DNA of 42,744 nucleotides from positions 1 through 42,744 of the IMG/VR virus record IMGVR_UViG_3300031621_000009, one strand, 5' to 3'. This DNA comes from a virus. Shown piece by piece: positions 1 through 42,744 of the stretch. Both the position numbers and the translations under genes were made by a program. The notes beneath the pieces are model-generated. The model saw nothing but the letters and a program-made list of their open reading frames with translations. It was not told the origin of the DNA and searched no databases. Numbering within the stretch: the stretch's first letter is position 1; each line of letters starts with the position of its first letter.

Positions 1-1
1 T

Positions 2-3000
2 GGTGGACAACGTGATAACTTCTACGATAAGATCCAAGCAAATGTTAAGTCAGGATACGAGCTTAAAACTAATACCGAAATCCCACCCTTGACTGGAACT
101 GGGTGCGAGATACAAGTAACCTACACGCATTATACACATGGAAACCTCAATGCTGGTACGTTCTTTTCTGTGGATTCATATACAGATGATGCCTACGAAG
201 ATATTCCTAATTATACTACAGCAACCGGAACAGTAGTCTCATTAAGAGACGTATTAGACTTCCGTCCTGCACGTGCTACAGGCACTTACCTAAATGAGTT
301 CACCGTTGACGCAGAACTACCACAGAACGCTTCTACAATTACTATTAATGCGATCTCATACTACTTACCACGCATAGACGTTCTGGTTGCAAATGCAACG
401 GATAGTCGTGGTGATATTGGATTTGGGCAACTACAGGTAATACAAGGAGAGGCTAACGACGTTCCTCGTGCACCAGAAATTCCTACAGGTTCTATGGCAC
501 TCTATAATTACTACTTGAAACCATACACTTTCGGTACTGCCGATGTTACGAGTACATTTATTCATAACAAACGTTTCACGATGAAAGACATTGGTAAGTT
601 AGAGCAACGTGTCGAAGACTTATTCGAACTAACCACCTTGAGCCTACTTGAGAACAGTACTAACTCATTGACGGTATTAGATGCTAATGGGAATACTAGA
701 ACTAAAGCAGGTTTCATTGCAGACAACTTTAGTTCATTCGCTTTCTCGGATATCAATAATGTTGATTATCGTGCGTCAATCGATCCACAAGGATTGTTAA
801 AACCATCTTTCCGCGAGAACTCAGTTCGACTAAAGTATAGTGCTGATAATGTTAACGCAGTTGTTAAGCATGGTGACGTTGTAACATTACCATATACTGA
901 TGTCAACATAGTCTCACAGAAACTAGCGACAGGTATATTGAATGTAAACCCATTTGCTGTTCTTACGCAAACTGGACATATGGAACTATCCCCATCATCT
1001 GATGAGTGGGTGGAGACTCGTAGTCTTCCTGCTATTATGCAGACTACAGTACGTCGATTCGAAGATTTCGATACTCGCCCAACTATGCAGGGTACAACTA
1101 GAAACGTGTTCTCTAACTCTGGACTGTTCACTACTATACCAAGAGATATCTCTTTCAGAGCTACTACTCGAAGCGTACAAGACTTTATCGGTGAGCAAGT
1201 AGCAGACATAGAAATTATTCCGTTCATGCGTTCACGTAAGATCAACTTCGTTGTTAAAGGACTTCGTCCTAACACTAAGATGTTTGCATACTTTGGTGGT
1301 AAAGAAGTTTTTGATTGGGTAAGACAAGAATCTACTGAAGCTAGGTTCTCTGATACCGCACAAGAGTTTGGTAGTGAGTATGCGAATGAACCAGCATATC
1401 CTACTGCTCTGGGTGGTAAGTCGCCTTTGGAGTCAGATAGTAATGGTACCATAATCGGTAGTTTCTTCTTACCTAATACACCAACAATAAACTTTAGAAC
1501 TGGTACTCAAGAATTTAAACTACTTGACGTTAATGTTAACGATGAGAGTGAAGCAACATGTAGTTCACGTGCAGTATACTCGTCTATAGGAACTATTGAA
1601 ACTGTACAGAGAACTATACGTACTACTCGTATTCTTAATGGTCGTGCTGGTCGACAAGATCCACTTGCACAGACATTCTTTATTGATCAGATAGAAAATC
1701 CAAATGGTATGTTCATAACTAAGGCACGAATCTTTTTAGAGAGCAAGGATTCTAATATCCCTCTACAAGTGCAGATTCGTCCAGTAGAGAATGGTATACC
1801 AACAACACGTATTTTACCTGGCGCAGTTAAGTTCATTGAACCTGCTCTAATTAATGTCACCGCATTCGACACATCGACCACAATGGCCGATGTCGCAGCG
1901 AACCACACCGAAGTAATATTCGATGAGCCAATTTACTTGACAAGTGGCGAAGAGTATGCGATAATACTCCTTGCTGAGTCGGTAGAGTATAATGCATATA
2001 TTGCAGAGACTTATGAGTTCGTAGTAGGTAGTGATGAAGATAAGATATCAAGACAGCCTACACTAGGTTCATTGTTCCTATCACAGAACGGATTCACTTG
2101 GACACCAGATCAAACTAAAGATCTAATGTTTGAACTAGACCGAGCAGAGTTTTCTGCATCCGGTGATCTTGTGCTTGACAATGCAACCCTACCTAAAGTA
2201 ACCCTAGGATCTAATCCAATTGAAACTACGGCAGGATCTAATTCAGTCGTGATTAGTCATGAAGGTCATGGATTCAGTCACGGAGACTACGTTACATTAT
2301 CAAACGTCGCAACTGCAATAGGTGGTCAAGCGAGTACGGTATACGAAGGTACTTTCCAAATTTCCTTAGTCACTTGGGAAGGTTATACATTTAATGTCGG
2401 GACTGCTGCAGCAGATATGCTCACGTCCGCTATAGGAGGAGGGGACGAAGTTACTGCTACACAACAAGTGGTGTACAATGAGTTCGTACCACAAGTTCAA
2501 ACAATAACCCCTAATGGAACAAACATAATTGCTAACTTACGTAATCCTAGCACATTCGCTTCGTATGGTACTCTTCGATCTTCGATGCCACTTGTAAATT
2601 ATAGCATAGAGGGTGATGCTACACAAGTAGTCTTGAATGACTATAATGCAAGCACTGAACAGAGTGTTGTTGCTTCTAGTGATAATGCTGCCGGTGCAGA
2701 GACAATGAAGTTTAACTTGAGTTTATCTACAAGCGATTCTAAGGTATCTCCATTAATTGACCTTCAACGTGTAGCTGTACTTGCACTAGAAAACGTAATC
2801 GACAATAGTGATGCAGCACAACACATAACAACTCCGGTTGTAATTGACGACGCATCTCTTGGATTAAAAGTAATCTTTGCTGCAAATAGACCTTCAGGCG
2901 CAAGCTTCGAAGTATATGTCAAGAGTGCGGTAGACGAAGATGCATTGCTTGCTACCGATGATGATGGTCTATTCACTGTAGATTGGGATCTTGTAGCTAT

Positions 3001-3175
3001 AGATAAAGCATTACCTACCGACGATGATCCGTCAACATACAGAGATTATGAGTATACTCACGAAATGAATCAGTTCACTGCTTTCCAAGTGAAGATTGTT
3101 ATGCAATCAGACAATTCGTCTAAGTCACCAGTGATTAGAGACTTACGTGCTATCGCATTGGTGACTGCCAACTAA
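2..3175 (+). CDS. DUF4815-like large virion structural protein (5' end outside window)
   Basis: The reading frame is open from base 2, so the gene starts upstream; the first possible start inside the window (TTG at 89) is not credible because the frame continues through it. About 1057 residues are visible. The visible N-terminus carries a GQRDNFYD-type segment followed by a DFRPAR-type motif, which I recognise from the DUF4815 family of large structural proteins in marine T4-like phages. The rest is beta-rich, Thr/Asn/Ser-rich and without membrane segments. The last ~150 residues (IDLQRVAVLALEN, then SPVIRDLRAIALV) look like a beta-sandwich that ends the chain. Its stop overlaps the ATG of the next gene by one base. 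By family and by its place ahead of fibre-type genes it is probably a virion protein of the baseplate or fibre region. The family is fairly sure; the exact role is not known. Confidence 0.8.
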   Translation, partial: GGQRDNFYDKIQANVKSGYELKTNTEIPPLTGTGCEIQVTYTHYTHGNLNAGTFFSVDSYTDDAYEDIPNYTTATGTVVSLRDVLDFRPARATGTYLNEFTVDAELPQNASTITINAISYYLPRIDVLVANATDSRGDIGFGQLQVIQGEANDVPRAPEIPTGSMALYNYYLKPYTFGTADVTSTFIHNKRFTMKDIGKLEQRVEDLFELTTLSLLENSTNSLTVLDANGNTRTKAGFIADNFSSFAFSDINNVDYRASIDPQGLLKPSFRENSVRLKYSADNVNAVVKHGDVVTLPYTDVNIVSQKLATGILNVNPFAVLTQTGHMELSPSSDEWVETRSLPAIMQTTVRRFEDFDTRPTMQGTTRNVFSNSGLFTTIPRDISFRATTRSVQDFIGEQVADIEIIPFMRSRKINFVVKGLRPNTKMFAYFGGKEVFDWVRQESTEARFSDTAQEFGSEYANEPAYPTALGGKSPLESDSNGTIIGSFFLPNTPTINFRTGTQEFKLLDVNVNDESEATCSSRAVYSSIGTIETVQRTIRTTRILNGRAGRQDPLAQTFFIDQIENPNGMFITKARIFLESKDSNIPLQVQIRPVENGIPTTRILPGAVKFIEPALINVTAFDTSTTMADVAANHTEVIFDEPIYLTSGEEYAIILLAESVEYNAYIAETYEFVVGSDEDKISRQPTLGSLFLSQNGFTWTPDQTKDLMFELDRAEFSASGDLVLDNATLPKVTLGSNPIETTAGSNSVVISHEGHGFSHGDYVTLSNVATAIGGQASTVYEGTFQISLVTWEGYTFNVGTAAADMLTSAIGGGDEVTATQQVVYNEFVPQVQTITPNGTNIIANLRNPSTFASYGTLRSSMPLVNYSIEGDATQVVLNDYNASTEQSVVASSDNAAGAETMKFNLSLSTSDSKVSPLIDLQRVAVLALENVIDNSDAAQHITTPVVIDDASLGLKVIFAANRPSGASFEVYVKSAVDEDALLATDDDGLFTVDWDLVAIDKALPTDDDPSTYRDYEYTHEMNQFTAFQVKIVMQSDNSSKSPVIRDLRAIALVTAN

Positions 3176-3405
3176 TGCATAATCATTTAAAGGTTGAAGG
3201 TCATAATAATTTAGTAAGGGATAGACGCACTGGCGCTATCCTAAATACTAATAAGACTGAAATCCAAAGAGCGAGAACACAAAATATCGTTCAGAAAGAA
3301 AAAGAGCACCAACTCTTAACTCTGACTAATGAAGTCGATACACTGAGAGATGATGTTAAACTAATAAAAGAAATGCTTTTTCGTTTAGTAGAGGATAAAG
3401 ATTAG
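3175..3405 (+). CDS. Small coiled-coil protein, unknown function
   Basis: A 76-residue basic-then-amphipathic protein. Its ATG overlaps the stop codon of the preceding gene (TAATG), so it is probably translated by coupling. The N-terminal half is rich in Asn, Arg and Lys. The C-terminal half (about residues 40-73) has a heptad-like pattern with LRDDVKLIKEMLFRLVED, which predicts a short coiled coil. It sits two bases before the fibre-like gene at 3408, so it could be a small tail or fibre-associated subunit or an assembly factor. I do not recognise a family. The gene is supported by its packing between two real genes and by its amphipathic end rather than by homology. Confidence 0.65.
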   Translation: MHNHLKVEGHNNLVRDRRTGAILNTNKTEIQRARTQNIVQKEKEHQLLTLTNEVDTLRDDVKLIKEMLFRLVEDKD

Positions 3406-3407
3406 AG

Positions 3408-4676
3408 ATGGCCATACAAACAGTAAATCTCGCAGACAATATTAATGCTGCGATACTAAAGATAAATCAGAATTTTGATGAGATTGAGGCGGGCAACTAT
3501 GGAGGCACCTCTACATCTGATGTCACAAACATCGTCAATAATATTCTCGACTCTGATTATTTTCTATCTATCATAAATCAAACGTATATAGAGCAATTTA
3601 CTATATCGACTAGCGTTGACTTCACTGACGTTGATGCTGGGATTGCAGCAAACGCTAGTGCAGTATCATCTCTTTCTTCTAGTATCACCAATATCGACGG
3701 CACTTTAACTATAATTGCGTCGGATATTACTACTTTAAATACGTCTCTTACAAATGCTCAATCGGGGATTAGTGCTAACTCTAGTGCGGTATCATCTCTT
3801 ACTTCTAGTATCACTGCAACGGATAACGCTCTTAATGTTGTCGCTGCCTCTCTTACGGCATTAGAGGTAGAAGTTGACGGTCTAGTATTGGACGGTGTAG
3901 ATTCTGCGGTACTTGCCTCAGCAATTGCAAGCGCAAACAGTAGCCTGCAGGCCAGCATATCTGCTGTTGGTGCTGATCTTGTCGTTACTGCCGGTGATGT
4001 AACTGCACTGAACACAGGTTTAGCTCTTCTGGATACCAATACAGGAATCGCGACCGCAGCAAATTCATCTGCAACCGCGGCATTAACATCTACGGTCTCT
4101 ACACTAGACGGTGTTGTTACTGCACAAGGTCAGGATATTGTAACTTTAAATGAGCAAATTGACATTACGAATGCTGCTGGTGTACTGTCTACTGCTATTG
4201 CTGACGCGGAAACTGATCTTCGAGCAGAGATTGCAGTTGTTGACGGTAGAATAACTAGCGCAAACGCAACCTTACAAACTACTTTAAACACTAAGATTGA
4301 CGATGACATCGCAACTGCCCAGACTACTCTACAAACGAACATCGATGCTTTAGGGGGTGTGACCTCTACATGGAACTTAGATTTAGTTGCTGGTACAGAA
4401 GCTAACCCACGCATTGCTGGTATCAAGTTCGGTAATGACGGTGCAACCGCAGAGTTTGCATTAACCGCAGATACATTCAAGATTATAAATGCGTCTAATA
4501 GCGAAATCCAACCATTCACCGTTGATGGTAACAATATTGTATTATCTAATGCAACTGTTACTGGCGGACTAAATATAGGAACAGCTGTTTCTGGTTCTTA
4601 TATGTCAATTACCGATGATGTTATCGAAATTTACGAAAATGATCAGAGAAGAGTAAAATTAGGTAATTTAAGTTAG
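3408..4676 (+). CDS. Tail fibre / central-fibre (gpJ C-terminus-like) protein
   Basis: 422 residues. The first ~30 residues have the NLADNINAAILKINQNFDEI pattern common at the start of phage fibre proteins. Residues ~70-320 are Ala/Ser/Thr/Leu-rich repeats of the type 'ANASAVSSLSSSIT ... LTALE', expected to make a trimeric coiled coil. Residues ~325-400 (WNLDLVAGT, then FALTADTFKIIN and PFTVDGNNI) resemble the DUF1983-like end of lambda gpJ-type host specificity proteins. The last residues (DVIEIYENDQRRVKLG) resemble fibre tips. It is separated by two bases from the gene before it and by eight from the gene after it. It is probably part of a distal fibre or tip complex. An alternative is a baseplate spike-associated fibre. 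Confidence 0.7.
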   Translation: MAIQTVNLADNINAAILKINQNFDEIEAGNYGGTSTSDVTNIVNNILDSDYFLSIINQTYIEQFTISTSVDFTDVDAGIAANASAVSSLSSSITNIDGTLTIIASDITTLNTSLTNAQSGISANSSAVSSLTSSITATDNALNVVAASLTALEVEVDGLVLDGVDSAVLASAIASANSSLQASISAVGADLVVTAGDVTALNTGLALLDTNTGIATAANSSATAALTSTVSTLDGVVTAQGQDIVTLNEQIDITNAAGVLSTAIADAETDLRAEIAVVDGRITSANATLQTTLNTKIDDDIATAQTTLQTNIDALGGVTSTWNLDLVAGTEANPRIAGIKFGNDGATAEFALTADTFKIINASNSEIQPFTVDGNNIVLSNATVTGGLNIGTAVSGSYMSITDDVIEIYENDQRRVKLGNLS

Positions 4677-4684
4677 GATGCTAT

Positions 4685-5584
4685 ATGTTTTATGTTTTAT
4701 CTAGCCATAATATTTATGCACTAAGGCGACAATTTAATACACTACCAAAAAACAATGCAACGGTAATTATAAATACATTAAACGATACGTTTAGAGAACA
4801 AGCAGAATCGTATTGTGAAGAAGAAGATCTTCGATACTTTATAACGGAGAGTGATGGTACAGCCGCTACTGGTAAGAACAGTTTCTTAGACCAGTTTGAT
4901 AAAGACGATGTACCACATGCAGTATTGATTGATGGCGATGACTTTCTAACCCGAAGGGGTGTTAAGTGTTATCAAAGAATGATGGGAAATAATGATAGCC
5001 CAGATGCGGTTGTATTATTTAATCAAATAAGCATTATTTCCGAAGACAATCTTTCGGTCGATGAAACACAGTCACTTACTAGACCCAATGAAGACGTGTC
5101 TAATATGGTAGGTGTTAAGTATACTCAAGGGTCAGCAGTAGTTGACTGGGATATTCTTGCTCAAGGTGATTTAGTAGCAGAAAATGTCCCCAATATAAAA
5201 GAAGAAGAAGTAGAAGTTTTTAAAAGATATATAACACTACTTCAACATTCTATGGGTATAGATGAATTAAGCACTCGATTAGTTTTTATGTCGAGAAAGG
5301 TATTACCTTACAGATTTAAAAGTTTAGTAGTTGGGGAAGACACTCTCCAGTACTTAGAGATAAAGGATGCTCATGACAGAGGCGAACTGAAACTGGTAGC
5401 CCATGATGAAAAATATCCTACATATATGTACGATATGCGAATATCGGGTATCGCTGTAAAAGAAAGTGGTCGTGGCAAAGGAAGGGGGTTCATCTCTTGG
5501 ATGACAAACCTATTAAAAGAATTAGAAAATTTACATACCCAGAACAAGTTGCACAAAACAAGAGTTCCCATAACGGAGTTATAA
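4685..5584 (+). CDS. Glycosyltransferase family 2-like protein
   Basis: 299 residues with an AGGA ribosome-binding site six bases ahead of the ATG. An N-terminal strand-rich segment is followed by VLIDGDDFLT at residues 80-89, which looks like the DXD-type metal/nucleotide-sugar site of a GT-A fold. Around residue 218, VVGEDTLQYLEIKDAH resembles the 'ED' catalytic motif region of GT2 enzymes. The C-terminal ~50 residues are basic and helical. No membrane segment is visible, so it would act in the cytoplasm. It lies between fibre-type genes with its stop abutting the next ATG, which suggests it modifies a fibre or another virion protein. DNA or host glycan modification is possible but less supported by context. 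The fold call is by motif only. Confidence 0.5.
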   Translation: MFYVLSSHNIYALRRQFNTLPKNNATVIINTLNDTFREQAESYCEEEDLRYFITESDGTAATGKNSFLDQFDKDDVPHAVLIDGDDFLTRRGVKCYQRMMGNNDSPDAVVLFNQISIISEDNLSVDETQSLTRPNEDVSNMVGVKYTQGSAVVDWDILAQGDLVAENVPNIKEEEVEVFKRYITLLQHSMGIDELSTRLVFMSRKVLPYRFKSLVVGEDTLQYLEIKDAHDRGELKLVAHDEKYPTYMYDMRISGIAVKESGRGKGRGFISWMTNLLKELENLHTQNKLHKTRVPITEL

Positions 5585-5887
5585 ATGGCATACGGTTTAA
5601 AAGTTTGGACAGCGAGTAGTTACTTAGCATTCAATTCAGAAGATATGGACGCATACGCTAAAGTGGTAATTGCTGGGACTGTGTATCTTGCTAATTCCAA
5701 CTCAGAGACTTTCCCTATTCCCTCTGGATTTGACCGTGTTTATATTAATGGGCCCAGCACCAATCAACCAAGATCATGGGGTATTAGTTACAGCGCATAT
5801 GACAGTTCGGTTGGTGGGTACACTTCATTTACCCTCAACGCTGGTGTTAGTGGTAGTTTCGGTTACGTAGCGATAAGGTTGAATTAA
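5585..5887 (+). CDS. Small Gly/Ser/Tyr-rich virion-type protein (DUF6453-like start)
   Basis: 100 residues, starting directly after the preceding stop codon. The start MAYGLKVW is like that of the next gene (MADYGLQITG), and both resemble the 'MADFGLQV' type of short phage proteins grouped under names such as DUF6453. The rest is rich in Ser, Gly, Tyr and Asn with predicted beta-strands and ends FGYVAIRLN. It has no signal peptide or membrane segment. It probably represents one small beta-sandwich, perhaps a fibre-tip or decoration subunit. Function is inferred only from composition and from its position among fibre genes. Confidence 0.55.
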   Translation: MAYGLKVWTASSYLAFNSEDMDAYAKVVIAGTVYLANSNSETFPIPSGFDRVYINGPSTNQPRSWGISYSAYDSSVGGYTSFTLNAGVSGSFGYVAIRLN

Positions 5888-5888
5888 A

Positions 5889-6740
5889 ATGGCAGATTAC
5901 GGTTTACAAATTACTGGCATGAAATACGGAACGGAAAAAGTCCTATTCGATAGTCGAACCGTCGGTAGAGGTACATACCAACACGCTAAAGGAAGTGTTG
6001 CTTTTGGGTCTGTTCTAACTACTGGATTAAGTGACCTAGTTATGATCAATGTTACTAGGCCTACACCTACCGCGTCCGTAAATATATTGGTAGTAGCAAA
6101 GAAGGTGACTTATGGCACAACGTGTGAATGGACATTTAGCACTAGTGATGGCCAGAGTGGTGGCAATACTAGCCCGGGCGGTAGCATAACCGGAGTTAAC
6201 TACGTTGTATTGCGTGAGGTTGGATCTAGTACAGGATATGGTAACTATGGTCTTGTATGTAATGAGAGTGCTTACTTGGCTAACACAACAGGAGTAACCA
6301 GTTTCGATAGTAGACAGTTCAGCTCTACTGAGGGTGAAGCTCAATTACTTCCCAACAAAATGTATATGGAATATCAATCCGGGCATGGAACTTCCATAGG
6401 CTACGGATGGCTAGGTGATGCTGAGGGTGGTGGTAACGACTACTATTCTTGTCATGGATTAGATTGGAGTAATGTGACTAGTTATATACGTACGTTTGGT
6501 CTTTGGTTTAGTACCAAAACTTCCGGAGACGTATGGTCACTCAATTTCTCGACTGGATATCCATACTTTAATAACTCAGTGGTAGGCCGGATCAGTGCAA
6601 ACCCAAGCGGAACTGGTGGTGTATACTTACACAATCACACATTCACAGGCACTATGGGGTACAGTAACGCAACCTTTCCGCAAGCACTGGCACCTCCGTT
6701 TGTCGGAAGAGTATCACTTGGTACATATGATCCAGAGTGA
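5889..6740 (+). CDS. Gly-rich fibre-tip-like protein (DUF6453-like start)
   Basis: 283 residues, one base after the preceding stop. The N-terminus MADYGLQITGMKYGTEKVLFDSRT is a longer relative of the neighbouring 100-residue protein. The remainder is strongly Gly/Ser/Thr/Tyr-rich with loops such as SDGQSGGNTSPGGS and GDAEGGGNDYY, typical of phage adhesins and fibre tips that present variable glycine-rich loops. The C-terminal part (VVGRISANPSGTGGVYLHNH) is also beta-rich. A tail-fibre-assembly chaperone-like gene follows 41 bases later, which supports an adhesin role. The receptor and the precise family cannot be told from the sequence. Confidence 0.6.
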   Translation: MADYGLQITGMKYGTEKVLFDSRTVGRGTYQHAKGSVAFGSVLTTGLSDLVMINVTRPTPTASVNILVVAKKVTYGTTCEWTFSTSDGQSGGNTSPGGSITGVNYVVLREVGSSTGYGNYGLVCNESAYLANTTGVTSFDSRQFSSTEGEAQLLPNKMYMEYQSGHGTSIGYGWLGDAEGGGNDYYSCHGLDWSNVTSYIRTFGLWFSTKTSGDVWSLNFSTGYPYFNNSVVGRISANPSGTGGVYLHNHTFTGTMGYSNATFPQALAPPFVGRVSLGTYDPE

Positions 6741-6781
6741 TCATGAAACAACACAAAATTTATTAATTGGAGTAACACAAC

Positions 6782-7261
6782 ATGCATCCTAAAGTCGCCA
6801 TACACACAGAAGACGGCGTGATCGTAAGAACAGATATGGACAATGGCCTATACCCAGAAGACGGACATACATTAGTAGAAGGTAGAATAGTTCATAGAAT
6901 CTGGGATCTCGAAGAATTGTCGGAAATGGAGTTTATAAATACTCGTGTCTGGGAAGAAGACGAAGAAAGGTTTATTGAAGTTCCGCCAAAACCGAACGGT
7001 TATGCAACATGGAACAGAAGCGAATCCCCTGCTAGATGGACATGGGACACTAACATTATCTTAAATGAAATTCGATATGCAAGGAATTTAAGAATTGCTG
7101 AGACAGATTGGATGTTTGTTATAGATTCTCCTCTAACAGAAGAACAACAATCACTCGTTCTTGAATACCGTCAACTATTGCGCGATTTCCCTAGCACTTT
7201 AGATATGTCTGTGGTAGGTAGTGAAGATGACGTGACCTGGCCTACATTTCCTGCTTTATAA
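6782..7261 (+). CDS. Tail fibre assembly chaperone-like protein (Phage_tail_APC type)
   Basis: 159 residues with a GGAG ribosome-binding site about ten bases before the ATG. The C-terminal ~60 residues follow the pattern of the tail assembly chaperone family: RNLRIAETDWMFVID, an acidic segment with EEQQSLVLEYRQLLRDFP, and a Trp-Pro near the end. In lambda Tfa-like and related proteins this helical region helps fibres trimerise. The N-terminal ~70 residues are acidic and beta-rich (IHTEDGVIVRTD). It follows the adhesin-like genes directly and is closed by a strong terminator at 7300, so it likely serves the fibre proteins upstream. It might remain on the particle; that cannot be judged here. 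Confidence 0.72.
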   Translation: MHPKVAIHTEDGVIVRTDMDNGLYPEDGHTLVEGRIVHRIWDLEELSEMEFINTRVWEEDEERFIEVPPKPNGYATWNRSESPARWTWDTNIILNEIRYARNLRIAETDWMFVIDSPLTEEQQSLVLEYRQLLRDFPSTLDMSVVGSEDDVTWPTFPAL

Positions 7262-7299
7262 GTATAAATATATGATATAAAAATTTAAAGTATTTTATT

Positions 7300-7337
7300 A
7301 AAATGTGCATAGTCTCTTGATATGCACATTTTTTTTA
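7300..7337 (+). terminator. Rho-independent terminator after the first fibre block
   Basis: A perfect inverted repeat, AAAATGTGCATA paired with TATGCACATTTT around a nine-base loop, runs straight into a run of T. It lies 38 bases after the stop of the chaperone-like gene and just before a late promoter, so it separates two transcription units. Confidence 0.9.
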
Positions 7338-7338
7338 T

Positions 7339-7346
7339 TATAAATA
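7339..7346 (+). promoter_or_regulatory. T4-type late promoter (TATAAATA)
   Basis: Exact TATAAATA octamer directly after the terminator and 50 bases ahead of the ATG of the repeat protein. In T4 this octamer is the -10 element read by the gp55 late sigma factor. Confidence 0.8.
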
Positions 7347-7395
7347 AACGTGTCATTAACAATAAACTTTAACTTTAGCTAAAGAGACAGAAAAC

Positions 7396-10300
7396 ATGTC
7401 AGCATCTAGTATACCACTAAAAATTAAGAATATCGATGGTGACCTACAGGAACTTACTCCAGCCCAAGAAGTATATCTTGCGGTAAAAGTAGGAGAAGCA
7501 TTAGCAGAGGCCTCTGCTGGTGATGTTGGCGATATCAGTTTAACCAATGGTTCAAACATAGGTTCGTTTGTAGATACATATTACAACGAGCCATCGGGCA
7601 CTCACCCTATGTCTGCAATCACTGGCACTACAGTAACTACTACCTTGAAACAGGTTAGTGGTACTGCAAGTGAATCTGGTACTGATTTCGCACGTCCTGT
7701 CGGTTATTATGCGGATAATTCAAATCCTGGCTTCTACGAAATGGTAGATAGCGATTTGGACAACCTAACCAACCGTGCACTAAAGAACCTAGAAACATTG
7801 GGTCTCCAAGGTGGATTCCAACTTTCCTCAACCTCGCCAGGCGGTGATTGGACTAAACACATCGATGGTGTGTTCTCTGATACTCGTGGTGATGGAACAA
7901 CAACTTCGTACCATATCTGGAAGAAAACTAGTCTCAGTTCACCACCAGCTGGTGTGACGACTACTCGTCCAGTTGCAACCGACTATGATGGATCTTCATC
8001 ATTTAACGGTTTCAAAGAAATGTCAGACGCAGAAATAAAGTACACCCTTGGTCAACGTGCTAAGTCACTTAGATCTACAGCAGGTGAGATTGGTTCTTAT
8101 CAACTTCGTTCTTCTGCACAAGGTGCTCCAATTTCAGCAGGTACTTGGGCGCCCCGTGGTTCTGCCGCGAATACTCGTCGTACTATTGTCGATGCAGATT
8201 ATACTCGTACACGTAACTCTGCATACGCCCGTACTAGGATATCTGCGTATACTCGTAATCGTGTATCAACCTACACTCGTAACAGCGTAGATACATTCTC
8301 GCGTACGTTTGTTGGTGAATATACTGGTGTTTATTCTCGTGGATTTGCCGGTGAATATTCTCGTAACTTTGTAGGGGATTACGCAAGAACTCGTGCTTCT
8401 ACATATACTAGAAACCGACTAACTGCATTTACTGGTTACTTTGCTGGTACTTACAACCGCGCAAGAGTTTCAGTATACACACGCAATCGTGTAACACCAT
8501 TTACAGGAACCTTCTCACGTACTCGTGCATCAGCATATACTCGTGGCCGTGTTTCAACTTACGCAGGGACTTACGCAAGAACTCGTACTTCTGTTTACAC
8601 AGCGGATTATACTCGAACACGTGTATCAACGTACACCGGAACTTACGCAGGGACTTACTCTCGTAACCGTGTATCTGCATATGCTGGAACTTACTCGCGT
8701 ACACGCTCTTCTGCTTATAGTCAACCATATACTCGTACACGTACTTCTGCATACTCTGCGGATTATACTCGTACACGTATAACTAACTACACACGTGATC
8801 GTGTAACCAACTTTGCTGGCGTTTTCTCTCGTGCACGTGTTTCTGCTTATACGCGTAATCGTGTTACAAACTTTGCTGGAAACTTTGTTGGTAACTATGC
8901 TCGTGGATTCGTAGGTAACTATTCTCGTGGATTCGTAGGTAACTATGCTCGTGGATATGCTGGCGACTTCGTCGGTAACTACGCTCGTGTTTCTACTCGT
9001 ACATCTACTCGTACTCGTTACTCTGCATACGCTCGTACATCTACTCGTACTCGTTACTCTGCATATGCTCGTGACCGTGTCACTAACTTTGCTGGAGATT
9101 TCGTAGGCAACTACGCAACAACCTTTACTGGTAACTTTGCCGGTGATTATGCTCGTGACCGTGTAACAACCTTTACTGGCAACTTTGCTGGTGATTACGC
9201 AAGAGACCGTGTTACTAACTTTGCCGGTAACTTTGTTGGTAACTATGCAACAACCTTTACTGGTGACTTTGTTGGTAACTATGCAAGAACTTCTACTAGA
9301 ACTTCTACGCGTACACTAAACTATACTCGTACATTGTACTATGCTGGTAACTTCGTTGGAGATTACTCAAGAGCTCGTGCATTCTCCTATGTTGGAGATT
9401 ATTCTCGTACTCGTGCACAAGGAACTTCGTACACTGGTAACTATGGTCGTACTAGAACAGGTAACTACACTGGTAACTATGGTCGTACTAGAACAGGTAA
9501 CTACACTGGTAACTATGGTCGTACTCGTGCAGCATCATATGTAGGTAACTATGGTCGTACTCGTGCAACTGACTATGCCGGAGACTTTACTGGTAACTAT
9601 GGTCGTACTCGTGCAGCATCATATGTCGGAGACTATTCAAGAACTCGTGCAACTAACTATGCCGGAGACTTTACTGGTAACTATGGTCGTACTCGTGCAG
9701 CTGCTTTTTCATATATTGGTAACTATGGTCGTACTCGTGCAGCTGCTTTTGCATATGCTGGTAATTACGCACGTACTGTCTCTACAAGCTATTCTCGGTC
9801 TGCATCTTATACTAGAAATTCAATCGGTGGTGGCTCCTATCAGAGTGATGTATATATTGACGGTAAGGGTGGTTCAACTTATTGGGATGTTGGATACAAC
9901 CAAATTTCTGTCCTCATACGTTTGTTTGGTAACGTTTACGCAACATTCGGAGCTTCAGATGGACTTGGTGGTACGGTCAGTGCTAACACAACTGCCCTTT
10001 TAATTAGTGGGCATAGGTATGATCGTGGTACTTTACGTTATACTCACACATATGGTGGCGTATATGGTGTTAGTTACACTCATTGGTCAGGCGGCGGTAC
10101 TAGCTATACTGGTAACTATTCATCAACAGCATACTACACACGTAACGCTACATCATACTACACACGTAACCGTACGGGCACTAATTACTATGTTGGTGAT
10201 TACTCTCGTAACAATGCAGGCACTAATTACTACGTTGGAGATTACTCAAGAAACCGTGTAACTAACTTCACTGGCGATTTCGTAGGTAACTATGGTCGTA

Positions 10301-11796
10301 CTCGTGCTGCCTCTTATGTTGGAGATTACTCAAGAAATCGTGTAACTAACTTCACTGGTAACTTTGCTGGAGATTATTCTCGTACTCGTGCTGCCTCTTA
10401 TGTTGGAGATTATTCTCGTAACCGTGCATTCTCTTATGTTGGAGATTATTCTCGTAACCGTGCATTCTCCTATGTTGGAGACTACTCAAGAGCTCGTGCC
10501 GCTACTCTTTACTACATAGGTAACTACGGAAGAACTCGTACTGGTACCTACACTGGTAACTATGGTCGTACAAGTACTCGAACTAGAACTGCTACAGGTA
10601 ACTACACAAGAGTTGGATATTATGCTGGAGACTACGTAGGCAACTACGCAAGAACTCGTATCACTAACTATGTCGGAGATTTCACTAGAGATCGTGTAAC
10701 TAACTTCGCTGGTAACTTTGTCGGTAACTATGGTCGTACTCGTGTAACTAACTATGCTGGTAACTTTGTCGGTAACTATGGTCGTACTCGTGTAACTAAC
10801 TATGTTGGTGACTTTAGTCGCAACCGTGTAACTAACTTCGCTGGTAATTTTGTCGGTAACTATGCTCGCGCATATGCCGGAGACTTTGTTGGTAACTACG
10901 CTCGTGGATATGCTGGCGACTTCGCTGGTAACTATACTGGTGAGTATGCTCGTACTTCTACAAGAACTCGTTACTCTGCATATATCCGTACTCGTACGTC
11001 GGCATATGTCCGTAACCGTTCTTCTGCGTACGCAAGAGATCGTGTAACTAACTTCGCTGGTGACTTTACTGGTAACTATGCAAGAACATTTGCTGGTAAC
11101 TATGCACGTAACTATGCTGGCAACTTCATTGGTGATTTCGTTGGTGATTTCGCTGGTAACTATGTCGGTAACTACACTAGACAGTTCGGTGGTAACTATG
11201 TTGGTAACTATGCACGTAACTACGTAGGCGAATATGCCGGTACATATAGCCGTGGATTCGCTGGTGAGTACACAGGAACTTACACTGGTGTCTACTCGAA
11301 CACGTTCGGTGGTAACTATGTTGGTAACTATGCACGTAACTACGTAGGCGAATACGCTGGTACTTACAATAGAACTTTCACTGGTAATTACTCACGTGGT
11401 TTCTCTGGCCAGTACACTCGCGACTTCGCTGGTGACTTTACTGGTAACTATGCAAGAACATTTGCTGGTGAGTACACTGGAACGTATGCACGTGACTTTG
11501 TAGGTGACTTCGTAGGTAACTATTCACGTGACTTCGTAGGTAACTACGGTCGAGTTCGTGTATCAGCTTACTCAAGATTGCGTAACTCTACATACACAGG
11601 TATTTACTCTCGTGACCGTGTATCAACATATGTTGGTGACTTCACTGGTAATTACTCACGTGGATTCACAGGCGATTACTCTCGTGACTTTACTGGTAAC
11701 TATTCACGTTCTTTCCTAGGTAATTACACTGGTGCAACAATCAGTAACACAGTAAATACGCCAGAAACATATACTTTGTACGTAAGGGTTGCTTAA
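7396..11796 (+). CDS. Giant tetrapeptide-repeat protein, probable fibre
   Basis: 1466 residues. Residues 1-~100 are an ordinary soluble N-terminus (PAQEVYLAVKVGEALAEAS). Residues ~100-175 and ~195-270 look like two diverged copies of one domain, each with 'GF.EM.D' followed by an 'L..RA..L' helix and a 'G..QL.S' turn. From about residue 272 to 1445 the chain is a near-continuous run of four-residue units: position 1 V/A/T/S, position 2 G/R/S/T, position 3 N/D/E/T, position 4 Y/F/R (for example VGNY, AGDF, ARTR, VTNF). A non-repetitive segment at about residues 800-905 interrupts the run. The protein is rich in Arg and Tyr, with very little Lys and no Cys in the repeats. A late promoter precedes it and a hairpin follows it. 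A structural fibre or sheath-like adhesin is likely. I do not recognise a named family, although I think similar repeats occur as hypothetical proteins in other marine myophages. Confidence 0.8.
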   Translation: MSASSIPLKIKNIDGDLQELTPAQEVYLAVKVGEALAEASAGDVGDISLTNGSNIGSFVDTYYNEPSGTHPMSAITGTTVTTTLKQVSGTASESGTDFARPVGYYADNSNPGFYEMVDSDLDNLTNRALKNLETLGLQGGFQLSSTSPGGDWTKHIDGVFSDTRGDGTTTSYHIWKKTSLSSPPAGVTTTRPVATDYDGSSSFNGFKEMSDAEIKYTLGQRAKSLRSTAGEIGSYQLRSSAQGAPISAGTWAPRGSAANTRRTIVDADYTRTRNSAYARTRISAYTRNRVSTYTRNSVDTFSRTFVGEYTGVYSRGFAGEYSRNFVGDYARTRASTYTRNRLTAFTGYFAGTYNRARVSVYTRNRVTPFTGTFSRTRASAYTRGRVSTYAGTYARTRTSVYTADYTRTRVSTYTGTYAGTYSRNRVSAYAGTYSRTRSSAYSQPYTRTRTSAYSADYTRTRITNYTRDRVTNFAGVFSRARVSAYTRNRVTNFAGNFVGNYARGFVGNYSRGFVGNYARGYAGDFVGNYARVSTRTSTRTRYSAYARTSTRTRYSAYARDRVTNFAGDFVGNYATTFTGNFAGDYARDRVTTFTGNFAGDYARDRVTNFAGNFVGNYATTFTGDFVGNYARTSTRTSTRTLNYTRTLYYAGNFVGDYSRARAFSYVGDYSRTRAQGTSYTGNYGRTRTGNYTGNYGRTRTGNYTGNYGRTRAASYVGNYGRTRATDYAGDFTGNYGRTRAASYVGDYSRTRATNYAGDFTGNYGRTRAAAFSYIGNYGRTRAAAFAYAGNYARTVSTSYSRSASYTRNSIGGGSYQSDVYIDGKGGSTYWDVGYNQISVLIRLFGNVYATFGASDGLGGTVSANTTALLISGHRYDRGTLRYTHTYGGVYGVSYTHWSGGGTSYTGNYSSTAYYTRNATSYYTRNRTGTNYYVGDYSRNNAGTNYYVGDYSRNRVTNFTGDFVGNYGRTRAASYVGDYSRNRVTNFTGNFAGDYSRTRAASYVGDYSRNRAFSYVGDYSRNRAFSYVGDYSRARAATLYYIGNYGRTRTGTYTGNYGRTSTRTRTATGNYTRVGYYAGDYVGNYARTRITNYVGDFTRDRVTNFAGNFVGNYGRTRVTNYAGNFVGNYGRTRVTNYVGDFSRNRVTNFAGNFVGNYARAYAGDFVGNYARGYAGDFAGNYTGEYARTSTRTRYSAYIRTRTSAYVRNRSSAYARDRVTNFAGDFTGNYARTFAGNYARNYAGNFIGDFVGDFAGNYVGNYTRQFGGNYVGNYARNYVGEYAGTYSRGFAGEYTGTYTGVYSNTFGGNYVGNYARNYVGEYAGTYNRTFTGNYSRGFSGQYTRDFAGDFTGNYARTFAGEYTGTYARDFVGDFVGNYSRDFVGNYGRVRVSAYSRLRNSTYTGIYSRDRVSTYVGDFTGNYSRGFTGDYSRDFTGNYSRSFLGNYTGATISNTVNTPETYTLYVRVA
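9430..9525 (+). repeat. Exact 36-bp tandem repeat (2.7 copies)
   Basis: Two full identical 36-base units (9430-9465, 9466-9501) and 24 bases of a third, encoding YTGNYGRTRTGN. Exact identity including third codon positions shows a recent expansion. Confidence 0.9.
11184..11354 (+). repeat. 51-bp exact direct repeat spaced 120 bp
   Basis: Bases 11184-11234 and 11304-11354 are identical, so the offset is 120 bases or 40 residues. The intervening sequence also follows the tetrapeptide rule. It fits duplication by recombination inside the repeat gene. Confidence 0.9.
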
Positions 11797-11817
11797 TCGC
11801 TCTTACTATGGTATAAT
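11789..11817 (+). promoter_or_regulatory. Possible sigma70 promoter with extended -10
   Basis: TTGCTT (11789-11794), a 17-base spacer, then TATAAT (11812-11817) preceded by TGG, giving an extended -10. The -35 matches only three of six bases and overlaps the stop codon of the repeat gene. It could feed the coiled-coil/glycosyltransferase/oxygenase genes, but a hairpin follows at once. Confidence 0.4.
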
Positions 11818-11825
11818 GAGAACAG

Positions 11826-11853
11826 GACGGGTCATTGGTTTGACCCGTCTTAT
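11826..11853 (+). terminator. Hairpin after the tetrapeptide-repeat gene
   Basis: GACGGGTCA pairs perfectly with TGACCCGTC around a six-base loop (TTGGTT), followed by TTATCT. The nine-base GC-containing stem fits a terminator, but the T run is short, so it may be leaky or serve as an mRNA 3' stabiliser. Confidence 0.65.
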
Positions 11854-11906
11854 CTCAGCACTATATACATTATAATTAAATTGAATTGAACTCTCTGGAG
11901 ATTTTA

Positions 11907-12368
11907 ATGAGCCGTAAGCAATGGATGGAAAACGCCTTCTGGGAAACCGAAGCAAAGAAAGAAGTTAACTGTATTCTAGAACTCGAAGATGATGTTGGTC
12001 GGATTACTCGCCAACAAATGTTTTTACAACGTATCAATAAAGACGGTAGTGAAAACGAATTATTTAATGAAGTAATTGATGCACTAGGAGAAGACGCGAT
12101 TGATGCTGAAACAGTAGATCGTGTAACTCGTAAGTCAGCAGAAGTAGAAGAAGAGAAAATGCGTGAGGATGAACATCAAAAGGCACGCAAACTAGAAAAA
12201 CTCTTTAACTACAAAATGGAAGCGTTCGAAGTCGAAGAGATTAAAAATTCTAAAAACCGTAAGTTAAAGGCAAAATTGCGTCGGGCAAAGTCAAAGATTG
12301 AAGTAGATATGTACTCAATCATGATTCTACAAGACCAACTTGAGGCCGCAGCTGATGGAAAAGAGTAA
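11907..12368 (+). CDS. Charged coiled-coil protein, unknown function
   Basis: 153 residues. I take the ATG at 11907, seven bases after a CTGGAG ribosome-binding site, rather than the TTG 21 bases upstream. The protein is highly charged and almost wholly helical. Residues ~75-145 hold a long amphipathic stretch with EVEEEKMREDEHQKARKLEK and AKLRRAKSKIEVD, expected to form a coiled coil. The start of the glycosyltransferase gene overlaps its 3' end by 14 bases. Its place between a giant repeat protein and a modification pair suggests a fibre assembly chaperone or scaffold, comparable in role (not in sequence) to T4 gp57A. That role is inference. Confidence 0.7.
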   Translation: MSRKQWMENAFWETEAKKEVNCILELEDDVGRITRQQMFLQRINKDGSENELFNEVIDALGEDAIDAETVDRVTRKSAEVEEEKMREDEHQKARKLEKLFNYKMEAFEVEEIKNSKNRKLKAKLRRAKSKIEVDMYSIMILQDQLEAAADGKE

Positions 12369-13092
12369 AGGTTTTATTATAGTTGCGTCTAAGAAGCGCA
12401 ACTTCTATGTGTACGCGATCAACCTTGCTGAATCTCTTAGGGATTATTATGAACCCGAAGAAGAATGTAAGATTTGTTTGGTAACCGAAGAACAATTTCT
12501 TGATGATCGTGGTCGTGATGTTGCAGACGATATTATCTTTTGTGATGATCACTATCGCGCTAAGTTATACGGTATGGCAAAATCTCCGTATGATATAACA
12601 ATGTATATTGATGCTGACATGGAATGTGAGCACGAAGATATTATTAAAGTTTGGGATGAAATGAAAGATCACGACGTGGTCTTCTCAGCATTGACTGATG
12701 ACCGTGATTACATTTATGCGGAACGTGATTTCTCCACACCAGAAGGTATGGCTAAATTTACTCTTTGTGGTGGTGTGTGTCTATATGATATGTCTAAACC
12801 AATAGTTCGTGAATTTATGGATGATTGGTGGGACTTAACGTACAGACAAATGAATGATACTTGGTGGCCAGAAGGTTATATTGATTCTCTAAAGTCTTGG
12901 GATCAATTCTCTCTTTGGTGGTTAACTGAGAAAGAACCTAAATATAAAGACCTCAAAGTTGGTATCTTCGATGATGACTTGAGGTGGAATTATTACAATG
13001 CCCTTAATTGGGCAATCACAAAACCCGAAAATGGGCCGGTGATATTACGTCACTTCTCTGCTGGGTTAAACAAGGATACTCCAATCGTATGA
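12355..13092 (+). CDS. GT-A type glycosyltransferase
   Basis: 245 residues. The ATG at 12355 lies inside the end of the preceding gene and is preferred to a TTG 15 bases upstream. The N-terminus GFIIVASKKRNFYVYAINLAESL is typical of nucleotide-diphospho-sugar transferases. MYIDADMECE at residues 83-92 supplies the DXD motif (D86, D88) that binds metal and the sugar nucleotide. CGGVCLYD (about 138-145) and the Trp-rich WWDLTYRQMNDTWWPEGY region (about 156-173) fit an acceptor site. The C-terminal HFSAG is also usual in this fold. There is no membrane segment. Its stop overlaps the start of the oxygenase-like gene (ATGA), so the two enzymes are probably made together. I infer that the target is a virion protein, the adjacent repeat fibre being the best candidate. 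Confidence 0.75.
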   Translation: MEKSKGFIIVASKKRNFYVYAINLAESLRDYYEPEEECKICLVTEEQFLDDRGRDVADDIIFCDDHYRAKLYGMAKSPYDITMYIDADMECEHEDIIKVWDEMKDHDVVFSALTDDRDYIYAERDFSTPEGMAKFTLCGGVCLYDMSKPIVREFMDDWWDLTYRQMNDTWWPEGYIDSLKSWDQFSLWWLTEKEPKYKDLKVGIFDDDLRWNYYNALNWAITKPENGPVILRHFSAGLNKDTPIV

Positions 13093-13796
13093 CACAGGTA
13101 AACGACCAATATCTTAAGCACGTTGAGGTTAACAACCCTGAACTGCTAGAGATTCTAAACGAATACTCCAAGTTGCATACCATGCAAGGTTTCGAAGAAA
13201 ACTGTCACTTGTCCTCATCACAAGCCATCCGTCAGCGCGACTTCTATGTGGGCCCTAAGCACATGAACGAGATTGTCGGACAAGGTACAGGACACGAAGG
13301 TTTTCCAGACGAACTTGTTGGTTATAACTTTAAACTTTCTGACAAAGCACACATGATGTTTGAGCAGGATGCAGACCCACTCTTTAAAAGAGACATGACT
13401 CTACATCTCCGTGACCTAAACGATAAGATGATGAACTTCTTATCGGTCAAGCATAATGCTCTTGCAGCAGTATATCCGCCAGGTGGATTTATCTCATGGC
13501 ACAACAATGCAAATGCTCCGGGCTATAACCTAATCTTTTCTTATTCAGAAGACGGTTCAGGTTACTTCGAATATATTCATCCTGAAACCAAGGAAGTTAT
13601 TCGTAGTCAAGACGAAGCAGGTACATGGACATGTAAAGCAGCATACTTCGGTCATTATGGACAAGATGATCAGATTATGTACCATGCCGCGTCTACTGAT
13701 GATTGGCGTTGTACTGTATCTTATGTATTTGATCACTCAGACGAATCTATCGCTTTGCGTGAAATGGTATTAACAGATATCGAATCTGTAGAATAA
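13089..13796 (+). CDS. 2OG-Fe(II) oxygenase-like protein (HxN variant)
   Basis: 235 residues from the ATG at 13089, which overlaps the stop of the glycosyltransferase gene; an upstream ATG at 13008 would overlap it by 85 bases and is less likely. The second half looks like a double-stranded beta-helix: YPPGGFISWHNNANAPGYN, GSGYFEYIHPE, then MYHAASTDDWRCTVSYVF. H138, N140 and H199 sit where the HxD...H iron triad would be, and R207, eight residues after the second His, fits the 2-oxoglutarate-binding Arg. An Asn in place of Asp is unusual. A paralogue with the same motif is encoded at 39415-40059. A role in hydroxylating a phage protein is inferred from the coupling to a glycosyltransferase; an inactive or metal-free version is possible. 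Confidence 0.65.
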   Translation: MTQVNDQYLKHVEVNNPELLEILNEYSKLHTMQGFEENCHLSSSQAIRQRDFYVGPKHMNEIVGQGTGHEGFPDELVGYNFKLSDKAHMMFEQDADPLFKRDMTLHLRDLNDKMMNFLSVKHNALAAVYPPGGFISWHNNANAPGYNLIFSYSEDGSGYFEYIHPETKEVIRSQDEAGTWTCKAAYFGHYGQDDQIMYHAASTDDWRCTVSYVFDHSDESIALREMVLTDIESVE

Positions 13797-13823
13797 AATC
13801 TATATCTTCAAGCCTTAAGCTCT

Positions 13824-13831
13824 TATAAATA
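13824..13831 (+). promoter_or_regulatory. T4-type late promoter (TATAAATA)
   Basis: Exact TATAAATA in the 75-base gap after the oxygenase-like gene, 41 bases before the ATG of the Ig-like protein. Confidence 0.8.
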
Positions 13832-13871
13832 GAGGTAGACGTTTTATAAACAGTTTAAGGTTTTGAAGAAT

Positions 13872-14228
13872 ATGGCAACTTACGAAGATTTTACGATTGA
13901 TCAAGGTTCTGACTTAGCTCTACAAATAGAGTTGGTTGAACCGGATGGGTCTATTAAAAACTTAAACGGTTATACTGTTAGTGCTAAGATGAAGAAGACT
14001 TTCAGAAGCACAGCTGCTGATACCGTTGAATTCACATCTATTGTTGCGGATCCTGCCGAGAGCGGTGTGGCCACAATCTCCCTTACTAATACTCAAACCG
14101 ATGCCCTATCTAGTCGTGGTAGATACGTCTATGACGTTGAACTAAGTTACATAGGCGCTGATGGTGAGACTATCGTAGAAAGAGTTTTAGAAGGCAAAAT
14201 TAAAGTCAACCCTTCGGTCACAAGGTAA
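13872..14228 (+). CDS. Ig-like / BppU-N-like small structural protein
   Basis: 118 residues from the ATG at 13872 (an in-frame TTG nine bases upstream is less likely). The sequence runs as a single beta-sandwich: YEDFTIDQGSDLALQIEL, then GYTVSAKMKKTF, ATISLTNTQTDALSSRGRYVYDVEL and ERVLEGKIKVNPSVTR. This is the pattern seen in the N-terminal domain of BppU-type baseplate upper proteins and in small Ig-like virion proteins of marine myophages, which usually attach a fibre to the baseplate. It is followed seven bases later by a fibre-type gene, in keeping with an adaptor role. The fold is fairly clear; the place in the particle is inferred. Confidence 0.65.
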   Translation: MATYEDFTIDQGSDLALQIELVEPDGSIKNLNGYTVSAKMKKTFRSTAADTVEFTSIVADPAESGVATISLTNTQTDALSSRGRYVYDVELSYIGADGETIVERVLEGKIKVNPSVTR

Positions 14229-14235
14229 TACCCTT

Positions 14236-15102
14236 ATGCCTATACGGAAGATATCCTCGACTGGCCCTGCTAGCGACACGCAAGTCAAGAGAATTGTCAG
14301 TGTTGGTACTGGTGGCACTAAGGTAAAAAGAATCACTGTCGGTCGTCCTATCAGTGCTGTGACTCAACATATCGGTGCAAACATCAAATCATTTGATGGG
14401 TTGGGTGATATCCCTAGTATCGAAGAGTTAAAGCTTGGTGAGTTCGGGATTAACACTCAAGACGGTAAAGTCTATATAAAGAGAGAGTATGATGGGGGAA
14501 TTCAGACAATCGTAGAGATTGGAACTGGAACCGACAATCTTTCTGCTACAACAACATTCAACTCCTACATATACACCTCAGACGGAACCCTACAAACAAT
14601 TGGTGGAGTTGATGATTCTGGTAACGTACTAGATTATGACCCTAACCCAAATTTCGCCTCAAAAGTTCAGGTATATCTAAACGGTGTCTTACTCAACCAA
14701 GGGATTGACTACGTTGCAGATACAGGGGACAGTATTGTCCTAACACACCTAGTAGATGCTGAGATGGTAATACAGATAGCAGCCTACAACTCGACAGGTG
14801 TTTCTCTTGGTAACGATCTTATCGTAGATGATCACTTTGCATTTACAGTAGGCACAGACGAAGAAACCAGATTCTATCACAATAGCGTAGATTCCATATT
14901 AAAACATATGGGATTCAATGGTGCTAAATTTAAGATACAATATCTTAATGATGATAGGTTTATACTGGACGATTCGGGTGTTCAACTTCTTGGCCTCTAT
15001 ACTTTAAATGGTGAAGCAGTTGCTACCCAAACTAAAATAGATGAACTAGAGGCAAGACTCGCGTCATTAGACAGTGACCTTGCAGCGCTACAAAATCTAT
15101 AA
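14236..15102 (+). CDS. Tail fibre protein with Mtd-N-like segment
   Basis: 288 residues. The N-terminus is Ser/Thr/Lys-rich (VKRIVSVGTGGTKVKRI). Residues ~61-83 read IEELKLGEFGINTQDGKVYI, a pattern shared with the N-terminal domain of major tropism determinant-type and many other fibre proteins. Residues ~143-178 (VQVYLNGVLLNQGIDYV...VLTHLVDAEMVIQIAAYN) are a beta-domain also seen at 15277-15642 and near the end of the 1970-residue protein. The last ~25 residues form a short coiled coil (IDELEARLASLDSDLAALQNL), as if for trimerisation. No reverse transcriptase or variable/template repeat is present, so tropism switching is not implied. It is likely a short fibre or a baseplate-side fibre segment. 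Confidence 0.7.
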   Translation: MPIRKISSTGPASDTQVKRIVSVGTGGTKVKRITVGRPISAVTQHIGANIKSFDGLGDIPSIEELKLGEFGINTQDGKVYIKREYDGGIQTIVEIGTGTDNLSATTTFNSYIYTSDGTLQTIGGVDDSGNVLDYDPNPNFASKVQVYLNGVLLNQGIDYVADTGDSIVLTHLVDAEMVIQIAAYNSTGVSLGNDLIVDDHFAFTVGTDEETRFYHNSVDSILKHMGFNGAKFKIQYLNDDRFILDDSGVQLLGLYTLNGEAVATQTKIDELEARLASLDSDLAALQNL

Positions 15103-15150
15103 CACTTACATAATCCCTATAACAAACTACATAGTTTTTCTATAGTATAG

Positions 15151-15188
15151 CAAGTACTTGCCTATTCACTAGTGGATTATGCTATAAT
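15151..15188 (+). promoter_or_regulatory. Possible sigma70 promoter with overlapping palindromes
   Basis: TGCTATAAT (15180-15188) is an extended -10. TTGCCT (15158-15163) could be the -35 with a long 19-base spacer. A perfect 12-base palindrome, GCAAGTACTTGC (15150-15161), overlaps the -35 and an 8-base palindrome, CACTAGTG (15167-15174), sits in the spacer. Both could be operators. This is pattern evidence only. Confidence 0.35.
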
Positions 15189-15232
15189 GAGTATTTTTAT
15201 TAAGTTAGTCGCCGTACAAAGATTTAATTTAG

Positions 15233-15240
15233 TATAAATA
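15233..15240 (+). promoter_or_regulatory. T4-type late promoter (TATAAATA)
   Basis: Exact TATAAATA, 37 bases before the ATG at 15277, in a 174-base gap that otherwise holds the palindromic region at 15150-15188. Confidence 0.8.
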
Positions 15241-15276
15241 CATTGGTATTCAAACTATCACATAGTAATACATCTT

Positions 15277-15642
15277 ATGATTAATATCAATAATAAATCT
15301 ATAAACCGTATACTCGCCGAGAGTCTTTTTAACTTAGCTAAGTCCAAGGAAGTACAAGTTACAGCTGAGCCTGGGCAAGAAACTCAATTATTCGAGTTAA
15401 TAGAAGGTACGTCATCATCAACCAGTGGTCGCACAGTTATACCAGAAGCACAATCTATAACTGCCTTAGGCGACACTGCACTATTCACCCTGAATGGAAC
15501 CCCGACTCGTGACGATTTGATCGACGTTTGGGTCAATGACGTTCTTCAACATCCCGAAGAAATATATGAGACTATCGAAGATACTATACAGTTTTTTGAG
15601 ATTCCTCCAGTAGGAACGGACATCTATATTAAATTTCGTTAA
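15277..15642 (+). CDS. Small fibre-associated protein with beta-domain
   Basis: 121 residues. Residues 1-~35 are helical and amphipathic (SINRILAESLFNLAKSKEV), followed by a linker rich in Ser, Thr and Glu. The C-terminal ~50 residues (ALFTLNGTPTRDDLIDVWVNDVLQ, then QFFEIPPVGTDIYIKFR) match in pattern the 'VFLNGVLQ...V' beta-domain of the neighbouring fibre proteins. There is no clear ribosome-binding site, but a late promoter lies 37 bases upstream. It is probably a small virion or fibre-attachment protein placed ahead of the giant fibre gene. No named family is recognised. Confidence 0.6.
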   Translation: MININNKSINRILAESLFNLAKSKEVQVTAEPGQETQLFELIEGTSSSTSGRTVIPEAQSITALGDTALFTLNGTPTRDDLIDVWVNDVLQHPEEIYETIEDTIQFFEIPPVGTDIYIKFR

Positions 15643-15706
15643 TATATTATTAAATATTTTAATTATAATACAATCAACCACTCAACTATAATCTAGGAGA
15701 TACCTA

Positions 15707-18700
15707 ATGGCTTTTAGGCAGATTAAATCCGCAGCACTAGCGGATAAGGCAGTACTAAATACCAAGCTAGATGAAAGTGCAGTACAGGGACAAACCACCC
15801 TTACAGGCATGATCGATCCAGCACAATGTTTTACCCTTCTTTATGATGTCGGTACTGACTCATTAAAGAAGATTGGTGCAGACGCATTTTTCGCATCATT
15901 CTCAACAACTGATTTATCAGAAGGCACTAACCTATATTTCACTGATCAACGTGCTTCTACTGCGGTTGCAAGCGATATCGCTGCATCTGTACTAGTAGAA
16001 ACTAACCGTGCTTCAGCTGCTGAGACTTTACTACAATCTAACATCGACGCAGAAGCATCTACTCGTGCTCAAGCGGACGTTACCTTACAATCTAACATTA
16101 CTGCCGAAGCAACTCGTGCAACACTACGTGAAGATTCAATTGAATCAGCGTCTGTATCTGCTGATGCTGGTCTTTCTACACGTATTGATAACATCTTAAG
16201 CAACACTGACCAAAGTGCAATTGATTCGTTTGTTGAAGTAATTCAAGCATTCGAAGATGCTGATGACGTATTATCAGGTTCTATCATTGCTAATGCTTCT
16301 GCAATTACTGCGGAAACTGCACGTGCAACTGGTAAAGAGACTGAAAATGCAACTGCAATTGCAGTAGAAACTGCTCGTGCTACTGCGGCAGAAGTTGCAA
16401 ACACTTCTCTACTAAGTGCAGAAGAAAGTGCTCGTATCGCTGCTGATACTGCATTGTCTGCTCGTGTTACTGTAGAAGAACAAGCCACTGTATCTCTTCA
16501 ATCTCAAGTTACTGCTGAAGTTACTCGTGCTGGAGCTGCAGAAGCAGTTATCGCACAAGACCTCGCAGATGAAGTTACTCGTGCTACTGGTTCAGAAGCT
16601 GCAAACGCACAAAACTTAACAGATGAAATTGATGCTCGTGCTGTCGCTGATACTCAGGTTCGTACTGATATCGCTGCAGATATCGTTACTGCACAGAATG
16701 CTGCACAGGCACACGCCGAAGCGCAAGATGTATTACAAATTGGTGATGCTACTGTAGACGGAACTGCAAACAATACTCTAACTGATCGAATTGCAACTGC
16801 TAAATCTACCGCAGAAAGCGTTGCCTCTGTTGATGCATCTGCTAAAGTACTTGTCGAGAAGACACGTGCAGAAGCTTCTGAGTCTGGTCTACAGTCACAG
16901 ATTACTTCTAATGATGGAGACATCACTGATTTACAAACTGCCGATTCAACTGAAACTGCTGCTCGTATCGCAGGCGATTCTGGTCTACAGTCACAAATCG
17001 ACTTCATTACTACTAACACTGATCCTGCTGCTCTTGATTCACTAACAGAAATCGTTAGTGCATTCGAAGGTGCTGACTCAGACATGTCTGCTCTGATTGC
17101 TTCTAACACTACTGCAATCTCTAGTGAGAACACTCGTGCTACAGGTGCTGAATCTGTTCTGCAAACTAACATCACTGCTGAAGCGTCAACTCGCGGAACT
17201 GCTGATACTGGTTTACAAACTGCAATCACTGCTGAAGAAACTGCTCGTATCGCTGCTGATGCCGCGACTCTTGTATCGGCAAAAGCATATACTGATCAAG
17301 AAGCAGACTCACATCAAGCTGCCGCCACCGCACATGCTGATGCACAAGATACTGCACTTATCGGTGATGCATCTGTGAATGGTACTGCTGGTAATACTGT
17401 TACTGCTCGTATCGCAACTGCAAAATCAGAAGCAACTGCATTCACTACTACACAGGTTTCTGCTGAAGCAGCAACTCGTCTGGCTGCTGATGACGCACTG
17501 TCTCTACGAACTACTCTTCTCGAAGGTGAGATGGACACTGTTGAAGCTCTTGCTGCACAGAATGAAATCGATCTACGTGCAGAAGAAGTTGCTCGTACTT
17601 CTGGAGATGCTGATCTACAAGGTCAAATCGACGCTGAAGAAGCTGCTCGCATTTCTGGTGATGCTACTCTAACATCTTCACTAGCGACAGAAGTTTCTCG
17701 TGCACAAGGTGTTGAAGCAACTAATGCTGCCTCAGTCGTTACAGAACGTCAACGTGCAGAAGGTGTTGAAGCTGGACTACGTACTGATGTAAACACTAAT
17801 ACTGTAAACATTACTGCAAATGCTGGTTCTATTACTGGTGAGAACACTCGTGCTCTAGCTGCAGAATCTGCTCTAGGAACACGTATCGATAGTGCAGAGA
17901 CACTTCAAGCTTCAGATCATGCTGATAACCAAGCGCAGATTACTGCCGAAGTTACTCGTGCATCTGGTGTTGAAGCAGGTCTACAGACTTCGATTACTTC
18001 TAACCAGACTCAGATCACTGCAAACGATGGCGATATTGCTGCACTAGCAACTCTACAGTCTAATGATCACGATGATAACCAAGCACAAATTACTGCTGAA
18101 GTTACACGTGCAACTGCTGCGGAAGTAGTTAATGCTGATGCGGTTGTTGCTGAAACTACTCGTGCATCTGGAATTGAAGCTGGTCTACGTACTGATGTTG
18201 ATTCTAACCAGACTCAGATCACTGCAAACGACGCAGACATTCTTGCTCTAGAAACTCTACAAGCTGCTGATCATGAAGACAACCAGACACAAATCACTGC
18301 TGAAGTTGCTCGCGCTACTGCCGCAGAAGTTGTTAACGCTGCCGCTACTGCTACTGAGAAATCACGTGCAGAAGGGATCGAAGCTGGTCTACGTACTGAT
18401 GTTGATTCTAACCAAACGCAAATCACTGCAAATGATGCAGACATTCTTGCATTAACAAATCTACAAGCTAGTGACCATGCAGACAACCAGACACAAATTA
18501 CTGCTGAAGTAAATCGTGCATCTGGAATTGAAGCAGGTCTACGTACTGATGTCACAACTCTAGAAAGTCGTGTTGACTTTATCGTTTCTAACGATGATGG
18601 TGCTGCTCTTGATTCACTAACAGAAATCGTTACTGCGTTCCAAGGTGCTGATTCAACTTTATCAGGCGTTATTACTGCTAACTCTGGTCGTCTAACTAGT

Positions 18701-21619
18701 GTCGAAGGACGTGCAACTTCTCTAGAGACTCGTACTACTGATGTTGAAGCTCGTGCAACTGCTGTCGAAGGAAGAGCAACTGCTCTAGAAACTGAGCAAG
18801 GTACTCAGAACGGTCGTCTGAATGTTAATGAATCAGACATAGACGCTCTTGAAACTAAGCAAGGTTCTGCAACTCTAGCAACTACTGCAACTAACGTATC
18901 TGCTGCAATCAATGAGATTCACTCAGAACTAGATACTGAAGCTTCTAACGTCGATACTCTACAAACAGAGATGGACGCAGTCGAAGTACGTGCAACTGAT
19001 CTAGAAACCGAACAGGGACTACAAGGTGGTCGTCTAACTTCTGTCGAAGGTCGTGCTACTGGTGTTGAGTCACGTGCAACTTCGCTTGAAACTAAGCAAG
19101 GTTCTGCTACTCTAGACACTGTCGCAACTGATCTCTCTGCTGCAATCAACGAATTGCACTCAGAAATGGGAACTTCTCTTACTGATTTTGATGCTCTAGT
19201 AGCTCGTGTAACTACAGAAGAAGGTAATGTCGATACTCTACAGTCTGAAATGGACTTAGTAGAAGGTCGTGCAACTTCATTAGAGACTCGTGTAACTACA
19301 GAAGAAGGTAATGTTGATACTCTACAGACTCAAATGGGTTCTGCAAGTCTTGCTACTGTCGCAAATGATGTTACTGCTGCAATCAACGAGATCCACACTG
19401 AACTAGACGCAGAAGCGGTTAAGGTTGCTACTCTAGAAAGTGAAATGAATGCTGTCGAAGGACGTGCAACTGCTGTTGAGTCACGTGCAACTGATCTAGA
19501 AACTGAACAGGGACTACAAGGTGGTCGTCTAACAGTTAACGAGAGTGACATCGATGACTTAGAAACTAAGTTAGGTACTGGTGTTTTCGATACTACTTCA
19601 CAAATCATTACTGGTGCAGTCAATGAACTTCATGGTGAAGTTGATACTAATACTGCTGGACTTGTCGCTGCTGTTTCTCGTGCCGATGCCGATAGTGATG
19701 CACTTGCATCTGAAATCGTATCACGCACCGCTGCTGACACACTAATCCGTACTGATCTTGCTGCACTTAGAACTACTGATCAAGCAGACTACATTGCTCG
19801 TGACGCAGCTGTTCTTGCATCTGCACAGTCTTACGCAGAAAGTGAAGCAGACGATGGCGAAGCCGCTGCTAAGATTTACGCAGACGGAATCGTTGCTAGT
19901 GAAGCAACTCTACGTGACAATGCTGATATCGTACTTGCTGGTCAAATTACTACTGAAGCAACTGCACGTCAAGTCGCAGATAATGGTCTAGATACACGAC
20001 TAGGTGTTGTTGAAGGCGAAATGTCTGCAACTCAACTTGCTGCTGGCGTAAATGCTGATGGAACATACGATACTCCAACATCCACTACCTACCTCGACGC
20101 ATCTACTTCTCTAGCAGACGCTGATAAGAAGTTAGATACTGCACTCACAACCGAAAGTGCTTCACGTGTTTCTGGTGATGCAAGCTTGCAATCACAGATC
20201 ACTGCTGAAATTGCTCGTGCTGGTGCTGCGGAAGGTGTTAACTCTACTGGACTAGCTGCTGAGATCGTACGTGCTACAGCTGCAGAAGTTGCAAACGGTG
20301 TATTAATCACCACTAACGCTGCTTCAATTGCATCTGAGTCATCTCGTGCACAAGGCGTAGAATCTTCATTACAGTCTCAAGTAGACTTCATCACTTCAAA
20401 TACTGATGTTGCTGCACTAGACTCCCTAACTGAGATAGTTGCTGCGTTCCAAGGTGCTGATTCAACCCTAACAGGTTTAGTCGCTGCTAACCAAACTAGT
20501 ATCTCAACTAACGCTTCAGGTCTTGCACAAGAGATCACTGATCGAATTGCTGGTGATACAGCAGTACGTAGTGAATTCGCAGCTGCTGACTCAGGTCTAC
20601 AGACTCAAATTGACGGACTAGTATCTAAGTCTGGAGACGCGATGACTGGTGTCCTAGCAATGGGCAGTAACAAGATTACTGGTCTTGCTGATGGTGTTGC
20701 TAATGGCGATGCTGCAAACAAGGGACAATTAGTTTCTGGTCTTGCTGCTCAACATATCTCTCAGTTCGATACTGACGATCTTGCTGAAGGCGATAAGAAG
20801 TTCTTCTCTGACGCACTTGCTCGTGCTGCTATCTCTGTTACAGATGTTGACGGTGAAGGTAATGTATCTTACGACAATACTACAGGTGTCCTATCAGTAT
20901 CAACTGGTAAAGGATTCCTAGAGTTAGAAGATGTCGTAGAATCTACATACACTGGACACGAAGGTTTCGTTGCACGTGTTAAGAGTGACGGTTCTGGAAT
21001 TGAATTCCTAGACCCAACTCAGTTGGCATTCAATGATGCAAAACGTCAGGTAATTTCTGGTGACGGAGCACAGAGCACATTCGCTCTAAACTTCTATACT
21101 CAAGAAGTTAACGCAATGGTATTTGTTGGTGGTGTTATTCAGGATCCATCGGTTCACTATACGATTGATGCTGCTAATCAACAAATTACTTTCATGGCTG
21201 CTCTCCCAGTTGGAACTCAAGCGGTAGTTATCGCTCAGTCTACTAACTCGGTTGGTGTACTAGATCCTAAGTCGGTCGGTCTTGAAACTCTTGCTGATAA
21301 CATCAAAGTCTTCGAACAGGGTAACGATGTTGTTGTTGGAACTTCTGCTACAGTAGTTTCTACATTCAACAAAGTGATTACACGTTCTGCTAAGTACGTA
21401 GTCACCGTAGAAAGTAACGGTGAATTCGAAACTCGCGAATGTCTAGTTATCCATGACGGAACAGAAGCATATATAACTGAGTACGGTATTCTATTCACAG
21501 GTACTAATGTACTTGGTGATACCGACGTTCAGGTAAACGGTTCAAGTGTTGAGTTGACATATACAGCTGCTATTGCTGGTGCGGTAGTATCAGTATCCGC
21601 TTCGTATATCGACGCATAA
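15707..21619 (+). CDS. Giant coiled-coil tail fibre protein
   Basis: 1970 residues with an AGGAGA ribosome-binding site eight bases before the ATG. The N-terminal ~100 residues carry DLSEGTNLYFTDQRA, an attachment-side motif of many fibre proteins. Residues ~100-1640 are alanine-rich helical repeats of the type 'AETARATAAEV', 'ITAEVTRA' and 'ATSLETKQGSATL', with four copies of a fold-breaking block like AALDSLTEIVSAFEGADS at about residues 160, 433, 957 and 1560. Residues ~1645-1680 contain GDAMTGVLAMGSNKITGLADG, a common fibre motif. The C-terminus adds DLAEGDKKFFSDALARAAI and a beta-domain with VFVGGVIQDPSVHYTI. It would form a very long trimeric shaft. Third-base-level repeat identity shows internal duplication. 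It is most likely a long fibre; which end binds the host is not clear. Confidence 0.8.
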   Translation: MAFRQIKSAALADKAVLNTKLDESAVQGQTTLTGMIDPAQCFTLLYDVGTDSLKKIGADAFFASFSTTDLSEGTNLYFTDQRASTAVASDIAASVLVETNRASAAETLLQSNIDAEASTRAQADVTLQSNITAEATRATLREDSIESASVSADAGLSTRIDNILSNTDQSAIDSFVEVIQAFEDADDVLSGSIIANASAITAETARATGKETENATAIAVETARATAAEVANTSLLSAEESARIAADTALSARVTVEEQATVSLQSQVTAEVTRAGAAEAVIAQDLADEVTRATGSEAANAQNLTDEIDARAVADTQVRTDIAADIVTAQNAAQAHAEAQDVLQIGDATVDGTANNTLTDRIATAKSTAESVASVDASAKVLVEKTRAEASESGLQSQITSNDGDITDLQTADSTETAARIAGDSGLQSQIDFITTNTDPAALDSLTEIVSAFEGADSDMSALIASNTTAISSENTRATGAESVLQTNITAEASTRGTADTGLQTAITAEETARIAADAATLVSAKAYTDQEADSHQAAATAHADAQDTALIGDASVNGTAGNTVTARIATAKSEATAFTTTQVSAEAATRLAADDALSLRTTLLEGEMDTVEALAAQNEIDLRAEEVARTSGDADLQGQIDAEEAARISGDATLTSSLATEVSRAQGVEATNAASVVTERQRAEGVEAGLRTDVNTNTVNITANAGSITGENTRALAAESALGTRIDSAETLQASDHADNQAQITAEVTRASGVEAGLQTSITSNQTQITANDGDIAALATLQSNDHDDNQAQITAEVTRATAAEVVNADAVVAETTRASGIEAGLRTDVDSNQTQITANDADILALETLQAADHEDNQTQITAEVARATAAEVVNAAATATEKSRAEGIEAGLRTDVDSNQTQITANDADILALTNLQASDHADNQTQITAEVNRASGIEAGLRTDVTTLESRVDFIVSNDDGAALDSLTEIVTAFQGADSTLSGVITANSGRLTSVEGRATSLETRTTDVEARATAVEGRATALETEQGTQNGRLNVNESDIDALETKQGSATLATTATNVSAAINEIHSELDTEASNVDTLQTEMDAVEVRATDLETEQGLQGGRLTSVEGRATGVESRATSLETKQGSATLDTVATDLSAAINELHSEMGTSLTDFDALVARVTTEEGNVDTLQSEMDLVEGRATSLETRVTTEEGNVDTLQTQMGSASLATVANDVTAAINEIHTELDAEAVKVATLESEMNAVEGRATAVESRATDLETEQGLQGGRLTVNESDIDDLETKLGTGVFDTTSQIITGAVNELHGEVDTNTAGLVAAVSRADADSDALASEIVSRTAADTLIRTDLAALRTTDQADYIARDAAVLASAQSYAESEADDGEAAAKIYADGIVASEATLRDNADIVLAGQITTEATARQVADNGLDTRLGVVEGEMSATQLAAGVNADGTYDTPTSTTYLDASTSLADADKKLDTALTTESASRVSGDASLQSQITAEIARAGAAEGVNSTGLAAEIVRATAAEVANGVLITTNAASIASESSRAQGVESSLQSQVDFITSNTDVAALDSLTEIVAAFQGADSTLTGLVAANQTSISTNASGLAQEITDRIAGDTAVRSEFAAADSGLQTQIDGLVSKSGDAMTGVLAMGSNKITGLADGVANGDAANKGQLVSGLAAQHISQFDTDDLAEGDKKFFSDALARAAISVTDVDGEGNVSYDNTTGVLSVSTGKGFLELEDVVESTYTGHEGFVARVKSDGSGIEFLDPTQLAFNDAKRQVISGDGAQSTFALNFYTQEVNAMVFVGGVIQDPSVHYTIDAANQQITFMAALPVGTQAVVIAQSTNSVGVLDPKSVGLETLADNIKVFEQGNDVVVGTSATVVSTFNKVITRSAKYVVTVESNGEFETRECLVIHDGTEAYITEYGILFTGTNVLGDTDVQVNGSSVELTYTAAIAGAVVSVSASYIDA

Positions 21620-21630
21620 TTTAATAATTC

Positions 21631-21653
21631 GGGGGTGGCTTCTGTCCACCCCC
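21631..21653 (+). terminator. Strong hairpin after the first giant fibre gene
   Basis: GGGGGTGG pairs perfectly with CCACCCCC around a seven-base loop (CTTCTGT), 11 bases after the stop codon. There is no T run directly after it, so it may stall RNA polymerase weakly or protect the mRNA end. Its stem resembles the hairpin after gene 19 at 33681. Confidence 0.55.
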
Positions 21654-21687
21654 ATCCCCTCAAACATTTTAAAAGGTATTAAATAAA

Positions 21688-24600
21688 ATGAGTTCTACAA
21701 ACAATAAGAAATTTAGAATACAAAATGGCGCTGCGATTACTGGTGAAGTAACCGTAAACGACCAAGTTGTAATAACCGAAGCTGGTATAGTTACCGTTCC
21801 TGCTATCTCCGCAGCAGTTGCATCTATTGTCGCATCCGACATTGCAACACTACAGAGTCAAGTAGACGCGATCCTAGGTACTTCTCCAGAAAGCCTGAAT
21901 ACACTACAAGAAATTGTTTCTCTTTTCCAAAGCGAAGATGGTGACATTCAAACTTTAATTACAAACAACTCAACTGCAATTACTGCAATGCAGGCTACTT
22001 TAACAAGTGGTGTTGCAACTACTGCACAGGGTGCTAAGGCAGACACTGCGGTACAACCAGAAGACTTCTTCACGGTTGCCGATGGTACTACAACTTCATA
22101 TGTTCCCGATTGGACACCGTCTTGGCCTTCTGGTTACACTACAACAGCTTACTCAAGTCCTCTAAATTTAGTAGCGGATTTATCATCTAGTCCAGATGGA
22201 CATAGTGTTGTTGTCTATAAATCTGGGTCAGGACAATCTACTAAAGAATATCAAATTAGAGTATTTAACCCATCTGGTACTCAGATAAAAAATTGGAATT
22301 TTGATGTTGGTCGTCTGGAAGGAACAAATGGGTTTACCCATGAGGGAAAAAGACATGAAAGTGTCTTCAGTGCCGACATTACAGATACCCATGTTGTCAT
22401 CATGGGCCCGCAACATACAGCAACCGGCCAAATTTCTACCGTTGAGGTATATGCACTGTCCGATTTAAACACTCCGGTCGGTTTTGATAACTATGGTGGA
22501 TTTGGATTTTTTGATAACGAGTTTACTTCTGGGTCAATTTCCAATCTTGACGGACAATCTGCTCATATAAGAATAGTAGGAGACTACATTGTTGGTGGTA
22601 GTAAAGGTAAAGGTGTTACTATTACTAACAAACGATGGAAAGCATTTAATTGGAAGACTGGTGTAGCAGTGGCAGGAATTCCAGCAACTCATGATAGAAA
22701 TTTCTACAATATGTCTGTGGATAAATCTACAGGATGGGTTTATATTTCAATGTCGGTCTATCAAGGTGGTGACAGTTGGAACGAAGTTAGGGGTTATAAT
22801 ATACTCACTGGACAAACCGCTGTTACAATCGATTCAGGTGTGGTTTGGAATGGACAATTTTCGAATAGCTCTAATTTTAATGAAGATAATCAACCCGGCC
22901 AAGTTGCTGTTGGTAGTAAGTATGTTGTAGTTTCTCCAGGCAAAAATGTTGGTAGTGGATGTAAAACTATCAAGGTATATGCTTTAGGAACCAATAATTT
23001 AGTGACTTCAATAACTGAGAATTCTGCCATTAGAGTAGGTATCGCTGGAACAAGTGGTGGTGAAGGTTTTGCTTCTACTATGGGTAATGCTGTAGTATTC
23101 ACAGCGGATATGTACCCTTCAAATATATATAATATACATGTGTATAATGTTGAAGATAACGGTACTAAAACCGAAATTGAAGTATTAAGTGTTTCTAGAA
23201 CCTATAATTATCCAATAGCGCATTTGGGTGAGAGTCATTCCCTTTGGAGTGCTGGTGGTAAGTCACAAGGAAATCCTGCTTATTCTTATAGTAGATTTAC
23301 ACCTGGCCCTGTAACACAAGTAAATACTCCTAATGTTGATGCATCTACAATCGCATCTAAAGCATACGTTGATTCTGCTGTTGTTGCTGCCGATGTTTCT
23401 GGTGCACTCGCTACTGCAAGTGCTGATGCAACTACGAAAGCAGATGCCGCACAAGCTGCAGCAATCTCTACCGCAAGTGCTGACGCAACGACTAAAGCAG
23501 ATGCCGCACAAGCTGCAGCAATCGCTGCTGCCGGAACTGCCGCTACTACCGCAGTTGCTAATGTAATTGATACTGCTCCTGCCGCATTGGATACGTTGAA
23601 TGAACTAGCTGCTGCTTTGGGTGATGATGCGAACTTTGCATCAACTGTTACTGCTTCAATTGCTACTAAGGCAGATGATACTGCGACTACTACTGCTCTT
23701 GCTACTAAGGCAGATGACGCTGCAACTACTACTGCTCTTGCAACTAAGGCAGACGTTACTACTGTTACTGCTATCGAAGATTTCTTGAATGGTAATGCTG
23801 GTGGGGACGAAACTCCAACTGTAGAATCTACTATTATGTCTCCTGTAAGCAGTGATGATTGGGGACAACAAGTTATAGTACATGATGATGTAGTTTTGGT
23901 AAGAGATGGTACGTATATGCGAATCTATTCTCCTAATGATTTAGTTAATCATCTAGAGTTATTTGGCGCATCCGCCTGGGATGCATTTGCATACGATCCA
24001 GTTACCAAGATTCTTATGGCTGGTAATAGCCAGTCTGGTACTGGTCAGAACGGTCATATTAACTTCTTCCATCTATCAGAACTAATAGCAGGCACAGGGC
24101 CGAAGAGACAAAGTTCTGTCCTTACTTTAGATTCTGCAGCCACTTCTGATCCAAACTTTGGTAGATCTGTTGCTTTCGCTGATGGTAAATTCTATGCCGC
24201 TAAATATGACACAAGTAATAATGCTACACCAATGGTTCACGTTTGGAATGCGAGTGATATTGCTGCTCAAATGCCTACTGGCGGATCAGAAATATTGTCA
24301 ATAACACCGATAACAATTACAGCTCCTGCGACCGCAGATCCTCGTGGTTATTGGGGATATGATATGGCAGCTGCTGGAAACTATTTCTATGTTTTCGATA
24401 TGTTCTACAGTCAAGTATCAAATACAGCTGGCGCAATATTTGTTTATAACACTTCTGATAATCAACTTGTAGCTACATTAGAGTGTTCAGATCAAGTTAA
24501 GTACTTTGTGGCTGCTACCGAAAATTATTATGCTGTTCATTGGCATGGTTCCAATCCTACTAAAACTAGGGTTTATCAAGCTGGAACAAATACCCTTGTT

Positions 24601-26748
24601 GCTGAAATTGATGATGCTGTAATATCAGCTGATAGAATGTACGAATTTGGTGATAGGTTGTCGGTTGGATGGAAAGCATATCCTTACGATGAAAATGGAG
24701 CTTATATTCCAGATGCTGATAAAGGTGTGGCAATATATGATACTAGTGATTTTTCTAAGGCACCAATAAAGATTATTACTGGTTCAGAACATCATAGTGT
24801 ATCTTCTGCCCAGAAATTATACGCACACACTGAACCTAATGTACAGGTATATGATGTTTCTTCACTTGGTGGTTTCTCATTACAAGATGACTTGGAAGCA
24901 CTAATAACTGCTAACACTTCTGCAATTACTGCTGAGACAACTGCAAGAACTGCCGCTATCGCTGCAATTCCTGCAACTGACCTTTCTCCATACTCAACTA
25001 CTGTACAGACGACTTCTGCAATTGCTACTGCTAAGTCAGAAGCTCAGTCTTATGCAGATCAAGTTGTTGCTTCGACCATTGATGCTGCTCCTGCTTCTTT
25101 AGATACTCTTAACGAACTAGCTGCTGCTCTGGGTGACGATGCAAACTTTGCATCAACTATCACTGCATCTATCGCAACTAAAGCAACTGCTGCTGATCTT
25201 ACTGCATTAGAAGCACAGATCACTGGTGGCGTTGCAACTCTCGCACAGGGTGCTCTTGCTGATACTGCGTTACAACCAGCAGACATTGTTGCATTAGAAT
25301 CAAAGACTACTGGTGTTGCATACGACGCGAGTTCAACTAATGTTGATGTGGAAGCTACATTAGATATGCAGACTAACGCAATCATAAATGTTGCTGCTCC
25401 TTCTGCAGCTGATGATGCCGCAACTAAAGCATACGTTGACGCTGAGACAACTGCTAGAGGAACTGCAATAACATCTGCTATCTCCACTGCAAGTGCTGAC
25501 GCAACTACGAAAGCAGATCAAGCAGAAGTAGACGCAAAGGCATATGCTGATCAAGTTATTGTTTCGATTATTGATGGTGCTCCTGCCTCCTTGAATACGT
25601 TGAATGAACTAGCTACCGCATTAGGAGATGACGCAAACTTTGCATCAACTGTTACTGCATCTATCGCAACTAAGGCTGATGACGCTACGACTACTGCTGC
25701 TCTTGCAACTAAAGCAAGTGTAACAGACGTTACCGCATTAGATGATTTGGTTGGTGCTAGTGAAGTAGTGACTGATATAGGTCATTCGAGCTCGATTTGG
25801 AATACTTTTGATCATAATGTGCAACCATACACTATGAGCACTAGAAGATTAAACATGGTTGGCCAACAACCTCTTCTTATGAACAGCACATTGGACGCTG
25901 GCACTTACACCTTTACATTCGATAGTGGTATTAACGGCGAAGTAAACGTAGCGGTATTAGACCCTAGCTGGGATTTCAGTACTGCTTCGGGAACGTATGA
26001 CGCTAGATGGAATAATTCTGCTAGTTCTAGGGTTGCTCCGTATTTCACTGCTCCAGTATATGGGAGTGGTCAGTCGTTCACTTTCACTTTATCTTCTCCA
26101 GCAAACCTTGCTGTTCGGGCGGTGGCAAACGGAATTCTATACAGTGTATCTCTAGTAAAGGTTGCAGCTGCACCAACTCTAGACACGAATGCATCTGTAG
26201 TTATCCCTGCTATCAACGAACTGCATGCAGAGATCTCTGCTGAGACAACTGCTAGAGGAACTGCAATAACATCTGCAATCTCTACTGCAAGTGCTGATGC
26301 AACGACTAAAGCAGATGCTGCTCAAGCTGCCGCGCAATCTTATGCTGATGGTGTTGGTTCAGCTGCGGTTGCTAGTGTAATTGACGCTGCTCCTGCTTCG
26401 TTAGATACTCTTAACGAACTAGCTGCTGCTCTAGGAGATGATGCAAACTTCGCATCAACTGTTACTGCATCTATCGCAACTAAGGCAGATGGTACTACAA
26501 CTACTGCAAGCATTGCAACTGCTAAGTCAGAAGCAATTGCTGGCGGAATCGCTGGTGCCAAGGCTATGTTGATTGGTGGTCTATGTATCACTTATGATCC
26601 AGCAACTGGTACTATCTCTATAGACGAAACAGAAACTGCAGCACAGTTACACGTTGCTTCTTCTGGAAATGCTAATGCGCTAGGTAGTCAATCACCTTCG
26701 CACTACCGTATCGATGTTTATGATGTAAACGGTACTATTGTTAACTAA
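21688..26748 (+). CDS. Giant tail fibre with two probable beta-propeller inserts
   Basis: 1686 residues. Coiled-coil modules are separated by globular inserts. Residues ~30-125 are a fibre-start segment with the SLNTLQEIVSLFQS block. Residues ~130-545 and ~700-1065 are non-repetitive, beta-rich and full of strands of the type 'VVVYKSGSG', 'VEVYALSDL', 'VWNASD' and 'VYNTSDNQLVATL', which looks like blades of beta-propellers. Between and after them lie four copies of the fibre block ALDTLNELAAALGDDANFAS at about residues 632, 1133, 1296 and 1568. A third insert at ~1356-1494 looks like a beta-sandwich (LDAGTYTFTFDSGING). The tip ends ALGSQSPSHYRIDVYDVNG, a common fibre end. A receptor- or glycan-binding role for the inserts is inferred. 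Confidence 0.8.
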   Translation: MSSTNNKKFRIQNGAAITGEVTVNDQVVITEAGIVTVPAISAAVASIVASDIATLQSQVDAILGTSPESLNTLQEIVSLFQSEDGDIQTLITNNSTAITAMQATLTSGVATTAQGAKADTAVQPEDFFTVADGTTTSYVPDWTPSWPSGYTTTAYSSPLNLVADLSSSPDGHSVVVYKSGSGQSTKEYQIRVFNPSGTQIKNWNFDVGRLEGTNGFTHEGKRHESVFSADITDTHVVIMGPQHTATGQISTVEVYALSDLNTPVGFDNYGGFGFFDNEFTSGSISNLDGQSAHIRIVGDYIVGGSKGKGVTITNKRWKAFNWKTGVAVAGIPATHDRNFYNMSVDKSTGWVYISMSVYQGGDSWNEVRGYNILTGQTAVTIDSGVVWNGQFSNSSNFNEDNQPGQVAVGSKYVVVSPGKNVGSGCKTIKVYALGTNNLVTSITENSAIRVGIAGTSGGEGFASTMGNAVVFTADMYPSNIYNIHVYNVEDNGTKTEIEVLSVSRTYNYPIAHLGESHSLWSAGGKSQGNPAYSYSRFTPGPVTQVNTPNVDASTIASKAYVDSAVVAADVSGALATASADATTKADAAQAAAISTASADATTKADAAQAAAIAAAGTAATTAVANVIDTAPAALDTLNELAAALGDDANFASTVTASIATKADDTATTTALATKADDAATTTALATKADVTTVTAIEDFLNGNAGGDETPTVESTIMSPVSSDDWGQQVIVHDDVVLVRDGTYMRIYSPNDLVNHLELFGASAWDAFAYDPVTKILMAGNSQSGTGQNGHINFFHLSELIAGTGPKRQSSVLTLDSAATSDPNFGRSVAFADGKFYAAKYDTSNNATPMVHVWNASDIAAQMPTGGSEILSITPITITAPATADPRGYWGYDMAAAGNYFYVFDMFYSQVSNTAGAIFVYNTSDNQLVATLECSDQVKYFVAATENYYAVHWHGSNPTKTRVYQAGTNTLVAEIDDAVISADRMYEFGDRLSVGWKAYPYDENGAYIPDADKGVAIYDTSDFSKAPIKIITGSEHHSVSSAQKLYAHTEPNVQVYDVSSLGGFSLQDDLEALITANTSAITAETTARTAAIAAIPATDLSPYSTTVQTTSAIATAKSEAQSYADQVVASTIDAAPASLDTLNELAAALGDDANFASTITASIATKATAADLTALEAQITGGVATLAQGALADTALQPADIVALESKTTGVAYDASSTNVDVEATLDMQTNAIINVAAPSAADDAATKAYVDAETTARGTAITSAISTASADATTKADQAEVDAKAYADQVIVSIIDGAPASLNTLNELATALGDDANFASTVTASIATKADDATTTAALATKASVTDVTALDDLVGASEVVTDIGHSSSIWNTFDHNVQPYTMSTRRLNMVGQQPLLMNSTLDAGTYTFTFDSGINGEVNVAVLDPSWDFSTASGTYDARWNNSASSRVAPYFTAPVYGSGQSFTFTLSSPANLAVRAVANGILYSVSLVKVAAAPTLDTNASVVIPAINELHAEISAETTARGTAITSAISTASADATTKADAAQAAAQSYADGVGSAAVASVIDAAPASLDTLNELAAALGDDANFASTVTASIATKADGTTTTASIATAKSEAIAGGIAGAKAMLIGGLCITYDPATGTISIDETETAAQLHVASSGNANALGSQSPSHYRIDVYDVNGTIVN

Positions 26749-26770
26749 TCTTAAAGTAAAACTAAGATAT

Positions 26771-26801
26771 AAAGGGGAGACTTCGGTTTCCCCTTTTTTT
26801 T
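26771..26801 (+). terminator. Rho-independent terminator with UUCG tetraloop
   Basis: AAAGGGGAGAC and GTTTCCCCTTT pair around TTCG and run into a stretch of T, giving a classic strong terminator 22 bases after the stop of the second giant fibre. It separates the fibre block from the head/neck block. Confidence 0.93.
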
Positions 26802-26815
26802 ACATTTCTTTTTCA

Positions 26816-26823
26816 TATAAATA
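26816..26823 (+). promoter_or_regulatory. T4-type late promoter, first of a tandem pair
   Basis: Exact TATAAATA 15 bases after the terminator's T run; a second copy follows 12 bases later. It leads into gene 13. Confidence 0.8.
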
Positions 26824-26827
26824 AACG

Positions 26828-26835
26828 TATAAATA
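26828..26835 (+). promoter_or_regulatory. T4-type late promoter, second of a tandem pair
   Basis: Exact TATAAATA 27 bases before the ATG of gene 13. The 12-base offset from the first octamer puts the two on nearly the same face of the helix. Confidence 0.8.
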
Positions 26836-26861
26836 GTATGTAACAACATTGGACTATATTC

Positions 26862-27632
26862 ATGTATTCAACAAATAGAGAAGAACTAATAGATTACTGC
26901 CTACGTGCCTTAGGGCATCCGGTAGTTGAAGTCAACATAGACGAAGAACAACTAGACGACCGTATTGATGAGGCGTTACAGTGGTTCCGCGAGTTTCATC
27001 CGGACGGCTCTAAACGATACTATCTAAAACACCAATTGACACAGACTGATATAGATAATCAAACTGTAGATTTGGCAGACAACTTAGATATATCCGCAGT
27101 TGTTAGAATGGTTCCTATGACTTTCAATAATGCTCACTCAGGTTGGTTTAGTGATGCATGGCAGGTTATGGCACATACTATTACAGATTTTACTAGTAGT
27201 TCTGGTGTTATGGGTGACCTTGCATACTATGAACAGATGCAGCAGAACCTATCCATGCTAGACATGAAGTTGGGTGGAATACCACAGATCACCTTTGATA
27301 GGCAATACAATCGTATTAACCTACACATTTCCAAAACAAACCTTAAAGTAGACGACTACGTATTGTTCGAAGTCTATGCCATTAGAAATCCAGATTCTAC
27401 CGTTGCGGAATACAATTCCCTATGGAATCATAGATTCTTAAAAGAATATGCTACCGCAATTATAAAGCGTCAATGGGGTACTAACCTAATCAAATTTGAT
27501 GGGATGACATTGCCTGGCGGAGTCACCGTCAACGCACGTCAAATTTACGAAGATGCTATACAGGATATAGAGAAAATGATGGAAAGATTCCGCAATGAGG
27601 AAGATGAAGGCCCGATCTTCTTCGTGGGGTAA
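26862..27632 (+). CDS. 13: gp13-like neck protein
   Basis: 256 residues (T4 gp13 has about 309). The N-terminus STNREELIDYCLRALGHPVVEVNIDEEQLDDRIDEALQWF is characteristic of T4-like neck protein gp13, as is the C-terminal KEYATAIIKRQWGTNLIKFDGMTLPGGV region. In T4, gp13 and gp14 form the neck rings that seal the filled head and receive the tail. The position right before a gp14-like gene confirms the call. Two late promoters and a terminator lie just upstream, so this starts the late morphogenesis operon. Confidence 0.93.
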   Translation: MYSTNREELIDYCLRALGHPVVEVNIDEEQLDDRIDEALQWFREFHPDGSKRYYLKHQLTQTDIDNQTVDLADNLDISAVVRMVPMTFNNAHSGWFSDAWQVMAHTITDFTSSSGVMGDLAYYEQMQQNLSMLDMKLGGIPQITFDRQYNRINLHISKTNLKVDDYVLFEVYAIRNPDSTVAEYNSLWNHRFLKEYATAIIKRQWGTNLIKFDGMTLPGGVTVNARQIYEDAIQDIEKMMERFRNEEDEGPIFFVG

Positions 27633-27635
27633 TTC

Positions 27636-28511
27636 ATGGCAACTAATCCATATATCAGTCAAACACACAGACCGGAACAGAATCTTTACGAAGACATTCT
27701 GATCGAATCAATAAAATTCTATGGACAGGATATATATTATCTTCCAAGAGAACTTGTTGAACGAGAAGAAATCTTTCTAGATAGCATCCAGTCAAAGTTC
27801 TCTGACGCATATAAAGTTGAAGTGTATATTGAAAACACTGATGCTTTCGATGGTGAGGGAGACCTATTCACTAAGTTTGGTATCGAACTGAGAGACCAAG
27901 CAACATTTGTAATTGCTCGTCGTAGATGGCAAGAGTTGATCGGTGATCGTCTTACTGAGAAACATTTCCGTCCTAGGGAGGGTGATGTTATTTTCCTTCC
28001 TCTAACACAATCACTTTTCGAAGTTAAAAAGGTAGAGACCGAATCACCATTCTACCAGTTATCACAACTACCACAATTCCGTATGCAATGTGAATTGTTT
28101 GAGTTCTCTGATGAAGACTTTGATACTGGTATTGAGACCATCGACCAAGTCGAAGAAGAGCACGCATTCCAATACGAACTTACAATGGAAGTGACTGGTG
28201 ATGACCAACACTATTCGCCTGGCGAAGATGTTTATCAGGACTATACTACTTACAGAATCGAGGGAGAAGTAACCTACTTCAACGCTGAAACTCGTCTACT
28301 CAAGATTGCTCATACAGGATCCACTGGCGGAAAACTTCGCACGTGGGGAACTGATAGACCAGTAATGGGTAACTGGGGAGCATTAACTCCGGTATCTGTA
28401 ACTGATGGTATAAACGAACTTCAACCACTATCTCAAAATAAAGTGTTCGAGAACTTCGCTACAGATTTCGTTGACTTTTCTGAGAACAATCCATTCGGAG
28501 ATATATCATAA
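27636..28511 (+). CDS. 14: gp14-like neck protein
   Basis: 291 residues (T4 gp14 has about 256). It begins MATNPYISQTHRPEQNLYEDILIESIKFYG and contains IYYLPRELVEREEIFLD and FGIELRDQATFVIARRRWQEL, signatures of the gp14 neck protein family. It works with gp13 in the head-tail connector. It starts three bases after the gp13 stop and its own stop overlaps the gp15 ATG by one base (TAATG). Confidence 0.93.
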   Translation: MATNPYISQTHRPEQNLYEDILIESIKFYGQDIYYLPRELVEREEIFLDSIQSKFSDAYKVEVYIENTDAFDGEGDLFTKFGIELRDQATFVIARRRWQELIGDRLTEKHFRPREGDVIFLPLTQSLFEVKKVETESPFYQLSQLPQFRMQCELFEFSDEDFDTGIETIDQVEEEHAFQYELTMEVTGDDQHYSPGEDVYQDYTTYRIEGEVTYFNAETRLLKIAHTGSTGGKLRTWGTDRPVMGNWGALTPVSVTDGINELQPLSQNKVFENFATDFVDFSENNPFGDIS

Positions 28512-29284
28512 TGATGGGAGGTCACTTCTACCACAAACGTGTCCGTACTTGTGTTGCCGTATTCGGTTCACTATTTAATGACCTACATGTTTTGAGAACA
28601 GACTCAGCAGGAAAGGTATTATCTCAAGTCAAGGTTCCTTTATCATATGCTCCAAAGAGATCGTTTATAGAACGTCTAGAAGAGATGAGCAATGGAGAGG
28701 AAGCAGAACGTAGAGTTGCTATAAAACTTCCACGTATGTCTTTTGAAATTACTTCTATTGCATATGATGCAGTACGCCAGTTACCTAAAGTAAATGGTTT
28801 CGGTGGTATAGTATCTTCGGATAATGCCTCACAACGTAAGATGTATGTTGGCGTTCCATATAATATTTCGTTTTCTCTTTCCATATATGCTAAGTCTCAA
28901 GACGACGCGTTACAGGTTGTTGAACAAATAATTCCATATTTCGCACCACAATATACTCTCACAGTAAAACCTTTTGCTGATCAACCAGATATCAAAGAAG
29001 ACGTTCCAATAGTATTAAGTGGGTTAGACTTTCAAGATGATTTTGAAGGCCCTGTAGAGCAGAGACGTACTATTATATACACTATGAACTTTGAAATGAA
29101 AGTTAACTTCTATGGCCCTGAACTCACTTCTCCGATTATTCGTGAAGTAAACACCAATTTGAATCTCACAACTCCGGAAGGCGACACTCTTCTGGAAACT
29201 ATAAATACTACACCAACACCTATAGACGTGAGTCCAGACGGTGACTATGGATTTAATACTGATATAATCTTGCCAAATAATTAG
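28511..29284 (+). CDS. 15: gp15-like tail terminator / sheath-stabilising protein
   Basis: 257 residues (T4 gp15 has about 272). HFYHKRVRTCVAVFGSLFNDLHV followed by VKVPLSYAPKRSFIERLEEM is typical of gp15, the protein that caps the tail and joins it to the neck. The middle part (PRMSFEITSIAYDAVRQLPK, then PYNISFSLSIYAKSQDDALQVVEQI) also fits. Two adjacent ATG codons (28511, 28514) are possible starts. Order 13-14-15 is as in T4. Confidence 0.93.
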   Translation: MMGGHFYHKRVRTCVAVFGSLFNDLHVLRTDSAGKVLSQVKVPLSYAPKRSFIERLEEMSNGEEAERRVAIKLPRMSFEITSIAYDAVRQLPKVNGFGGIVSSDNASQRKMYVGVPYNISFSLSIYAKSQDDALQVVEQIIPYFAPQYTLTVKPFADQPDIKEDVPIVLSGLDFQDDFEGPVEQRRTIIYTMNFEMKVNFYGPELTSPIIREVNTNLNLTTPEGDTLLETINTTPTPIDVSPDGDYGFNTDIILPNN

Positions 29285-29294
29285 GTAATACGTG

Positions 29295-29705
29295 ATGAGT
29301 GATTCAAGCAATGTCCCTGCCGTGGTTGATGATGTGCAGGCTAAGAATATAACTACAGATTATGAATATTCAAGAGAGACTTACTACGACCTAATCGAAA
29401 AAGGTCGGGAGTCTTTAGAGTTGATGATTGAAGTTGCGCGAGAGTCAGAACACCCTCGTGCGTTCGAAGTTCTTTCTGGTATGATCAAAGGTATCTCTGA
29501 CGTTAACGATAAGTTAATGGATCTGAATAAAAAGCAGAAAGAAATTACCAAAGAAGATGCTCCTAGCGAATCGTCTAGTGGGGGTACTACAAACAATAAT
29601 CTATTTGTGGGGTCTACGACAGATCTCCAGCGTATGCTATTGGGCGCATCTGATGAGAAAATAATTGATCAGGACGAAAATGATGAAGAAGAATCCGAAG
29701 ATTAA
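29295..29705 (+). CDS. 16: gp16-like terminase small subunit
   Basis: 136 residues from the ATG at 29295; a GTG one codon upstream is an alternative. T4 gp16 has 164 residues. A central helical pair (YYDLIEKGRESLELMIEVARESEHPRAFEVLSGMIKGISDVNDKLMDLNKKQKEI, here described by its key parts ESEHPRAFEVL and DVNDKLMDL) would form the ring-making coiled coil. The C-terminal TNNNLFVGSTTDLQRML and an acidic tail are typical of the marine T4-like members. It regulates gp17 during DNA recognition and packaging. Confidence 0.9.
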   Translation: MSDSSNVPAVVDDVQAKNITTDYEYSRETYYDLIEKGRESLELMIEVARESEHPRAFEVLSGMIKGISDVNDKLMDLNKKQKEITKEDAPSESSSGGTTNNNLFVGSTTDLQRMLLGASDEKIIDQDENDEEESED

Positions 29706-29706
29706 A

Positions 29707-29856
29707 ATGAATAATGGCGCAGAGTTTGATGCTTTAACTAATGCAAAGCAATGGTATTGTTACTTGACAAAGGCAGGAGTTTCTGCTAATATCAAGAAAG
29801 GATACAACAAGCGATTTAGAAGGGAAGGTAAAAAGGAATGTGATATTGTCGAATAA
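29707..29856 (+). CDS. Small basic protein between the terminase genes
   Basis: 49 residues from the ATG at 29707, one base after the gp16 stop; in-frame ATGs further up would overlap gp16 and are less likely. It is strongly basic and aromatic (AKQWYCYLTKAGVSANIKKGYNKRFRREGKKECD). No family is recognised. Small ORFs between genes 16 and 17 are seen in some T4-like phages, and the basic character would suit nucleic-acid or terminase binding, but no function can be assigned. Confidence 0.6.
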   Translation: MNNGAEFDALTNAKQWYCYLTKAGVSANIKKGYNKRFRREGKKECDIVE

Positions 29857-29873
29857 GACGATACACTTATATT

Positions 29874-31481
29874 ATGGCATCTTTTACTAAAAATTCTTAT
29901 CTCGGAAACCCACAGGTCAAACGCGACGGTGTGTCTGAGGAGTGGGATAAAAAACAACTGCGCGAATATCGCAAGTGTATGAATAACCCTGCTTACTTTT
30001 GTAAAAAGTATGTTAAGGTCGTGCACCTAGATAGAGGTCTGGTACCTTTTAAGTTATATGATTATCAAGAGGAGATGTTTAACCACTTCAATGATAATCG
30101 ATTCTCCATTGTTCTTGCTTGTCGACAGTCCGGTAAATCTATATCGTCTGTAGGTTACATCCTATGGTACTCTCTATTCCACCCAGAGAAGACTATTGCT
30201 ATCCTTGCTAACAAGGGTGCGACTGCACGTGAGATGTTATCTCGTGTTACATTGATGTTAGAGAATCTTCCGTTCTTCCTCCAGCCTGGATGTAAGGCAC
30301 TCAACAAAGGGTCTATAGAATTCTCTAACAACTCACGAATCATTGCGGCTGCAACGTCTGGGTCTTCTATTCGTGGTATGTCGGTCAACCTATTGTTCCT
30401 AGATGAGTTTGCATTCGTAGAGAATGCGGCAGAGTTCTACACTTCTACATACCCAGTAATCTCATCTGGTGTGGACACAAAGGTTATCATAACAAGTACC
30501 GCAAACGGTATCGGTAATACTTACCAGAAGATATGGGAAGGTGCGGTACAGAAGGTTAATGAATATAAACCATTCCGTGTGGATTGGTGGGATGTGCCTG
30601 GCAGAGATGAGAAGTGGAAAGCACAAACTATCGCAAACACTTCGCAGTTACAGTTTGACCAAGAGTTTGGTAATACATTCTTTGGTACTGGTAATACTCT
30701 TATTGAGGGTCAAGTACTTCTTGACTTACGTGCTAGAGAACCTATTAGAAGATTAGAAGGTGGTGACCTATTAGTCTATGAAGACACAATCGAAGATCAC
30801 CAGTATATCATGACCGTAGATGTTTGTCAAGGGCGTGGTCAGGATTATTCTACATTTAATATCTTCGATGTTTCGGTACAGCCATTTAAACAAGTCTGTG
30901 TTTATCGCAACAATAGAATATCCCCGATACTATATCCTAATATCATTTACAAATATGCCACTGCATATAATGAAGCATATGCTGTTATTGAAAATAACGA
31001 TCAAGGAATGGTGGTGTGTGTTGGATTGTATCAAGATTTAGAATATGAGAACATCCACTTAGAGTCAGCAATCAAGGCAGACTCCATTGGTATTCGTATG
31101 GACAGAAAGGTTAAACGAATCGGGTGTTCGTCAATTAAGGATATCATAGAAAACCATAAACTGGATCTCGTTGATGAGAATACTATTATGGAGGTGTCGA
31201 CTTTCATATCTAAAGGAACATCTTTCGAAGCTTCGACTGGTAACCACGATGACTTAATGATGAATCTGGTGATGTTTGGTTATTTTGTTAGCACACAGTC
31301 TTTCGGTGATATGACCGATGTGAACATAAAACAAATGTTATTCGATCAACGTATGAAAGAGATTGATGACGATGTATTGCCATTTGGAATTTATGACAAC
31401 GGATTAGAGAATATTCCGGTGCCCGTTAATGATGATCCATATAGCATGGATTGGGCGACATATGACCCCGAAGCTTGGTAA
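29874..31481 (+). CDS. 17: gp17-like terminase large subunit
   Basis: 535 residues (T4 gp17 has 610). The ATPase domain has Walker A ACRQSGKS at residues 82-89, Walker B LLFLDE at 173-178 and the coupling motif TSTANG a little further on. The nuclease domain has the catalytic Asp in MTVDVCQGRGQDYS (D316), the IENNDQG segment and the HDD pair (D459, D460) that complete an RNase H-like active site. It pumps DNA into the prohead through the portal and cuts it. All key residues seen are intact. The C-terminus (PYSMDWATYDPEAW) is Trp/acid-rich as usual for marine members. Confidence 0.97.
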   Translation: MASFTKNSYLGNPQVKRDGVSEEWDKKQLREYRKCMNNPAYFCKKYVKVVHLDRGLVPFKLYDYQEEMFNHFNDNRFSIVLACRQSGKSISSVGYILWYSLFHPEKTIAILANKGATAREMLSRVTLMLENLPFFLQPGCKALNKGSIEFSNNSRIIAAATSGSSIRGMSVNLLFLDEFAFVENAAEFYTSTYPVISSGVDTKVIITSTANGIGNTYQKIWEGAVQKVNEYKPFRVDWWDVPGRDEKWKAQTIANTSQLQFDQEFGNTFFGTGNTLIEGQVLLDLRAREPIRRLEGGDLLVYEDTIEDHQYIMTVDVCQGRGQDYSTFNIFDVSVQPFKQVCVYRNNRISPILYPNIIYKYATAYNEAYAVIENNDQGMVVCVGLYQDLEYENIHLESAIKADSIGIRMDRKVKRIGCSSIKDIIENHKLDLVDENTIMEVSTFISKGTSFEASTGNHDDLMMNLVMFGYFVSTQSFGDMTDVNIKQMLFDQRMKEIDDDVLPFGIYDNGLENIPVPVNDDPYSMDWATYDPEAW

Positions 31482-31493
31482 ACTTGCAATAAG

Positions 31494-31501
31494 TATAAAT
31501 A
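31494..31501 (+). promoter_or_regulatory. T4-type late promoter before the tail sheath gene
   Basis: Exact TATAAATA 13 bases after the gp17 stop and 70 bases before the gp18 ATG, so the highly expressed sheath has its own late promoter. Confidence 0.8.
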
Positions 31502-31570
31502 GATACATTGAAAGAAATACTCCGTATTATGTTTAACTTATTATACCTTAACTAAAAAAAGGACACGATC

Positions 31571-33130
31571 ATGACTCTAAAATTTTCTGAGTCACCAGCA
31601 GTACAGATCAAAGAAATTGACTTAACAGGATCCGTTCCTGCTGTCACTTCTACGACTGGTGCTTTAGTAGGTGACTTCAACTGGGGCCCAGTCGGCACTC
31701 CAATTCTAATCGGTAACGAAACTGAACTGGCTGCTGTTTTTGGAAACCCTACCGCAGGAACTGAGGGCGTGAAAGATTTTCTTTCTGCCGCACACTTCCT
31801 AAAATATTCTTCAAGTTTGTATGTTGTTAGAACATCTTCTAATGCTACTACCGCGTCAAGTGGTGCTGTCTCTGCAAAACATCCCGGCCTTCTAGGTGAC
31901 TCAATCGTAGTTTCGGTTTGTGGCGCTGGTACCGATGATGGTGATGCTAATACTAACGAATTTGATACATGGGCATACGCACCTGCATTCTCTGGTGCAC
32001 CAGATGCCGCTTTAAACGAAATTCACGTTGCTGTAATAGTAGACGGTGATGTTACCGAAACTTATGAATACGTTTCAACTGTTTCAGGTGCAACGACCTC
32101 AAACGGCACTAACAACTTTGTCGTTGATGTTATTGCTGCTCGCTCTTCTTGGATACAGATGGATGACGTAACAATCGATAGCGGTGTTGCACAACTAGCC
32201 GCAGAAGATTTCGTCCTTGCTGGTGGTGGTACAGGTATTCCCCACGTTCAATCTACAGTCGGACAACACATAATTAGTTTAGATCAATTCGCAAACAAAG
32301 ATTCTATCCAGATCGACTTTTTGATTGCTCCAGCCTCACAAGGACAGGATATAGCAGCAATCCATACTGCAATAACAGCGATAGCAGAACAGCGCAAAGA
32401 TTGTGTTGCTGTAGCATCTATAGATTATAACTCTGCCCTTGCTGGCACGGCTTCAACATATATTGGTGTCGTTGATATCGATTCTTCTTACTTAGTACTA
32501 GATAGTAACTGGATAAGAGTTTACGATAAGTATAACGATAAGTATGAATTCATTCCAGCAGCATCTTCTACAGCAGGCGTTATGGCAGCAACGGACAAAG
32601 TCTCTGCGCCATGGTTCTCACCAGCTGGTTCACGTCGTGGACAATACCTAGGTGTAACTGAGTTACTACATAACCCAAGCAAAACTTCCAGAGACCAATT
32701 GTACAAGGCAGGGATTAACCCTATAGTAAGTATGCCTGGTCAAGGTATCATGTTGTTTGGTGACAAAACTAAGGAATCACGTCCATCTGCATTTGACCGT
32801 ATCAACGTTCGTCGTCTATTCTTGACCATCGAAAGAGCGATCAGCAAAGCAGGCGAGAACGTGATGTTCGAATTCAACGATGAGTTTACTCGTGCAGAAT
32901 TCGTTAATATCGTAGAACCATTTCTACGTGAAATACAGGGTCGTCGTGGTATCACTGACTTCCGTCTTGTTTGTGACGAAACAAACAACACGGCCGAAGT
33001 TATTGACCGCAACGAATTTATAGCATCATGCTTCATCAAACCAGCACGTTCAATCAACTACGTAACGTTAAACTTCGTAGCAGTAAGAAGTGGTGTTGAT
33101 TTTGAAGAAGTCGCTGGCAGGGGAGTATAA
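31571..33130 (+). CDS. 18: gp18-like tail sheath protein
   Basis: 519 residues (T4 gp18 has 659), with an AAGGAC ribosome-binding site. The N-terminus FSESPAVQIKEIDLTGSVPAV and GALVGDFNWGPVGTP are typical of T4-like contractile sheath proteins. The C-terminal part with NVRRLFLTIERAISKAGENVMFEFNDEF and the PARSINYVTLNFVAVRSGVDF end is the conserved sheath core. The shorter length fits the loss of an outer protrusion domain as in other marine relatives. It forms the contractile outer tube around gp19. Confidence 0.96.
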   Translation: MTLKFSESPAVQIKEIDLTGSVPAVTSTTGALVGDFNWGPVGTPILIGNETELAAVFGNPTAGTEGVKDFLSAAHFLKYSSSLYVVRTSSNATTASSGAVSAKHPGLLGDSIVVSVCGAGTDDGDANTNEFDTWAYAPAFSGAPDAALNEIHVAVIVDGDVTETYEYVSTVSGATTSNGTNNFVVDVIAARSSWIQMDDVTIDSGVAQLAAEDFVLAGGGTGIPHVQSTVGQHIISLDQFANKDSIQIDFLIAPASQGQDIAAIHTAITAIAEQRKDCVAVASIDYNSALAGTASTYIGVVDIDSSYLVLDSNWIRVYDKYNDKYEFIPAASSTAGVMAATDKVSAPWFSPAGSRRGQYLGVTELLHNPSKTSRDQLYKAGINPIVSMPGQGIMLFGDKTKESRPSAFDRINVRRLFLTIERAISKAGENVMFEFNDEFTRAEFVNIVEPFLREIQGRRGITDFRLVCDETNNTAEVIDRNEFIASCFIKPARSINYVTLNFVAVRSGVDFEEVAGRGV

Positions 33131-33132
33131 TC

Positions 33133-33657
33133 ATGTCATTAAGAGTCGATGATTTTAAAGCAAAACTAAAAGGTGGCGGTGCACGTCCCAATCTATTTCG
33201 TGCAACCATCAACTTCCCAGCATATGCCGGCGGAGATGTAGAACTTACATCATTCATGTGTAAAGGCGCAGCACTACCAGCATCAATTATGGCTGTTATT
33301 GAAGTACCTTTCCGTGGTCGTCAATTGAAGATCGCTGGAGACCGTACATTCGAACCGTGGACAGTTACCGTTATTAACGATACTGACTTTAGTACACGTA
33401 ACGCCATGGAAAAGTGGATGAACGGTATGAATGGACATACTAATAATACTGGTATTACTAATCCTGTCGCTTATCAAGCAGATCTTATTGTAGATCAGTT
33501 AGATAAAGATGGTTCAGTATTGAAGACTTATAACTTCCGTGGATGTTTCCCAACTAACGTTGCGGCAATTGACCTAAGTTATGAGACTAACGATGCTGTC
33601 GAAGAGTTTACGGTTGAATTCCAAGTCCAGTACTGGGAGTCAGATACTACCAGTTAA
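33133..33657 (+). CDS. 19: gp19-like tail tube protein
   Basis: 174 residues (T4 gp19 has 163), two bases after gp18. GGGARPNLFRATINFP, then FMCKGAALPASIMAVIEVPFRGRQLKIAGDRTFEPWTVTVIND, described here by its parts FRGRQLKIAGDR and FEPWTVTVIND, is the tail tube signature. The C-terminal half ends with the expected FTVEFQVQYWES strand. It builds the inner tube through which DNA passes. A hairpin follows the gene. Confidence 0.96.
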   Translation: MSLRVDDFKAKLKGGGARPNLFRATINFPAYAGGDVELTSFMCKGAALPASIMAVIEVPFRGRQLKIAGDRTFEPWTVTVINDTDFSTRNAMEKWMNGMNGHTNNTGITNPVAYQADLIVDQLDKDGSVLKTYNFRGCFPTNVAAIDLSYETNDAVEEFTVEFQVQYWESDTTS

Positions 33658-33663
33658 TTCTAG

Positions 33664-33671
33664 TATAAGTA
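33664..33671 (+). promoter_or_regulatory. Variant late promoter (TATAAGTA)
   Basis: One mismatch to TATAAATA, directly after the gp19 stop and before a hairpin. It could serve gene 20, but the hairpin between them makes this uncertain. Confidence 0.35.
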
Positions 33672-33678
33672 GTACTAT

Positions 33679-33708
33679 GGGGGGTGGTTCTCCACCCCTC
33701 CTTTTATT
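33679..33708 (+). terminator. Rho-independent-like terminator after gene 19
   Basis: GGGGTGG (33681-33687) pairs with CCACCCC (33692-33698) around TTCT, extendable by two more pairs, and is followed by TCCTTTTATT. It separates the sheath/tube genes from the portal gene. Confidence 0.7.
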
Positions 33709-33722
33709 ATTAAGAGATTTTT

Positions 33723-35225
33723 ATGGCAGACAATAACTTATTTAAAGCATTTGGATTCGAAATAAAGAGATCTAAAGCTTCAGGCAAAGAAGACGACAAG
33801 GCAACTTCCATTGTCCCTAAAGTGGACGAAGATGGTGCTGGATACGTCACGGCCTCTGGTTCTTACTTCGGTCAGTACGTGGATATGGAAGGTACTGCTG
33901 CAAAGGACAATCAAGAACTAATCATAAAATATCGCGGTATGGCAGAACATCCAGAATGTGATGCTGCAATCGAAGATATCATCAACGAGTCTATAGTTAC
34001 TTCTGAACTAGAAGCTTCTGTGTCGGTCAACCTAGATAAGGTTGAAACCACAGACAAAATCAAAAAAACCATAACCGAAGAATTTAACAATGTAATTTCA
34101 ATGTTGAACTTCGAAGAGTATGGTCACGAAATATTCCGATCATGGTATGTCGATGGAAGATTATATCATCATCTAGTAGTAAACGAATCTAACATGAAAG
34201 CAGGTATTCAAGAAGTTCGCCCTATCGATGCTACTAAAGTTCGCAAGGTGAAAGAGGTTCAATACAAAAAAGATGCCAAGACTGGTGCTAAGATCGTTGA
34301 CAAGACTAATGATTTTTACATCTATCAGGAAAGAGCAGGTGCTAACAATGGTATCAAGCTAACTCCGGATTCTATTTCGTATGTCACTTCTGGTCTTCTA
34401 GATAACAGTAAGAAACGTGTACTGTCATATCTACAGAAGGCAATGAAACCAGTAAACCAATTACGCATGATGGAAGACTCACTAGTCATCTATCGTATGG
34501 CACGTGCACCTGAACGTCGTATCTTCTATATTGACGTAGGTAACATGCCCAAAGGTAAAGCAGAACAACATCTAAAAGACATCATGGCTCGTTATCGAAA
34601 CAAAATCGTTTACGATGCTAACAGCGGTGAAGTTAAAGATGGTCGTAAACACATGTCTATGCTCGAAGACTTCTGGTTGCCACGAAGAGAAGGTGGTCGT
34701 GGTACAGAGATAAGTACATTGCCGGGCGGTGAAAACCTAGGACAGATTGACGATATCATTTATTTTCAAAAGAAGTTGTATCGTTCTTTGAATGTTCCTA
34801 TGAACCGTTTGGAGCAAGAGAACCAATTCTCTCTAGGTAGATCTACAGAGATCAACCGTGATGAAGTTAAGTTCCAAAAGTTTATTGATCGTCTACGCAG
34901 AAAGTTTTCTCAACTATTCTTGGGAATTCTAAAGAAGCAGCTTATCATGAAAGGTATATGTACCGATCAAGATTGGAACGACTGGAAGAACCAGATTCAG
35001 GTAGACTATACTAGAGACAACCATTTCTCTGAATTGAAAGACGCAGAGCTATTGCGAGAACGTCTACAGACAATGGATCAGATCTCTAGTTATGTCGGAG
35101 AATATTTCTCACGTGAGTGGGTAATGAAAAATGTAATGATGTTTAATGCTGAAGATATCGAAGAGATGTCAGCACAAGTTGAAGCCGAAAACGAAAACGG
35201 TTCAGATGAAGAAGAGGAAATGTGA
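33723..35225 (+). CDS. 20: gp20-like portal protein
   Basis: 500 residues (T4 gp20 has 524). Segments such as ELIIKYRGMAEHPECDAAIEDIINE, VLSYLQKAMKPVNQLRMMEDSLVIYRMARAPERRIFYIDVGNMPKGKAEQ (key part RAPERRIFYIDVGNMPK) and SLNVPMNRLEQENQFSLGRS are hallmark regions of the T4-like portal, the usual marker gene for marine myophages. It forms the dodecameric vertex for packaging and tail attachment. The C-terminus is very acidic. The next gene begins two bases after its stop. Confidence 0.97.
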   Translation: MADNNLFKAFGFEIKRSKASGKEDDKATSIVPKVDEDGAGYVTASGSYFGQYVDMEGTAAKDNQELIIKYRGMAEHPECDAAIEDIINESIVTSELEASVSVNLDKVETTDKIKKTITEEFNNVISMLNFEEYGHEIFRSWYVDGRLYHHLVVNESNMKAGIQEVRPIDATKVRKVKEVQYKKDAKTGAKIVDKTNDFYIYQERAGANNGIKLTPDSISYVTSGLLDNSKKRVLSYLQKAMKPVNQLRMMEDSLVIYRMARAPERRIFYIDVGNMPKGKAEQHLKDIMARYRNKIVYDANSGEVKDGRKHMSMLEDFWLPRREGGRGTEISTLPGGENLGQIDDIIYFQKKLYRSLNVPMNRLEQENQFSLGRSTEINRDEVKFQKFIDRLRRKFSQLFLGILKKQLIMKGICTDQDWNDWKNQIQVDYTRDNHFSELKDAELLRERLQTMDQISSYVGEYFSREWVMKNVMMFNAEDIEEMSAQVEAENENGSDEEEEM

Positions 35226-35227
35226 TA

Positions 35228-35485
35228 ATGAGTGAAGTAGAAACAAACCCAACATTAGATTTTGTAAGCGCACTTCAAGGTGGAGATTATAATTCTGCAC
35301 AAGAACTGTTTAATGGTATCTTAGGTGGCAAAATGCAAGACACCCTAGACGCCGAGAAGGTGGCAGTAGCAGACAGTATCTTCAACGGTGTGGAACCAGT
35401 CGACATGGAAATGACCGACGAAGAAGTAGACGATGTCCTAGGCTCTGAGGTCTCTGAGGAAGAGGATTCGTCAGAAATAGCCTAA
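35228..35485 (+). CDS. 67: gp67-like prohead core protein
   Basis: 85 residues from the ATG at 35228 (a GTG overlapping the gp20 stop is the alternative). T4 gp67 (PIP) has 80. NPTLDFVSALQGGDYNSAQELFNGIL and DAEKVAVADSIFNG are typical, and the C-terminal half is almost all Glu/Asp/Ser, as in T4 where the protein is cut to small acidic internal peptides by gp21. Its place directly after gene 20 is as in T4. Confidence 0.85.
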   Translation: MSEVETNPTLDFVSALQGGDYNSAQELFNGILGGKMQDTLDAEKVAVADSIFNGVEPVDMEMTDEEVDDVLGSEVSEEEDSSEIA

Positions 35486-35504
35486 TTTGGCACGATAAGT
35501 TTGT

Positions 35505-35512
35505 TATAAATA
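35505..35512 (+). promoter_or_regulatory. T4-type late promoter, first of a tandem pair
   Basis: Exact TATAAATA in the 63-base gap after gene 67; a second lies 16 bases on. Drives the protease/scaffold/capsid genes. Confidence 0.8.
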
Positions 35513-35520
35513 CTTTTTTG

Positions 35521-35528
35521 TATAAATA
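35521..35528 (+). promoter_or_regulatory. T4-type late promoter, second of a tandem pair
   Basis: Exact TATAAATA 21 bases before the GTG start of the small core-position gene. Confidence 0.8.
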
Positions 35529-35548
35529 CTCCTAAACGAGGACTAATT

Positions 35549-35746
35549 GTGAAAACATTTAAAGATTTACGGGAAGCGAAAGATACCGTCGTCTTCAAGA
35601 AGAAGATGTCAGGTTACCCTGTAGTTATCACAAAAACTGCCAAGGGATTTCACCTATCTATTGATGGGGATTCTGTGGACACGTTTAAGTCTCAGAAAGA
35701 AGCGGAATCAACCGCGAAACAAGTCCTCAAAGACTTAGGAAAATAA
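35549..35746 (+). CDS. Small basic protein at the gp68 position
   Basis: 65 residues with a GTG start preceded by a GAGGA ribosome-binding site. It is basic (MKTFKDLREAKDTVVFKKK, then SGYPVVITKTAKGFHLSIDG and a C-terminal helix AESTAKQVLKDLGK). In T4 the gene between 67 and 21 is 68, a prohead core protein of 141 residues. This one has the same position but less than half that length and I cannot show sequence kinship. It probably belongs to the prohead core; it could also be a small marine-specific protein. One base separates it from gene 21. Confidence 0.65.
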   Translation: MKTFKDLREAKDTVVFKKKMSGYPVVITKTAKGFHLSIDGDSVDTFKSQKEAESTAKQVLKDLGK

Positions 35747-35747
35747 A

Positions 35748-36407
35748 ATGAAACTGATTAGCGAATACGTAGAACACGATGTACAATGCATTGTAGAGGC
35801 TAAAGATAATGGTGAGAAGAATTACATTATCGAAGGTGTATTTGCACAAGCAGATAAAAAGAATCGTAACGGACGTGTTTACCCGAAAGCCATTATGGAA
35901 CGAGCGGTAACCAAGTACGTTGATGAACAGGTTAGCAAGAAGAGGGCGGTCGGTGAGTTAAATCATCCGGAAGGCCCAACTGTTAACTTGGATAAAGTTT
36001 CGCATCTCATCACTGATCTCCGTTTGGAAGGAATTGATGTGGTCGGAAAGGCACAAATATTAGATACCCCTATGGGTAAGATCGTAAAAGGTCTACTTGA
36101 GGGCGGTGTTCAATTAGGTGTGTCAACTCGTGGTATGGGAAGTCTTGAGCAAAAGAATGGCGTCATGTACGTCAAAGATGACTTTATTCTGAATACGGTA
36201 GACATTGTACAAGATCCAAGCGCCCCTGAAGCTTTTGTTAATGGGATAATGGAAGGCGTAGACTGGATCTGGAATAACGGCATCTTACAACCTCAAGTCA
36301 TTGAAGAGATAGAGACTGAAATCAAGCAAACTCCGATTGCGCATCTTCCAGAAGTGCAGATTCGGGAATTCAAGAATTTCCTCTCGTTAATCAAATCTAA
36401 ACTATAA
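35748..36407 (+). CDS. 21: gp21-like prohead protease
   Basis: 219 residues (T4 gp21 has 212). RAVGELNHPEGPTVNLDKVSH carries the catalytic His (H73), GVQLGVSTRGMGS the nucleophile Ser (S126), and VDIVQDPSAPEAFV Asp residues (D152, D156) near the usual third position. This is the S77 herpesvirus-assemblin-like maturation protease. After prohead assembly it cuts gp22, gp67 and gp23, generally after Glu in (L/I)-x-E motifs. All catalytic positions look intact. Confidence 0.95.
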   Translation: MKLISEYVEHDVQCIVEAKDNGEKNYIIEGVFAQADKKNRNGRVYPKAIMERAVTKYVDEQVSKKRAVGELNHPEGPTVNLDKVSHLITDLRLEGIDVVGKAQILDTPMGKIVKGLLEGGVQLGVSTRGMGSLEQKNGVMYVKDDFILNTVDIVQDPSAPEAFVNGIMEGVDWIWNNGILQPQVIEEIETEIKQTPIAHLPEVQIREFKNFLSLIKSKL

Positions 36408-36417
36408 GGAGTCATCT

Positions 36418-37464
36418 ATGACTGATCTTAATAAACAAGTCGAAGCTGAACTTCACGAATCTGATATTAACGAAATCGTGGAGGAAACTCTCGAAGAAGC
36501 ACAAGCTCCTGCATCTAAAGGTGTATCGACCGACGGCCAGGAAGTTTCTGAGCCAGAGTCAATCGCATCTGTAGACAAAGCAGCCGACGCAACTTCTAAG
36601 GCTTCATTACCAAAAACTAAGGCAGGTATGATCAATGCGATGTACCAGTCCTTAAATAAAATGAAAAAGGGCGACCTCACGGCAGCCTATTCGAAGATGA
36701 TGGAAGGTATTGACCTAGAAGACGTTATTGCGGAAGAGGCTAACACTCAGTCTGAACTTGCAGCAATCGTTGACGGTGAAGCAACTCTGTCAGAAGAGTT
36801 CAAAGAAAAGACATCTTTAATTTTTGAAGCAGCTGTTAAAACTAAGCTGTCCGAAGAAGTTACTCGTCTTGAAGAGCAGTACACCGAAGAACTTGCAGAA
36901 GAAGTTAATTCGATTAAAACTGACCTAGTCGGTAAAGTCGATTCTTACCTAAACTACGTTGTTGAATCTTGGATGGAAGATAACAAGTTAGCGATCCACT
37001 CCGGTCTTCGTACCGAAATCGCTGAAGGGTTTATGGAAAAAATGAAAGACGTGTTTACAGAGTCTTACATTGATGTTCCAGAGTCTAAGGTAGACCTAGT
37101 TGATGAATTAGCATTACAAGTAGAAGAGTTAGAAGAAAAACTAAACTCAACTACAGGTGACGCGATTCAACTTGCTGAAGAACTAGAATCTTACAAGCGT
37201 GATTCAATCATTGCTGAAGCTTCTCGTGGACTAGCAGACACACAAGCGGAAAAGTTAAATGGACTATTACAAACAGTTGAATTTGAAAGTGAAGAATCAT
37301 TCACCGCCAAAGTAACTACTGTTAAAGAGTCATACTTTTCAAAAGAAATCCCTGAGCAACTCGAAGAATCTGCAGCCGTCACAGACGAAGCTGAAGAAGA
37401 AATCGAAGTATCTTCCTCTATGGAAGGGTACATCTCTGCTCTAAGAAAAACCTCTAAGAAATAA
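36418..37464 (+). CDS. 22: gp22-like prohead scaffold protein
   Basis: 348 residues with an AAGGAG ribosome-binding site. The protein is long, helical and very rich in Glu, Lys, Ala and Ser; T4 gp22 has 269. Residues ~65-95 (KTKAGMINAMYQSLNKMKKGDLTAAY) match the conserved core of marine gp22 proteins. Residues ~125-270 are predicted coiled coil (VTRLEEQYTEELAEEV, LVDELALQVEELEEKL). Several (L/I)-x-E sites are candidate gp21 cleavage points. It lies between the protease and the major capsid protein, the T4 order. Confidence 0.92.
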   Translation: MTDLNKQVEAELHESDINEIVEETLEEAQAPASKGVSTDGQEVSEPESIASVDKAADATSKASLPKTKAGMINAMYQSLNKMKKGDLTAAYSKMMEGIDLEDVIAEEANTQSELAAIVDGEATLSEEFKEKTSLIFEAAVKTKLSEEVTRLEEQYTEELAEEVNSIKTDLVGKVDSYLNYVVESWMEDNKLAIHSGLRTEIAEGFMEKMKDVFTESYIDVPESKVDLVDELALQVEELEEKLNSTTGDAIQLAEELESYKRDSIIAEASRGLADTQAEKLNGLLQTVEFESEESFTAKVTTVKESYFSKEIPEQLEESAAVTDEAEEEIEVSSSMEGYISALRKTSKK

Positions 37465-37475
37465 GGAATAATAAA

Positions 37476-38777
37476 ATGAACAAATCATTTGATCAATTGA
37501 TCGAAAAATGGTCACCAGTTCTTAATGAAGAGTCTGCTGGCAAAATTACTGACTATCAGCGTAAAGCTGTAACAGCTCAAGTACTAGAAAACCAAGAACG
37601 TGCACTTATGGAAGAGCGTTCAGCTTCACAAGGTTTCTTAACTGAAACTGCAACAAACGCAACTGGTTCTGGCGTTAACAATTGGGATCCAGTTTTGATC
37701 TCTCTAGTCCGTCGTTCAATGCCTAACCTAATGGCATATGACGTATGTGGCGTTCAGCCAATGTCAGGCCCAACTGGTCTCATCTTCGCGATGAAGTCAC
37801 GTTACACTGCACAAGACGGTACTGAAGCACTATTCAACGAAGCAGACTCTGCATTCTCTGGATCAGCTTCAAGCACACAATCTGGCGATTCGTCAGGTCT
37901 TTCTGGTTTTGACGCAGCAGCACAAACTGGTCGTTCTACAGATGCAGCCGGTCGCCCAATGGGTACTTCTGTTGCTGAATCTCTAGGAAATACTGGCCCA
38001 GCATTCGCAGAAATGGGTTTCTCAATCGAGAAGCAATCTGTTGTTGCTAAGTCACGTGCTCTTAAAGCAGAATACTCTCTAGAACTAGCACAAGATCTTA
38101 AAGCAATCCACGGTCTTGACGCTGAAACTGAACTTGCTAACATTCTTTCTACTGAGATCCTTGCGGAAATCAATAGAGAAGTTATCCGTACAATTAACAC
38201 TCAAGCAGTGTTAGGTGCACAACAAGCTTCAGTAGCACAAAATGGTGTATTCGACCTAACTACAGACGCAGACGGACGTTGGTCAGCAGAGAAGTTTAAA
38301 GGTCTAGTAATTCAATTAGATCGTGAAGCAAACCAGATCGCTAAGACAACTCGTCGTGGTAAGGGTAACATCGTTATCTGTTCTTCTGACGTTGCTACTG
38401 CTCTTGCTGCTTCTGGACAACTTGACTTCCAAGTTGGCGCTGGTCTACAGATCGACGACACTGGTAATACTTTTGCTGGTACTCTAAATGGTAAGATGAA
38501 AGTTTACATCGATCCATACGCGACTACTGACTATGTTACAGTTGGTTATAAAGGCACTAACGCTTATGACGCAGGTGTTTTCTACTGCCCATACGTGCCA
38601 TTACAAATGGTTAAAGCAGTTGGCGAGAATGATTTCCAACCACGTATCGGGTTCAAAACTCGTTACGGAATGGCTTCTAACCCATTCGTATCTCCAGCTG
38701 GCGAGCAGAACATTGCCGCTACTGCCGGAATCAACACGTACTACCGTATCTTCCGCGTCGACAACATCATGTCGTAA
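37476..38777 (+). CDS. 23: gp23-like major capsid protein
   Basis: 433 residues (T4 gp23 has 521). The segments SLVRRSMPNLMAYDVCGVQP, MSGPTGLIFAMKSRYT, EMGFSIEKQSVVAKSRALKAEYS and ELAQDLKAIHGLDAE are unmistakable T4-like capsid signatures. FLTE at residues 54-57 lines up with the T4 FLTE site after which gp21 removes the N-terminal propeptide, here leaving a mature protein of about 376 residues. It forms the hexamers of the head. There is no gp24 vertex gene after it, so gp23 or another protein probably fills the vertices. A UUCG terminator follows. Confidence 0.98.
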   Translation: MNKSFDQLIEKWSPVLNEESAGKITDYQRKAVTAQVLENQERALMEERSASQGFLTETATNATGSGVNNWDPVLISLVRRSMPNLMAYDVCGVQPMSGPTGLIFAMKSRYTAQDGTEALFNEADSAFSGSASSTQSGDSSGLSGFDAAAQTGRSTDAAGRPMGTSVAESLGNTGPAFAEMGFSIEKQSVVAKSRALKAEYSLELAQDLKAIHGLDAETELANILSTEILAEINREVIRTINTQAVLGAQQASVAQNGVFDLTTDADGRWSAEKFKGLVIQLDREANQIAKTTRRGKGNIVICSSDVATALAASGQLDFQVGAGLQIDDTGNTFAGTLNGKMKVYIDPYATTDYVTVGYKGTNAYDAGVFYCPYVPLQMVKAVGENDFQPRIGFKTRYGMASNPFVSPAGEQNIAATAGINTYYRIFRVDNIMS

Positions 38778-38819
38778 GCGAAAGTTTACAAAAAATAGAA
38801 CTAGTTCACTAGTCGTTTT

Positions 38820-38846
38820 AAGGGAGTCTTCGGACTCCCTTTTTTT
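38820..38846 (+). terminator. Rho-independent terminator with UUCG tetraloop after gene 23
   Basis: AAGGGAGTC and GACTCCCTT pair perfectly around TTCG and run into T residues. A smaller hairpin, ACTAG-TTCA-CTAGT, lies just before it at 38800-38813. Confidence 0.95.
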
Positions 38847-38880
38847 ATGTGTTAAATAATGCATATATATGAGGGTATCA

Positions 38881-38921
38881 AATAATAAGGAAAGTAATTG
38901 CCAAGGATGGCGCTTATTATT
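38881..38921 (+). other. Inverted repeat upstream of a late promoter
   Basis: AATAATAAG (38881-38889) is the exact reverse complement of CTTATTATT (38913-38921), and between them GCCA-AGGA-TGGC forms a second small stem. It sits between the gene 23 terminator and a late promoter. It could fold as RNA in read-through transcripts or bind a protein as DNA. Confidence 0.4.
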
Positions 38922-38922
38922 A

Positions 38923-38930
38923 TATAAATA
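38923..38930 (+). promoter_or_regulatory. T4-type late promoter (TATAAATA)
   Basis: Exact TATAAATA 23 bases before the ATG of the tail-tube-like gene; with a start about a dozen bases downstream, the leader would be very short. Confidence 0.75.
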
Positions 38931-38953
38931 TATGGTATACTAGAGGGTATCTC

Positions 38954-39418
38954 ATGGCACTTACAGAAAATAAAAACTTCTTACAACCTACCGGATTTCG
39001 TGTAATCATTGAACGCGAGCACTACGGTAACCTAGAGTTTTTTGCTCAGTCTGTTCAGCATCCAGGCACAAATGTATCTGCTGTTGAAGTTGCGGTTCCC
39101 CGAATTACAGGACTTCCTGTTCCAGGCGATACCGTAGCCTATGGAGAACTTACTCTTAACCTAATTCTAGATGAAGATTTAACTTCATATAAAGAAGTTC
39201 AAAAGTGGATGATGGATTCTGTGTATAAAAAAGAATCAGCATACCATGATATTAAAGTCATAGTCCTTACCAGTCACAATAACTTTTGTGCACAAATTCA
39301 ATATAAGAACTGCATTCCTACATCGTTAGGTTCTATAGAGTTCATCTCCACTACAGGTGATGTTCAATATGTGAATTTTGATGTTAGCTTTAGATTTAGT
39401 GAATTCATTCTGTCATGA
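38954..39418 (+). CDS. Tail-tube-like (gp19 superfamily) structural protein
   Basis: 154 residues. NFLQPTGFRVIIEREHYGNLEFFAQSV, then PRITGLPVPGDTVAYGELTLNLILDEDL and YKEVQKWM, follow the layout of the T4 gp19/gp48/gp54 tube-fold family: an N-terminal strand pair, a 'PG' loop, 'GDxxxxGxLTxxxxxDED' and a helix with a Trp. The end (VNFDVSFRFSEFIL) is the closing strand. It differs clearly from the main gp19 encoded at 33133. It may be a tube initiator, a tube-baseplate junction protein or another tube paralogue; the sequence alone does not decide. Its stop overlaps the ATG of the next gene (ATGA). Confidence 0.7.
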   Translation: MALTENKNFLQPTGFRVIIEREHYGNLEFFAQSVQHPGTNVSAVEVAVPRITGLPVPGDTVAYGELTLNLILDEDLTSYKEVQKWMMDSVYKKESAYHDIKVIVLTSHNNFCAQIQYKNCIPTSLGSIEFISTTGDVQYVNFDVSFRFSEFILS

Positions 39419-40059
39419 GCCTAAAAAAGTTTCCGATTAAGAATGCAGTAGTTCTGAGCATTCTTGAAGATTTCAGATATACTTATCGTGAGTTATATCA
39501 ACCAGAGAACACTAACAACTGTTTGTTCCCCGAAATGAAAGGTATGGCGGATCACTACACTGGTGAAGATGAAATGTGGCGTATCATTGACATGGGAGAA
39601 GAGCATGACGGTGCAGCATCAAACTCTGTATGTTATGCAATCAAACCAGATCACTATAACGGTACCCACCCAGAAGAGTACTCGAAGACGTGGATTAACC
39701 TAAACACCAGCCTGACCGAAGAGTTGGGTGTCCAACACAGTGCTCTCTCTACTCTATATCCACCCCAAGGGTTTATTGGTTGGCACAATAACGCAAATGC
39801 CTCTGCGTATAATATAATATTCACTTGGTCAGAACACGGTGAAGGATGGTTCAAGTATGTTGACCCCAAGACTCAAGAGGTCATAACAATCCAAGATGAG
39901 AAGGGTTGGAACTTGAAGGCAGGACATTTCGGTACATACGGTTCGGGTGATGTAGTTTACCATTCTGCAAAGACAGATTGCTATAGGATGACCTTGAGTT
40001 ACGTGCTAGGGCATGACGAAGATTATTGGAAAGATTGTATTGACTTTATAACCAGTTAG
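39415..40059 (+). CDS. 2OG-Fe(II) oxygenase-like protein, second paralogue (HxN)
   Basis: 214 residues, overlapping the preceding stop by four bases. The C-terminal half closely resembles the protein at 13089-13796: YPPQGFIGWHNNANASAYNI, GEGWFKYVDPKTQEVI and VYHSAKTDCYRMTLSYV. H124, N126 and H183 would form the metal site and R191, eight residues after the second His, the 2-oxoglutarate site. Again Asn replaces the usual Asp. Shared replacement in both copies argues that it is a functional feature and not decay. The N-terminal ~90 residues differ from the first paralogue, so the two probably act on different partners. Coupling to a tail-tube-like gene suggests a virion protein target, but this is inference. 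Confidence 0.65.
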   Translation: MSLKKFPIKNAVVLSILEDFRYTYRELYQPENTNNCLFPEMKGMADHYTGEDEMWRIIDMGEEHDGAASNSVCYAIKPDHYNGTHPEEYSKTWINLNTSLTEELGVQHSALSTLYPPQGFIGWHNNANASAYNIIFTWSEHGEGWFKYVDPKTQEVITIQDEKGWNLKAGHFGTYGSGDVVYHSAKTDCYRMTLSYVLGHDEDYWKDCIDFITS

Positions 40060-40068
40060 TGTTATACT
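40040..40068 (+). promoter_or_regulatory. sigma70-like promoter for uvsY
   Basis: TTGACT, a 17-base spacer and TATACT, each one base off consensus, ending 28 bases before the uvsY ATG. The -35 lies in the end of the oxygenase-like gene. It fits early or middle expression of the recombination genes by host polymerase, in contrast to the late octamers upstream. Confidence 0.65.
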
Positions 40069-40096
40069 AAATAACATTACATGAAAAGGTTTATAT

Positions 40097-40543
40097 ATGA
40101 TTGATTTAGAATCCATTCTTACTGAGTGGCAGAAAGACTGTGAGATATCACAACACCAACTGGACGAAGTCTCCCGACAGACTCCATCACTACATGCAAA
40201 ATATTTGCAGCATTTGGCGTTCGCCAAGTTACAATTCAAACGTTCTGAAAATAAACAGAAGACGTTGCTCAAACAAAAGTTCTTGTACTACAACGGAAAG
40301 ATGTCTCAAGAAGATCTCTTAGAGTCTGGCTGGGATTTAGATCCATTGAATGGTCTTCGTATGCTCAAAGGGGAACTCGAATATTATTACGATGCTGATC
40401 CTGAGATTCAGAAGTCTGAGGAAAGACTTATGTATTACAAAACTCTTATAGAAACCCTAACTAATATCGTCGATACTCTCAAGTGGAGACACCAGACGAT
40501 TTCCAATATGATCAAATGGCGCCAGTTCGAAGCAGGTGGTTAA
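40097..40543 (+). CDS. uvsY: UvsY-like recombination mediator
   Basis: 148 residues (T4 UvsY has 137). A helical protein with the family layout: MIDLESILTEWQKDCEIS, then KLQFKRSENKQKTLLKQKFLYYNGKMS and the C-terminal TLKWRHQTISNMIKWRQFEAGG, which matches the 'I..I.DMRAFEAGK' end of T4 UvsY. It loads UvsX recombinase on gp32-coated single strands. It is followed by uvsW, a pairing seen in T4 and marine relatives. An AAAGG ribosome-binding site lies upstream. Confidence 0.92.
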   Translation: MIDLESILTEWQKDCEISQHQLDEVSRQTPSLHAKYLQHLAFAKLQFKRSENKQKTLLKQKFLYYNGKMSQEDLLESGWDLDPLNGLRMLKGELEYYYDADPEIQKSEERLMYYKTLIETLTNIVDTLKWRHQTISNMIKWRQFEAGG

Positions 40544-40549
40544 GTATCA

Positions 40550-40557
40550 TATAAGTA
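40550..40557 (+). promoter_or_regulatory. Variant late promoter (TATAAGTA) before the uvsW pair
   Basis: One mismatch to the late octamer, the same variant as upstream of gene 20, 31 bases before the ATG of the 50-residue ORF. It could give late expression of uvsW, as in T4. Confidence 0.35.
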
Positions 40558-40588
40558 TATTCACAAAGTATGAAAGGATAGTCTTGAA

Positions 40589-40741
40589 ATGTATGATACA
40601 GAAGACCTACAGAGGGCAGAGCAACTGCACCACCTAGGACATAAACTAGAAATTGATATTATTGATTTAGCAAAAATTATTTATGAGCATAGACAACAAA
40701 ATTCGAATCAGGATGTTGAACCACAGTTACTTCGCGGTTGA
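40589..40741 (+). CDS. Small 50-residue ORF between uvsY and uvsW
   Basis: Starts at an ATG 10 bases after an AAAGGAT ribosome-binding site and ends inside uvsW, overlapping its start by 59 bases. The peptide is His/Gln-rich and helical (LQRAEQLHHLGHKLEIDIIDLAKIIYEH). uvsW itself has no visible ribosome-binding site at 40683, so this ORF may exist to couple its translation. T4 also has small ORFs in this place (uvsY.-1, uvsY.-2); kinship cannot be shown here. Confidence 0.5.
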   Translation: MYDTEDLQRAEQLHHLGHKLEIDIIDLAKIIYEHRQQNSNQDVEPQLLRG

Positions 40742-42209
40742 AGCACACCCTGCACAAGAGAATGAGTTAAGAGAGTATTTTTCGTTTTTTGTTCCGGGCT
40801 ATAAATTTATGCCTGCGTTCAAGTCTCGTCATTGGGACGGCAAAGTAAAACTCTACAACATGGTTACTAAACAAATGAACGTAGGGTTGTATCAGCAACT
40901 ACGTCGTTTTTGTGCAGATCGATTTTACCAGTTGGAAATACTTGAGCATGAATATTATGGTGTACCATCGTTTAAGGATGATATTGACCATCCTGCTCTT
41001 ATTGACTTTATAGCTGCTTTAGATGCTCCATTCAAACCTAGAGACTACCAGTACAAAGCAATTGCGCATGGAGTAGAGAATCAGAGATGTGTTCTTCTTA
41101 GTCCTACAGGCAGTGGTAAGTCCTTTATCATATACAATCTTCTCCGGTATTGCTATGAAGTGACCGAAGGAAAGATTCTGGTCATAGTACCAACCACGTC
41201 TCTAGTTGAACAGATGTATAAAGACTTCGCTGATTATGGCTATGATGTGGATGAGTTCTGCCACAAGATCTATTCTGGTAAGGAGAAGGTTACTGATAAG
41301 AGAGTTATTATCTCTACATGGCAGTCGATCTATAAGTTTGGTAAGGAATGGTTCGAACAGTTTAACACTGTCTTTGGTGATGAAGTACATCTTTTCAAAG
41401 CAAAGTCTCTGTCTACTATGATGGACAAGTGTGGTGAAGCAAGATATCGTTTTGGTCTTACAGGGACGCTTGACGGCACTGAAACTAATAAGTTAGTACT
41501 AGAAGGTTTATTCGGGCCTGTGTTTACGGTGACTAGAACCGTAGAATTGCAAAAGAATAAACAACTAGCAGAGTTGGACATATCAATTCTGCTGTTAAGG
41601 TATCATAGTGATATCTGTAATATGATGAAAGACAAGAACTATCAAGAAGAACTTGATTATATTGTCACATATGAACCACGTAATAAGTTTATAAGTAAGA
41701 TTGCATTAGATCAAACAGGTAATACTTTAGTTATGTTTCAGTTTGTTGAGAAGCATGGTAAGGTATTATATGAAATGATTAAGTCTATGGCAGCAGATGG
41801 TCGTAAAGTGTTTTATGTTTCTGGTGAAGTAGATGTTACTGATCGCGAACAAATACGAGGTATTGTAGAAAAAGAAAATGACTCAATTATTGTTGCCTCT
41901 CTTGGCACTTTCAGCACTGGCATCAACATCCGCAACTTGCATAATATTGTATTTGCGACTCCATCCAAGTCTCAGGTCAAAGTCTTGCAGTCAGTTGGCC
42001 GTGGTCTCCGCCAGTCTGATGATGGTAGGACTACTAAGCTTATTGATATCGCTGACGATCTCCATGTCAACGGTCATAAGAATTTTACACTGAAACATAG
42101 CGCCGAAAGGATTAAGATATATACTAAGGAAGGATTTGCTTATAAAGTGTATCCTATTGACTTAAAACCTACAAGGATAGAGAATGATGACGAAGAGTTC
42201 TTCAGCTAG
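40683..42209 (+). CDS. uvsW: UvsW-like DNA/RNA helicase
   Basis: 508 residues, close to T4 UvsW. The N-terminal ~90 residues are the UvsW-specific domain (LREYFSFFVPGYKFMPAFKSRHWDG). The superfamily 2 motor has Walker A SPTGSGKS at residues 140-147, DEVH at 233-236, the TGTL motif near 260, and C-terminal motifs VASLGTFSTGIN and QSVGRGLRQ. It unwinds branched DNA and R-loops and helps T4 move from origin- to recombination-dependent replication. All motor motifs are intact. Its end overlaps the next gene by 26 bases. Confidence 0.95.
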   Translation: MSIDNKIRIRMLNHSYFAVEAHPAQENELREYFSFFVPGYKFMPAFKSRHWDGKVKLYNMVTKQMNVGLYQQLRRFCADRFYQLEILEHEYYGVPSFKDDIDHPALIDFIAALDAPFKPRDYQYKAIAHGVENQRCVLLSPTGSGKSFIIYNLLRYCYEVTEGKILVIVPTTSLVEQMYKDFADYGYDVDEFCHKIYSGKEKVTDKRVIISTWQSIYKFGKEWFEQFNTVFGDEVHLFKAKSLSTMMDKCGEARYRFGLTGTLDGTETNKLVLEGLFGPVFTVTRTVELQKNKQLAELDISILLLRYHSDICNMMKDKNYQEELDYIVTYEPRNKFISKIALDQTGNTLVMFQFVEKHGKVLYEMIKSMAADGRKVFYVSGEVDVTDREQIRGIVEKENDSIIVASLGTFSTGINIRNLHNIVFATPSKSQVKVLQSVGRGLRQSDDGRTTKLIDIADDLHVNGHKNFTLKHSAERIKIYTKEGFAYKVYPIDLKPTRIENDDEEFFS

Positions 42210-42606
42210 ACATTTGAAGTTAGTTACAGGTGAAGAAATCATCTGTGAAGTTTTAGACGAATCTCCAGATTCTATAGTCGTTAATAATGCTATGGCTTTA
42301 ACTCAAAACACAATGAAAACTGGTGAGAAGTTTTTTACCTTTAAAACTTATATGATTTATCAGGATACTCCTATGAATTGTATTCTTGTTTTTACTGATA
42401 AGATTATGTCTTTAGCCATTCCTACTCAAGAGATGGTTACCCAGTATGATAGAGCTTTGGTTGAGATGGCTCATTACATAGAAGAATCATTGGATGATGA
42501 CATGGAAGATGATCTATCTTTAAATGAATTTTTAGATGAAATGAAGAAAGAGTCTAAGAGCAAAGAGATGTTAGATTCTGATACTGATGGAATGTTAATG
42601 AACTAA
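42184..42606 (+). CDS. Acidic protein with possible Sm-like N-terminal domain
   Basis: 140 residues; two adjacent ATG codons (42184, 42187) lie inside the end of uvsW. Residues ~9-75 (LKLVTGEEIICEVLDESPDSIVVNNAMAL, then FKTYMIYQDTPMNCILVFTDKI) have the strand order and the 'G..I...V' turn of Sm/LSm-like barrels seen in small proteins of marine T4-like phages. The last ~50 residues are very acidic (EESLDDDMEDDLSLNEFLDEM). Function is unknown; RNA or polymerase binding would be a guess. Overlap with uvsW suggests co-expression. Confidence 0.65.
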   Translation: MMTKSSSARHLKLVTGEEIICEVLDESPDSIVVNNAMALTQNTMKTGEKFFTFKTYMIYQDTPMNCILVFTDKIMSLAIPTQEMVTQYDRALVEMAHYIEESLDDDMEDDLSLNEFLDEMKKESKSKEMLDSDTDGMLMN

Positions 42607-42639
42607 TTTTTATATTCTCCCCTCTGGGACTAGAAAGAT

Positions 42640-42668
42640 ATTATACACTAAAAAAACAGAACTGTCAA
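42640..42668 (-). promoter_or_regulatory. Perfect-consensus sigma70 promoter on the minus strand
   Basis: Read on the minus strand: TTGACA (42668-42663), a 17-base spacer, TATAAT (42645-42640). Transcription would start near 42633 and run left, antisense to the acidic-protein gene and uvsW. No leftward ORF over 60 codons occurs in the following kilobase. Confidence 0.65.
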
Positions 42669-42674
42669 GGGCAA

Positions 42675-42744
42675 ATGAAAATAAAATACTATCCTTATAT
42701 TATACTACCAATCGGAACCTTTATTCCTAGAAGGTTTGCCGCAG
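42675..42744 (+). CDS. Possible start of a truncated gene
   Basis: An ATG at 42675 opens a frame that stays open to the window edge (MKIKYYPYIILPIGTFIPRR and on, 23 codons). It has a poor AAGGG ribosome-binding site very close to the start. It is too short to identify and may be chance. Confidence 0.3.
   Translation, partial: MKIKYYPYIILPIGTFIPRRFAA

What the first reader, a model, noticed from the sequence alone, without database searches (positions are those of the whole stretch)
42640..42668. Perfect sigma70 promoter pointing antisense to uvsW
TTGACA-N17-TATAAT on the minus strand. With equal base use a perfect 12-base match at this spacing is expected about 0.005 times in a window this long, counting both strands. 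No leftward ORF over 60 codons follows for about 1 kb, so it may make an antisense RNA early in infection that restrains the late operon or uvsW, or it may be a relic of an early gene.
Basis: partly seen in the sequence, partly recalled or inferred. Interest (0 to 1): 0.6.

Follow-up and report, generated by a model that had tools for sequence, protein, structure and literature searches.

The report
Conserved antisense promoter ending late genes
In T4-like ocean phages (family Kyanoviridae) the stretch between the late genes and the late sigma-factor gene nearly always carries a strong host-type promoter pointing backwards into the late genes, with no gene to read, so it probably makes an antisense RNA or opposing transcription that restrains the late genes; I found no description of it in the open literature searched here.

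Summary
In detail: TTGACA-N17-TATAAT lies on the minus strand at 42668-42640 and is the only perfect sigma70 site in the window (0.05 expected). The nearest antisense gene is uvsW.1 (140 aa), then uvsW. The site is neither chance nor relic. In 176 distinct uvsW.1 junctions (cyanophages, pelagiphages, the window's clade), 151 have a minus-strand site of at least 11/12 in the 100 nt after the uvsW.1 stop, against 0 of 784 control stretches. It is kept when genes are inserted before gp55 (38 of 41) with no sense promoter nearby (0 of 41), so it is not half of a bidirectional promoter. Hexamers are conserved; spacers are much less so. No conserved ORF, RNA fold, terminator or Rfam match follows. 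A covarying inverted repeat abuts the -10 in many members. Best reading: antisense transcription by host-type polymerase that dampens the 3' end of the late operon (uvsW.1/uvsW) until the gp55 switch. Promoter and conservation are shown; transcript, timing and effect are inferred. Chief rival: an R-loop replication origin. The Syn9 transcription-start study (Doron et al. 2016, from memory) was not held, so an earlier sighting cannot be excluded.

The parts
42663..42668 (-). -35 hexamer TTGACA of the antisense promoter
   Evidence: exact match; conserved in 98% of distinct cyanophage, 86% of window-clade and 64% of pelagiphage sites in exact form
42640..42645 (-). -10 hexamer TATAAT of the antisense promoter, 17 bp from the -35
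   Evidence: exact match; exact in 100% of distinct window-clade and 85% of pelagiphage sites, mostly TAGAAT/TACAAT in cyanophages
42631..42633 (-). expected transcription start, 7-9 nt after the -10
   Evidence: inference from sigma70 spacing; not mapped
42611..42625 (-). conserved G-rich leader AGAGGGGAGAATATA, recurring in varied form across the window's clade
   Evidence: alignment of relatives
42184..42606 (+). uvsW.1 (140 aa), the gene directly antisense to the predicted transcript
   Evidence: PHROG 527/471, shared with S-PM2 and HTVC008M
40683..42209 (+). uvsW helicase, next antisense gene
   Evidence: Pfam UvsW_N, ResIII, DEAD
42675..42744 (+). start of the next rightward gene (protease-like in L003), cut off by the contig end; its start codon is 7 bases past the -35
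   Evidence: L003 continues the same sequence

Best explanation
The site is a real, selected sigma70-type promoter at the boundary between the late block (ending uvsY-uvsW-uvsW.1) and the middle block (gp55, gp47/46, replication genes). Host-type RNA polymerase, which by sequence also serves the middle promoters of these phages, should fire leftward from it before and during the middle phase. The transcript is non-coding and runs antisense into uvsW.1 and uvsW. Opposing polymerases and/or antisense RNA should keep the 3' end of the late operon, including the R-loop-unwinding helicase UvsW, low until gp55-type polymerase takes over, and may also hinder read-through between the late and middle units. 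Shown here: promoter sequence, position, conservation, independence from the gp55 promoter, absence of a conserved ORF, RNA body or terminator. Inferred: transcript, timing, repression. I hold the promoter itself at about 0.93 and the repression mechanism at about 0.45.
For: 151 of 176 distinct junctions score 11/12 or more on the minus strand within 100 nt of the uvsW.1 stop, against 0 of 784 control stretches. Present in S-PM2, Syn1, S-RIM2, S-H9-1, ACG-2014d/f, S-SKS1, MED4-213 and HTVC008M. Kept in 38 of 41 junctions with inserted genes, where no sense site lies in the same 100 nt. Hexamers 1.81 and 1.65 bits per base, spacer 0.43. In C48C1 and three other genomes the middle block carries 17-37 sense sites of 11/12 or more and 1-2 antisense; in three of the four the junction is the only perfect antisense site of the late block. 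No conserved ORF, RNA fold, terminator or Rfam family. T4 UvsW is late and removes origin R-loops (PMC3016281). 3'-end antisense promoters repress genes in E. coli in proportion to their strength (PMC4731013).
Against: No transcript has been seen. Polymerase from one promoter at the far 3' end may have little effect on a heavily transcribed late operon. The antisense RNA length is unknown. The start-site inverted repeat is not explained by this mechanism. The distinct junctions are related, so their number overstates independent evidence.
Confidence: 0.45

Rival explanations
1. Replication origin: the promoter launches a leftward RNA that stays as an R-loop and primes DNA synthesis, as at T4 ori(uvsY) and ori(34); the neighbouring UvsW later removes it.
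For: Strong promoter without a gene at one fixed place in the family; T4 origins need only a middle promoter and an unwinding element, and R-loop formation there needs no specific sequence (PMC3016281), which fits the lack of downstream conservation. The inverted repeat pairs better on the non-template strand.
Against: No GC or AT skew switch at the junction in C48C1, G001 or G002; skew follows gene direction. The 100 nt after the start are only slightly richer in A+T than the locus in two groups and poorer in pelagiphages. The G-rich leader is not universal.
Confidence: 0.13
2. Insulator: colliding leftward polymerases stop late transcription from running into gp55 and the middle genes, in place of a terminator.
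For: Position at the end of the late block; kept whether gp55 or other genes follow.
Against: Late read-through into gp55 would not obviously be harmful. Overlaps with the best explanation and is hard to separate by sequence.
Confidence: 0.13
3. Antisense RNA that protects late mRNA from RNase E rather than repressing it.
For: Antisense RNAs covering cyanophage P-SSP7 transcripts are reported to protect them from RNase E (PMC9692554).
Against: One promoter at the end of one operon; sigma70-type firing should precede late mRNA. P-SSP7 is a T7-like phage.
Confidence: 0.09
4. Promoter of a short trans-acting RNA or a tiny peptide.
For: A short G-rich, Shine-Dalgarno-like leader recurs; some distant relatives have a start codon after it.
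Against: No conserved frame or start codon, no fold beyond shuffles from the expected start onward, no Rfam match, no clear synonymous constraint in uvsW.1.
Confidence: 0.1
5. Chance match, relic of a lost gene, or the back half of a bidirectional gp55 promoter.
For: In C48C1 and some relatives the antisense and gp55 promoters are back to back.
Against: Conserved in 151 of 176 junctions against 0 of 784 controls; conserved without any sense promoter nearby; hexamers conserved while the spacer drifts.
Confidence: 0.03

Closest known systems
Host-like middle promoters of T4-like cyanophages (Syn9 work of Doron et al. 2016; from memory, paper not held)
   Same: Same consensus and spacing as the sense promoters in front of middle genes.
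   Different: Those point into genes; this one points out of the middle block into late genes and often carries a start-site inverted repeat that the gp55 promoters lack.
CfrI antisense RNA of cyanophage S-PM2 (PMC2984593)
   Same: Antisense transcription in a T4-like cyanophage, function unknown.
   Different: CfrI lies at psbA and a homing endonuclease gene; its transcript was shown experimentally. This site is at uvsW.1/gp55 in most of the family and no transcript is shown.
T4 ori(uvsY)/ori(34) R-loop origins (PMC3016281)
   Same: A middle-type promoter close to uvsY/uvsW.
   Different: T4 uses MotA-dependent promoters and an unwinding element; here no unwinding element or skew switch was found, and no origin activity is known.
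Synthetic 3'-end antisense promoters of Brophy and Voigt (PMC4731013)
   Same: Reverse promoter at the 3' end of a gene, which tunes its expression.
   Different: Engineered, in E. coli; here natural, without a recognised terminator, effect unmeasured.

Membership tests
sigma70-type promoter | -35 and -10 hexamers at 16-18 bp | tested here: met
   12/12 at 17 bp
sigma70-type promoter | Selective conservation of hexamers over spacer | tested here: met
   1.81/1.65 bits against 0.43; 151 of 176 junctions
sigma70-type promoter | Initiates a transcript | not testable with these tools
   no RNA data for this phage or its relatives were available
cis-antisense RNA | Promoter directed into an opposing gene with no ORF of its own | tested here: met
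cis-antisense RNA | Detected antisense transcript that changes the sense gene | not testable with these tools
   needs strand-specific RNA data
R-loop replication origin (T4 type) | A+T-rich unwinding element downstream of the promoter | tested here: inconclusive
   A+T of +1..+100 against locus: 0.626/0.593, 0.689/0.653, 0.657/0.693 in three groups
R-loop replication origin (T4 type) | Skew switch or strand change of transcription at the site (seen at some T4 origins) | tested here: not met
   genes run rightward on both sides
T4-type late promoter | TATAAATA | tested here: not met
   13 on the plus strand, 0 on the minus strand of the window
Known structured RNA (Rfam) | Match to an Rfam covariance model | tested here: not met

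The most novel reading that the evidence does not exclude
The promoter and its start-site hairpin form a replication origin of the Kyanoviridae: a host-type promoter with no gene, whose non-template strand folds at the start site, launches an R-loop primer that the neighbouring UvsW later removes. A less bold version: a family-wide antisense switch that times uvsW and the end of the late operon.
Probability: 0.12. Interest if true: 0.85.

Novelty: new variant of a known kind. Interest (0 to 1): 0.6.

Why it matters
Kyanoviridae are common ocean phages whose known hosts include Synechococcus, Prochlorococcus, SAR11 and methylotrophs. A regulatory site at one place in most of them, with no gene behind it, suggests a shared control step at the late/middle boundary. 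It gives a precise position to check in existing strand-specific infection RNA-seq. If it controls uvsW or starts replication, it bears on how these phages time the move from early to late replication, where the T4 middle-mode factors MotA and Asi are reported missing (PMC2984593).

Tried and rejected
Exact 29-mer search in viral contigs: no hit; conservation is in the hexamers, not the whole string. Antisense promoter array over the late block: C48C1 has 10 antisense sites of 11/12 or more against about 0.7 expected, but three other genomes have 3-5 against 0.8-1.5, partly a recurring site inside terL that may be imposed by coding sequence; not general. Leftward ORF, downstream RNA structure, Rfam, tRNA, conserved leftward terminator, synonymous constraint in uvsW.1, origin by skew: all negative or weak. 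Reading the repeat as a plus-strand terminator: imperfect pairs are mostly G.T on the minus strand (12 to 0 in pelagiphages, 11 to 1 in cyanophages, 7 to 1 in the window clade; but 0 to 4 in the small distant group), which argues against plus-strand RNA. Doron et al. 2016 was not held.

Full report
OBSERVATION. The minus strand reads TTGACA-GTTCTGTTTTTTTAGTG-TATAAT from 42668 to 42640. It is the only perfect site for spacers of 15-19 bp; dinucleotide shuffles expect 0.05. The gap between the uvsW.1 stop (42606) and the next rightward start codon (42675) holds the whole promoter. The window is a complete 42,744-base virus record, so the site is close to a contig end, but a near-identical relative (L003, UvsW 98.6% identical) continues past it and has both hexamers unchanged, with two spacer changes.

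CONTEXT. The window is late DNA: long rightward genes, with 13 TATAAATA late promoters on the plus strand and none on the minus. Its end reads uvsY, uvsW, uvsW.1. In L003 two small genes follow (a protease-like protein and a cytidylyltransferase-like protein), then gp55, the late sigma factor. In the complete relative C48C1 (Kyanoviridae) the late block runs from about 117.6 kb through the start of the circular record to 21.3 kb, and gp55 opens the middle block. The site therefore sits on the late/middle boundary. The middle blocks of C48C1 and three other genomes carry 17-37 sense sigma70 sites of 11/12 or better and only 1-2 antisense, so perfect host-type sites are the middle-gene promoter type of this clade.

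CONSERVATION. In the first 63 junctions the minus strand after uvsW.1 has a 12/12 site in 44, while shuffles average 8.3. Extending to cyanophages and pelagiphages gave 176 distinct junctions: 76 at 12/12, 75 at 11/12, 20 at 10/12; 784 control stretches from the same loci gave none at 11 or more on that strand. Named phages include S-PM2, Syn1, S-RIM2, S-H9-1, ACG-2014d, ACG-2014f, S-SKS1, MED4-213 (10/12) and HTVC008M (12/12); Melnitz is weaker, and Stenotrophomonas phage YB07, with another gene order, lacks it. Distinct junctions are not independent lineages, so these counts describe spread, not a probability. Across 101 sites with a 17-bp spacer the hexamers hold 1.81 and 1.65 bits per base and the spacer 0.43.

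INDEPENDENCE. Where gp55 follows directly, a sense promoter often lies back to back with the antisense one. Where genes are inserted (gap over 250 bp), 38 of 41 keep the antisense site at 11/12 or more and none has a sense site within the same 100 nt; in the window's clade the sense promoter sits just before gp55 in 24 of 25. The antisense promoter is thus kept for its own sake.

WHAT FOLLOWS THE PROMOTER. No conserved start codon or frame, no fold beyond shuffles from the expected start onward, no Rfam family, no conserved intrinsic terminator within 2 kb, and no clear loss of synonymous variation in uvsW.1. Selection therefore seems to act on transcription itself, plus a short leader: AGGGGAGAATATA-like in the window's clade and AGGGTTCAA-like in cyanophages.

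THE START-SITE REPEAT. Directly after the -10 many members have an inverted repeat around a TGT that falls at the expected start, e.g. ACCCA-TG-TGGGT, AACGG-TGT-CCGTT, AGGCA-TG-TGCCT, AACTCT-GTA-AGGGTT. In pelagiphages, with 30 different left arms, own arms pair far better than arms swapped between phages (Watson-Crick score 8.35 against 3.83; 0 of 300 permutations reach it). In cyanophages, whose arms hardly vary, the swap test is uninformative. Imperfect pairs are mostly G.T on the minus strand (12 to 0 in pelagiphages, 11 to 1 in cyanophages; the small distant group L015-L048 shows the reverse, 0 to 4). The sense gp55 promoters lack the repeat. It is weak in the window itself. With a canonical start the left arm would not be transcribed, so this is either an operator-like or non-template-strand DNA element, or the start is unusually close to the -10. 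I leave it unexplained.

MECHANISM. Most likely, host-type polymerase transcribes leftward before the gp55 switch and holds down the 3' end of the late operon. uvsW is a plausible object: in T4 it is expressed from a late promoter and its helicase removes the R-loops that prime early replication (PMC3016281), so early leakage could be harmful. In E. coli an antisense promoter at the 3' end of a gene represses it in proportion to its strength (PMC4731013). That these phages behave so is inference. Rivals are an R-loop origin, an insulator, a short RNA, and an RNA that shields late mRNA from RNase E (reported for cyanophage P-SSP7; PMC9692554).

PRIOR KNOWLEDGE. CfrI of S-PM2 is an antisense RNA at another locus (PMC2984593). 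Sigma70-like motifs before early-gene homologues of S-PM2 and Syn9, and the lack of MotA/Asi homologues, are reviewed there. The Syn9 transcription-start study was not available, so an earlier sighting of this start site is possible.

VERDICT. Observation confirmed; antisense-promoter reading supported by deep conservation; effect on late genes or uvsW plausible but untested; relic reading rejected.

Noticed in passing
L003:3492-4282 and equivalent gaps in other relatives: The uvsW.1/gp55 junction is an insertion spot: in different relatives gp55 follows directly or after about 0.5-1.3 kb; in L003 the insert is an HEKVH-motif protease-like protein and a cytidylyltransferase-like protein.
   Followed up: partly
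Just after the -10 of the antisense promoter, e.g. L270, L297, L164, L167: Inverted repeat centred on the expected start, with freely varying but matching arms in pelagiphages; mostly G.T-tolerant on the minus strand. Role unknown.
   Followed up: partly
C48C1 (OQ984149.1) late block, 117.6 kb to 21.4 kb: Ten antisense sigma70-like sites of 11/12 or more against about 0.7 expected; not repeated in three related genomes.
   Followed up: partly
window 30802-30830, minus strand, and equivalents in C48C1, G001, G002, G003: An 11/12 antisense sigma70-like site inside the large terminase gene recurs in relatives; it may be imposed by the protein sequence, which was not tested.
   Followed up: no
window 4768-38923, plus strand: Thirteen exact TATAAATA T4-type late promoter motifs, all sense, none on the minus strand.
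   Followed up: no
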